From positions 3,312,208 through 3,376,207 of the forward strand of contig JAUJYN010000012.1 of NCBI GenBank assembly GCA_030737835.1: DNA of 64,000 nt, given 5' to 3'. Below, piece by piece: positions 1 through 64,000 of the stretch. Under the pieces are notes generated by a model. That model did no database searches, had not been told where the DNA came from, and worked only from the letters and a program-made list of their open reading frames with translations. The DNA comes from Acorus gramineus (Eukaryota; Streptophyta; Magnoliopsida; Acorales; Acoraceae). The position numbers were made by a program, and so were the translations under genes. Each line of letters begins with the position of its first letter. Within the stretch, counting starts at the first letter, position 1.

Positions 1-49
1 TCATCCATAAAAGAAAGGAGTTCTTTTAAAAGAATAAAAAAAAGATATT

Positions 50-700
50 CACTGTGGGCGCCCAATTTTCTAGCTACCCTTAGTGGGCCGGTCGAGGATT
101 CTGTCGGATCTGACCCGACAAGACGATGACCCACCCGACTTGAACCAAAGAAAGCTCGGCCCAAAGGCCTGTACCCACAACAGGCCAAGTCATTATTTAT
201 CCACTTACATACTACCCTGGTCTTCTTCGATATATAGCATTAACTACAATTTAAATACATTCAATGTTGATATATAACACCAAATCAAGCCATCATTAAC
301 TTTGTCTATAGAATCCCCATCAAATATGGATTTACATGTCAACTCATAATTGACCAAATCTGATGATTTTATCTATTGTCTCCTCACTAATGACTGATGA
401 ATTCTCGTCCATCCGATGGAAAAGAGTCGATCAGAAACCCTAATCACAGTAAGTTCTCTATAAAAAGGGGGCAAGAACACACTCATGAGGTATGCACAAT
501 TCTTTTTGCTAAAACCCTTTTTTGGCCACCTTGACTGACTTGAGCGTCGGAGGGTCTTTCGCAGGTCCCCTCCTCCCTGTGTCCGTGGCACTCAGGAAGT
601 GCTCACTAGCGAAAGACGACGGAACCAGGCGGAGGAGAACGGGAGAGGTCGGATCCGTTTACCCGAACCCGGTAAGCAAAATTTTTGCCCCTCCATTCAC
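50..700 (+). mobile_element. LTR-retrotransposon fossil fragment (LTR-like)
   Basis: A promoter-like stretch has TATAAAAAGGGGG near 460-472, followed by a leader-like segment with GAGCGTCGGAGGG near 542-554. This arrangement resembles plant LTR (Ty3-type) U3/R regions. No gag or pol lies beside it and the second LTR is not visible, so it is at most a solo or partial LTR. Family and boundaries are inferred from text resemblance alone. Confidence 0.4.
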
Positions 701-879
701 AATGCTAAAATAAAAACAATGCTAAAATAAAGTCCATGAGAATCCCATCCATTTGGGTGGGATTTTGAAATGACTTTTTTCTTTATATTTCTCTCTCTAA
801 AGTCCACAAAAATCCATGACTTATAAAAGTCTTCACAAATTCTATTTAAATTGAATAACACATGACAAAATGTCTACTA

Positions 880-1250
880 TGATGAGTCTCAATTGAATAA
901 CATGGACTTTTTGTCCATGAAATAATGTCTCAATCGAATAACTTTGGACTTTTTGTACACGAAATAATGTTTCAATCGAATAACACTGGACTTTTTGTCC
1001 ATGAAATAATGTCTCAATCGAATAACTTTGGACTTTTTGTACACGAAATAATGTTTCAATCGAATAACAATGGACTTTATGTCCACAAAATAATGTCTCA
1101 ATCAATAACGCTAGACTTTTTGCCCACAAAATAATGTCTCAATTGAAAAACGCTGGACTTTTTGTCCATGAACCAATGTCCTAATTGAATAACACAAGAT
1201 TTACAAATCCATGGACATTGACATTTTGTCCATGAAAATCTTAATTGACT
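880..1250. repeat. 42-bp minisatellite, about eight units
   Basis: A unit of 42 bp (core TGTCTCAATCGAATAAC followed by GGACTTTTTGT) repeats head to tail. Two unit types alternate, TTTGGAC...TACACG and CACTGGAC...TCCATG, giving an 84-bp higher-order period between about 925 and 1095. Outer units are more diverged. Because 42 is a multiple of 3, open frames arise on both strands; these are artefacts of the repeat, not genes. Confidence 0.88.
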
Positions 1251-1261
1251 ACCCCTATAAT

Positions 1262-3520
1262 TCTGTAGGAAGCTGTTTTTTCTCAGATTTTAGAAAATGC
1301 AGTTTTTGGGTACTATTTGTCTAAAATTTATCTACAGAAAGTTACCCCAATTTTTCTGTTTGGTTGCATGGTTACAGAAACAACTTCCTGAAAATGCAGA
1401 AACTGTCCAATCGTATAACCAAATGCTGCTTACATTTGAAAATGAGTTTTAAAAAACAGTGGAAACATATTTTTAGCTTTCTTTAAATTAAAGTTTGGAA
1501 TGCTAGGGCTGTTTGAGAATGAGTTTGAATTAGATATGATTTATGCAAAAATAAAATAAATAAAAACTGTCCAAACTCATTTTCAAATGCTGCCTATATC
1601 AGGGGCACCGGTGTGGTGTTAGCTTAGCAATGTCTGACAGTTTAAATTAAGCATCACAAGTTTTTTAGAAAGAAAAAATAAAAAAAACTTTTAATTGAAG
1701 TGAGTATGATTGTTCACTTTTTTCTAATTCAGGAATATCTTTTTTCCTAGGCGTTTAGAGGTTGTCCAAGTAACACGCTCTAATGTGCTGCACTATCAAA
1801 AGAGATAAGATTCAGTTAGTGTTTGATGCCATCAAACGTAGTATTAATTACCACGGTCTCACATGTCATTCTCTTATTAAAAATTGATAATGTTTGACGG
1901 GATCTAACATTAATTGAATCTCATTTCTCATCAAAAATGTTTTTCCATGTCCTATGACTATGAGGTGTAAGATGTTCTATGCATTGGAAATTATAAACAA
2001 CAAGCAGGAGAGACAAATTATATAATATAATAAGCATGTTCTTAATCAATCATTAATTATGCATGGAAAACGAATGAAATTAAAGAATTCCAAAATAGAC
2101 AACAACCTGAGTTGATGTCTCCATTTCTTTATTCATTAGAATATATTCTGATCAGGTGGCCTTGAAACAATCTTAACAACAACAAATTTTGACTTTAGAA
2201 ATATAGCTTCACATTATAAAAGTACTTTGTGATGTCATTTGTTTGACTTCATTGGTTGTTCATTACATGATTTGTTTGATTCAGGATTAAATTATCTTGT
2301 ACAAAGAGAATATTTGGTTGCTATTAGTTGGTGTAAATCAACCAAATCAGAACTAACAAAACCATATTTATATCTGTCCCATTTGTCCATATATGAAAAT
2401 ATAACAAAGTATTAGGTGGCCGACGAAAAAAATTGAGTAAACATATAGAGTGGATATACAGTCAGTCTAGTTTCCATTCTCTCTTCTGCACTAGTGGTCC
2501 TAGTGCAATATATAATACACTAATGCAGTGTATGCTCAATTAAAATATTTTTATTTTTAATATATATATATATATATAATATTTATCTTTTTATAACAAT
2601 ATATGCATTTTATTTGATAAATATATACTCTAAAAAATTTAAAATCATTCGTAAACAGGACCAGAAATGTGACTATACATTTCATATTCCTAAAGTGTAA
2701 CGAAATATAAATAAGGGAGTTCATACACTCAGTCTCTTTTGTAGTTCTTTTTGTTGTTGTCACGTCACTAACATAGCATATAAAATCGTCTAAGTACGTG
2801 ATCCACTATATCAATATGTATACAATATTATAAAAAACATAAAAATATATGTATTCAATTTATATCAAGCATGTACCTCTAACCAAATATATTTTTAAAA
2901 AATAAAATATATGTGGGTTGAAAATGGAATTTCAAAAAAGATTGAGCATAATTTTTTTTATGAATAAGAGATGAGTGATGGATGAATCTATTCTTTTTTA
3001 ATACTTTTTGGTTAATTATTATTATTTTTTTATTATTATTAAATTTATTAATGTGTTATGTAAAAAAATAATTTAAATTTTCATCCATGCCCGGGTGGCC
3101 TGACGAAGTTATTGTTTCAGAATAAAAAAATGTAGTCTAAGAACAAAAACACTCCCAACATTTATTTCTCAAATGATATTGGTATATAATTTCATATAGC
3201 CTGATTATATCTATCAGTCTCACTCTTGAAAGGGATTAGATCCTCCATCACAGGAGAAGAATAAAGACGAATTAAGAACAGAAAAATATTTTTGAGGCTG
3301 TCTCCATAAAGAAAGAAAAGTTTACAAATGAGAGATAGGGTTGTTTGCAGAACAAATAGTGGACCAACTACTTTTCTAGAATATGTCTATTCCATCTTCT
3401 TCTTTTTTTATCTCATCCAACAAAAATTGAACAACTATTCCCATTCCATTTCATTTATATTGGTCCACTCCATCATGACAATGATAGATGCTATCAGTTT
3501 TTTATCAGTCCTCAATGAAA
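1262..3520. other. AT-rich intergenic DNA, no gene seen
   Basis: No coding exon, RNA gene or complete transposon could be supported. A short tract near 1268-1440, rich in CTGTTTGGTT- and ACCAAA-like text, may be a decayed MITE. Simple TA runs occur near 2562-2580. Confidence 0.5.
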
Positions 3521-3522
3521 AA

Positions 3523-3688
3523 CAAATATTTATATTTCAAAGTGATGTTACAATTTCAAATTGGAGATGAGAAGAAATAGAAATGACCGACATGAGGAAC
3601 ACGCCCAAACATTTATATTTCAAAGTGATGTTACGATTTCAAATTGGGGATGAGAAGAAATAGAAATGACCGACATGAGGAACACGCC
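3523..3688. repeat. 83-bp tandem duplication
   Basis: Two adjacent 83-bp units (3523-3605 and 3606-3688) differ at only a few positions, starting with CAAATATTTATATTTC versus CAAACATTTATATTTC. A C homopolymer of about 20 bases follows at about 3695-3715, and a shorter direct repeat containing ACTATTTAGTATCTATTTC lies at about 3758-3812. No coding role is apparent. Confidence 0.85.
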
Positions 3689-4261
3689 ACCCTTCCCCCC
3701 CCCCCCCCCCCCCCCACCCAATGTGAGAGTTTAGGAGAGGAATGCATAGATAGAGCATTTACTATTTAGTATCTATTTCTCCCTCCTCTCTACTATTTAG
3801 TATCTATTTCCCCCTCGCGCTCGCAATGCCACACCCCCAGATACGAACATACAATAAAAACATTTCCCACATGTTTTTCACATAAACACGAAACCTCTTA
3901 GAAATGGGGACATGTCATATTAACGTGTGAAATGACAATCATAGACACATGTTAATCTCTTATTGAAAACACTCAATGGGTCCCATCTCTAATTTTTGAG
4001 CAACTTCTACGTACATAATCTCTTGAAGGAATTTTTTCCCCTGCATTCCTATGGCTTATTTTACCAATGCAATTGCATATTTCCATGTGTAACCCAAAAA
4101 AAAAAAAAAATTTGCATATTTGCATGAGCTAGTCTTTTTGTTTTCCTGGTTCAGATTCCAAACTGAATAAATTGACCTGTATTTCAGATAATCTAAGACA
4201 AAAAAATGAAAAGAACAAGAGAGATCAACTTCTTATTTGTAAGAACATCTTTCCAGTAACC

Positions 4262-4340
4262 ATAGGCCATAAATTACAATGTCCTCATCAATGATGCCAT
4301 GTATAAATTACAATGTCCTCAGCAATGATGCCATGTATAA
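4262..4340. repeat. Two-copy short tandem repeat (about 37 bp)
   Basis: The text ATAAATTACAATGTCCTCA occurs twice in succession, each time followed by a CAATGATGCCATGT-type segment. It lies just downstream of the stop codon of the minus-strand ubiquitin protease, possibly in its 3' untranslated or flanking region. Confidence 0.8.
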
Positions 4341-4591
4341 CCCTTCCCATTAAATCTGAGTGAAATAAAAATTTTAAAAAATTGTTCATATACCAAAACA
4401 AAAATTGTTTCACTCCTCTGCTTTGCTTAAATTCACTCTTCAGAAAATTTTAACCAAAAATGAATCCGAGCACGCCAAAAAAAAACCTGCCTCTCCCACA
4501 ATTGTGTGTATAAAATCATTCAATCTGCCGAATGAAGTCCATAAGGAGAATCATATCTCCAACCGATGCGCTGTGAACAACGGTACAAACT

Positions 4592-7500
4592 TCAATTGTG
4601 TATCCTTTCAAAGAACAGTATGTATGCTTCAGCCTTGAGAACTTCGGCCAGTGAAACCTCGCGGACGTGAGAGTCACTCGCATAAAACCATGTCGAGCTC
4701 ACGCTGACAGTCTCGCCTTTCTTTTTTATTCTATCGCCCCTCACATATGCGACATAATGACCACCTCTCATCGTCCCTGAATGCTCCACAACACCCATAA
4801 GACGGTAAATACAACTGCCTTTCTCTTCGCCACTGCAAAACAAATGAAGGGAAGCTTTTGTTACTTGTATCCTCATGCATATAATATAAATATATATATA
4901 TATATATATTAGAGGTGATATAAAGAAAATCCAAGAGATGGTTTCAAATGTTATGACAAAAAAAATTCTATTCAGACGCGCATGTTATGTTGTGTAGAAG
5001 ATGTGTATTAGTGCATCATAAGAAGTAAAAACAATGAGGATCCTATAAGTGATAGATTCAATGCATATGATGATTTAAAGGTTTATGTTGATCATGTTCT
5101 GCATACGAGAAATTTCACCATAGCCTCAAGCATGTTAAAACTTCAAAACATGAACAACGAGTCGGATCAACAATGAATAAAATCAACATTACATGCAGAA
5201 CTCAAAAAGTTATTTATGCTGGAGAAACATATAGCCACATGCATGTTGGTATAGCTGGTCATTTTCATCTTCTTTCCTTCTGCCTTCCATAAGTTTTTCC
5301 CATTTTATGATAATAGATACGTTTATTGCATGAACTATTGATTGTTAATCTGGTTTCTTGACAAATTAGTTTGGTAACATGCACACCCAAAAAGCATTAT
5401 CTGTCTGACATCTCTTCTTCCATATTAAGCTTAAAGGATGTGTCCCACCCAAACTTTACAAATGTCGTGCTTGTATAGACGCTTCTAAACGAAACAATCA
5501 ATAAGTTACATATAAATCACAAAGGCTCTGGTTTTCAAAACTCTGAATACCAATTTTTGTAAAAACTAAAAATATCAAGTTTTTGCGGTATGTTTCAGTG
5601 ATTTAAATTACTGCTAAGATTATGTACCTAGTATGCATTCTTTTGCTTTGTGGATATTTATATCTCACAGACTCACACAAAAGAAGTTACAATTGAGAAT
5701 TTCTTGCTTCTATCCCCTTCCCATGCACATGCCACCCATACATATTAATATAATTGTGAATTCTACAATTTTGATTGAAATTTGGGAACCTGATAATTGA
5801 TATCTAGGTGAGACTGTCATAATGTTTTTTCTGCATCAATTACTCCTGCTTGAAGGGGCGGGAAGGTCTGGTGTCGGTGATTGATTTGCTGGAACTGGAA
5901 AGTGAAAAATATACTTCACAATCAAGTGGAGTTGGGCAACACTCAAAGCTGCTCCAGGGATTTGGGACATTTGATATTAAAATGCTCAACATACATTGAC
6001 ACAGAGAGAACCAATTGTTTTTTCATGCATTTAAGACACTTGTGAAAAAACATTATGCAAATGATAAAAATGATTCTTAGAAAATGATGGTAAGCATCAT
6101 CTCTCAGTGATGCGAAAACATAGGAAACCACTAAAATTTAAAAATATCAAGATTGATACGTGGAATATGAATGGATGTATCAAGAGCAAACTTATTCTTC
6201 ATGCACTTGAGAGTTGGAACCAAACATGGAGATGGGAAACATTTTTTTTGGATAGAGAAGCAGAGGGATTTGAACTCGGGATCTCATGGTTGCAAATATT
6301 GTTGTCAACGTTGAGTTATGGTTCAATGCACATAGGAACCATTTTTTGAAGTTTTAGATAGCATTTTATTCCAAAACACATGGTATATGAAGAAGAAATA
6401 AATGGATTAATGTGTTGTATTGAGTAATGGAGGCTGAAAGGCTCCTTATATAGTTACAAGATGTACAAACCCTAGAAACAGAAAAAGACCAAAATACCCA
6501 TGACAAACATACCCATGGGGGGCGTTGCCCCTCAACCCCCGGGCCTCTCGGAATAGGCCCAACAACAGGCCTATACAATAACTCCAATATATGATACTTG
6601 AGATCCAGATGGGATGAGAATCATGGATTGCAGATATTAAAGTAAACACTGTAATCTTTAATAAATCAAGGCAAAAGCCATAAACTGGTTCTGACTGGCT
6701 GTTGGGCTATTTGAATGCCAAGAAATGAGGTAGTGCTCGAGGAAAGTACCTCATAATTTGAAAATATTTGGAGAGCAAAGTCTGATTCATCAAAATTGGG
6801 CAGTTTTTTTTAGTAGGAGAGCAGTCAGTGCGCATGGAAAATGGCAGGTTCTGCATTGTGGAGTAATCCTGATTGTGGCAATGCTGATTTTTTGTCATTT
6901 TGGCAGATTTGGCTTTGTTACTCTTCAGGTTTTTTATTTGCTATTTTATTTGTTCTGCTGTTTATATTATGAGATGTAAGTTTTCTTTTCATCCTTTGTA
7001 TGGTCATGAGAGAGAGAGCGAGAGACCAGTGCAGCATAAAAAGAAATAAAACAGATGAGGCATGGATGAAATTTATTATTGGAAGAGTTCAGTAAATCTG
7101 TAATCCTAATTCCTATACAGTTACATCCATGTTAATTCCAGACTTTTTTTTCCAGTCAGTATACTAATTCCAGACTTACATTCAGAAATATGGTTGCACA
7201 TATTGGCTAGGTATTTTATATACTTACTGCGAATTACTAATATTTATCTAATAAAAGCAATAGCCAAACATTGATAACCTTGCTGTATTTCCTCTATAAC
7301 AGCACATTTGGAGAAAGGGGGGGAGGGGACAACATCAAGAAAACAATTTTTTTGGGAAGATCCCTCATGCAGTTTGTTGGTCAATATGGCATTTCAGAAA
7401 CTTCAAAAAAAATTCTCTGAAAGGAAGTGTCTGTGGAGAACACAAGTATCTCAACTACTTGCTTCTCAAGAGATGGGTGTGGGCATATCTTTAAAGCATA

Positions 7501-10500
7501 ATGAATCTGTGTTCAAAGAGAGAAATTAATTGTTATGGAGTGAGTCTCTGTGCATGTCTAGGAATCGGGAGATTCCTTATGTCTCAATCCCATTGGTGGG
7601 AGGAAAAATCACATCTTCTGAGGACACGTATCACAAGCTCCGCTAACAGGTTCCATGGTATGGAAGAATCATAAACATGGGGGGCCATTACGAGCAAGGA
7701 GTTTAACGAGCTGAACTCCGAGCTTCCTTGAGGATGAGCTAACAACCGGATTATTTCAGACTCTGAGGACTAGGACGTTGAGTGTCTGATGTAGGACAGG
7801 TGATTGATGCATTCATGAGCGATCGGGCCACCATAAGAGGTCTAGGAAGACAATTATAAAAATACCAGTTGCTATCAATAATTGTGACAATCTCAGAACT
7901 CCACAAAATTTAAAGTGCTAAAATATTTTGTGGAGGTCTTCTATTATAAGAATCTAGAGGATCTACATTTTAAATTTCTTAGAGATTTTGAGATTGCCAC
8001 AAATATTGCTAACAACATGTACTTTTATAATTTTCTTCCTGGACCTGGTAGTCCAGTCATCTAGGAATGCATTGGTCACCCGTCTTACATCAATGTCTAT
8101 CTACATCAATCCAACTTGGGAATGTTTGCAGAATAGAGATTGAGCTTCTTTCAAAGCACTCATTCATAATTCAAAACCATGTGCGAACTGCAAAGGTGGT
8201 GAGCTTTGCACATGGTACTTGCGGCCGCATGTACCGAACAGGCGGCCGCACTTGGGTAGGGGTGCAACTTGGGCGGGTTGAACCCGACCCAACCCGACCC
8301 AACCCGGTTCATGGGCGGGTTTGGGTTGAGGTTTTTCTCTGCTGGGTTCAACCCGACCCGAACCCGAACTAACCTGAACCCAATTCGGGTTTGGGTTGGG
8401 GGGTTGGGTTATGCGGGCTCAACCCGAACCCGAATTGGTAAATGTTTTTTTTATATTTTTGTTGAAAAGCGATGAAGTTATGTTTAGCTTAATTAAAATT
8501 TAGAATATGTATTCATAAACTATTTGGATTTTGTAAGTTTTTTTTTGTGGTGAATATACATTTAATTAATTAGAGTTTATTGTGTTTATTAAATAATTTT
8601 TATGATCTTTTAAGTATTAAACCCGAGCCCGACCCGAGTCTGAATTCAACCCGAACCCACGGGTTGAGGTCGGGTTCGGGTTCGGGTTGAACCCTTCGGG
8701 TTGAGGCCGGGTTCGGGCTCGGGTTCGGGTTGGGCTCTGTGCAATGTGGGTTAAAGCCGAACCCGACCCAACCCGCCCGAGTTGCACCCCTACACTTGGG
8801 ACAACCATTCTTGTTTTTTTTAAAACAAAAATGCCTGAGATTGTTTGAACGGACTCGGGCTGAAAGGTAGGGTTCAACTCGAAACCCTGCCCATTTCTCA
8901 CATTTCTCTTTCTCTCCCCTTCCATTTGAACGCCCTTCCTCTAAACCCTTCCAAACACCAATTTTTCCTTCAAATCTCTTTGAAATCCTCCAAAATCACC
9001 TAGTGAATCATTTGGGAAGAATTTTATTTGATTTTCACCAATGAAGGTATCTATTCTACTCTTTTTTTGTGTAATATTTGAGTAATATGTGTTGAATGAT
9101 GTTTATTATTCTACATTTTGTTGTTTTTCAGCAACAATCCTTTCCTTTTTATTTGACACATTTCCCATCTTCCAAACTCAAACCCTAGATCCTAAAATCA
9201 CAACCATGCATCTCACCAAACTTCTTCTTGCTTTTATTTTCTTAATGGTAAACAAAGGTGGTACAGAAAACTAGCTAAATGTCCTAGACCAGGCAGAAAT
9301 GTTAAATATTCTTCCTCAATAGATTTGATCAATAAATGTTGAATTTTTTTTATTTTTGTTTGTGGATGTGATGAAGCATTAATAGATTTGATAAATAAAG
9401 TGCCAGCGGGACAATTAACAAGAAAGTTAATGATTTTTTTACCATCCCATGCCCGTCAAACCATCAGCCATGATACAAGACCCATATAATTTACAATTCT
9501 CTCTATATTGGTTTTCCAATTCTCTTGTTGCTTCTACTTCACTAATTAACAAAGGTCTGGTCAATTGGTATGGGGTGGGTGGTTAAGACCTCATCCAAAA
9601 TCACATATTTTCTTTATCATTCTCTTGAATGGTGCCGTAGCAGCAGCATTGAAAGCAATTCCAACATGATAGAAGAATTGTGCAATGCTACGATAGGTTT
9701 CATTCATCTCCTCTTTTTCAAAATGGCTCTTTGTGGATGTTCGGGTTTGGGATGTATTCCTACTCCTAGGATTGACTTCACTACCCCTACAAAACATTCT
9801 ATCAAGAGGTCCTCTAGAACGATCACGTACTCTTTTTTTAGGTTGAGATGATTCGGGGCGAGAACTAGGGTCCAAAAATGATTCAATGGGAACAACATCA
9901 TCATCTTCATCCTCTTCTGTGTTTGGTCTTCAAAAGGGATCTTGGTACCTCGCAACGGCTCTAGAAGACTTAGATTGGGAATCACATAATTCACGGATTT
10001 CCTTTTGGATTTCAAAGGTGACTTTCACATATTGACGAGCATTAAATTGGACAACCTAATCAAATGCATTCAAAACCGAGCTAAACCACCAGTGGCAACA
10101 TATTGATTACACAACGTGCATTTAATCTTACTTATGTCAGTTGCACTAACATATTGGCCATACTTCCGACAAGGGTCATTGGAAACAAGTCTGAGGGGAA
10201 TTTCAATAGGGGTGGATCCGGCTAAAGACATATTTAGTGTTGTGTTGTGTAGTGTAGTGAAAAAAATAACACAAGAGATTGAGAGAAGAAGATGCAAACA
10301 ATTGATAAACTCCTCAAGAGTCTCCTCCAAAAGCCTTCCAATCCTTTAAACACTACTTCAACTCTTCAACAACCTCTTATAATCAAAATACAATGTTACA
10401 CACTAAAATAACAAATTGAATAGAAAATTTGAAAGAAAATAAGCTATGATTGAGAGTTTTGAGAGTTAGGAGATTTGAGAGCTTGGAGAGTTGTTTGGGA

Positions 10501-13500
10501 GTTTTGGTGTGCATGTGGGGTTCAAAATGGACCCAAATATATAGTGGAAACCCCCCAAAATAGCCCCCCCAAGAGTGGTGTGCATGAGAGTTTTTACTAG
10601 CCATTGGCGCCATGTGTGGCACACATGCGCAACACCAAGGTGCTGAGAGGCGCACATCCACATGTGTGGCTCCACGTACGAGTACGTGCGGCTGCACTTC
10701 GAATTATGCATTCAGTTATATACAGTAAAGTGTGATGTGACCCGCATCACATAAAAGAAACTATCACGTGGTTGGAGCTCGTTAGCTCGTTCTCATATGG
10801 GAGCTCGAAGAGCTTGAGTCTTCAAAGCAAAAATGTGTGGTCCATAGATGAGCCTAGTCAATGACCCAACCAACATCCCATGTGAATACCCAATAAAATT
10901 CATAGAATATTTGTTCACGCGGTTGAATGGGGAAATTCATATGATGCGTGACTTCGCTTGTGCCACACGTCTGATTATGAACATGCCATGTGGCGAGATC
11001 TTATGGTCTCCAAGAACCTTTAAATAGAACATGATCCCAAGCAGGAAGGTACGCAATCATTCTCTTTTGTCACTCGCTTTCTTGATTTCGAGTTTTCTTT
11101 ATTTGAAAGAGAGTGTGACCACTGACTCGATTGTGGGAGTTTCTTTGGCAGGCATCTCACAAGTGTATTAGAGAAAAGTCTTCTCTCATGACATCTCTGA
11201 CTTCTTATCCGGTGCTATGGTGATGTCATCGAACGAGGTTGTTCGCAATAAATCTTGATTGTGGAGTTTTGGGCTCTACAATTGGCGTCATCTCCGGGAA
11301 GTCGTTTGATTTCTCACAATCTTCTCCTGTTGACTCTTTCTGTTCAACATTTCCATTTGACCAGGTGTGGATGGTTGAGTAGATCAAAATCACTGTGCCA
11401 CAACCAATACCGAGGCATTCAGTCTCCCATTGCGGGTTGTGGGGACGAGATCTCTCGCAATGTCAGAGAATTATTTGCCCCTTCACCTACTTGATTCTCC
11501 ATGCATCTCTTCCGCAGAATTTCGTTCCTCCGAAATTTCTCTCATACAATATAGCACGTCTGATCTTGTCGACCACATTCATGCATTAACATGCAATGGT
11601 GTTGTTCAAACATCATGATATTCTCCTTTGTCAAATGTTCCCTTCCAGCCTTGATTGACCAACCTTTGGTTGGTTCAACGGGCGTTCCCCTAGTTTGATC
11701 GTTAGTTATCTCATAGCACGTTTTGTATAGTAGTTCATTTGCAGCAAAAAAACACTCGAAAGATCTTGGAGACTTGTTGTATATTCGCATGAACCCCTCA
11801 AAGTCAATCAGGGAGTACATCAATCGCTTCTAAGTTGTCCTATACAAAATAGAGGGTTGTGATGAGTCAGCTACAATCATGGCCTCCAAATCCGGACTTC
11901 CAAGGATTCCCAGCTCCAAAAGTCTCTCATCAAAAAACAAGCTGAGAACAATCTATGAGCTAATCATGAAGGATTTTATTATTATTTCTTATGAGATCAC
12001 TATCGGATGAAACTTAGATAAGCAAATTTAGTTCTCGGTAGAATGTAGAACAATAAATTAACACAACTGTTGAATTTGAGGATGTAACAATAATATATGT
12101 CAAAATCTTAGAGAACTTGTAATCCATGAGGAGACATTAAGAAGATTGGATGATTATAATGGTGTTGTAGTGTTGCTTTAATCTCTTCATTTTAACATAT
12201 TGATGGAGATCTCTCATCTCCTTTGTTCAGGGGGGGCATTACTTCTCAAAAAAAAAAAAAATGATACAAGATATTCGGGGAAAAGGAGGCAAGACTAGTT
12301 TGAATGAGTACCTTGGACACATGTAGGGTCTAAGATCAAGCAACTCCCGAAACATTACATGACCACTCAATTTATTCAAGCGTCGACCATCATTGCTGAA
12401 CCTCTTTAGATGTATTATCAAAACTGGTGGTGCTTTCTTGATCAGAACTCTTAGGGTTGCATCCCTCATCACCTTCACATGTTCCTTATCCCTTTCATCA
12501 TCAGATTCATGCACTCTGTGAGGCAATTTTGAAACCTTCTGTGGCACTTTCTGAGATTCAAGAGTGGTGTTTTTTGCTATTGGGACTGTTTCATCAGGAT
12601 CCGCAGAGCTTCCAGGAGCAACCACAACATGGGAGCTTGTCTTGTCCAGACTCGCAAAGCACAAGCTTTGTTGTTTATTACTCTCTGACTTGCTAGTATT
12701 TTTAACTATTGAATCGACTTCATTGTCAAGTTCATGTACATTGGATTCCAAAGTCGCTCTTTTATTCTCCAACCCACCAACATAACTGCTTGTTTCATGA
12801 TCGACTCCCTCCACACGTGAAGTCAAATTATCATTTCCCATGCCTCCATTGCCTAAGTCATTAAATTGGGTATCATCGTCATGCTCCTCATCGCCAATCT
12901 CACCCTCAGTGCAACAAGATTTTGGAACTTTTAACTGATCGCCTCTCTCAAGAGTGGGTATTTGCTGATACTGCAATCTCTTGGAGCAACTCTCGCAATG
13001 CCACTTCTGTTCTTCAGATAGAATCTCCATTTTTGTGAAAATCGCCAAGCAACTCTCAATTGACACTGGAGAATACATATTATCAACCTCCTCTTGCACG
13101 AACTCACAATGACTACTTCCAGCCGATAGACCTGTCTCCCTCTCCTCATTGGCTTCCATAGTTTCCACCTTCAATTCAGAAGTAGCATCCGGATCATTAA
13201 ACAAGTCTCCAAGGCCTTCATAGTCTTCTACTTCAGCTTGCTGACACACAGAAACTGCTGAACTACCTTCAATGCAGTCCTCAGTCAGCATGCTATCATT
13301 TCCCATCGAAACCTCAGATTGTTCACAGCCTATAACAGATGAGCACCCCTCAACGCGATCCTTGGTTGGCAAATCATCCAAAGCCACATTTTTTCTTATT
13401 GGGTCTTCCATTAATGAAACATCCATTGCCGAATTTCCCTCCTCACTACTCTCCTTCTGAATGATCTGCCTATTCTCCGAGCATTGGCTCACCGAAACAT

Positions 13501-14800
13501 CAACCTCATCCACACCGGCCCCCATTTGAACACTGCCAATCCAGTCCATCCACCAAAAGTCCTCATCTTTGACCTCTGGTAGCGCCATGGGAGCACCACC
13601 ATCCACCACACACGAAGAATCACCGCCCTCCGTTTGTGAATTCACGTCTTCCATTTTCACGAATGTAGAATCACTACCAGCCTTTCCCACACCAAAGGAG
13701 ACACCATTCACCCTCCCCCTCTGCCGATCCTTCTGCGCCCCCATCTTCGCCTTCTTCGACAATGCGACCACCACCGCTCTTTTAGGCAGAGTCTTCTTGC
13801 CAGGCATTGGCAATGAGAGGTCCAGAAATGGCTCCGAAACGGTCGACGAGTGCCCACACTCGAGGCACTGCACGGTGGTCAAGACCTCCCCACCGAAGAC
13901 CGAATCCACCCACGTCTTTGCCTCGGAACTCGCGCCCCTCGAGTTCCTCTCCTCGACGCCCAGACAATCAAGCAAGCACATCAGCAATTCATGGCTGTCC
14001 TGCTGTTGGAAACCTCTGAATTGCGGCGCCCTCGCGCAGACGCACCCGAAGACCCCGCCCGGTCTCAACGCACTGTTCGAATTGCCACGGCCCAAACCCG
14101 TCTCTTCGAAGAGCTTCTTCAGTGACGCCGTCAGATCCCCGACTGGGCGGTCCAAAGCCCCGAAGTGCCGGCGAAGCGCGTCGAGCGACAACACGTTCTG
14201 CACCACCGAATTGAAGAAGCACGTGTTGCCGAGGTTCGCGAGGCCCCTGACGACGCGACCCTTCGCGTCCCCGTCGACGACGTCCTCGACCGGGGCGGGA
14301 CCGAGAGGGGTCGGAGGGAGGGGGACCGTCGAGCCGCACTCGAAGCAGAAGCAGACGAGGCGGTCGTCGTCGACGTCGGACCGGACGGCGCAGGCGTGGC
14401 GGGCCTGCTTGGAGTGCCGCCGCGCGTGGCCGTGCGGGGGTCCCTCCGCGGCGGAGACACCGCCGCACGCGGCGTGGCCGCAGCTTGTGCAGACCCAGAT
14501 GAGCTTCGGCTGATGCAAGGCCACCGATTTCTTCTTCTTCCCGGCTTTGGTCTTCCCCTTGTGGGGTCTCCGGCCGGGGTCGTCGTCCGGGCAGTCGTCG
14601 CACCGGTCGAGGTCGGCTATTCGACGCGCGACGCGGACATACGCGTCTCCGGTGACGTAATGCGCGCACGACGCCACGGCGGCGTCGGTGGGGGCGGCGG
14701 CGGGGGTCGTCTGGGTTGGTGGGTCGGAGGGGGAAGGGACGGAGGGGGATTTGTGGGGCTTGCGAGGGTTGCGAGCTTTGGATTTGGTCTTCTTCGCCAT
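4592..14800 (-). CDS. Ubiquitin carboxyl-terminal hydrolase, UBP1/UBP2-like (USP family C19)
   Basis: A cysteine protease that removes ubiquitin from proteins. Two exons: 14800-12312 and 4832-4592 (donor CCAAG|gta, acceptor tgcag|TGG), giving 909 residues, close to plant UBP2. Residues about 45-155 form a ZnF-UBP domain ([18 protein letters not shown]). The Cys box is at about 187-204 ([19 protein letters not shown], nucleophile C194), then QQDSHE at 266-271 and a zinc-binding CLEC at 312-315. A long acidic variable insert separates this from a second CESC pair. Exon 2 carries the His box ([14 protein letters not shown]855) and ASDSHV (D883), so all catalytic parts are present. The ATG at 14798-14800 follows no other in-frame ATG. 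The 5' third is very GC-rich, unlike the AT-rich remainder. The 7,479-bp intron is full of transposons. Family call is firm; orthology to UBP1 versus UBP2 is not. Confidence 0.93.
6366..6600 (-). mobile_element. LTR-like fossil fragment, probably Copia type
   Basis: On the minus strand a TATA-like ACTATATAAGGAGCC is followed by CTTTCAGCCTCCATTAC, text typical of the promoter/leader part of plant Copia LTRs. No internal domain or partner LTR is visible. It lies in the intron of the ubiquitin protease gene. Confidence 0.35.
6601..8248. other. Intron DNA of the ubiquitin protease, no supported feature
   Basis: Intron sequence without recognisable coding exons. The short open frames here have no family resemblance. 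Two GCGGCCGC octamers (8221-8228 and 8242-8249) sit at its right end and resemble the ends of the inverted-repeat element at 30706-31047. Confidence 0.4.
8257..8792. mobile_element. hAT-type non-autonomous element (MITE), 536 bp, with 8-bp target duplication
   Basis: Terminal inverted repeats begin TAGGGGTGCAACT and continue with GGGCGGGTTG, matching at 23 of the first 24 positions. The flanking octamer CACTTGGG is present on both sides (8249-8256 and 8793-8800), the 8-bp duplication expected of hAT transposition. Subterminal DNA is dense in AACCCGACCC / GGGTTCGGGT motifs, plausible transposase binding repeats; the centre is AT-rich with no coding capacity. It sits in the intron of the minus-strand ubiquitin protease gene. 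Confidence 0.88.
9590..10330 (-). pseudogene. Degraded hAT transposase (BED-like zinc finger and DUF659-type N-terminal part)
   Basis: Minus-strand pieces in different frames read [13 protein letters not shown], then [28 protein letters not shown] (a BED-like CxxC finger, about 10232-10072), then [11 protein letters not shown], and [20 protein letters not shown] ... [12 protein letters not shown] (9591-9760). The last block is the conserved lead-in to DUF659 hAT transposases of plants. The frame is broken several times and the catalytic and dimerisation regions are missing, so it is dead. A TATA-like motif (rc of 10535-10544) about 200-300 bp upstream could be its old promoter. It may be related to, but is not contained in, the MITE at 8257-8792. 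Confidence 0.75.
10740..12010 (+). mobile_element. LTR-retrotransposon fossil: LTR end plus gag remnant (Ty3/Gypsy-like)
   Basis: An LTR-like stretch ends near 11278 and is followed by TTGGCGTCATCTCCGGGAAG, resembling the LTR/internal junction of plant Gypsy elements. Downstream (about 11740-12010) are gag-like words such as [13 protein letters not shown] and REYINRF. The element is broken and partial: no pol domains and no second LTR are seen. It lies in the ubiquitin protease intron, opposite in strand to the gene. Age looks old. Confidence 0.6.
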
Positions 14801-15130
14801 GGTTTCTTGTGTGGGTCGATTGAGTTTCGAAGGGTTTTTCGAGAGAGACTAAGTTGGGGAAATCGTGTTATTGGAGAAACACAGATTCGATTGTGTGGGT
14901 TTGGTGGGCGCGCACGTGTTGTTCGGGGAGAAGTGACTGAGAGAGAAGGAGGCGGCGGTCGTGGCGGCGGCGGCGGTGGCTGGGGGAAGGGGCGAAGAGA
15001 AGGAGTGGATGAAGGGCCCTTTTGTAATTGTTGGAAGGAGTGCTGCTGCTACGTGACTCATGACTCTTTTTTTTTTTTTTTTTTCAGTTCTGAATGAAAA
15101 ATTGAAGAGATGAGTGCCGATATAAGTTAT
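14801..15130 (-). promoter_or_regulatory. Upstream region of the ubiquitin protease gene
   Basis: A GC-rich leader (GGCGG/GCGGCGGCGG runs near 14950-14985) lies directly upstream of the ATG, then an A/T homopolymer at about 15067-15084. No clear TATA box is visible, as is common for housekeeping plant genes with GC-rich starts. The promoter role is inferred from position only. Confidence 0.4.
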
Positions 15131-15134
15131 TTAA

Positions 15135-15584
15135 CCCCCCTCCGGTACGGGGTGTGACTTGTAGGATATTCTCTTTTAATAGTTATACTAGGATAGATAG
15201 ATAATTTTTTATTTGATTGTTTTTTTTGCTATTGGAAAACGTAAAAATGATCTTTTTGTTGTTTGATTCACCTTGGATATGGTTGATAATGGATGAATAT
15301 GAGTATATATGATTGATTTGATAGATGTGACAGTTTTTGGAATCTGTGTGAGTCTGTTAGGTGAGATAAATTTTTTAAAATGACAGAGAAGGGTATTTTT
15401 ATCCATTGGTATAGATAAGCCTTGATAAGCAATTCCACAATATCTTTAGAATAATTATCAGGCCTTATCCTAGCTTATCCAGACATAACTATCGGGGTTT
15501 ATTCTATCAAAACAAACAACTTTTTTTAGCTATTCTCATCCATTCTTCATTATTCTTACTTTATGCTCCACACCAAAAAGTTAT
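15135..15584. mobile_element. MITE family 1, copy 1
   Basis: About 450 bp shared with 24005-24556, 47358-47830 and, more weakly, 43400-43695. Shared words include GATAGTTATAC / GATAGCTATACTAGGATAG, ATCTTTTTGTTGTTTG, TTCACCTTGGATA and TTATCCAGACATAACTATC. The start GGGGTGTGAC and the complement of the end (TGGTGTGGAGC) form weak terminal inverted repeats. No coding capacity. Confidence 0.65.
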
Positions 15585-15899
15585 CCACACTGTACAGATA
15601 TAACTTGAGAACTCCCAAGAGAGCTGAAAGAGAGGAGCAGTACAGACCGCCCTGCATCCCTCCAGCCTAAGCTCCCCCTGAAGAGTACCCAATAAAAAAA
15701 AAACACAACGAGAATAAGTACAATAAGTATGAGAGTTTTAAATCCTATTGTGAATTATCCCACGTCGATCCTACTCCAAGACCGATGACGAGATTATGGA
15801 CTCTCCTTTTGCTGCTTGGAATGCCGCAAAGAGATCAGCTTTCCTTTCCATACATGAGTAATGCTTTGAAGAGAGAGCATATCGCACTCCACGGTCTGG

Positions 15900-16130
15900 A
15901 ACCTCCATTGTTGACCTAGGCAAGCGCTGTTGTCGAGTCAGATTCCACCCCAAATACGTTGATGTCCAACATTAATAGCCAACCAAAGTCCCATTCCATA
16001 GTTCGAAGCTCAAGAAGATTTATCGAAGGAAGATCATTGTGGCCAGCAATGCCAAATAGGAAATTGGCATGCTCATCATCCACTAGAGCTCCATCTGAAT
16101 TAACCTTCAACCCAACCCAATAATGGTGGC
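15900..16130 (-). pseudogene. RNase H-like fragment of a plant LINE
   Basis: The minus strand reads MKVNSDGALVDDEHANFLFG, then LLELRTMEWDFGWLLMLD, then FGVESDSTTALA. This matches the order KVN-DG..., E..., VESDS of the RVT_3/RNase H domain at the C terminus of plant L1-type LINE polyproteins. Only this domain remains, and no poly(A) end or target duplication was identified. Confidence 0.6.
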
Positions 16131-16736
16131 TACTAGGAGACTGCAGTAGATTTAGCTAGTTTTCCAGTAATTTGAATCCCAAATAAAATCAGCCATTTTA
16201 AGAAGAATAGGGGAAAGAGAGGCCTGTAAGATCATAGAACTTAGTCCACACTTTATAGGATTGTGGATCATGAACAAGATGAGATCTAGTCAATATTAAA
16301 TTAATCTCAAATCAGAGGCTAATATGCATCCTCTCACATGCTAAGCATTTGAGATTTTATCAGATGCTAATATGCATCCTTTCACATGCTAATCATTTAA
16401 GATTATATGTATGAGCCCCTAATTGGGAACTGGCAAAATTGAATGTTCCTGGCTGACAAGCTAGTATTTATGCCATGAAAACCACTTGTGTTGCCACTTT
16501 ACAAAACCATACTTTTTTTGGTAGTCGAACTATATGCAGCATGTATATTAGATCATATCAATAACAATACAAAATCAAATAGAATGTACATGGATTCCCA
16601 GTGAAAAGATTCCAAATGATATATCATTTAGGCATGTAAAACCAATTGTATATCTATGTAATTGGGTAACACAAATTTAATGAGCCAAAGCATTCGCCGT
16701 CGTTAAATAATTAATTGTTTTGGTGGTGAAGTTTTC

Positions 16737-17150
16737 AGTCCGAGTCCCCCATAATATTCAGTTTACTTGTATATCGATATATGTATTTAGCATGTTGTAG
16801 TTATGCTTTGCTTTTCAAAACTTAGCTAGTTTATATAACTACATAATTTATAAGAGGATATTGGCATATGTTTTATAATTTTTAGTAGAATAGAATGATG
16901 AAATAACATAATTTCAGAAGAAACTTAGAATATACTGATTCAAGAAATCCCATTATTTTTAGTTCGAGTCCCCATAAGATTCAGTCTACTTGTATATAGA
17001 TAGATTTATTTAGCACGTTGTTTTTGCTTTTCAAAGCTTAGCTAGTTTATATACCTATTTAACTTGTAAGAGATGTTGACAGATGATTTTATAATTTTTA
17101 GTAGAATAGATTGATGAAATAACATAATTTCATAAAAAACCTAGAATACC
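16737..17150. repeat. Diverged tandem duplication, about 220-bp unit
   Basis: Two successive units start CGAGTCCCC..ATA..ATTCAGT and share CTTAGCTAGTTTATAT, TTTTATAATTTTTAGTAGA and ATGAAATAACATAATTTCA. The spacing of matching words is about 210-225 bp. Divergence suggests an older duplication; no gene is included. Confidence 0.75.
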
Positions 17151-18109
17151 GATCCCAGTTTATCCTCACATTCTAGGATAACTACACCCACTTAATCTTT
17201 GTAAATGTAAATAAAAAGAGATTTTTAAAACTTATTTATCGTAATTCCATCTTATTGTACACCTATTCTCCTATCCAAAGAGAGGCTACAAGCTTGGAAA
17301 TGGGTTGTCAGTGTCTATTCTTTGATTAATTTTATTTTATTATTTGAGGAGCGTTGATACACTCAATCCATTTTACAGCTCCGTCTGCTGCCTCATATAT
17401 TATAATAACACATATATATTGCGCTATTATAGTGTATGGTAACTTTATCATTGTCTATAAGACAATTTTTTCTTTCATTTTCTTAGAGCGACAAAAAATA
17501 CATTAATATATCTCAACATATATTTTATTTTATAAAATATTATTTACTTCAAAAGAATAATGTATGATTTTTTTAAAAAAAATGAAAAACTGTATAGACT
17601 GCTATTGAGGCTTATTTTCCTTTTTTATTTTTTTAGCTAACCTTGGAGGCATAAGTCATCTCATTTAGAACATCAAGTCCTAAAGGTGTGTCTGGTTTAT
17701 AAGGATCGATTATTAAATAGCATAGTTTAAAAGTAAAAATTTCATGGACAGTTTTTTGTTTAAAATTCAATTTGACAAAACTAACATCAAATGGAATATT
17801 TTTTAAATATTCAGGCGAACATTTGACGCAAGGACTAAAAATGAAAAAAACGTTTGAAGTTGAAGATTTAAAATAAAATATAAAAAGTGAAGATATTGAT
17901 AAGTAAATAACATAATTTATAAGAACTTAAAAATAAGAACACGTGATATTCTTAATATTTTCAAGTAAGCATGATACATGATACATGATAAGGGTCAATA
18001 CTAACTAGCACATGTTTATTATATTGTTGCGCAGTGTTTAATGCGCTTACGCCTTCCTAACCATGGAGACCAATACACTGGTTGACTTGACTTCTTTTAT
18101 ATGAGTGAA
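17151..18109. other. AT-rich intergenic DNA, nothing recognised
   Basis: No exon, RNA gene or bounded repeat could be supported between the tandem duplication and the SABATH pseudogene. Confidence 0.5.
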
Positions 18110-19601
18110 TTATTCCAGGAAGTGCTGTCCATATCTATAGAACAAGTCGTCCATGATTCCTCATGATCCGAAATGTCCACTTATGATCGGTTCCATCACG
18201 GCTCTCATAGTCTTTGCAGCTTGTTGGCCTCTCATATCATCGTCGTCACGGTCGTTGACATCGCTCGCACCAGGTTCCCCTTCGATGGTCTCTAGGCGGT
18301 CAACCGCGAAGCTTCTTTCCATCTCTATCAGGTGCATCAACTCTTTCGGTGATGGAGAATAGAATGGGGCGTTCAAGGAATCGGCCTTCTCCTCCTCAAT
18401 GAGACTCTGTATAAGCATATATCATGACTAGATTAGTCATGTTTACATTATATATATATATATATGATGACCACACATAAGTATAGGAGAATGGTGTCCA
18501 CATCTTAACATTTCACTGCATATGTACTGTACCTCGTGGACCATGTCCATGAGTATGAGTGCATCTGCTAATAAGTTCCACTGAAAGCAGTACTCCTTAG
18601 ATGATTGGTCAGTGGATTTCCTTCCAATGAGCGTTAACACCATGCGACCACCGATAATGATTTTTCATTACCTTCAGAGCGCAACATTAGAAACTTTGAG
18701 AAATCCAACTGGAATTGCTTGAGACAGGAGTGTAACACGCGAGGTTGATATATAGAGATTCCCTTTGTTCAGATGCGCATTTGTTCCGCTATGGAGATCG
18801 AGCGGGACCTGTTTTAATTTAACAAAATTATATATGGCCTATTCATTTCTTGCAAATATTTGGAATATTTCATTCTTGTGATTATTTTTGAATAAAATTT
18901 TCTTTATTCCTCATTCTATAAGAAATAAATTTTACTGAAAGATGATCAATGTTAATGTTCTATCCCTGAATGATTTACCTGAGAAAGCCAATGAAGACTA
19001 GAAGAGGATACAACAAGATGTACTGTTTCTTGGGAAAAGCCTTTCATAGAAAGAGCCAGGCACGCCTGCGATGAAACACGGACCGAAATCGCTCCCCTTC
19101 TCCGCCTTGAGCTTCTCATAGAATGCGGGGAGTCCCTTGAAAACTGTGTTGAAGTCATTCCCGGGGAGGTCATTGAGAAAGCAATGGAATTCCGGTGAGG
19201 TACGCCCTAGCTGTCGACGTTTCTGATCGACGAAATCTATGATGTCATGGATCTGTTGCACTGCATTTGGTCCCGACGAGCAACCCAAGTCCGCGATGTT
19301 CAGCCCCTCAGGCAAGGTGGTGCTATAGAGATCCAATATGACTTCTTTGGTTACCTCACTTGCCTGTGATATGACTTTGTTCTGCACAGAAAGCATGCAA
19401 TATATATGTCATACAAATATTAATATGAACATGGCGCATGGGAAGGAAATATAAGATCTTGGAATTACATATACATGCAATATAGAGAGAGAATTTGTTT
19501 GAAGAGAGAGAGAGAGAGACCTGCATGATTGAGCTCCTAGCATAGCTGAAATCACCATTTCCTTCATTCATGTGGAGAACAGTTTGCACACCCATTGTCA
19601 T
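18110..19601 (-). pseudogene. SABATH-family carboxyl methyltransferase pseudogene
   Basis: SABATH enzymes move a methyl group from S-adenosylmethionine to carboxyl groups of small molecules such as salicylate, jasmonate or gibberellin. Four exons: 19601-19521 (MTMGVQTVLHMNEGNGDFSY), 19381-18979 (ADLGCSSGPNA SAM-binding motif, FLNDLPGNDFNTVF, LHWLSQ), 18808-18533 (LKQFQLDFSKFLMLRSE, GGRMVLTLIGRKS), 18406-18110 (FYSPSPKELMHLIE, MRAVMEPIISGHFG). Splice sites are intact. The frame changes near 19020-19026 and twice within exon 3 (about 18700 and 18650), and a TGA at 18161-18163 comes 16 codons before the family-like end IMDDLFYRYGQHFLE. Total length matches a normal SABATH protein of about 350-370 residues. 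Intron retention means a duplicated gene, not a retrocopy. Substrate cannot be inferred. Assembly errors could explain some breaks. Confidence 0.85.
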
Positions 19602-21070
19602 CTTACAACCAAAAAAGCCAACTTAGCTTGTATTATATATAGCTTGTATTATATATAGAAGTTTAAAAGAAATTTAAACTTTAAACTGCCATATATATAA
19701 TACACATGCACCAATGTATGAAGTTTGTGTGCAAGAATTCATATAATACGCCCTTCTTTTCTCCATCATTGACTAATTAAAGTAGCCAGGTGTCCGAACT
19801 GGAAGTTATTGAAACGTGCATGGCATATATATATATGTGGTCCTGTGGACATGGTCTGTGTTTTTCGAGCTGTTTGGACGTGGGAGACTAGCCACGAAAG
19901 AAACCAACTTCCTGGCTACATCATAATCATATATCTTTTTACCCTCGATTTGATTCAAGAATAGGACCCGAAATAAATGACATTTAGTCAGAATAACTTT
20001 AAAGTAGCCAAGTTTTGTTAACGATTGATATTTGCATAGCATATATGTGGACTTAAGGTTAGGTTTAAAGTATGATGTGAGTTCTTCGATCTCTGTGAAT
20101 GTGTGCTTAAGCAATCAATTCTTTTCAACGTGATATTATACTCAAACGCTAAAGGCCAGGGATTATAGGATTGAAAGAGACTCCTAGTGGGCCTCAATGG
20201 GGTGAGTTACTCGGGTGGTATAATCAGCTGTGAAACGTAATCCAGGCCGCTGCTTCTTGCTTCCAATTTGTGGTGGCACCCCTTGTGTATCCGTCGGGCA
20301 GTTTTTTTTTTTTTTTCCTCGTTCCCTTGCTGGCCAAGCCTCCCCTTCGGGTCCTCAACCAAGCTAGTACATTTTTTTCCACTACCCCCCATCCATATCC
20401 AGACCAATTTTGTAACACTCTGCTTTGTTATAAAAAATTGACCTAACTTTTCTATAAAAAAAAAAATTTAGAAAACCAAAATATATATATATATATATAA
20501 CTTCTGAGTACATCTCAAATGAAAGTTATCTTTATTATTTAAAACTTGACTAGGAAATTGTTTTTGACTCTACCAAACAATTCCCATTTCTCAAGGCCCT
20601 AAAATGGATTTTTGTTGTTTTGCATAATATTCAGGAAACCTACCTGGCCCTCTTTTTCTCGATTGCTTCCTAATTTGATTTTACTTGAATAAAGGCACGT
20701 AAAATGAAGACAAACTAGTGTTTCTTAGCTTTGTTTTCACATGTAAGATGAGGAGAGACTAAAAAATGAAACAAAATGTGAATCGATCTTACAAACATCC
20801 CATCTTTATGTGAGTGAGATCAAGTGATCAAATCTAGAGAGTACGATTCTTAAAAAAAAAAAAAATCACTAAATGAAACTTTATTTTCATTTTTGACCTA
20901 AAAATAAAATAAACTTTATACCATGGGTTGGGATAAAAAAATAATTAGATTAAATCGCATATTATGCATAAGAAAAAAAAAAAAGATAAAGCATGAACAA
21001 TACCCATCTTTTGAAAAAAAAAAATGATAATATTTTATTCTAGATAAAAGATGGCACAGACTCTAAACAA
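19602..21070. other. Intergenic DNA, no supported gene
   Basis: A more GC-rich island at about 20200-20410 has short open frames without recognisable domains. TA and A runs occur near 20480-20500. I see nothing else that can be supported. Confidence 0.45.
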
Positions 21071-21076
21071 CTTTTA

Positions 21077-21672
21077 GGCCTAGTTTGAAAAAGTGATAAA
21101 TTTTTAAGACAAGTTAACCTATTTTATAGGGATAAAAAACCATTATTTTTATCTAAATTTGCATTTGGTAATGCTTTTTATTATCATCATTTTTTATTTT
21201 CTTATCCTCAATTTTGCATTTGAATCAAATATGGAATAACTTCAAATTTTTCTTTAAAATATCAAATCTACTCTTTCTATTAATGAAGCATTAATATTGT
21301 TTAGTGGAACACATTTTTTTTTTTTTTGTGTTTTCATTTATTTTTTTTGTGTTTTCATTTATTATCATCATTTTTTATTTTCTTATCTTCAATCTTGCAT
21401 TTGGATCAAATAAGAGATAACTTCAATTTTTTTAAAAAAATATCAAATCTACATTTTCTATTAATGGAGCATTAATATTGTTTAGTGGAACACTTTTTTT
21501 TTTTGTGTTTTCATTTATTTTCTTGAAAATGGTAGTAATAAATGCTATCCCAATTTTACAAAATTGAGATAAAAAATTGAGACAAAGTCTAGAAAATAGT
21601 CCATACACTTTATCCCAATTTTTTTTATGCCATATGATATAACAAGTGATTTAATCCAATTTTTTTGAATTT
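21077..21672. mobile_element. Tourist-like (PIF/Harbinger) MITE, copy A
   Basis: It starts TTA|GGCCTAGTTTG, matching the complement of the right end of copy B (52601-53095: CAAAGTAGGCC|TAA), so the family has a TWA target and a GGCCTAGTTTG-like terminus. Internally it shares GCATTAATATTGTTTAGTGG, ATCAAATCTA and ATGCCATATG words with copy B. It contains its own partial tandem duplication of about 190 bp (AGTGGAACAC occurs twice). Its right end is interrupted by a foldback element at about 21666-21957. Confidence 0.7.
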
Positions 21673-21957
21673 TTTAGTTTTCAGTCCCTGTAAACATACC
21701 TATTTAGGGATCGATCCCTCATTTCTTCCTATTTCGGTTTAAATCCCTAGATTTAAAGGATATGTTCTTTTTAGTCTCTCTCAGAGACTAAAAACAAAAT
21801 CAAATAATTTAGGGATAGGTCTCTCACAAAGACTAAAAAAGAACATATCCTTTAAATCTGGAAACTAAAACCAAAATATGAAGAATTGAGGGATCAATCA
21901 CTAAATCCTATGGTTTATGGAGACTTAAAAATAAAAATCCCATTATTTTTTTATCCC
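21666..21957. mobile_element. Foldback element inserted in the MITE copy A end
   Basis: Two arms of about 130 bp are inverted copies: AAAGGATATGTTCTTTTTAG near 21758 returns as its complement near 21838-21856, and outer words (CCTAGATTTAAAGG, GGGATCGATCCCTC) also match in inverse. The loop contains TCTCTCAGAGACTAAAAAC. No coding capacity; family unknown. Confidence 0.65.
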
Positions 21958-22740
21958 TTGAAGCTGAGCTTTCCCAACCTTAAAAAAAAAAAAAAACTAC
22001 TGTCCCTCTCTCATCCTCTCTCTCGAATCGTCTTCCCATCAAGTCTCTCTCTCTCTCTCTAACCCCCCTCCCCCTCATCTTTTCAAAAAAATTTGTTCTC
22101 TCATCTCTCTCTCATTCCAAAATAAAATAAAATAAAATAATAAATAATAGTAATAATGGAAGAAAGAATGAAAGGAAAGCATAGAGAAATAATTATTAAA
22201 TTTATAAGAATTAAATTTTATCTATAAATTTAATCATTATTTTAATATTAAAATTGAAAAAACCATCATATATTTCATTTTAAAAACAACACAATTATAA
22301 TTTTTCTCATCTGTCCCATTATCCCACACGTATCCCCTTATTCAAAGGGACCAAAACGAATAGCAACCCGGATAAGCCAACCAAGAACAAATCACATATA
22401 AAGATATCCCCAATTCCTGCCTCCAAACTGAAGACACAAAAATAAAACATAAAATTAAAATTGCAGATTTTAAATACCTTAAAAAAAAAAAACCAATATT
22501 TCTCTTCTAATATATCTCTTGTGCCTTCACTGCAATACTTTCTTGTCTGCTATATATAATTTTCATAAAAACCTGATCACTATCTCTCCACTTTTCCAAA
22601 ACAAATGGGCACCAAAAAAATTTCAAATAACCTGAAAAAATCAAATATAACTTGACCATCATATTCACAAAACATAACCAGATTATAAAAAAAAAAAAAA
22701 TCAAAATAACAAAAGCATTAACAAGAAGAAGAAAGGAAAC

Positions 22741-22920
22741 AGTACTGTGAGCATCATAGCGAGCCAAGAAGTCCATTGAGAAGGGAAACTGGCTTTCTGA
22801 GATGCCCATTTTTTAGGGTTTTTTTATATGAGACCCTTCACATCAATGAAAGAGAGATCAAGAACCCTCTCTCATATGCAGAGTCTCTCCTCTGTTGTGT
22901 GGAAGGGTCAGATCTGATTA
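22741..22920 (-). other. Possible first coding exon and leader of an unidentified gene
   Basis: On the minus strand an ATG at 22807-22809 opens MGISESQFPFSMDFLARYDA. Upstream, 22810-22960 reads like a plant 5' leader (CTCATATAAAAAAACCC, TTCTCTCATATGAG-like pyrimidine-rich text) preceded by CTATTTAAAGG and GGGTTTATGAAACCCTAATC. The frame then runs into T-rich, intron-like DNA after a possible donor (CACA|gtactg). I could not find a second exon, so this may be a relic or a chance resemblance. Confidence 0.28.
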
Positions 22921-23329
22921 GGGTTTCATAAACCCTAGCCCTTTAAATAGTGGGGTTGGAGTGGTCCTTGTAAAGATCCATTCACTCTGAACCGTCCGAT
23001 CTGAAAACAATCTGCTGTTCATGCATTCATTCTTTCATCGGTTCAATCTTATTCTAAAATGTGTATTTAAAATTTAAGTTTGAGTAAAAGTTACTTAAAA
23101 ACTCGCTAGTCATTTCTCTGTAACTGTATCAAATCAATGTTTTACTTTGCTATTTTTCTTTTTCAATTCCATATTTTTTAAAAGATTTGAACAATACACA
23201 AAATAATGGTTGGAGACACACATATCAAAAGAAGCTTTTACTTAAACTTTTATAATTTTTATGAAATTTGAGTATAGGTTTGAATAAGGGCTAGAGATGG
23301 CCTTATAACTGGTTTGATAAGGAAATAAA

Positions 23330-23610
23330 TGGTGAGATAATTAAAAAAATGTGGAAATAAGTGAAAGGTGAATTTATCTTATTTGGTATAAAAAATAATC
23401 ATGATAAAGTGTGTAAAATTGTCTTAATTTTGAAATAAAAAATAAAGATTTTTTGTTCTATTTGAAATGCTTGAATAATATTTATTCTTACATTTGTTCT
23501 GATTTCGATAAATGTGAATAAAGACAAAGTTAATGTATTTTTTATCTTTTATAAAATTAAGACAACTTATCATTGAAACTGTAATTCTTTTACCAAACCA
23601 GCCCATGGTA
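23330..23610. repeat. Dispersed repeat family 3, copy 1
   Basis: Shares order and text with 39530-39745: TTGGTATAAAAAATAAT, TTTTGTTCTA, GATAAATGTGAATA versus GACAAATGTAAATA, and a TTTTTATCT...TTAAAA block. Diverged, AT-rich, no coding frame. Ends undefined; a decayed MITE is likely. Confidence 0.55.
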
Positions 23611-24004
23611 ATTCTGGGCGTGTTGGGTTTGATGGAAGTTTAATCTAAATCCAATATGAAGTTAGATGAAATCAATTCAAACCCAATTCAAATCAAATAT
23701 CATAAATTCAATCATAACCCAACCCATTGGGTTTGATTCGGATTCCGATTGAGGCTGGATTTAATTTAGGTTAAATCAAATTTGAGTTGAATTGAGATTT
23801 AATTTTTAAGATGTAACATTTTAAACAATTAGAGCTATGTAAAAGTCAATGTGTTGTGAAACACAAAACATACAAAGATAAAAAAAAATAAAGTCAGCGA
23901 AATGTTAAAAAATAAAACTGTGATGGATTTAAAATAAAAACAAATTAAAAAATTCAAATATTATTCACAAATTAAACAATAAAAAATTTATCTTCAATAC
24001 TTAA

Positions 24005-24556
24005 CCCCCCCGTTTGGGGTGTGATATAAGATTATTCGTCCTTGATAGCTATACTAGGATAGATAACAATTTATGCTGAATAGGTAAATTTTTGTTTGGT
24101 TGTCTTTTCTGTTATTCTTATTGAGAAACGTAAAATTGATCTTTTTGTTGTTTGGTTCACCTTGGATAAAATAAGGATAAATGGTAGATAAGAGATGGAT
24201 AAGAGTTTATGACTTTTTAAATGACAACTATACCCCTGCATAAATTATTTGTGTTTGGGAATAAGTATGAGAGATGTGTGTATGATATGATAGATGTGAC
24301 AGTTTTTAGAATATGTGCAAAGAGTGTTAGGTTAGATAAAAATTTTAAAATGACAGAGAAAGATATTTTTATCCATTGACATAGATAAGTCCTGATAAAC
24401 AATTTCACTATTTTCTTAGAATAGTTATTAGATCTTATTCTAATTTATCCAGACATAACTATCAAGATTTATTCTGGTTAAAAAAAACACGTATTTGAAG
24501 GTTATTCTCGTGTATTCTCTCATATTTATCGTATACGCTTTACCCCAATAGGAGGG
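24005..24556. mobile_element. MITE family 1, copy 2 (552 bp, TAA flanks)
   Basis: The best-preserved copy of the family at 15135, 43400 and 47358. It is flanked by TAA on both sides (24002-24004 and 24557-24559). The left end CCCCCCCGTTTGGGGTGTGA and the complement of the right end CCCTCCTATTGGGGTAAAGC are weak inverted repeats. A 3-bp TAA flank suggests PIF/Harbinger (Tourist) kinship. It lies about 200 bp upstream of the eIF3h start, so it forms part of that promoter region. Confidence 0.7.
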
Positions 24557-24659
24557 TAAAATTATTACTCACACGGTGATGCATAATTATTGAACAGAGA
24601 ACGGACGAAATGAATGGACGGAATAACGGTGATACATAATGTACGCTTTTTTTAATTCG

Positions 24660-24761
24660 TCCCGACTGAGAGAGATAAGGTATACGAGTCACTTCGTTAG
24701 GGTTTTCTGAAAGGCTCGAATTTTAGGTTTTCTGCAAATCCATCGAAAAACCCTAGCAATC
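24660..24761 (+). promoter_or_regulatory. eIF3h leader with telo-box motifs
   Basis: TTAGGGTTTT (24697-24706) and AAACCCTAG (24748-24756) are telo-box motifs in opposite orientation within 60 bp of the start codon. Telo-boxes are known in promoters and leaders of plant genes for the translation machinery, which fits eIF3h. No TATA box is evident. Confidence 0.55.
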
Positions 24762-27700
24762 ATGGCAAACCCTAATCGTACGTTCTCTCTCTCTCTCTCT
24801 CCGATTTCTGATTTTAAAGTGCATTCAAATACTCTATCGTCTGTCTCATTCTTTCTTTGCGGAATCAACAGAAACCATGGCGAGGTCGTTTGTCCAGGTG
24901 GCAGCGGCTCCCGGTGAAGTCGCTCAGCCGCTCCGTGTGGTCCAGATGGAAGGATTGGTACGTTCGATTTGGATCTTTGATCTCGATCGCTCATTCAGTT
25001 GAATCTGTTTCAGCGGCTAATTAGTTTTATTTTGTTAAATTTTGTTTTTGTGGTGATGATTTGATGACTAATTTGGTTTTTGTATGCTGATGAATCAATT
25101 CTGTTGATGCTCTTTCTAAAAGGGAAACAGTTTGGGCTAAAAGCATTTGATAATGAGTTTTTATTTCCTTCAGTTTGAATTGTAGTACGTAAATATTAAG
25201 CCGTGAAGTGTCGATGCACACAACTGAGAGACGTTGTTGACTGGGGAGACGATTTAGGTTGGTGAGTGCAGGTTATTGTTTGTTGGAAGGAGCTTTTTTT
25301 TGTGTGCATGTTGGAGGTTATGGTGTAGAAAAACATGATCATCAAATGATCTTAGTTTCATATGATAGTGGACTAACTTGTCATGAGAGTGAAATATAGC
25401 AGGTAGAGCCGTTGGATACTGGCGGGGGGATCATGAAATAAGAGAAATTAACATGCTTGATGAGTAACTGTGAGGTGATCTGGTGTTTTGTTTGAGATTG
25501 AAAATGTGCACTGTGTTGACCAACCAATCAAAGCTCTGTACTCCTCATGACAAGCAGAGCAATCTCCTTGAATATTAGGAAAATTTGAGACTGCTACATA
25601 AACTTGTATCCTTTTTTCATTGGTTCATTAAACTACCACATGCGAGATTTTTGTTTTTTGTCATGGTCGATGATGAATCTCTGTTAGGAAGACTGCAAAA
25701 TTTGGAAATCGAGGAAGGAGTAGGTGATCTGATAAGCAAAAAGAAATCTCCTTTTATTCAGCATTGCTAGAAAATTCAGTAACTAGAAAAAAATTGAAAA
25801 CAACTACAAATGGAGAGAGACTTGGATGGTTATGTCCCTTTGAAAGTGCAATCCTATTGACAAGTTTCTTTTATTTTTTTTAAAAGAAATATAGGTGTAA
25901 TCTTATTAATAGATAACCCCCAAAAAGAGGAGATGAGGGATCTCTGATTAAAAAATTTAGGAAGGAAATTAAGGAAGATCACCAAGAAACGATAATTTTT
26001 AAAACAAAATCGATTTAAGTGAAAATTATCTGCTTGCTAGCTGAGAAAATCACTTTCCATGATAATGGAAGGACTATTTTCCATGATAATGGAAGGACTA
26101 TCCACACCAAGTATCCCAACAGCCCATGCTTTAAGGAGTGGTGGAGGAAACAGTGGATAGTACGCTGGTTGGAGTCTGTTCAGCCTAGAGTGGTGGAGCA
26201 GGTTCACATGTTGAGGAACATGGTGAGTCTTTGATTCAACTAAACAACCGTGAGAATTTCTTTTCACAAATTAACAAAAAGAGGAATAGGTGTGTGACAG
26301 AAGTTCTTTCAACTGATTCCTCATTCCATTTCATATTTGGTTCACCATAGGTGAAACATTTTTTTAAAGAAAACAACATTATGTGGGGAATACTTGTGTG
26401 AGTGTTGGGGTGTTTAAGGACATACATGATTAATAGTATGGAGGCAAGCAAAGTGTTCTTTATCAGGGATGGTTGTATAGTGGTAAAATAGAAATTTTTT
26501 TTTTGTTTTTATTTTCTTTTTTATTCTTGATTGGAAAGGCTCCATTTTTCTTTAATGTTTGGATGTTTACCATATTTGGTGGACATCCCAAATTTAGTTA
26601 ACCATTGTTTGCCATCAAAGAATGTATGCATGGTCACACCTGTTTTTGTGACTGGAGCATATTGTCATGTTCATTGGCCATGTTACCACTAATGGATTTA
26701 GACTAATTTTTTTTTGTGTGATATCTATATTTCCTTTTTCCAAGTCAGAAAATTTCTTCTGATCACTGTTAATATTATGTTTGCTGGAATAATTATCTTG
26801 GGGAATTGCCATCTCCTGTTAGAATACTCAATCCACCTTGTTGGACTATTCGTGTCATATAAGGCCTAGTTGAATTCCTAACTGATAGAGCCCCCCGCCT
26901 CATTTATTTATTTATTTTGGAATTCAAATAATGCAGGCTATATTGAAGATTATCAAACATTGCAAGGAGTTTTCACCAGCTTTGGTTACAGGACAACTTT
27001 TAGGGTTGGATGTTGGCAGTGTTCTTGAAGTTACCAACTGTTTTCCTTTTCCGGTATGACAGGATCTTCTTTCTTTTCAACTTGAAATTATATCCCACTT
27101 TTGCCATTTTTGCAAAAGTTGCATTAGCGTGTTTTTAAATTTCAGTTATTAACATTATAGATTCGGGAAGAAGATGAAGAATTGGAAGCTGATGGGGCTA
27201 ATTATCAGCTGGAAATGATGAGATGCTTAAGGGAGGTCAATGTCGATAACAATACAGTGGGATGGTAATTTTTTTTTTCCCTTTGTTTCTTAGATATTAT
27301 GTTGAATGGTGTTTTGGATACAGACCAACCCGTTTATTTTAAATATTTTAATTTGTATTTTTTTTTCTAATTTTTATCTATTAGCTACATTGTGTGGGGT
27401 TAACTATTTTTTTATTACATCATTCTGGAGGTTAATGTTAGCAATGGCACTTTTGGATGACCCCTTTTTTTCATTTTTGAAGTTTTATACTTATGGTGCT
27501 GAATGGTTGTTTTTTTTTTCAAAAAAAAGGTAGGCACCCTACCGCCTTAATTATCATTAGAATATGCTGGGTACAGTCCCAAAAAATAGAGAAGACAAGG
27601 GCAAGTGATTATTTCAGTAGTTGAGCCCTGTACTTTCAGAGTACTGACATAGGCAAACAAGAAGAAATGAAAAAAAAGAAAAGAAAAAGGAAACAGAGCA

Positions 27701-30700
27701 CCAGAATTACACTGTGACACCGAAAATGTATGTCCCCACTTAAGCACTCTGTGATCATTAATCTCCCTTAGTCAGTCCCATGGATTGGGCCGCAGCACAA
27801 TGTTTAGCCCAATCTTTAATAAAGCGGATGGTACTTACCCAAACATTCTGGAAGATAAGGAGGTGAGTCCTTGGACACCACCTATGTCTATATTGGATAT
27901 GGATAATCTTTTGTTATGCCATTTGTATTTGATCTGTTGGATGGATTGTGAATAATTTTTTTTCCCCTTCCACTCTTCCGGTGATATCTATTGAACACAC
28001 TACATTTGGAGATGTTGCTTTGATATGTTACTTCTTGTAAGATATATTTTATTTTATAGATGTTCAGGGGAAAAATCTTTTAGTCATATATTTTTTATTT
28101 TATATATCTTGTTTGTTTGTTGTTGATACTGTTTTTCTTGATGAGACTAGAAGACTTAAACCTTATCTTAATTGATTTGAAGAAATGTATCTGGAGTATT
28201 ATATGATCGTTATATATCCATGAAATCGAAAGAAAAATTCCATAAAAAAATAGCTATCTGGTCTGTATTGTTTTACTGGTCTGAGTTTTGGGAGATTAGG
28301 AGACAAGATGTTCTGATAATGAGTGTAGCTGAAACGATGATGTTAAATGGATGAATCGCAAGATAAGATAAGAAAAGACAAAATCATAAATGAGTTTAAT
28401 CAAGAAAAATTTGAAGTTTTTCTTATAGATGGTGAGACGAAGGAAAATAATTTAATATGGTTTGGATATGTGCAATGGAGACCAATTTGTGCACTGGTTA
28501 AGAGGAGTGATACGATCTCATTTTTTGAGAGAGAAGAGTAATGTTATAAATAAACCTTGAATAAATAAAAGGGAGACACAATATCTTCAATATGTTAAAA
28601 TCATACATGATCATTGTTGAAGGGATTCGGGTGACGACAATGATATCTTGGGATGACGTGGCCCTAAATAAAGTTGAATGGTGAAAAACGATTCTAATGA
28701 TCCCAAATTTTTTGGGACAAAGGCTTCATTATTTTTATACACTTGTACAGTCATATGATATACGTTTTTGTCATTTTTTTTGGGGAATGTGGCAGTTCTT
28801 GTGAGATTAATTCATAATTTTTCATCTAATGCCATTTGCAATGATCTTTAACCATTTTTTTCAGGTATCAATCAACTTTGTTGGGATCTTTCCAGACAGT
28901 GGAGCTGGTTGAAACCTTCTTGAATTATCAGGTGATGCTTTCTTTATTCGTAGAGTCATGCACACTGTGACGTCTCATTTCTTCTTTTCAGGATTTATTT
29001 CAAACTTGTTCTTTACTTGAACATAAGTTGATGTTAGAAAATGTAAACCTAGTATTTTATAAAAAGTTTTGTTTTTCTTAAATTTTTATAGAAGCTTAGC
29101 CTTGAAAAATGATTTACTATGGAAAAATAGTACAATATGAAGTGAAATGAAATATGTTTAATTTCGTATTTCATTGATTGAATTCCATATTTATTAGTTA
29201 TGACCTGTAGCTTGCTTGCTATATAAATGAGTGCCTCCTAGTCCCTCGGTGGTAACACATTTGGGGTTGTAAGATTTTATTGTGCACCTATTTGCAGTAT
29301 GTTCATATATTTCTGTTTAAAATATTATTGTGATTGTCTGCAAGTTTTGATGCACGTGTGCGCCCTTGTTTCACATATCAGATACACTGCATGACGTATG
29401 GATATTTTTTCAGTCTGTGTTCTTGATCTGTTGAAGGTTGCTAATCATGTCTACTTAATTTTGGAATTTAGGAGAACATAAGGCGGTGTGTTTGTATTAT
29501 ATATGATCCGTCAAGGTCCAATCAAGGAGTTTTAGCTCTGAAGGCCCTGAAGCTCTCAAATTCTTTTATGGATCTTTACCGAACCAATAATTTCACCGGA
29601 GAGAAGTATGCAATCATTTTTCTTATACTATAATTTATGATTCTGCCTTTTTGTGAATTTTAATGTTATGCCTTATGGATAGGTTGCGGGAGAAAAATCT
29701 ATCTTGGGTGGACATCTTTGAGGAGATACCTGTATGTCCATCCTTCTCTCTCATACACTTTGTTTGGGTTAATCTTATCGGGGCATTATGATCAATGAGT
29801 GTTATATGAATTAGAATGAATGGGGTTCCTTGTCAATGTCCTTTTGATGCATTTTTACCCATGGTGCTATATTTCACATTCCTCTCTTCTCCGCAGATTA
29901 AAGTTTCCAATTCTGCACTCATTAGTGCATTTATGAGTGAGCTGGAAGCCGACACCCCTGTTACTCAGGTTCTTGTTCATCAATATCCAACTGTATTCTC
30001 CAAATCTTGTTGTTTCAACATCAGTTCTTACAAGCCATTTTCTCTTTTCCAGTGTGACTATGATAGGCTACAATTATCAACTAACCCATTTTTGGAGAGG
30101 AATGTAGAATTTTTGATTGAATGCATGGATGATCTCGCAGTGGAACAACAAAAGGTTATAGCAATATTCCTTAAGTGTTCTCTAATTATCATGGATGTCA
30201 TCATTCGTAATCCATTTTCGGAGCTTGCTTATATTTGTTTGTCTCTTTACCACAGTTCCAATTTTATTACCGAAACCTTTCACGTCAGCAAACCCAGCAG
30301 CAGACATGGCTTCAACAACGAAGGTACATTGTTTGCATAAATGATAATCGCACATTCATGCTTATTGTTGACCTTCAATTTGCATTTGGGGTTTTTTTTA
30401 TGCATTGATGGTTATTTTTGAAATTAAATATATGCCCATTATTAACTATGAGAAACACATATGTTGAGTACATGAACAGCCCATGCGTGTTTCCATAATC
30501 ACCTGTACAAGTTAGTGAGAATCTTTGTTAAGTAATTGATTGACCTTGTGCCCTTGTTCATTCACATTTATATGAGGCTATGTTTGAGGGGTGGACCAGT
30601 ATCACCTCTTTTGTAGTATCATCTCTTTCCGAAGGGAGTGGGGTTTATATTTTATAAAGCATAGTTTAAAAAACATCCCTATATGTGGTGGGGTTTGCAT

Positions 30701-33700
30701 ACAGTACATGCGGCCGCACATGTAGCAGCACATTGTATATTTTATTTTAATTTTTTAATTCGAACAAAATTCAAAAGCCTAAGGACCGTTTGAATCCCGT
30801 TCGAACTGGGTTCAAATGCGTAAGGGTTGTTTGAATCCCGTTCAAATTGAGTTCGAACCGTTTGAATTCCGTTCGTCTAAAGACCATTTGAATTATGTTC
30901 GAACTGGGTTCGAATGCCTGAAGGGCTGTTTGATTTCCCGTTCGAACTGGATTCGAACGCCTAATGGTTGACCGCACATGGCTAGCACTTGGGCAGCACC
31001 AGGGTGCTGATGTGCGCCGAGGGGGGTAATGTGCGGCCGCACTTTGAACTATGTTATAAAGTCTTATTCGTTGTCACTGTTATGGAGGGAGGATTGGGAA
31101 ATTATCATGAGGCATTGTGAAAGGAGAGCAGAAGTAATGTAGGGTGTATTTTGATATTTTCTTATAGATATCTGGTCTCTCCTTGATGTTTTGGGAGGTG
31201 GTCTTTGTACATTTCCTATTTTTGGAGCAATTTTTAGTAAGATTCAGGTGGTGAGTTCCTATCTTTTTTTGAAAAAGAAAACAGTTCATTCAACACTGCA
31301 ATCTGTTCCATTCTTGATGGTGGAAGCTTTGCTTGAAGACTCATCTCTGCATTTTTAGTGTCTATTTCCTGCTGCAGCTTGCCTTGCTGTGACAAAATCT
31401 CAGCAGAATCTTAAGAAGTTTTTTTTCGTAATCATTATAATTTCTCCATTCACTTCTACAGTTGTTTTTGATGGAATTATCAGATTAATGTACAATATTT
31501 TTGCAAGTCTGCTAGCTTATGTTTATCCAGAGTTTCTTCCATTTTGGCTTATTGATTTCCACTACCAAGTTGGTAATAAGAAGAAAGACGGAAAAAGAAC
31601 ATTGCAGTCTGCAAACTAATAATTAAAAGCAACTTGGTGGGCATCAACATTCCTCTTGAGGATTACCTCCTTGCATCATGATTGTGTTGCAATGCCTCGA
31701 GGTTCTCTAACAAATATCCTTGGCTCCTCCTTCACACTAGTTGCCTTCAAACGAGGGATTCAATTCCATTACTTTGAAGATTCAAGAAGAAGTTCAAAGG
31801 TTGGAAAGGTAGGTTATTAAGCTTGGGTGGCTGTTTTGTGCTACTTAAAGTGGTCTTCACAGGTCCCCCTCTTTACTTCTTGATTTGCAAGGTCCCATTT
31901 GGCACTCTTGAGAAAATGGAGAAATTTTGTTTGAAAGAAAAGGTAGGTGATATCTTATTCATAGAAAGCAACAAAAGGAGAGATTAGATGAAGATTCTTA
32001 TGGAATGGCACCATGGAGTGTGAAAATGGTTCTCATCTAGCAAAATGGGATCTCAGTTGTCCAGTAAAAAAGGATGTGGTATGGGGGTTCTCAACCTTTG
32101 CATTATGCAGAAAGCTTCGTTTGGGAAATGGCTATGGAGACTAATTGTCGATCCTGATTCCTCTTGGATTAGAGCCATAGGTGAGAAATAGTATGGGGGA
32201 AGGGGCTGCGCTCTAGGCTCTCTTTGATTCTCCAACCAAGAGTGACTCGCTCTAAGGTTTGGAAGAACATTCTTGACTTGGTTGCTAGGATTAAAGAGGA
32301 GATCCATTACCTATTAGGAAATGGGGTGGAAACCAGATTTTTTTTTTGTAATTATAGAAAAATATAGGTGAATCTTATTTTAAGAAACCCCTGATAAAGA
32401 AGAGATGAAGGTTCTCCTTACAACATAAAAGAGAAGAAAGAAATGCAAAGATTAAGCCAAGCTAAATAAAGCTATCCTCTCCCCCAATGGTCGCCCATAA
32501 TGGATCCAAGCGAAGGCTCCTCCAAAATAAATTTTATCCAATCCATAAGCATAGATGAGATCGTGGCCGAAGTATTTTCCAAATACACTCTTTTGTGTTG
32601 AAAGACTCCCTTGTTGTGGAAACTAGATTTTGGAATGACGCTCAGTTTAATGGTGTTTCTCCGGCCTTTTCCGGGTGGCATATGATGAGAATGACCTCAT
32701 TTGTAATTCCTTCACTTGCAGTGATGACAACATCATTTGGATCCTTCGCTTGTGTTGTAGCCTTAATGATGTAGAGGCGGAGGAATTGACCTTTCTTGTG
32801 GCTCTCGAAGGAGTGGAATTGAATATGGAAGAGGACTTTGTGGCTTGGAAGCTATCTCCTCGATCCAGCTTCTTCTTGAGGATCTCTATAGGAAGCTCAA
32901 TAAAAACCCCTCTCAATGCTTCCCAACAAATCTGTTCGAATTCCTTATTTGGGAAACTAGTCGGCACAAAAGATTTTATGCTTTATGTGGTTTCTCACGC
33001 TCAACAATGTGCTTCCAAGGTTATTAGGATAAAATGGGTACACGATGATAATGTCATTCGTGAGCTTTACAAGTTAGAAGAGGAAACAAGTGACCATTTT
33101 TTCTTTGGGTGCTCTTTTAATATGAAGACTTGGGAAAAGGTGGGCATGACTCCTCATTTCCAATTTCCATTGCTCTTTTAACAAACTTGAAGGAATGTGT
33201 CGATGGTTCTAGAAGAGGTGTAAAAGTGGTGATTTAGTTACGTTGTTAAATTCTAGTGTCTGGTCTTGTAATTAAGCATTAATAATTAGAGAATTAGCAA
33301 TAATAAACTCATCATCTTACATCATACATGTGTAATTAAGCATTGCCTAGGCTGCTAGGCGCATGGCCACTGCCTAGGCTCGCCTGGCTCCCTAGACAAC
33401 TATGATTTCTTGTCACATATGACATACACACACGATGATCATGGTAATGACTGTTTGATATTCGACTGCATATTGATACATTAAAATTACTGCCAGTGCG
33501 CTGGTATCCGACCAGCTTTATTGACCATTTTCTAACATAGCACCATATTTAGAGCAGTTGAATTAGTAGAATTTTGAACTGAGTTGAACTATATTGTTGT
33601 TTTCTGCTTTTTTATTTGAATCTTTGTTTTAGTAGAAGCATGATATATATCATGGCAGATTTTTTTCTATTCCGCTTTCTTACTCTTTTCTTCTCTAATT

Positions 33701-35011
33701 TTATAGGATAGATAACAATGCACGGAAAGCTGCTGGGGAAGAGCCATTGCCTGAGGAGGATCCATCAAACCCCATTTTTAAGCCAATTCCTGAGCCTTCA
33801 CGTCTGGACAGCTTTCTTATAACCAATCAAATCTCCAACTATTGTAACCAAATCAACGGGTACGTGACTCTATCTTTACACATTGCAGCATCATCTTTAG
33901 CATTAGCCAACATTACATCTTCCTCCAATTACGAATCAAGATTGCTTCTGAGAAATCTTCTGAAGTTACTATATTAAGTCTGAGCTTAATAGTATGCTTG
34001 ATATTAAGGTTATATTTTGAAAATATGGGATGATATCTTACTCGGGAAATCATTTAAAGCACCATGACTTTCTGAAAATTTCATCTTCTAGTGCACCTCT
34101 GTACAAACTTGGCAGACATGACCTAGTGGCCTAAGGAAATTATTTTCCGTCTTGAATGTAATTTGCATACAATTGGGTCATTTTATCACTTGGATGAGAG
34201 GTTGGATCAGATTACAGTCACAATAACACACCATCATGTGGCTATTGAGCCTTGGTTGAGCTCAGCATGGGCTCAGTCTGATCCTTTATAGGCGTCCACA
34301 ATATGTAACTGATTCGTATAGGAGCATATGTGGTTTTCAATATGCAAGTAACTGAGCTACTTTTGATATGGATTGACATTGATCCTGGGTTTGGACTCAG
34401 GATGTTAAAATCAAGCCATCCCAGTCAAATAGTTTCAACTATTAACTAATATTGATATTCCAAAATGGAATCGATAAGGTTGTTTTAAAATTAAAAAGAA
34501 AAAACCGAAAGGAAATTTTTTATAAATTTTTTTATGCCAGATAAGGCTATCTAGCACTCTGATCTGATGATCTCTTTGCCCCCGTTTAATTTGGTATAGG
34601 GTTGATTCTGAATGGGAATGACATTCTGTTAGCTAATGGCTAGCAGCTATACCAATTTAAGCTTGGTGTATTAAAATTAGAGTAAGCGGGGTGATTGCAT
34701 GGGTAAGAAACTAAATAAAGCTAATTGGGCTTTCCCCTGGAATAAAAATTTAGGGTTAAATGGTTGGCCAGGGTCAGGATATGGGATAAGCCTTATATGG
34801 ATTGCTAACAAATGCAAGATTCATTCCTGGTCCGTTATTGTTCTTTTCGTTTGGGGATTATACCGAACCACACTAGGGGCATGAATGTATAATGGAAAAA
34901 TGTTTGCTGATTTCAACGGTAGCATTGACATCTTTGTTACCTATTTCATACAGGGTTGTGGGGCAGAGTTTGAGCAGATCATACTTAATGAAGGCTTTGC
35001 ATGACAATTGA
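24762..35011 (+). CDS. EIF3H: Eukaryotic translation initiation factor 3 subunit H (eIF3h)
   Basis: Subunit of cytosolic eIF3; in plants it helps reinitiation on uORF-bearing mRNAs. Twelve exons: 24762-24777, 24872-24957, 26937-27053, 27161-27264, 28865-28931, 29472-29605, 29683-29731, 29897-29968, 30053-30154, 30256-30323, 33707-33859, 34954-35011. All junctions are GT-AG and the phases join, giving 341 residues (Arabidopsis is close to this). It starts [17 protein letters not shown]. The MPN domain spans about residues 27-165 ([56 protein letters not shown]) and lacks the JAMM metal-site histidines, as expected for this non-catalytic subunit. The C-terminal part ([41 protein letters not shown]) is strongly conserved and ends KALHDN. 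No damage seen; it looks functional. Introns 2, 4 and 10 are long, and 4 and 10 carry retroelement fragments. The first ATG could also be the one at M8. Confidence 0.96.
26051..26102. repeat. 25-bp tandem duplication in eIF3h intron 2
   Basis: TTTCCATGATAATGGAAGG is repeated twice with a 25-bp period. Each unit contains a near-palindrome (CCATGATAATGG). No function inferred. The rest of intron 2 shows nothing recognisable. Confidence 0.8.
28270..28745 (+). mobile_element. LINE 3' fragment (RTE-like C terminus) in eIF3h intron 4
   Basis: The plus strand reads [26 protein letters not shown] and [20 protein letters not shown]. This matches the C-terminal end of a common plant LINE type (family pattern: RMLRWM..., DKIRN..I, LRWFGHVQRRP, APVRRSD). 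A tail region has TCATTATTTTTATAC near 28727. The frame is broken and everything upstream of the C terminus is lost. It lies between exons 4 and 5 of eIF3h. Confidence 0.72.
30706..31047. mobile_element. Inverted-repeat element with GCGGCCGC ends and internal tandem repeats
   Basis: Left end ATGCGGCCGCACATGT and right end ATGTGCGGCCGCACTTTG are inverted copies over about 14 bp. The interior (30770-30965) contains about four units of roughly 43-50 bp with GTTTGAATCCCGTTCGAACT and GGGTTCGAA motifs. Near the right end GCAGCACCAGGGTGCTGATG resembles GCAACACCAAGGTGCTGAGA at about 10630, and both are followed by GTGCGGC(C/T)GCACTT and GAA(T/C)TATG. So it is a dispersed family. No target duplication could be fixed. 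It lies in eIF3h intron 10. Confidence 0.65.
31750..33250 (+). mobile_element. LINE fragment in eIF3h intron 10
   Basis: Pieces of a plant L1-type polyprotein are readable in shifting frames: [20 protein letters not shown] near 31785-31845 (after the RT core), then [20 protein letters not shown] and [14 protein letters not shown] near 32075-32170, then W and C-rich zf-RVT-like pieces to about 33200. The RT catalytic core is absent, and several segments appear inserted or rearranged (an RTE-like 3' tail motif AATATAGGTGAATCTTATT lies near 32357). It is degenerate and lies with the host gene's orientation. Confidence 0.7.
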
Positions 35012-35309
35012 CTTATAAGCGAGGTATGAATCCACATATATCATAACTTTGATTCACATGGAACTGTGATGTTCCCTTCCACCTTCAACAAGGAGACATC
35101 TTTTGTTGCCCCTGTTTTTTTGTGTTGTTATTTTCAGTGAGGCAAATTTTGAGGGTGCTAGTGATTGGATGAATTCAGGACAACGAAACCTTTGTATTCT
35201 GTTTTTATTTTCAGACCTATTTTTTTTTTGTTTGCGCATTCCACTTTAATTCTAGATATGATTTGTGCGCGATCTACTAATCTTTGGGATGACCAATATG
35301 TCTACTTGA

Positions 35310-35983
35310 TGTAGCAAGGCAGGTTACATATTTGTCTAATGAAGTAGATGCTTATATGAAATGTGAAATATATATCTAAATAAATTTAACCCGTTCTTTT
35401 TTTTTCTAATTTTTCATGCATTGTCTTAGTGGAATTTATAGGTGATTGGGAGATCGTTTATGAACTGCAGATGGTGCTGCAGAACAGACTATGTTTATGA
35501 GCAATGCATAATATTATACATTATCATTCATAACAATCACGTTCACAAACACACCTAAAGCCATACCCTCCAAAACACCCCCCCCCCCTCTTTGTAGTAA
35601 GGTAGGTTAAACATGTATATACTCATAAATAAACGAACACATTTTTTTTTTCTATATTTTTTTCAACTTTTTCACACATTACCCTAGTGAAATGTATAGG
35701 GTACGAGGAGATCGTCCATGAATTACATGCGTTTTTTTTTTTTTTTTTACTGAAATTGTAAGCATGCGTTATAATTTTTTAAATTAAACAAACATGCCTA
35801 ATTTGAAGTACCAAAAAACACAAGGCAAGTAGAATAGATCTATCAACCACAAGAAAACCTGAGCTCGAATCACAGTCTTCGTCGCAACATGGTGTGTATG
35901 AGTGTCCAATGCATGATAACATTACCATTCATCCAAAACAATCAATCCCACATTCACAAACGCACCAAAAGCCACACACTCAC

Positions 35984-36020
<37 letters not shown>
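35310..36020 (-). repeat. Tandem copies of the psaL 3' end and its flank
   Basis: The text around the psaL stop codon (GTAGTAAGGCAAATCAAGC at 36031) recurs as GTAGTAAGGTAGGTTAAAC (35597) and GTAGCAAGGCAGGTTACA (about 35312). Each recurrence is followed by AGTGRAATKTATAGG, GAGATCGT(C/T)(C/T)ATGAA and, for two units, ATTCACAAACGCACC-like text. Units are roughly 280-420 bp and diverged. A CT microsatellite (about 35986-36024) and T and C homopolymers interrupt them. Confidence 0.6.
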
Positions 36021-36022
<2 letters not shown>

Positions 36023-36028
<6 letters not shown>

Positions 36029-38701
36029 GAAGTAGTAAGGCAAATCAAGCACATAGAGCAAAAAATAAGCCCAAACAACCCCAGATATCCCCCCAAAGAA
36101 AAACCCCCCAGAAAACTGTCCCGACCCCTCCGCCGTCTGAAGCCTATCCTTCACCTTCTCCCGTCCCGTCAGCGTCAGCCCGGGCGCCGTCAACGGCTCC
36201 CCTTCCTTAAACGACGCGATCCCGTACATCATCAAACAAACGCTCAGTATCACCACCAGCCCCGCCACCGCAAGTGACCCGGCGGATGTGGCGTATTCGG
36301 TGTTCCTGAGTGGGCCGGTTTTGACGAATGGGCAGGCCCACCTCGATGCCGTGGAGGAGTGGGCCGACGGCGGTGCGGTAGGCAGGGAGGTTGGAGAGGT
36401 ACCAGGCAATGAGGTTGGATCATCTGGTACGTCGGCTGCTTGAAAGAAAAGGGTGTTGTTACATTCCGTTTTTTTTTTTTTTTTTTTAAATACAGTCTTA
36501 TAATATAACGTGTTAGAAATCTAGTTCTTTACCTTGTTAATTTTTTTCACACACTTAGTAAAAATGAGTTCGTTCAAATTGAAATGATATAATATACACT
36601 TTTTTTTTTATTTATCAAAACATATATCTCGTTGGAAGGTAAAAATGATGGAGTATGACATTTTTCTAAAAACAAATAGCATTAATACATTCGTCTAGTT
36701 TGCATCCCGTTTTGCAATATTATATATTATGATAGAATGATATATATACTACACTATCATAATATATAAGGTTCCTATCATGATGTATTGACCAATTTTT
36801 TCTTCTCATTTTTATAAAGTGAAGATAATATAATATTGTATCTTATTATATATTTTATTTCATATAATAACATGTATATTTTTAAAAAAACAAAAGAAAA
36901 ACGTTGTGGGCTGCAAATGAGGTTCGATATGTCATTTTCCTAAAAAAGAAAAAGAAAAATGTTACATACAATCTATTTGACAATCTCATGACACATGTTT
37001 TTATTTTTTTTAAAATCATATATCTCATTTTTATAAAAGGTGATATATATATTCTAATGACTTGAATGATATGATTTATGAAAAATGTGAAAAAATTTCA
37101 ACAGAATATATATATCATTACAGTGAATGAAAAGACTGTATAACGAGATATATATGACTGCATTTGAGATTATAAAAAGGACCGAGTGTAACATAGCTAA
37201 AAAAGGGAAAAATGTTAAGTAGAGTCCATTTTACGTACAAAACACAAACCGCATATGTTTCCATTTTTTCTAAACACTTTTTACATCATTTAACGGGGTA
37301 TATACTTTTATAAAAGTGATATATATACTATAATAATAGAATGATATTAGAAATATAATTTTTTTTTATTGAGATATATATCTCGATACAGTGAGTGGAA
37401 GGGGCTGACAAGGTACATGAGACTCTTAAGATTGTAAAAGGGATGGAGTGTAATTGAGCTAAAAGTTAAAAATAAGATATCTTTATATGTAATACACGAC
37501 TAGTGTTTTATAAACCTGACCTGATCCTGCTAGTTGAACTTTTACCCGTCCCGAATTCAAGTTCGGTTTACCTTTAAAATCTAATAGTATATAAAAAGGT
37601 AAAAACTAATCAATCTTCTAGTAAATGTATTAAAATTAAATCATGAATCACGTGAAGTTAAAGCTTTAAAAGTTTTAAAATTTTCTAAAATATTCATATT
37701 TTTTTTATAAACTCGTTTATCCAATTTTAATAATTAACATGTTTATCATGTTATGATAATTTTATTGTTCAAATCTAGTTAATTGAATGGTTGAATAAGT
37801 GACTCTTAATCCATTCTAAAAGTCAGCCATTGAGCCACTAGTCCAAAACTTGCTTATCAAATTTTTAGTCATTCTCCGTCATGTTTAGTACAATTGCTCC
37901 AAATTTTATCCTATTATGCGTTTGGTTATGCTATTACATAACTTTTGTGTTTGCATGAAGCTGCTTCTACAATTGTGGAACTAAATAGTTTTACTATAAC
38001 AGCTTCCTATAGATAGATTTTAGGTAAATAGTGTTTAAAAACTGCCATTTTCAAAAGCTGAAGGAGATGAGCTTTCTGTAGAATCAGTTTTAAAATTCAG
38101 ATTGCTGCAAAATAACTTCTGCAGTCGCGCAACCAAAAACACCCTAAGTGATCAAATTCTACTGTCAGTATTGATATAGGGCCACTGATGTAATGTCCCT
38201 GAGATGCAATGTTGAAGCATGGCAAATGTAATGTCTCTGAGATGCCGTTTCTTTCAATATAGTTCTTGTTTTCAAGCATACACAGTTTCATTATGTTTTC
38301 CTCATTATAACATCTACATTATCAGGGATAGGATCTAGTCAGAGCTAGATCACATCACTTGTAGTCAGTATATATATCAAGTAAAAGACTGATCGTGATT
38401 AACATGATACAATTATCATAAGTAGATCTTTCATTGAAAATTGATCACGATCATGTCCTGCCTGGATCCTATCTCTTACTAAATGCATGGAAAGATCAAC
38501 ATGCAAGACACAAAAAGTGCATGAAAACACACTCACCTTCTCTGCTTGGATGGCTCTGATGGTGAAGACAGGCCTTCTGTTGGAGTGCAAGACCCTAAGT
38601 GGGGCTCCTGAGATGCCTCTTGGTGTGACAAGGCCTCTGCTGAGGGAAGAGGGGATGTTCCTCTTTAATTAGCTTGCCATTGGAGCTGTGGCTGTTGCCA
38701 T
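36023..38701 (-). pseudogene. psaL: psaL pseudogene (photosystem I subunit XI)
   Basis: PsaL is a nuclear-encoded, plastid-targeted membrane subunit of photosystem I that docks LHCII and, in cyanobacteria, joins trimers. Exon 1 (38701-38537) begins MATATAPMAS, then an in-frame TAA at codon 11 where PsaL has Q, and continues as a normal transit peptide ending FTIRAIQAEK. Exon 2 (36435-36023) reads PTYQMIQP, then lacks about 17-19 codons (the GDPFIG...TP stretch) before [21 protein letters not shown] second small deletion after GIEVGL removes the AHGFFLVG part and shifts frame. The rest is intact: [54 protein letters not shown], ending [10 protein letters not shown]. The intron and its splice sites survive, so it is a decayed duplicate gene rather than a retrocopy. 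A functional psaL must lie elsewhere. Confidence 0.88.
37915..38145. mobile_element. Possible small MITE in the psaL pseudogene intron
   Basis: The left end GCGTTTGGTTATGC and the complement of the right end (AGGGTGTTTTTGGTTGCGC) look like inverted repeats around AT-rich DNA with AACAGCTTCCTA / GAAGCTGCTTC motifs. No target duplication identified. The rest of the intron shows only AT-rich DNA with repeated ATATATCTCG words. Confidence 0.35.
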
Positions 38702-38920
38702 TTTTTTTTTTGCAAAATAAAAAAGAAACTGAATTTTGAGGCTCAATTATATAGTTTTGTTTTCATGTGTGGTTGTTGTGCCAAAAACAACACACTTACA
38801 AAATGGGTATGAAAATAAGTTATTTGTGTTGTAGGAGGGGCTTCAATGTGAGGTGATCAATTGTGAGGCTCTCATTGGATGGGTGGTGGATGCAACCCCA
38901 TCCTTATCTCATTTAATATC
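38702..38920 (-). promoter_or_regulatory. Relic psaL promoter with TATA, CCAAT and I-box motifs
   Basis: Read on the minus strand: an I-box GATAAGG (rc of 38902-38908), a CCAAT motif in ATCCAATGAGAGCC (about 38870-38883), and TATATAA (rc of 38747-38753) about 46 bp before the ATG. I-boxes are typical of light-regulated photosynthesis genes. That these remain beside a broken coding region suggests the duplicate once carried its own promoter. Confidence 0.5.
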
Positions 38921-38946
38921 TTATTTTTTGGTAGCTGGACTACATG

Positions 38947-39235
38947 TGCATGAGGGGCTGGACCGTATTGGTTTGGGTCTATTTTTTTAATTTAAGCCTA
39001 CTAGGTCTGTGTGACCAAAATTGCATTGGTCTCTCTCTCTCCATAATTTAATGGTCATGCATGAGGGGCTGGACCATATTAATTGGTTTAATTTAAGGTG
39101 CATGAGGGGCTGGACCACATTGGTTTGGGTCTAGTTGTTTAATTTAAGCCTTTTAGGTCTGTGTGACCAAAATTGCATTGGTCACTCTCTCTCTCTCTCT
39201 CTCTCCATAATTTAATGGTCATGCAACATATATTC
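38947..39235. repeat. About 150-bp tandem repeat upstream of psaL relic
   Basis: GTGCATGAGGGGCTGGACC, TTGGTTTGGGTCTA, GTCTGTGTGACCAAAATTGC and CCATAATTTAATGGTCATGC occur in two near-complete units (from about 38949 and 39099), with an extra partial unit near 39059. CT microsatellites of different length sit inside the units (about 39032 and 39185). Confidence 0.85.
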
Positions 39236-39529
39236 TTTATTTATTTTCTTGATGATGGCTCCATTCAAACGGTTGGAATTCAAGGAATTACTTTATGCTA
39301 ATTGTTGGGATTGAAAGCACTTCAAAGTGCTTTATAATGAAAACTTTTTCAATATTTTGAAACTTTTAAACAAGTCAATTTGTTTAGTTATCTTTAAAGC
39401 ACTTCATGGAATTTTTTTAAGAGCACCTAGAAACACTATACAGAATTAACATATTTCAGTGAGTTTATTTTGCTGGCTTGACAAGGGGATGAGTAGTGCG
39501 AAAAATGTAATTATGGGGATAAATGGGTG

Positions 39530-39745
39530 GGCGGATATCTTATTCCTGTTTGGTATAAAAAATAATTTGAACAATTTGGAAATGAAAATGAGAATATTTT
39601 GTTCTACTTAAAAGCTGTGATAGCATTTATCATCATATTTTGTTTCAATTTTGACAAATGTAAATATGAATAAAATTAATGGACTTTTTATCTCTTAAAA
39701 TTAAAACAATTTATCTTCAAAATTTTAACATTTGCCAAGTTAGCC
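39530..39745. repeat. Dispersed repeat family 3, copy 2
   Basis: Diverged copy of 23330-23610, sharing TTGGTATAAAAAATAAT, ATTTTGTTCTA and AATTTTGACAAATGTAAATA. AT-rich, no coding frame. Flanking DNA from 39745 to about 40850 has no supported gene. Confidence 0.5.
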
Positions 39746-40851
39746 CTATCTATCATTCACTATTTGTATTAAAAAAAAATCATCGTTCAAATATCATATC
39801 CTCATCACATCTCGGCTTCTTTGTGGCTTAGCTCATTTTCTCAATTGACATTTATTGATTCGGGCGTCTGAAAGGATCATACGTGTTCATTGTGATTTTT
39901 CCATATTTCGCAGCCAAAAAAAACTAAACCATTTTTACTCATATTGGAGTAAAAATGAGTCTATTTTTTTTTTCTTGGTTAACCTCAAGTTATCCCCTCC
40001 TTTGAATTGTACTTAAATTTTGTATTTTTTTTGAAGATTGGTGTCCCGTTAGGTTTGATTCTTTGACCTCTTTTCTGGAGAGGGGGTGTTAATCGATTTA
40101 ATGAAAGCCTAACATATCTACATTCTCTTTGAAACAAAAAAAACTCAATTTGTTATTTTTGTTTTAGTTTGGCAGGCAAGTGTGTTACTCATATTGGAAA
40201 TTCAAATTTAGAATTCTCTCAAATTTTAAAATTTTTTGAGCACACTCACTTTAATTTGGCACCTAATTTTGGAAAAATGTGCTATCAAACTAAAAAAGAA
40301 TAATAATAAAGAGACAAAAATGGATTAAAAGAACATAATACAGTGTTACATGGTAACGCTGTCTTTATAACAAAATATACATTCAGTACAATTACACAAG
40401 TTTATTGACGATTTGTTTATATGATAAAACCAAACCCAACTTTTGTTGTTCTCTCCTTGGCGCAGGCAAGAAGAAAAGTCGAATTGGATGCAGATTTGGT
40501 TGTCCATATAAAACAACAAAAACATAAATTTTGTGGAGTATGACACATTTAATATGAGAGCATTTTCATGTTTCTACGTGTACACACTTTCTGTCATGAT
40601 AATGTTTTATATATTGCGAAAATAATAGTTAGGCTGAGTAATTTTTTTCAGTAATACCAATAAAGGGAATTGCGTTTTCGGTTGTGCCCATTAATTCAAA
40701 AATCCAATATTCAAATTTAAACGTTACCATTTTCTATTTTCACGTACTCATACCCATACCAAATCAAAAGTTAAAAGCAATTTCCAAGCTTCAATCTCTA
40801 CTTCGGTTCCCATCCAAGATCTACAAGGTTGAATTTACGTATTTTTATAAA

Positions 40852-41234
40852 GGGAAAATTTCATATTACCCCATATAATCTTCCTGATATCCATATAACC
40901 TCCTGTAATATCAATATATCCAGATAACCCCCTATAAACACATCATAAATACAAATAATCCCATGTGGCTAAAAATTCTTTAACAAAGTTAAAATATTCT
41001 GAGCATTTTTTGTTATCTGAACAATGATTAACAGGGTTAAAAGAATACATATTTGTAATCATAATTTAGGTAACGGAATATGTTCAAAATATTCTAACTT
41101 TGTTAAAGAATTTTTAACTGCGAGGGGTTATTTGCATTTATGGTGTGTTTATAGGGTGTTATATAGATTTATTGAGATTACACGGGATTATATGGATATC
41201 GGTAATATTACAGGGGGTTATATGGATTTTTCCC
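40852..41234. mobile_element. Foldback MULE-type MITE, copy A (383 bp, 9-bp target duplication)
   Basis: The whole element is a near-palindrome: arms of about 180 bp, starting GGGAAAATTTCATATTACCC on the left and, inverted, GGGAAAAATCCATATAACCC from the right. The 9-mer TTTTATAAA flanks it on both sides (40843-40851 and 41235-41243), as expected for Mutator-like transposition. Inner arms share AAAAATTCTTTAACAAAGTT. No coding capacity. Copies B (51701) and C (52575) are in this window. Confidence 0.88.
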
Positions 41235-41332
41235 TTTTATAAAACAGAAAAGCCTACCCAATCCCCAAACCATCAAATAAACTGAGTTTGAAAGAATATA
41301 AACACAAAAAAACAAAAAAACAAAAATTAAAA

Positions 41333-41622
41333 AGAAGATTTTATTCCAATGCTCCCCTTCGGTAAACAAGAAGCCTGTGCCCCGAGTACAGCAAATTCAG
41401 GAGCCAAAACATTCAACATAATTATGACATTCTTCTCCTTCTTCTTGTACTTCTACTTCTGTACATTGTAGAAGGACAAAGCACTTTTTATTTGTTTCAG
41501 GGGTACTTTGGCTTGCCTTCCTTGGTTTTCATGTTGTTGTAACAAGGGCATTCCTCCTTGTGACCATAGGTCCCTGAAGGCACGCAGTGGCACCTGACGC
41601 AGCAGTAATTGCAGAAGAATTT
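41333..41622 (-). pseudogene. 3' fragment of a GASA gene
   Basis: A partial copy of the last exon and 3' untranslated region of the GASA gene at 44249-45809. It reads [41 protein letters not shown] and stop (41497-41499). The break point is inside the codons for KFF (about 41622), where similarity stops abruptly. The twelfth conserved cysteine is replaced (KCP to KYP) and D is N in YNDMK. With no start, signal peptide or first cysteines it cannot make a GASA peptide. Confidence 0.85.
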
Positions 41623-42103
41623 TTATAAAGGCGCCTAATATAAAACTGAGTAATTCTAAAAGATAATTGTCATATTTTAAAGCAATATATCAAATTTCAT
41701 ATTAAAGATTCAAAAAAAAAAAAAATTTAAACGTAAATCTAATAAGCAATGCATACATTTAAATTTGACCTTAAGGAGTTTTCATATTCTAAAAATGTTG
41801 AATGATTTATCATTACCAATCCAACAATCTCAATGAATAAATCAGATACCTAGTGCTTTGTATTTAAGGTGCTTATTCATATCTTGAATTTTCTTTATAT
41901 GTTAGTGTATCAACGAATCATTTATTTACTTTATTCGGTGTTGAATTGTTGGGTATTGGTGATATTGGGAGGGTCTCACACTTCTTTCCATCATCTTCAT
42001 CATCAGTTTATTTGTGCAGTGGTTAATAAAATAAATGGAGAGCTTGTATGGATTTTTATTGTGATTAAGAGATTTTATAGAGTTTTCATCTTCATAAAGG
42101 GGG

Positions 42104-42256
42104 GAGCATGATCACGTATGGACCGTTCGATTGCGCAATCTCGTGATGTTTTGTTTTTCGGGAGACTTGTATCGCTAAAAGTCTCCTGAAAATTGAACCG
42201 TTTGATCATGAGATTGCGTGATCGGACAGTCCATATGTAATGTCGCATGATGCTCT
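42104..42256. mobile_element. Small foldback element 1
   Basis: Left arm GTATGGACCGTTCGATTGCG then CAATCTCGTGAT; right arm, inverted, is nearly the same (ATATGGACTGTCCGATCACG, CAATCTCATGAT). The loop holds GGGAGACTTG / AAGTCTCCTG. Related to the element at 42545-42740. Together with the AT run they form a repeat cluster. Confidence 0.7.
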
Positions 42257-42277
42257 CCTCACAGTGCACCCCAATCA

Positions 42278-42280
<3 letters not shown>

Positions 42281-42341
<61 letters not shown>
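42281..42341. repeat. AT/TA microsatellite (about 60 bp)
   Basis: Uninterrupted TA dinucleotides lie between two foldback elements. They are likely length-variable and a possible assembly weak point. Confidence 0.95.
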
Positions 42342-42342
<1 letters not shown>

Positions 42343-42344
42343 AA

Positions 42345-42538
42345 ATGATAATATATGGTCCATGCGAATCACGTATATACACCCCTTATTTAGGTGTATG
42401 CGTCGATAAAGAAAGCATATAGCCTAGTGAGGTATATGTTTCAATGAACTGATGTGCTTTATTTATCAAAGTACATACCTCGATAATGAATGTGTATATG
42501 CAGTTCGCACGGACCGCACAATCTGCACCATATATATA
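42345..42538. mobile_element. Small foldback element 2
   Basis: Left arm ATGGTCCATGCGAATCACGT, ATATACACC; right arm inverted: GGTGCAGATTGTGCGGTCCG, TGCGAACTGCATATACAC. The centre has GATAAAG ... CTTTATTTATC, also inverted. No coding capacity. Confidence 0.5.
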
Positions 42539-42544
42539 TGAAAG

Positions 42545-42740
42545 TGATTAGATGCGGATTGGCCGATTGCGCAATCTCGCGATCAAACGGTCCAATTTTT
42601 ATGAGACTCTTAGCGGTAAGAGTCTTTTGTCCGTGTAGGATCGTGTATGGACCATTCAATTGTGCATTCTCACGACCCGTTTGATCATGAGATTGCACGA
42701 TCAGATGGTTCATATGTAATGCCGCACATGCTCCTCTGTC
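42545..42740. mobile_element. Small foldback element 3, related to element 1
   Basis: Contains ATTGCGCAATCTCGCGATCA and CGTTTGATCATGAGATTGCA in inverse order, and the same GTAATG(C/T)CGCA(C/T)ATG end as element 1. The loop has GAGACTCTTAGCGGTAAGAG, itself a short palindrome-like segment. Confidence 0.6.
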
Positions 42741-42839
42741 CCCGCACATGTATCATCCAGACATACCGCGGTCATGACTAAGTTTGTCAATCGAATAGAT
42801 ACAAATCATATACCTTAATATCCATGACATCCCCGCCAC

Positions 42840-43209
42840 CGTTTCCACCTCTTCCATCCCACCTTTTGGTCCTTCCCCTGTGCTTGACCCTTCCCCCTCA
42901 CCTAAACCCCCTAATCCGCCGGACCCTCCAAATCTTCTGATCCCCTGGCCACCTCTTCTAACCCATCTCAACCCTCCCCCAGTTCTTTCTCCAGCTGCTC
43001 CTCCTCCCTCCTCTGCTCCTCCTAGACCTAATGGTTTTTCTCCTTCTTCCTCTAATGACATACTCCCAACCCCCTCTCAAACTATTGGTTCTTTCTCGGC
43101 TCCTTTGGGCCAGATGAAGCCTACCGAGCCAACCGAAGGGAATGGTCCCATCTCAAGGACTCGAAGCTTCAAGCAAGCCCTAATCAATGCATCAGTGTCT
43201 CTCTCCTAG
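42840..43209 (+). other. Proline-rich open frame, identity unknown
   Basis: A plus-strand frame contains PSPSPKPPNPPDPP and PPPVLSPAAPPPSSAPPRPN, then GPISRTRSFKQALINASV and a stop at 43207-43209. An RSFKQAL-like ending after a proline-rich start recalls the beginning of ORF1 in plant LINEs, but nothing downstream confirms this. No start context, intron or homologue is evident. It could also be chance coding in a CCT-rich tract. Confidence 0.25.
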
Positions 43210-43399
43210 TCAAAATGGACTACTCCATCCTCCTCTACTTCTTCTACAAGGTTGGGGAAGATTTTCACCATCAAACCTTTATTGGATAATCAGTCCAAAA
43301 GATTGTAATGACTCGATGGGGGATGTTGGAGCTTGATTAGGTCAGTGTTTTTATAGGTCATTGTAATTTTATGTAAAATTTACCTCAATAGCAATATTT

Positions 43400-43695
43400 A
43401 TTATCAAAGCCTTGGTTAACTAGCGACATGTTATTTTGTGATATATAATTATTCCAGTGCAGATAAGGAATGATTTTTTTTTTCGTTGTGTTTTTACTTA
43501 TTCTCAATGGAAAATATAATAATGAAATTTTTATTGTTTGCTTGACCATAGATGTACTAGATAAAATATAAATAAGAAGTGGATAAAGATTTATAAAAGA
43601 TGAAAAAAATGATTTAAAATGTGCACTCATTTTTTTTTCTTCAAACAAACAGGTTATCCACTCCTGTTTCTCTTATTCCTCCATCCAAACAGGGC
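43400..43695. mobile_element. MITE family 1, copy 4 (diverged)
   Basis: Shares with the copies at 15135, 24005 and 47358 the sequence of motifs TTTTTACTTATTCTCAATGG, TTTTTATTGTTTG, TTGACCATAG and GTGGATAAAGATTTATAAAA. More diverged than the others; ends not defined. Confidence 0.45.
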
Positions 43696-44248
43696 AAAAG
43701 GATTGCTGGTATAATAGATTTTAGATAGGCAAATTATGATTAGACACGACAAAAAGTTTGCCCAACAATCACTAAAAGCTACGTTTGGATGTGAGATTGA
43801 TAAGCTGAGATTCTTAAAATCTTGAGTTTAAAACTCAACTTTTGAAACCATTATTTTGTTAGCTTTTTAATCGCTATATTTTTTTAACCAGAAAAAATAA
43901 GATGATAGTTTGAAAAGCTAAACGCTGAAAAATGTGTTTAGATCCGCGTTTAAAAATATTTAACTTTTCAAACGCAGATTTACCCAAATGCAGATCCAAA
44001 TAGGGACAAAAACATCAAAACTGAAATTGCTTGCAAGCACATAGATACGAAAACATTAATTAAAGAAGATTTTATTCCATGCTCCCTGATAAACAAGAAG
44101 CCCACCCAGATGCCCAAATCTTTATTTTAAGATTCCCCAAGTACAACATATTCAGGAGCCAAAATAGTCAACCTAAGAAATTAAGACATTCTTCTTCTTC
44201 TTGTACTTCTACTGCTGTTGTAGAAAAACAAAGCACTTTTTATTTTAT

Positions 44249-45809
44249 TCAGGGGCACTTTGGCTTGCCTTCCTTGGTTTTCATGTCGTTGTAACAAGGG
44301 CATTCCTCCTTGTGGCCATAGGTCCCAGAAGGCACACAGTGGCACCTCACACAGCAGTAGTTGCAGAAGAATTTGCATGGCTTCTTGTGCGACGTCGCCG
44401 AGCATCTGTAATCACATTTGCTCGAGCACTCTGCACAAAAAAAATTAAATGAGATTGAAAGGGAGATGCGAGGACATTTAAAAAAAGCAAAGCAAAAAAA
44501 GGAAGACTGGTGATAAGCCTGCCAATCGCCATATCCAAACTAGATATCTGGAAAAAATATATGTATCCGATATCTGACGGATATTAAAAGTAAATTTCCG
44601 TATCCGATCTGAAAAATCCGGATTCAGATTAAGATAATTATCAAAATATCTGAAAATTTTTAGGGTGTCATTATATAGTGATATAAAGAGTATATGTGAA
44701 TGTTTTTTTTCTTTCAAATTTTACATATTTTGTATTTCTATTAATTATTAATTGATATACTTATTTGTATCATCTCATAATAATGTGACAATTCAATTCT
44801 GTTTATTCCGATATTTGAAACAACTTGGTCATTTTTCTGGATTAATAAATGGTTATTTCATTCATTCTCGAATATTAAAAATCATGGGCTCAAACAATGA
44901 TGCTTATATGTTAAGCAGATCATGATCTTGAGAAAATAAATTTGGTTTTTCAGTTTACAAAACAATATAAAATGTAAATGCATGAAATTGATAAGTATTT
45001 ATCAGAAAATAAAGTAAATAATAAAAATTTGTTTTACCTTCTGGAGTGACAGGACCTTCTCCACCAAGCTGCAATGTTTTATCAGCACAAGCAACATGAA
45101 AAATTCAGTATTACTGAGATATTTATTTAATTGATTACTTTAGTATATCCAATTTTTAAAAGATAACAAACATACCGGCCAGAAGACCACCTCCCCATCA
45201 TTAGTTTTTTCAGCCTGAAAACAATTAAATACATGTATATCTAAGTTATAATCCAATGGAAATGTATATTATATATAAATTTGGGTAAAATATCAACATT
45301 TAGTGAGATGAATATTTCAAATGATCAAAATTTTTGGAGTCTAGGTGGAGTCCTAGACAAACCCCTAAATTGAGTCCCCATATATTCATCATACAAAAAA
45401 ATTGTTGAGTATTCATTCAATTTTTCTAATGAGTACCTATACAAATAAATTGAGATTTGGAAAACCCCTAGGCCTAAGATAAAGGACCCACCTCAAAAAT
45501 TTATTCAACCCTAGTATCTTTAGAATATATAAATGAAATGCAGCATCAATGCAAAGGCCAGAAATTTATGGATTGAAAGTCACTTTTTAATTATATGGTT
45601 TTTGTTTTTCAAAAAAAGCCATATCATCAGAACCATAAAAAAACATATATGTTATGGAAGTTAACACATTGAAAAAAAAATGACAAAGGATAAAAAAAAA
45701 TAACCAAAGAGAATCACAACAGGGAGACTCAGAGAGATCTTACTTGAGAGAGATCCAAAACAAACATCAATCCAACAAAGAGAAGGATAGCAAAGAAAAA
45801 TCTAGCCAT
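44249..45809 (-). CDS. Gibberellin-regulated GASA/snakin cysteine-rich peptide
   Basis: A secreted small peptide of the GASA (snakin) family, known for roles in hormone-regulated growth and antimicrobial defence. Four exons: 45809-45744, 45214-45176, 45068-45038, 44430-44249, all GT-AG and in phase, giving 105 residues. Signal peptide is MARFFFAILLFVGLMFVLDL. A short variable linker (AEKTNDGEVVFWP, LGGEGPVTPE) is followed by the C-terminal GASA domain of about 60 residues with all twelve cysteines: [50 protein letters not shown] and KCP at the end. No damage seen. A TATATA motif (minus strand of 45911-45916) lies about 100 bp upstream of the ATG. A truncated copy of its last exon is at 41333-41622. 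Confidence 0.95.
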
Positions 45810-45904
45810 GTCTCACTTCTTTTTTTTCTCTTCTTTTCTATCAGTCTTTCACTAAAAATAAAATGCCAATGACTCAATCTTTGGATACAAGGCTTTTCAA
45901 ATGT

Positions 45905-45920
45905 CAAAAATATATAGGCA
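45905..45920 (-). promoter_or_regulatory. TATA box of the GASA gene
   Basis: CCTATATATTTTT on the minus strand, about 100 bp before the ATG. Its spacing implies a leader of about 70 bases. Inferred from motif and position only. Confidence 0.5.
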
Positions 45921-46174
45921 AAGAGGATCTAGATACAGCTAATGAATGTTAGATATTTTTCCTAGTATGAGATGCTAATATAATGCTTGGATATAGAATG
46001 TAATTAAAATGGGTCGCCTATTATAGAAACTATTTATTGCATGGATTTCATGTAGAGGGTGACATGTTATTGGAAATATGAAATCAATGTTTGTCCTTCA
46101 ATAAAATTCAAATCAAATTTTTTTTGTGCAATAATAATCACAAATGTTTGGTGTAGGTGAATATGATATATATG

Positions 46175-46538
46175 AACCTGATTTTATCATTATCCATATT
46201 AATTCAGTATATATAATGATTCAAGTAATAAGTTTAATTAATTATATAATATTGTATTTAAAAGCTGAAATTGATAGATATGATACTAAGGAATATCTCC
46301 ATTAGTAGAGAAGGGTTTAAATATTGGAAATTATACATATTTATTGCATTTTCTAACCTGATTTTATCATTATCCATATTAATTCAGTATATATAATGAT
46401 TCAAGTAATAAGTTTAATTAATTATATAATATTGTATTTAAAAGCTGAAATTGATAGATATGATACTAAGGAATATCTCCATTAGTAGAGAAGGGTTTAA
46501 ATATTGGAAATTATACATATTTATTGCATTTTCTAACC
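46175..46538. repeat. Perfect 180-bp tandem duplication
   Basis: Unit 46175-46354 is followed directly by an identical unit 46355-46534, with AACC of a third at 46535-46538. I found no difference between the units. The unit is AT-rich and contains TTAATTAATTATATAATATT. Being identical, it is either very recent or an assembly artefact. It lies about 370 bp upstream of the GASA start codon, in the promoter-side flank. Confidence 0.95.
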
Positions 46539-46964
46539 ATGAATATGACCCCTTTTTTCCCTTTATATTTTTTTTTGTAAGGGAAGGGCCAGAAATAATT
46601 CAAAAAAATCAAAATTCAATAAAACACTGTAACTTTAAGGGGGTAAAGTAAGATTCGTAACCTATATTTTATGAGTTTCAACAACATGATTAAAATAAAA
46701 TCTTACTATATGTGCACAAGAATGAAATTATTTATTCCTACTACATATAGACAATGGTTAGCTGAATCATATGAGACTAATTTGATATATTTACATGATG
46801 ACATCTACAAGATATTGAGTTTGTGGAGGCTAATCTGACAAGTGATTCTCATCTATAATGTCTCAAGCTATGGAGATGATGCTGGGGGCAATCAGTGATG
46901 ATCTCATGATCATGATCCAAAGAGAAATATGTAATTAAGATGTTCGTGTGGTGCTTGCAAGTCC

Positions 46965-47185
46965 GGATCTAGTTAGGTCTGATACATCAATACCATCAGT
47001 ATTGAATTGTACAACTTATGAATCGAACTACACAAAATATGAATCAAAACTGTATAGAGAGGACATTGTACGCAACAATTGACCGTGCAGTTCAATTCAT
47101 AGGCTGTGTAGTTTGATTAATAGAATATGCAGTTCGATACTGATGATATTGATTGTAACCAATCTTGACAGGATCTGGTTCCGGT
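46965..47185. repeat. Inverted-repeat family 4, copy 1
   Basis: Contains ATCAATACCATCAGTATTGA near 47000 and, inverted, ATCGAACTGCATATTC and AATATCATCAGTATCGAACT text near 47110-47155; GATCTAGTTAGG and CAGGATCTGG lie at the ends. Related to 51163-51460. Family unknown. Confidence 0.45.
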
Positions 47186-47357
47186 GCTTCTTGATTCACC
47201 TTTGATGGGTCAAATCAATGGTCACAACCTCTCTCAATGAGAATTCAAGGAAACTTATAACATGTTAGAATCAGTTGCAATTCGACCATGTGACAGATTC
47301 ATAGAGTGGCACGTGGAATGGGCTAGAATTGTTCCTCTCGAACAAAGTAAAATCCGT

Positions 47358-47830
47358 GAAGGGCCCTTATGGGGTGTGACATAGGCTTATTCGTCCTTGA
47401 TAGTTATACCTGGATGGATAACAATCAACGTTGTATATGCAAATTTTTGTTTGGTTGAATTTTCTATTATTCTCATTGGGAAAACGTAAAAGTGACATTT
47501 TTGTTGTTTGATTCACCTTGGATAAAAGTGATGATAAGTGGTGGATAAATGATAGATAAAAGTTTATGACATTTTAGATGACAACTATGCCTTGAATAAG
47601 TGTGAAAAATGTGTGACTGATTTGATAGATGTGACCATTTTTGGAATGTGTATATGAGACTATTAAGTGAGATGAATTTTTTAAAATGATAGAAAAAATG
47701 TTTATTCGAGGAATTTGAGCCTTTCCTTATTACAGTTATCAGAACTTATCCTAATTTATCCAGACATAGCTATCAGAGTTTATCCGAGAAAAACAATTAG
47801 CGAATAAGGGCTATTATCCAGTGTTCACCC
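47358..47830. mobile_element. MITE family 1, copy 3
   Basis: Starts near GGGGTGTGACATAGGC and shares TTATTCGTCCTTGATAG, TTTTTGTTGTTTGATTCACC and TTTATCCAGACATAGCTATC with copies at 15135 and 24005. No coding capacity. The DNA from 47830 to 49240 holds no supported gene; a GA-rich tract of imperfect repeats (AGAGATGGAGA) lies near 48710-48830. Confidence 0.6.
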
Positions 47831-49261
47831 ATGTTCAAAGTTACTCTTTGTTGAACTATAGCGTTTGTGTTATCGGAAATATCAAATTGCAAGTCAATAT
47901 GTTCTTGTTGAGCCAATCAAAGATTGGAGAAAAACTGTTGAGCCATGCAGACTCTTCACATCCTTGGACACCTTGGTCACTCTCTCACTCATGCAAAGGT
48001 ACTGCACACACATGATCCTATTGCCTTTGAAAATATCATAGACTATATTGTTTTATAGAATGGATGAAATTTAATTTTAAAATGATTTTGAGTAAACCAA
48101 ATTATGCTGAAATATTTTGAAAACAATTTTGAATTAAAAAAAAAGAACAACTTTATCCTGTCTTGTGTTCATTTGATTAGTTCAAACTAAATTTAACGTA
48201 GTGTTAATCGTCTTATCATTCACTAAATTAATACCTAATCGCCAAGATATTTGAATATATATCTAGATTTTTCGATGACCATAAATTCAAATATGGTCGA
48301 ATTGTATTAAAGAAGGCTTGAATGGGGATTTCGAATTTTAAAAAATCATTGATTAATAAGATACCATTGGCCAAGAGATTTTTGGGATGATATTTTATCT
48401 GAAAATCAAATTCGACACCATCCGAATGTTTGAAGGGCCATTCCAACGTTTGGGTCAAAGTCAACGTTTAAGTGAGTGCATCCGTACCCCTCCGTCACAC
48501 ATCGTATCTGATTTTGGCTGAACCATGATTAAATGGTTTAACCAGACATGAAAAATGAAAAATGTGTCCCTGGATCACCTCAAAAAACCTAAAGTGAAAC
48601 CTTAAAGTCCTTTTCACACCCCCAAAAACCCTTTAAAAACCCTAGCTAGCTAGATCCCCTTTCACAAAAACAAAAAAAAAATCTCCTTCACTCGTTGGAT
48701 CCCTTATATTAAAGAGATGGAGATGTTAAAAAAAGAGAGAAATAAGTTTGAAAGAGATGGAGAGGTTAGAGAGAGAGAGAGGTTTAAAAAAGAGATATTT
48801 GAAAGAGAGGAAGAGGCTGAAAAAAGCTATTTGGTGTTAAAGAGGGTATTTTAGACATTTCACTAATACTTAATAGTGTAAAAATAGTGATGTTTAACCA
48901 AACCAAACGAAAGATGCATGACAGAGGGGCATTATATAAAAATTTATGTTTTATTAGATGAGGTATACTATTTTTAAAAAATTCAAAACATGTTGGGATT
49001 GGAAATAGGGCTGGAAAATGACTGTACATAACATTTTCTATCTTTTATTAGAATAATTTAATGTCCAATGTACATAAAAATAATAACACTCAGATATTGT
49101 CAGGTGTTTATTTCAGTATGAACTTTAAAAATCAGAATGTTCAAATGATTTTAGATGAGGTGTCAAAAGAGATAAGGTGAGTTGCATGAATGAGTAGTAG
49201 TTTTGATGAAATTTTTTCAAATAATTAAGCAATAGTTGTGTTGGGGGGGGGGGGGGGGGGG

Positions 49262-51150
49262 GCAGCTTGCCTCCCCTCGGTTCGATCCTCTTCACTATAG
49301 TGGCTAATGTTCTTTGCAGGATGTGTCTTTCAACGGCCAAGGAGGGTTGGGTGGATAGCCTCACAGTTTCTAGCTTGGGTACTAAGCTACCTATTATTCA
49401 GCACATCGATGATACACTAATAGTCAGTTCCCGTGACAGGGACTCACTAAAGGGCTTCCATTTCATTCTGTGTTGTTTCAAACTTTTATCCAGGCTTCGT
49501 ATCAATTTTGTGACAAGTGTACTGATTTCCATCAACATCAATGACTTGGAGACTTAGATTTTGGCGAGCGTTTTGGGCTATGCAGTGCAGCATTTCCCAA
49601 CCTATCATCTGGGGATTGCCTTTGGTACATAATAGGCTGAAGAGTTGTGACTGGTCACCGCTTATTGATCGAATGGAGCGAGGCTTGAAGGGTGGAAAGG
49701 AAGGCTTCTCAGCCTTGGGGGGCACCTCACCCTACTTCAGGTTGTTCTTTCAAGCTTACCAATTTTTTCCTCGCTAAGTTTCGTAATGCCGGTGAGGGTT
49801 GTGCAATGGTTAGAATCAATACGCCGTTGTTTCCTTTGGTGCGTGGAAGGTGAAGAAACCTTATTTGGTCAAATGGGATCTCACTTGCTTACCCAAATCA
49901 AAGGGCGGGCTTGAGTTGGGGAAATTGGTGGATACGAACCTTGCCCTTATCACCAAATGGGTTTGGCACTGGATTGCACAATTTGACATTCTTTGGGTCT
50001 AAATTTTCAACGAAATATACACCTCGGCCACGGGTTCACATCTTCCTTACCTTTCGTGGAGGTCCTCTACAATATGCACGGGATGGTTCAGAGGAATGAA
50101 ACGGTTTGTTCAATCATGTAAGTGGCAGGCAGGCGATGGGAATTCAATTCTTTTCTGGTCGGACAAATGTCCCTCTTCTTGCTAAATTTTTAGCTCATTG
50201 TCAGCCTCGATGGATGTGCCTCATTGTTTTGGGAGGCTAACAATCAACGGATGTTTGGCTTATCCGGTTGCACCATACACCTTCGGCGGCGTTGGAAGTG
50301 ATTCAGACAGAGTTTTTGTCAAGTGCTTTGCAAGTGCGCCCACTGACTATTGTGGTCCTTGTCAGTGTTGCATGGAGCTTCAATGCTCGCCACAACTATA
50401 TAGTGAAACTCGGGTACGCTTGGTGGCGTCGGTTGGTGATACACGATCAGAAAATGGTTTTGATGCAGAAGTTTAGATGGGGATCATTGGCACTGCTCAA
50501 GATCAAGATTTTTGTGTGGGTTGTTTGTCATGGTTGTGTCCTAACAAAGATTTATTGCGCAAAATCGTGATGTGGCCACCACATGCGTTCTCTGTTCTGG
50601 CAGAGACGAATCAATCGATCATCTGTTCCGTGTTTGTACGGCCGCTAAATGGCTCTCGTTCAAATTAGGCTCGTTGTGTTGCACTCATTTGGTCTATTCT
50701 TCTTTGGAGGAGTTTTGGAGGGCTACCAAACGTATGTCACACAACAGTGACGAGTGTTGCTATGAAGGTGCTTAGGTTGTTTATGGGATATTTGGATCAT
50801 GCGGAAATCAGTTGTGTTCCAAGGGTAACACTTTTATTCAACAAATTTGTGGGAGGCAACAAAGGGTTTTATCTGGGAATGGGGGCGGTTTATCGCTCGC
50901 CCCACCCACATTGAGTTTCATTGAGGGGTTTTACAAGTCACGCCATGATGTGTTGGATTTTCGAGAGTGGCATAGAATCTTATTCTATTCAGTACTCTCG
51001 TTTTTAGGATTTTCCCATCTCACTTTTTATTTTCTATGTTTGCATTTTGTAATCACTCTCTCCCTCCTCATTTTAGACGTTATAACTTCAGTTTATTAAT
51101 ACAATTGAGGTAGTAATTGACTATCATTCTCCTAAAAAAAATCTAGCCAC
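49262..51150 (+). mobile_element. 5'-truncated L1-type LINE
   Basis: Starts inside the reverse transcriptase: ILFTIVANVLCRMCLSTAKE, then IIQHIDDTLIVSS (the catalytic YADD box reads HIDD), then [19 protein letters not shown]. Further on, the zf-RVT region reads CVLCSGRDESIDHLFRVC with TAAKWLSF. Frames shift repeatedly, so it is dead. The 5' edge abuts a G homopolymer (about 49242-49261). The 3' end near 51130-51145 has a short A run (CCTAAAAAAAATC). No convincing target duplication. Confidence 0.8.
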
Positions 51151-51162
51151 GACCACATTTGT

Positions 51163-51460
51163 GAGTACGAATCCATTCAGGCCTGGGTTTGGTCACTACC
51201 ATCAGTAACGAATTACATAGCCTATGAATCGAACTGTACAACCAATTGTTGACTACATATGTCACTCTTCTATTGGATGAATACTAATAGTACTGACCAA
51301 ACCCAGGTTTGACTGGATCCAATAAAAGAGTGGAACTTATATCCAACAATTAACTGTACAGTTCAATTCATAGAATGTATAGTTCAACTCATAGACTATG
51401 TACGTAGTTCGATATTAATATTACTGATCAAACCTATACTTCACCGGATCCAATCCCCAT
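51163..51460. repeat. Inverted-repeat family 4, copy 2
   Basis: CCTGGGTTTGGTCACTACCA at about 51181 returns inverted as TACTGACCAAACCCAGGTTT at 51290-51309. A further arm with TAACTGTACAGTTCAATTC and ATTACTGATCAAACCTATA follows. Words such as TAGCCTATGAATCGAACTG recall 46965-47185. Probably compound; no coding capacity. Confidence 0.55.
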
Positions 51461-51700
51461 ATTTGTAGTCACGGTTGCATCAGACTTGAACTTTTAAATA
51501 CAAAAAATTAACAATGTCACATGAAAAGTATCATTAACTATTTTATAGTTTTATATATATATATTTTAATCATGGAAATGCTCACCAAACCGTACTCAAA
51601 TACTATTTTAACAAACGCTGGACCATCCAGACCAAAAATAAAAAAATACCACAAACACTGTACCATAGAAAATTTCAACGTCGTAAATGTATTATTTATT

Positions 51701-52023
51701 GGGAAAAATCCATCCAACCCCTATACACTATCCAAAATCCATATAACCCCTAACTTTTCTTTAAATCCATATAATCTATTAAAAACACTTATGTAAATCT
51801 AAATAGTCCCCAAACTTAAATTTTTGTTAACAGATTATGATTATTCTATGAATATTTTATCTGTTTCACCCTGATAATATTCCTTATATATTAATAAAAG
51901 TTTAACTCAAGATGCTATTTGGATTTTCATAAGTATTTTTAAGGGTTATATGGATTTTTAGAAAAAGTTAGGAAGTTGTGTGGATTTTCAGACAGTTTGC
52001 AGGGGGTTAGTTGGAATTTTCTC
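51701..52023. mobile_element. Foldback MULE-type MITE, copy B (323 bp, 9-bp target duplication)
   Basis: Left end GGGAAAAATCCATCCAACCC and inverted right end (GAGAAAATTCCAACTAACCC) match the family of copy A. The flanking 9-mer TTATTTATT is present on both sides (51692-51700 and 52024-52032). The centre has GATTATGATTATTCTATGAA and TTTCACCCTGATAA, also in copy C. No coding capacity. Confidence 0.85.
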
Positions 52024-52079
52024 TTATTTATTTCATTCCATTTTTAATACCCGACAAATCCGTGGTCCAACGACATGGA

Positions 52080-52500
52080 CTCTCTAATTGCTACGTGTCG
52101 GTGATTCAAACAAAGATGCTGTACATGGTGGGGACCACCCCCAACTACTGACCCATTAGCATGTCAAATCCCACGTGGTCCCTCCCCCCACTCAACACCT
52201 GGTCCCACCACACAAATAACCTCATCCACGGTGAAACTAACAAAAACAAACTCACACCTATAGAGCCCATCTCGTCCACTCATCAAGCGGAGCGTAATGG
52301 GTGCGGCATAATAAGAAGGTCACGGGAACCATGATTTTCGAGTCGGCCAATCAGTGTCTTTTTCGGCGGGGTTGGACGAAAAAGGACAACGTCCATTCCT
52401 AAGAAGTTCGGGATTCACAACGAGGGAAGGGAGGGGCAAGTTGGTCAATCCCGTAAAATAAGGAAAAGACACAAGTGTACTGACCCCGACACGTGTGGAG
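52080..52500. promoter_or_regulatory. G-box/ABRE-rich segment
   Basis: Three ACGTG cores in about 400 bp: TACGTGTC (52092-52099), the palindrome CCACGTGG (52171-52178) and the palindrome ACACGTGT (52489-52496). A CCAAT motif (GGCCAATCAG) is near 52345. The segment is more GC-rich than its surroundings and has no coding frame, which suits a promoter. ABREs and G-boxes bind bZIP/bHLH factors. Its target is unclear: the next transcribed feature on the plus strand is MIR535, now 4.3 kb away across a transposon nest. Confidence 0.45.
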
Positions 52501-52600
52501 ATATGATAAAAAAGAGGATGACATTGAACTAGTTATTCATTATTCGTCCTTTCTTTTATTTTATTTGTTTGTTTGGGAAAAATCCAAATTATCCTTTTAA

Positions 52601-53095
52601 GCTCTAGTTTAATAATATGATAAGTTTTTAAAATAAATTAGTTTAATTTATAAAGATAAAAAATTTATTATTTTTATCTAGATTTATATTTATTAATGTT
52701 TTTTATTATTTTTTTTTGTGTTCTTATCCTTAATCTTGCATTTAAATCAAATATATGATAATTTTAAATTTTTTTAGAAAATACCAAATCTATCATTCCT
52801 ATTAATAGGAGTATTAATGTTGTTTAGTGGAACACATTCTTTTATTTTTTTTGTTTTGGTTTTTTTTTTTTTGGAAAAATAGTCATTAATGTTATCTCAA
52901 TTTTACAAAATAGGGATTAAAAATTGAGACAAAGCTTGTTTCACCTTTTACTCAGAATAAACTATCCCTATTTTTTATATCAAAATGTGGACAATTGTCC
53001 ATACTTTATCCTTTTTTTATGCCATATGGGATAACAAGTGATTTAACCCAATTTTTTCCTTATCCCAACCCCTTATCCCCATCCCAAAGTAGGCC
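52601..53095. mobile_element. Tourist-like MITE, copy B, inserted in MULE MITE copy C
   Basis: Flanked by TAA on both sides (52598-52600 and 53096-53098). Right end CCCAAAGTAGGCC matches, inverted, the GGCCTAGTTTG start of copy A at 21077. Shares TGTTTAGTGGAACACATTC and ATGCCATATGGGATAACAAG with copy A. It interrupts the left arm of the MULE MITE, so it is the younger of the two. Confidence 0.8.
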
Positions 53096-53211
53096 TAAAT
53101 TACTTGAAATGCATATAATTTTTTGTCTTTCCCTAAAGTTCATATAACTTTCTTAAAACACCTATGTAAATCTAAATAGCTCACTGAGTTAAATTTTAAT
53201 TGATAGATTAA

Positions 53212-55458
53212 GCAGATGTTTGGCACCGGCGGAAAGCGGATTTTAAGTGCTGATCAATAAGTTCAGAAAGAGGTTATGATGATAATCTTTAAGAGTTTTT
53301 TAAAAAAAGCGTTTGGTTCAGCGAAAAATATTAAGCAGTTATTTAGATAAGTGTGTTTGGTTGAAATGGAGAAAACATGCTTTTTTTGGAGATATTAAAT
53401 ATTATTCTTTTTTAACATGTTAAAAATACATCAACCATTCCTACCCTTTGAAGAACAAAAAATTATACTGCTTGGATACTCACACGTTGAAAAACAATAT
53501 ATTGTTTATTTAATCTTGTTGAAAACTCTGATAATTATATATTTCCACCTATCGCATAGGATTACAATGACTCCTCAATTGGACTGCAAACATATCCAAA
53601 TGCCATCGTTCAAAACAAAGGACAGCAAAAAACTAATATTTTCCCCTTTTGTAAGAGTTTGACAGGAGCATAAATTCTACAAATATGCATCCATATTTCA
53701 TGTTTCATTTTAACTTAAAAAGTCCACATAGACAAGTAAAAGGCAATTAAATTAATTGGTCCGACATATTGATTAATTATAAGCACTACTCTTCGGCCAT
53801 CAACGCTCCCACAGATGAGGTATTCTTAATATGTTACAAAAGAGACTGCGCCATAGTGATATTTATAATGTTACAGATATGTCTCTGCTAATGGAACTTC
53901 TACATTTACTTGATAGCTAGGATTAAAAGCAAAAAAAAGATAACAAACACCAACAACATTATACAAAAGCATGCACAACATCCGAAAATCATTAAACCCA
54001 TTGGTCATGGTCCTGCATTGTCCTTCTCCACCTTCCTAATGATTTGCGGTTGGTTATCTTGAAACTCTCCCGTCTTGGGCAATGTATTCGCCCACATGAA
54101 AGAATGAGAGTGGTCCTGCATCCAACCGAAATATACAAATCAATATGGAAACACCAAAAAAATTTCAGATATATGTATCAGTGAAGACAAGTGCACTTAT
54201 TAGAATACATACCAATCTCGTAGGGCACCTAAAGAACCACCGCTCGTAGTTCTTATCTGTCCGTGCCCTATGAAGGGTCATTGGTCCTCGGCCACAAGCA
54301 CAATAAATCTCAGAATGAGCGTTTTTCATGCTGCTTTGGTGTGAAGTGAATTTAATAATCCCATTAAAGAAAAAACAATGGACACAAATTCTGAAGAATG
54401 TGAGTTTGAATCATCAATGAAGGCTGAGAAATGCTTCGGGTGGTTTGAAAAAGAGCTTTATAAACAAACAATTATGAAAAAAACACAATCAACCTCATTT
54501 GAACAATCATTGGAATTCCTAATGCAGATACACCTCTTCAAAGATCAACAAACATTATCATATTTTTTTCAATTAAGACCAATAGATTCTGATGCCATGG
54601 GATGATCCAACATAGATATAGTACCAATGAAAAATTCATTCATACACAAAAAGCCTAAAATCATGATCTACATACAATCCCAATGAAAGAAATCAGGTTT
54701 AGCACCCAAAAAGTAATCAATCACATATCCATAATCTCATCTACCCACAAAAACACAAAATACACATGTCAGCCGACCTTCCAATAGATCGGACTCCAAG
54801 AAACCCTAAATAGTATAAAGAGTTTCAGATCTGATGAACAAAGCGAAAAAAGGAGATTTCATGGGTTTTACCTTGATCGTTGGCTGGGGTGGAGATCCAA
54901 AGCAGCTATGAAGCATATCAGACTGTCGGGGTGTTTGTTGGAGACGGTGAGAGGGAGATCGGAGTGTATCGGCGCTCTTCGTGGTCTGGTGACAGATCGA
55001 GAGGAAGGATCAGTGTACGAACATCATCGTCTTCTCGAGGGAGATCTGTGAAAATGAGGATGTCATCCGTGAGAATGTCGTTCAGCGTAGACGAAAGAAC
55101 ACAGATCGAAGAGGTTCGGCAGTTCTTCTATTGTTTGAAAATAGGGTTTACATGTGGGTGTTTTCGGCACTGAAAGGAGGAGGAGAGAGAAGACTTCAGT
55201 GTGTTTGGTTTATATACCCCACGTAAATAACAAAATGTGATGAGGGCAATCTCATCTTTTCACAGACGGGTCGGAACCGCTGGATGCTTAATTAAGTTTT
55301 TTAAGTGCACCATCCATTGTTGAAAATTTTGGGTGAAATATGTCTTAATGAGGTAATACATATGTGCTTATTTGTACACCTACCAAACACAATTAAAGAG
55401 GATTTTAAGCTTTAATCTAAATAAGTACTCATTATGATTAGTGCAAACAAACATAGCC
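53212..55458. mobile_element. PIF/Harbinger-like insertion of 2.25 kb carrying a small gene
   Basis: It splits MULE MITE copy C and is flanked by TAA on both sides (53209-53211 and 55459-55461). Ends are GCAGATGTTTGG and, inverted, GGCTATGTTTGT, agreeing at 8 of 11 bases; subterminal GTTTGGTT/GTGTTTGG motifs occur in both ends. No transposase is visible. Inside lies the two-exon gene at 54005-54329 and a leader-like region at about 54870-55200. A non-autonomous element that captured a gene is the simplest reading, but the terminal repeats are short and imperfect. Confidence 0.55.
54005..54329 (-). CDS. Small GRF-type zinc-finger-like protein
   Basis: Two exons, 54329-54213 and 54115-54005, joined GT-AG in phase, encode 75 residues. 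Exon 1 reads MKNAHSEIYCACGRGPMTLH, RARTDKNYERWFFRCPTRL; exon 2 starts DHSHSFMWANTLPKTGEFQD and ends KDNAGP. The pattern CxCG-(x)n-T..N-x-x-R-x-F-x-CP-(x)n-F-x-W is that of zf-GRF, a nucleic-acid-binding finger, but the last ligand position before F-x-W is S instead of C. A leader-like open region with splice donor (ATCAAG|gtaaaa at about 54870) lies upstream and may be a 5' untranslated exon. The gene lies wholly inside the PIF-like insertion. Function unknown. Confidence 0.5.
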
Positions 55459-55845
55459 TAAGATTATTCTGTGAATATTTAGTCTAGTTCACCCTGGTTG
55501 AAAATATAGTATATTAAAAGCCCTATGTCAAAAATGCGAATGATGATTTTACCCCTCTAATAGGGCTTTATAATATATCCGGAGGGATAAAATCGTCATG
55601 TATTGAATATTTTTCACGTTTTTAACAAATTATAGGGTATTTTGATATATTGTATTTTCAGTTAGTGTCAACAAAATAAAATATTGACATAATATTTTTC
55701 TATCTGTCAACAGAAATTTAAATTAAGGGCTATTTAAATTTATATAATTGTTTTCATAGAGTTATATGGAATTAAGAAAAAGGAAAGGGGTTATATGGAT
55801 TTCAAACAATTTACATGGTTATTTGGATTTTTCCCTTTTTGTTTT

Positions 55846-56777
55846 TACTGTTGCCGTCAATTGTGAAATAGTGACCACTGTTTTTGTTCTCTCTCTCTAT
55901 CTCTCACTCACTTTATAAGCAACTTCAATGGTTCTTTGGAAATCGGAGGCTTTGTTTTTCTTTTATTTATTTTTTTAATGTTGATTTCAGATTTTTTTTT
56001 TCATTGTTTTTTCGGTGACGTGAAGAACGATTCAGATCTTTTGGTGTTGGTTTTGGTTTCCGATTTGAAACTTGTTAGATCTTGAATCGTTGTTATGGTT
56101 TCTTTTGCTTTAATCAGATCTCTCTCTCTCTTTCTCTATCGATTTCTATTTCTATGTATTGATTCACAGACACACAGCAATTCACAGAGGTTTCAGAAGA
56201 TCAGTTCATGAGAAAGGAAGAGAAGGTGATGATATCATGTGATTTGCTTTCTTTTTTATTTTATTTTATTTTATTTGGGTTTGGATCTCGAATTGCGGAG
56301 TGAAAAATATGAGTTTCGATTTAGGGGGTCTAGCGTTTTTTTTCAGATCGATTTCATTATCATTGACTCCTTTATTTGATGTTGTTTTTGGGACTGCAAA
56401 GCTATTTTGACGTCTGATTAGAATCACTTGTGTTCCAAGCGTTCTATTCGTTAGAGTTTTTACACAGATCGATTTCATTGTTAGTTTTGTTGTTGTTTTT
56501 GGGACTGAAAAGCTATTTTGACGTCTGATTAGCATGAGATCTGATTACAATAACTTGTGTTCCAAGTGTTGTATGCGTTAGGGTTTCCCAATTTTTTTTT
56601 TTATTTTAGGCCTTGATTCTCTATATTTTGCTCCGCTAATGTTTGTGAGTTTGTTTCCATGCTTTCTTGCAGGATCTCCAACAATGATTTGTGTGGTAAA
56701 CCCAGCTTTGGTTAGTTGACCAGTACCTTCTCTCTCTGTGAAGGAGGTCAGAGTACCAAATCCAATGGAGCACCAAT
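55846..56777 (+). promoter_or_regulatory. Probable promoter and 5' part of the MIR535 primary transcript
   Basis: A CT-rich tract (TTCTCTCTCTCTATCTCTCA at about 55886) and TTTATAAG (about 55912-55919) could be core promoter elements, with transcription starting near 55945. The segment to the hairpin is non-coding. It contains a direct repeat (56344-56590). Start site and introns cannot be fixed from sequence. Confidence 0.4.
56344..56590. repeat. Direct repeat of about 120-130 bp upstream of MIR535
   Basis: CAGATCGATTTCATT, TTGTTTTTGGGACTG, AAGCTATTTTGACGTCTGAT and ACTTGTGTTCCAAG each occur twice in the same order, with units starting near 56344 and 56465. The second unit has a short extra segment (CATGAGATCTGATTACAATA). 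It probably lies within the primary transcript. Confidence 0.85.
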
Positions 56778-56902
56778 CTTTGTGTGAGAAGGGAGTGGTT
56801 TGACAATGAGAGAGAGCACGCCGGTCTGCATTCATGATAGATTGAAATGACTGTATACGAGCGTGCTCTCTCTCGTTGTCATTCGTTTGGTCTCACACAA
56901 AG
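56778..56902 (+). ncRNA. MIR535: miR535 precursor hairpin
   Basis: The 5' arm 56801-56821 (TGACAATGAGAGAGAGCACG plus C) is miR535 with one change from the common form as I recall it (T instead of C at position 7). The 3' arm 56861-56881 (GCGTGCTCTCTCTCGTTGTC plus A) pairs with all 21 positions, using one U-G wobble at position 7. The loop is 39 bases. The stem continues below the duplex, with CTTTGTGTGAGA (56778-56789) exactly complementary to TCTCACACAAAG (56891-56902). miR535 belongs to the miR156/529/535 superfamily and guides cleavage of SPL transcription factor mRNAs. It is absent from Arabidopsis but present in many other land plants. The opposite strand also folds, but the plus-strand reading matches the family. 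Confidence 0.9.
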
Positions 56903-57800
56903 CCTTCTCTTCTCCTCCACTAACATCCAGTCAACATCATTTATAGGTATATCTACTTCTGTTTTGCCCTTTTGACTGCTGTTTCTGTTTTTAGGAATAT
57001 GTGTTTTGTGCTTATTTTTTTGTATAGCCTTTTTGTAAAGCATTCCCAAAAAGTAATATCTCTCTTATATTTAAGTTTCCATGATATCTGGGTTGGTTTT
57101 CTTGTGTTGCATTGGGTGTATGTTGTTGTACTTTGTTTATCATTTCATTTTTTTTTGAAGACCAATTGAATTTAGGATTCTGAATGATGGTGAAGCTAAT
57201 GTATGGGTTTTCACACACATATACATACATATGTACATAGAAATACATTTGTGTGTGTGTGTGTGTATGTGTGTTAGAGATTTTCTTCTTAATACATAGG
57301 TCAGTGGAATTGTTAGTGCTGCTTGAATGTTATCTACAAGTTGTATACCTGTGAGATATATTTGCTGCATTGAATCCATATATTCATAAGTCATCCATAT
57401 TTTATGTGTAGTTAGTATTGGTTAAATATGAAATAGAAAATGACATCATTCTAACAGAATTGCATCTTCCAAAGTCAGTGCTTTTATCAGTGTAGGAGGA
57501 GCATGTGAAATCCTGGAAGCCAGAATTTATTCCAATTTTTTTCTTTCATTCCACATCACTCATGTTCAAAATCCCTCTTCATCTCCTCCGCAATTTGAGT
57601 CATCTATAATCAGACCTCTAGTGTCTATTTCCAGGTCACCATTTGAAGTCTTGGTGCTATAGTTACTCTAGTATTTATGCATATCCAGATTTCATTGTGC
57701 ATATCATGTCAAATTATGTATCTTCTCCTGTGCATTGAATTTACTTTGATAAAATGGACTTACACCCATTGAAGCTTATTTTTTCCATCTTACTAATCAA
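56903..57800. other. Downstream flank of MIR535, no gene seen
   Basis: Probably includes the 3' part of the primary transcript. A GT microsatellite lies at 57251-57272 and an imperfect ACATATACATACATATG tract near 57217. No exon or RNA family recognised. Confidence 0.45.
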
Positions 57801-58290
57801 TCCTTTATGGAAGATTTATTTCTCTTTTATCATCTCTTTGATTAAATTTTGATGGTTGAGATTTATTTTAAACACAAAAAATTATGGAAGATTTGTTTCA
57901 ATTTATCAAAGAGATAATAAAGAGAAACAAATCTTCCATGATTTTCTCTTCTCTCAAACTCATATTTTTTTTAAAAAAATAGAAATCTTCTATGATAAAG
58001 ATAATCAAATTTTCTATGATTTTCTCTACTCTCAAACTGAATATATATGTTAAAAAAAAAGAAGAAATTTCAGCCATCAAAATTTTACCAAGGTGATAAA
58101 GAGAAACAAATCTTCCATAATTTTCTCTTTTCTCAACCGAAGCAATATACGTTAAAAAAAAATCTCAAATATTAAAATTTAATAAAAAAAATCTTTTATA
58201 ATTTTCTTTCTCTCTCGTTAAAAAAAATCTCGGCTATTAAACTTTAATAAAATAAAAATAAAAGAGAAATGAATCTTCCTCAAAGGGAGG
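57800..58290. repeat. AT-rich inverted and direct repeat cluster
   Basis: TTTATGGAAGATTTATTTCT (57807) returns inverted near 58096-58123 (AGAGAAACAAATCTTCCATA). The AAATCTTCCAT(G/A)ATTTTCTC unit occurs several times between 57925 and 58215 with intervening CTCTCAAAC and TTAAAAAAAA. Looks like a decayed foldback element with internal duplication. Short open frames here are by-products. Confidence 0.65.
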
Positions 58291-58299
58291 TGCCATATA

Positions 58300-59636
58300 C
58301 ATATATGGCGTTTCCCTTTATTTTCATAAAAACAACGGAGGAACCTCCAATGTAAAAAAAAAAAAAAATAATTGATCAAAAACGCTAACTGGGTCTAATG
58401 CTATAATCTTCAAATATTTAATTGGGGTGGCTAATTTTACAAATATTTAAAACTGTGAGGCTATTTTTGCAAATTACCCTTTCAAAAATCTATTTTGAAA
58501 ATTCTGATTGTTTAGTCTTTTTTTTGTTATATGCTTCTTAGCAATCAACAAAATGTGGACCAATGGTGAAATTTGTGTAAGTTAAAAAAAATTGAGCTCT
58601 TTTACAGTGATCATGTCACATAGGGAATGGTTTATAGAACTAACATTTCATTGCAAACTACTGGATTTTATTAAGTCGTTGAATTTGGCTTTATAATGAT
58701 TCCCACGGCAAATTTCCTCCACTTATCTTCTTGTTTTTGCTAGGAAGGATATTCATTTGCCCTTTTATCATATATTATTACCTTTTCTTTGGGTAAAATT
58801 TCAGGTTTTATATTTTCTTATGAGATATTGATGTTTGATTCTAAGGCCAAAACTATGGCTTTATCTATATGTTTTTTCTATGGGCTGGAAATGACATGAA
58901 ATTTTATAAATATCTTTGCTATTAGTGGTATAATTTTTTTTTATTAATTTTTTTTAAAATCTAATGTTAAACTAGGTTGCCTCTTCCCTTACTCAGAAAA
59001 CCTTGATATTTCGTTACCAAGAATGCATATTTCCTTTGTGATTATATATGATTCTTGAATATTTCTTTTGCATGTATATATCAATGTTTTAGGTGTAATT
59101 TTTTAAAATGATCTTCTGATTCATTGACATAGAGGGTTGGTAATATAATAATATTGTGGATTAAGAAATATAGAGATTTACAAAAGTGAGGAAATGAAGA
59201 GAAGATGATGGAGGAGGGAGGAGAGGATGGATATGAAATTCAATTGAAAGAAATATTTAAACATGTTCAAAAGTTAGTAGAAATTATTTCTAACCAAATT
59301 GGCATCCATGGTAGAGTTGTTGCATCTCAAGAGGGCCATCAATGGAGTAGTGAAGTTATAGTGTTTCCCCATCAGTGGAGGGCTTTTCTTATGTTTTCTT
59401 ATCTATTTTCATTCATCTCAAGATTTGTCAAACATTTTCTCTCAAAAAAGGTCTTCAATGGAGGCAGATAGGGACCATGGTCATTGTATAGGATGGTCGC
59501 AGCCCCATAATCATCAACCCACCTGGCAACCATAGCAGAAAATATGGTTGGAGAGGAGAACCATCAATTTCTAGATAACACACTCATCCTAGCCGACAGA
59601 TGACCAAAGTTCCTAAATTGTTCAGTCTGGGAAGTT
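58300..59636. other. Intergenic DNA, no supported gene
   Basis: An open frame at 59205-59471 starts MMEEGGEDGYEIQLKEIFKH but ends in low-complexity text without a recognised domain. Nothing else can be supported here. It ends at the target site of the LINE at 59651. Confidence 0.4.
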
Positions 59637-59650
59637 AACTATTTTATTTG
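59637..59650. repeat. Target site duplication, left copy
   Basis: AACTATTTTATTTG; the same 14-mer is at 62533-62546 directly after the LINE poly(A). It shares its first 11 bases with 63227-63237. Confidence 0.85.
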
Positions 59651-62532
59651 GTCCTAAATTGTTCAGCTGAGTACAACCTTCATCACACTAATTCTTAAGT
59701 CCTTAGAAGCTGATGCTGTGGAAAAGTTTCGGCCGATCTCCCTATGCAACTCAATCTACAAAGGGATCACCAAAATCATTTCAAACAGGCTACAGTCCAC
59801 TCTTCAAAGAATTATCAGTCTTAATCAAACTGCTTTCATTAAGAAGAGGAGAATCAGACATAATATTTTATTGGCCCATGAATTGCTCCGATTTCTCCAT
59901 CTCCCAACTACTCATGGAAGGGCTTGTATTAAGATAGACATAAAAAAAGCTTTTGATGGTCTGCGTTGGCCATTTCTCTACATTGTCCTCAGGGGTCTGG
60001 GCTTTGATGAGAAGTTTATCACATTAGTCCAGCAGTGTGTGGAGTCTCCAAGGTTCTCAGTGCTTGTCAATGGAAGCCCCTGTGGTTTCTTCAGTTCTAA
60101 TTGTGGCCTTAGGTAGGGGGATCCTCTGTCCCCTCTTCTCTTCGTGATCGCTCTCAAAGGGTTCTCTCAAAGAATGAAGGCAGCATCGCTCTCCAAAGAC
60201 ATTGGTCCCTTTCTCAAAGGAGATACTCAAGTAAACCATCTTGCTTTTGCTAATGACTTGTTGATCTTTATAGATTCCTCCCCTACAACAGCAAGAAACC
60301 TTATCAATTTGCTAGATGACTTTGCAAGAGACTCAGGGTTGCAAGTCAATCTATCAAAAAGCCAAGTGTTCATCAATCCAAATGATCCATATAGAAGTGG
60401 TTTTATTGACACACTCAAAATTCTTGAAGGTTCCATCCCAGTCCGCTACTTGGGCCTCCCAATGATGAATGTTTCTCTCAAACATGCTCATTGCCAGCCC
60501 CTCATCGAAAAAATGCGAAAAAAACTCCTATCGTGGCAATCCCTCTTGCTCTCTTCAGCCGGTAGATTGGAGCTAGCTCGCACTGTGTTGAATGGCCTTC
60601 ATCTTTACTAGACATGCGCATATTCTCTCCCCAAGCGCACCATAAAAGAAGTGGAAAAAATGATAAGGGACTTCCTATGGAGGGACTCCCCACAAAAATG
60701 TGCCCCCCACCATGTCAATTGGACTACAATTTGCCAGCCCTTAAATGAAGGGGGACTTGGTATTAAATGGATTGTAGATTGGAACTTAGTTACTGCCGGA
60801 GTTCACCTATGGGATGTAGTTTCTAACATGGAGAGCTTATGAGTTAAATGGATCCATAGCAGGTACTTAAAATCTCACTCTATATGGGATGTTAAGGTAA
60901 GAACCACAAGTACAGCTGTCTGGAGGAAAATACTTGCAACTAGAGAGTGGGTAAAGCGAAAAGCAAAGTACATCATTTACAATGGAGAAGCTATAAACAT
61001 CTGCCATGATCCATGGATTGATGGTGAAGGATTGTCCAACCACTTTGGTTCCAGACTAGCCTTGTTGTTTGGGTTGAACAAGAACTCTAAAGTAAGTTGG
61101 TTGATGGCCACCTGAACGCTCATCCCTCTGGATCACAACTTATGAGATTGAAATTGGTGGTAGAGGCACTGATGAACTGACCTAGGGTCCAAGCAAGTTT
61201 GGCACACTTACTCTGGCAGAAGCGTGGAAGGAAGTGAAGAAAAAATCAGGCCACCCGTCCTAGAAGGAATGGGTTTGGCAAAAAACTCAAGTCCCGAAAC
61301 ATTCCTTCACAGTTTGGTTGGCATGCCATGACAAGCTCCCAACTCAGGCAAGACTCTTCCAAAAAAACTTGGTGGATAGCCCAATCTGGGTACTCTATAA
61401 CTCGGACATTGAAACAAGCCAACATTTGTTCTTCCAATGTCCCTTCTCTGGTGCTATTTGGCAATTGGTTCTTTCAAAAGCAGGTATATCAAACCATCAA
61501 ACCTCTCATATTCTGAGTGAAATTAGGTGGTTGGATTCTACTTACAAAGAGGAGGTCCCAAAGCTTATCCTACAGAACCTGCTTAGTTCCACCATTTGGC
61601 ATGCTTGGTTGGAAAGGAATCGAAGAATTTTCAAAGGGAAGCTAAAGCATCAAGACTCAATTGTCACACTTGCATTGCGAGACACTAAGCTGAAACTAAG
61701 CCAATACTCCTTCAAGACTGAAATGTCCCTTGATCTAGATCGATTGAAATAGGGTTGGGGATCAACAACTATGCTCTCTCTCTACACTCTTCAGAGGTGA
61801 CGTGGGAATTGTCTCCACGGGAATGGGTCAAAGCTAACACAGGCGGTTCCTTATCGGAGGATAGAGTAGGTTATGGTTTCCTCCTAAGGGACCACTCAGG
61901 AAATCTGATTTCGGCAGAGGCTGCAAAGACAACAGGGAAGTCTATCAATCACCTAGAACTATTGGTAGTCGGGCAAAGCATTAAAATGACGTTGGAGCTT
62001 GGTTTTCAAAACCTTTGGGTGGAGAGTGATTCTAAAGTTGCTTTACTTTGGATCACTTCTTGCAGCAAGGTTCCATGGAAAGTGCGACGGCTGGTCAATG
62101 CTATCAAAGAGGACTGCATTTCCTTCTTAGGGATCAAATTCTCCCACATCCATAGAGAGGGAAATAGCCTGGCAGACCTTCTAGCTAGCACTCAGAGTCA
62201 ACTGGGGGTCTCTCGCTATAGCCCTTCCTAAGTTTGGCTAGCACTGAAGAACCTCCTAGACAGAGATTGCAGTGGTATCCCGTATATTTGTCAAAAGCTT
62301 CGTTACTCTTCTCATTTTTGTTAATTTTTGGATTCTTTTGGTGTAACTTGGTGAGCTAAGAAGGGATGAGGTGGATGCACAGTCCCAGTTCACTGGGTCT
62401 GATCCCTCGCCACACCTATTTCTCAGTTCACTTTGGTTAATTTATATTAGCAATGTAACCCCTGAATCTTTTTGTACATTTGCTAAATATTACGATGAAA
62501 TACAATTTTGGACTTACCAACAAAAAAAAAAA
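59651..62532 (+). mobile_element. 5'-truncated L1-type LINE with 14-bp target duplication
   Basis: The polyprotein begins mid reverse transcriptase: FRPISLCNSIYKGITKIISN, ACIKIDIKKAFDGLRWPFLY, then GDPLSPLLFVIALKGFSQRM and HLAFANDLLIFIDSS, where the catalytic FADD reads FAND. A zf-RVT region (about 61318-61600: HDKLPTQARLF, SQHLFFQCPFSGAIW) and a C-terminal RNase H domain (about 61800-62200: VKANTGGSLSEDRVGYGFLL, LWVESDSKVALLW, HIHREGNSLADLLAS) follow. Stops break the frame (for example TAG at 60114-60116, directly before GDPLS) and the frame shifts after about 61110. The end has a poly(A) of 13 (62522-62534). The endonuclease and ORF1 are lost by truncation. Not capable of autonomous movement. 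Confidence 0.92.
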
Positions 62533-62546
62533 AACTATTTTATTTG

Positions 62547-63226
62547 TTTGGAGTTCACCATCGAAAGAGCAGGATATGGGGCGATAAGACGAAATTAGAG
62601 AGGGAAACCCATCTGGGCTGTTGCAGTTCAGTATCATGGCCTCAGCTCGACCAATGTCCTGGAATTCAAAGTTGTGCTCAATGGACTTCAGATGTGTAGA
62701 TACCTGGGGTTGTCTAACGTGCGTGTTTAAAGTGATTTCGCTATTGCAGTGGCTTGGGTTCAAGGTAGAAAATGCATATCGTGGCAAGTCTTGAGAGTTT
62801 GAAATGAAAAGCTGTCCATTTTGGCCTTCTACAAATTGGAAGGTAAATCATTTGTATAGAGAAGGAAACCAGGCTATGGATTTCCTTGCATCATGGAAGA
62901 ACTCCCCGATATATCTTTGTTCCATTTGGACGAGGCTTTGCAGGCTATCATTAACATGGGATGTGGGTAGAAAAATATTGTAGAGCTTCAAAGACATAGT
63001 CTTCCTGGTTGCAACTTAGGCTTCCCATTTGTAGCTCTTCGAAAACTATAGATTTATCAAACAGTGGTCAAAGGGAATGCAATCTCACTTAATTGAGGCT
63101 TCCCTCCTTTTGGTCCTATTTTGGACCAGATTGTGGTTCAAAAGGATTCTTTTTGGATTTATGTAGTTTCTTTTGGTTCTAATTATTGACATATAACAAT
63201 ATAAATTACTTTTTATCCACAAAAAA
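62547..63226 (+). mobile_element. Second LINE fragment (RNase H end) sharing the target site
   Basis: Reads CSVSWPQLDQC-type text, then, in the RNase H part, an AIAVAWVQGRKCISWQV-like piece and REGNQAMDFLASWKNSP near 62860-62910. The REGN-x-A-x-x-LAS pattern is that of the RNase H end of plant LINEs. A short poly(A) (63221-63228) ends it, followed by AACTATTTTAT (63227-63237), which matches the first 11 bases of the duplication flanking the LINE at 59651. So this one probably landed first and the other LINE then hit its left junction. Confidence 0.75.
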
Positions 63227-63237
63227 AACTATTTTAT

Positions 63238-63519
63238 CCATATGTAATTATATTTTTCAATGCACGAATTTTAAATAAAGTTGTTAGGGATGAGATTAAG
63301 TTGTTAGGATAGGATATATGTTATATTAGAGTGGTGTTTAAGTTGGCAATGTACTAAAAAGTGGGGCTAAGAAGGTGCCTAGGCAAAAGCAAGCCTAGCC
63401 TGCCATTATTCAGGAGATTATGCATTGATCAAGTGGTGTTTAAGAGTGAATTGAGCGGAGTTTAATTTGATTAATTCAATTTTTTTCTTGCATTTATTTT
63501 AGTTATTTATATTTTTAAT
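63238..63519. other. Intergenic DNA, no supported feature
   Basis: No coding or RNA feature recognised between the LINE pair and the hAT-like terminus. Confidence 0.4.
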
Positions 63520-64000
63520 TAGGGGTGCAATTCGGTTTGTTTTGTTCGATTTTTTACAAATCCAAATTGAACTAGATTATAAAAATAGTTGAAAATCGAA
63601 CCAAGCCAAAAATCTAAAAATTGAACTGAACCGATATTGTTTGATTAACCTGAACTAAATCGAACGGATTGGAATTAACTACTAAAGATAAACATTTATG
63701 TACCCAATTATTTTTTTCTTCGTATCAATTTCGTTTGGTTAGTTCTTTTTTATGGTTAGTTTACAAATTTACATAAATATCTAAAAGGTTATGATTGATT
63801 GTATAAATTAGTATATTCATTTTTTATGTATATTAATTGTATAACAACAATATAATTTTTAATATAAAAAGAATGATCTAAATGAATATTCTCTATGAAT
63901 AATCATGTGTTTAAATTTAATTCTCTTCGATTCAGTTAGTCCAGTTTTTTTTTAAGTAAAAACAAACCCAAACGAATGTAGATCAATTTATTAATTTTTC
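63520..64000. mobile_element. Left end of a hAT-like MITE, cut by the window edge
   Basis: TAGGGGTGCAATTCGGTTTG at 63520 matches the first 11 bases of the hAT-type terminus at 8257 (TAGGGGTGCAA). The next 150 bp are rich in AATCGAACC / CGGTTT-like subterminal motifs. The right end is not seen, so size and target duplication are unknown. Confidence 0.4.

Follow-up and report, generated by a model that had tools for sequence, protein, structure and literature searches.

An intact MIR535 hairpin with U at guide position 7 in Acorus gramineus

The window analysed here, a 64-kb stretch of Acorus gramineus DNA, carries on its plus strand a MIR535 foldback that runs from lower-stem base to lower-stem base at 56778-56902, recognised from its fold, its list of paired positions and its match to the Rfam model RF00714. 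Around this foldback, 20 open frames taken from those listed for the window (14 of the 19 in one listing and 6 of the 40 in another) were scanned against Pfam, and ten of them gave a match at E<=0.001, two of these lying below the Pfam cut-off. The minus strand carries pieces of ubiquitin hydrolase (4592-4984 and 12239-14848), of a carboxyl methyltransferase (18998-19408) and of PsaL (36023-36520), while the plus strand carries weak matches to eIF3h_C and zf-RVT (29810-30340 and 32651-33181) and, in successive open frames at 59658-62231, the reverse-transcriptase pieces RVT_1, zf-RVT and RVT_3. The latter stretch lies some 2.8 kb away from the hairpin and resembles a degenerate retrotransposon of the LINE type, and the Pfam content of the window suggests plant nuclear DNA.

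The hairpin is seen directly in the minimum-energy fold of 56776-56905, in which the guide arm (56801-56821, TGACAATGAGAGAGAGCACGC) is paired at 21 of 21 positions, 20 of them by Watson-Crick pairs and the seventh by a U-G wobble (U56807-G56875); the opposite arm, at 56861-56881, is GCGTGCTCTCTCTCGTTGTCA. Full-length pairing of two 21-nt arms with a single U-G wobble at guide position 7 had been read from the letters in the original prediction, and the fold confirms it. The lower stem that was described there as perfect over 12 bp is likewise so, as its 5' side (56778-56789) and its 3' side (56891-56902) form Watson-Crick pairs at 12 of 12 positions in the same fold. Between the lower stem and the duplex lies a weaker stretch, 56790-56800, about which the original prediction was silent, with six pairs, four of them G-U wobbles. 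The predicted mature guide (56801-56821, one mismatch to canonical miR535, U7 at 56807) would be released together with a passenger, GUGCUCUCUCUCGUUGUCAUU, whose predicted ends at 56863-56883 leave 2-nt 3' overhangs and place G56875 opposite U7. The upper stem and terminal loop occupy 56822-56860 and, in both the Rfam alignment and the fold, contain GCATTCATG as in the family consensus.

Plant miRNA hairpins are in general short foldbacks with few mismatches in the duplex and no large bulge. Here the foldback measures 125 nt, and the 19 duplex positions comprise 18 Watson-Crick pairs, one wobble and no mismatch. Folding of 56740-56920, which had been suggested as a check of the original prediction, gave one hairpin on the plus strand at -79.6 kcal/mol, compared with a mean of -49.25 kcal/mol (sd 4.45) for 200 dinucleotide shuffles, none of which folded as well (z -6.82). 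The arms alone are not distinctive in this DNA, since near-perfect 21-nt arm pairs (no mismatch, one wobble or none, starts within 200 nt of each other, arms built from just one or two different letters excluded) occur at four separate sites in the window; what sets the hairpin apart from the others is its RF00714 match, together with the confinement of the canonical 21-mer to its arms. Inverted repeats at 21747-21861 and 40970-41116, whose closely spaced arms pair at 21 or more positions, gave no Rfam match at E<=0.1.

RF00714 (MIR535) matched the plus strand at 56792-56888 with 82.4 bits against a cut-off of 64 (E 7e-16), and the covariance model was covered whole, from position 1 to position 95 of 95, which bears out the assignment to MIR535 made before any database search. 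At curated cut-offs, the Rfam scan of the window returned two matches, both to MIR535 at the 56778-56902 locus, one on each strand; no second MIR535 was found in the window at the Rfam cut-off or at E<=0.1. A search of the window for the canonical miR535 21-mer with up to three mismatches also returned two matches, both on the hairpin arms, and none in each of 100 shuffles. The 21-mer of the plus-strand 5' arm differs from the canonical UGACAACGAGAGAGAGCACGC by one mismatch, at position 7. We conclude that the locus is a well-formed and apparently intact MIR535 gene, bearing a type of position-7 variant that has already been published elsewhere.

Other identities were considered and rejected. 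A chance hairpin is excluded by the fold z-score, by the Rfam E-value and by the shuffles, which held no match to the 21-mer. MIR156 (RF00073) scored 37.8 bits on the plus strand and 34.8 bits on the minus strand, below its cut-off of 62, and the weak window matches to mir-3149, mir-1277, MIR841, mir-5014 and Plant_SRP each fell under their own cut-offs. A miR535-like 19-mer had one match in the searched genome contigs, in a bacterial contig (L001, 2993-3011), where one frame reads, to our eye, ADNEREHAKW, reminiscent of a rubrerythrin; the match is regarded as a coincidence. In the viral contigs searched, none of the A7, C7 and T7 versions of the 21-mer had a match.

Among 34 papers matching the position-7 variant strings, C7 is the prevailing form of miR535: all 34 print the C7 21-mer, two of them an A7 form as well and none the U7 string of the window, in agreement with the statement in the original prediction that C is usual at this position. 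The canonical C7 sequence is printed for moss (PMC1838911), for grape MIR535A-E (PMC2831844) and for oil palm (PMC8912876), and 20 of its 21 letters are shared with the window guide, the exception being C7. The exact U7 21-mer of the window was not found in the open-access literature searched, outside which most subscription papers lie, and neither were the first 19 letters of the window passenger. Rarity of the U7 state as such is not supported, however, since such forms are in print from citrus, Murraya, rose, strawberry and ice plant. The form UGACAAUGAGAGAGAGCACAC is given for trifoliate orange (PMC3429500), for citrus roots (PMC5292693) and, as csi-miR535, for sweet orange on trifoliate rootstock (PMC8121382); these citrus forms are identical to the window guide at positions 1-19, but have A at position 20 where the window has G. 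For Murraya, a 19-letter print of the same form is tabulated with 422 reads, as we interpret the columns, and the A7, C7 and other forms given with it are rare (PMC8747174). A further U7 form, UGACGAUGAGAGAGAGCACGC, is given for rose as rhy-miRC9 (PMC3655976), for strawberry as mdm-miR535d_1ss7CT, with table values of 30,627 and 27,761 (PMC3747199), and for ice plant (PMC4977306), and papers on Rosa cultivars and on pokeweed appear to contain a matching string. The strawberry form has U7 like the window, and its name itself records the C-to-T change at position 7; both it and rhy-miRC9 have G at position 5, unlike the window guide. The string GAGAGAGAGCAC is absent from the main text of a longan paper that mentions miR535a.

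Published passengers allow the opposite letter to be compared as well. The passenger published for trifoliate orange carries an A across from U7, a compensated state, together with mismatches at positions 9 and 10 (PMC3429500); the window passenger has G. In ice plant, the guide of mcr-miR3, TGACGATGAGAGAGAGCACGC, has U7 with G opposite it in the published passenger, GTGCTCTCTCTTGTCGTCATA, as in the window, although its guide reads G rather than A at position 5 and its duplex contains a further wobble at position 8 (PMC4977306). The values published for this U7-over-G arrangement are 65.4 and 50.4 reads per million, and mcr-miR3 was listed as novel by its authors (PMC4977306); differing from canonical miR535 at positions 5 and 7 only, it is probably a miR535 member, to judge by its printed letters. 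Both the uncompensated (U-G) and the compensated (U-A) states of position 7 are already in print, and the Acorus locus adds a clean example to the published occurrences of C, U or A at this position, which is mostly a point of annotation.

The original prediction had placed a C-to-U change on the guide alone. This stands as the simplest reading of the history, with the direction of the change presumed, because C7 is the widespread form and because the U-G wobble keeps the pair.

Taken together, the locus is very likely a normal plus-strand plant MIR535 gene with a tolerated C-to-U change in its guide. A plus-strand transcript would fold at 56778-56902, and the 21-nt duplex would be excised by a Dicer-like enzyme (DCL1). 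The 5' arm, UGACAAUGAGAGAGAGCACGC, would then be loaded into Argonaute and would direct the cleavage of SPL-type mRNAs, in line with reports on miR535 from other plants. U7 would represent a single C-to-U change on the guide arm, and we infer that it is tolerated because the duplex keeps a U-G wobble and because position 7 is predicted to be unpaired on a published SPL site.

Target pairing was predicted for each guide on this SPL site, GUGCUCUCUCUCUUCUGUCA (PMC3727082), with 500 random-flank sets per guide. Guide position 7 was predicted unpaired in 500 of 500 sets with C7 and equally in 500 of 500 with U7, at mean energies of -29.63 and -29.93 kcal/mol, respectively, so that the C-to-U change should leave recognition of this site unchanged. 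The comparison of T and C at position 7 had been proposed with the original prediction, together with the suggestion that target choice could shift through the seed; with only 0.3 kcal/mol between the two letters, the suggestion finds no support at the published SPL site, where under the pairing model no shift should be expected from U7. By comparison, an A7 guide was paired at position 7 in all 500 sets, with a mean of -33.03 kcal/mol, about 3 kcal/mol better than C7 or U7, and position 7 is therefore not irrelevant in general, an effect that we count against the normal-gene reading. The mean for miR156 on the same site was -33.79 kcal/mol. No miR156-type SPL site was found in the 64-kb window at up to three mismatches.

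Regulation of SPL genes by miR535 has been reported in other plants. In banana, cleavage of two SPL genes was confirmed by 5'-RACE (PMC6329063), and SPL repression by miR535 is cited in a rice paper, in which one of seven predicted SPL targets (OsSPL19) fell consistently as miR535 rose under stress (PMC7601473); this low proportion also counts against the normal-gene reading, as do the non-SPL targets named in papers on U7 forms. The latter favour a different account, in which U7 altered the target set, either by leaving SPL regulation or by gaining new targets through the changed seed. The targets in question are a rhomboid-like protein for csi-miR535 (PMC8121382), HMGR1 for the strawberry form (PMC3747199) and ITR3 for mcr-miR3 of ice plant (PMC4977306). 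However, the citrus and ice-plant targets were proposed from prediction and expression correlation only, the degradome evidence for strawberry gives a weak signal (score 4, category 2, p ~0.07, with the columns as interpreted here), and position 7 was unpaired on GUGCUCUCUCUCUUCUGUCA with either letter at nearly the same energy, so that we consider an altered target set very unlikely.

A decaying or unexpressed copy, with a guide that is beginning to drift, is likewise very unlikely, since the whole 95-position RF00714 model is matched, the guide and the lower stem are paired throughout (21 of 21 and 12 of 12 positions), and the single change keeps a pair.

The normal-gene reading also depends on the plus strand being the one transcribed, and here the minus strand offers some evidence of its own. 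As the arms are near-perfect complements, the reverse complement of the passenger arm, at 56861-56881 on the minus strand, is an exact string match to the canonical C7 miR535 21-mer. The minus strand scores 67.8 bits with RF00714, above the cut-off of 64, and its fold beats the shuffles (z -5.07, with 0 of 200 as good). Both the Rfam match and the fold are counted against the normal-gene reading, and with the exact 21-mer they would suit a minus-strand gene making canonical C7 miR535, in which the U would be seen only as an A on the passenger side. A TATA-like pattern also lies at 56945 on the minus strand, 43 bases ahead of the hairpin in that direction, but it means little, as the pattern matches the minus strand six times in 2.6 kb. 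Moreover, the minus score is 14.6 bits under that of the plus strand, and the minus loop fits the MIR535 family less well, whereas the plus loop has GCATTCATG as in the consensus. The plus strand folds better in four of four stretches, by about 9 to 11 kcal/mol (for example, -68.1 vs -56.9 kcal/mol), and position 7 of the minus duplex would be a C-A mismatch, where the plus duplex has its U-G wobble. On these grounds we read the plus strand as the gene, and regard a minus-strand gene as highly improbable.

It is just as improbable that both strands are used, the plus strand yielding the U7 form and the minus strand the exact C7 form, although the near-perfect complementarity of the arms is what would let one locus give two miR535 variants. 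Should this prove to be the case, a single hairpin would supply two forms of the same miRNA, a finding that would merit publication. Caution is needed with small-RNA reads, as canonical C7 reads from any other locus would map perfectly to 56861-56881 on the minus strand and could be wrongly credited to this hairpin.

Upstream of the hairpin on the plus strand, a TATA-like motif, CTTTATAAG, at 55911-55919 may mark the promoter of the primary transcript, and a motif resembling a 3' splice site lies at 56665-56673, although neither strand yielded a splice donor pattern to match it; these TATA-like and splice-like motifs are pattern matches that carry no chance estimate. Just 5' of the hairpin, imperfect direct repeats of 28-52 nt, spaced 111-127 nt apart, occupy 56331-56586 and perhaps represent a duplicated intron piece. 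On the other side, at 57818-58286, direct and inverted repeats that overlap one another, with a similarity of about 74-90%, are clustered in what is possibly a small nested transposon.
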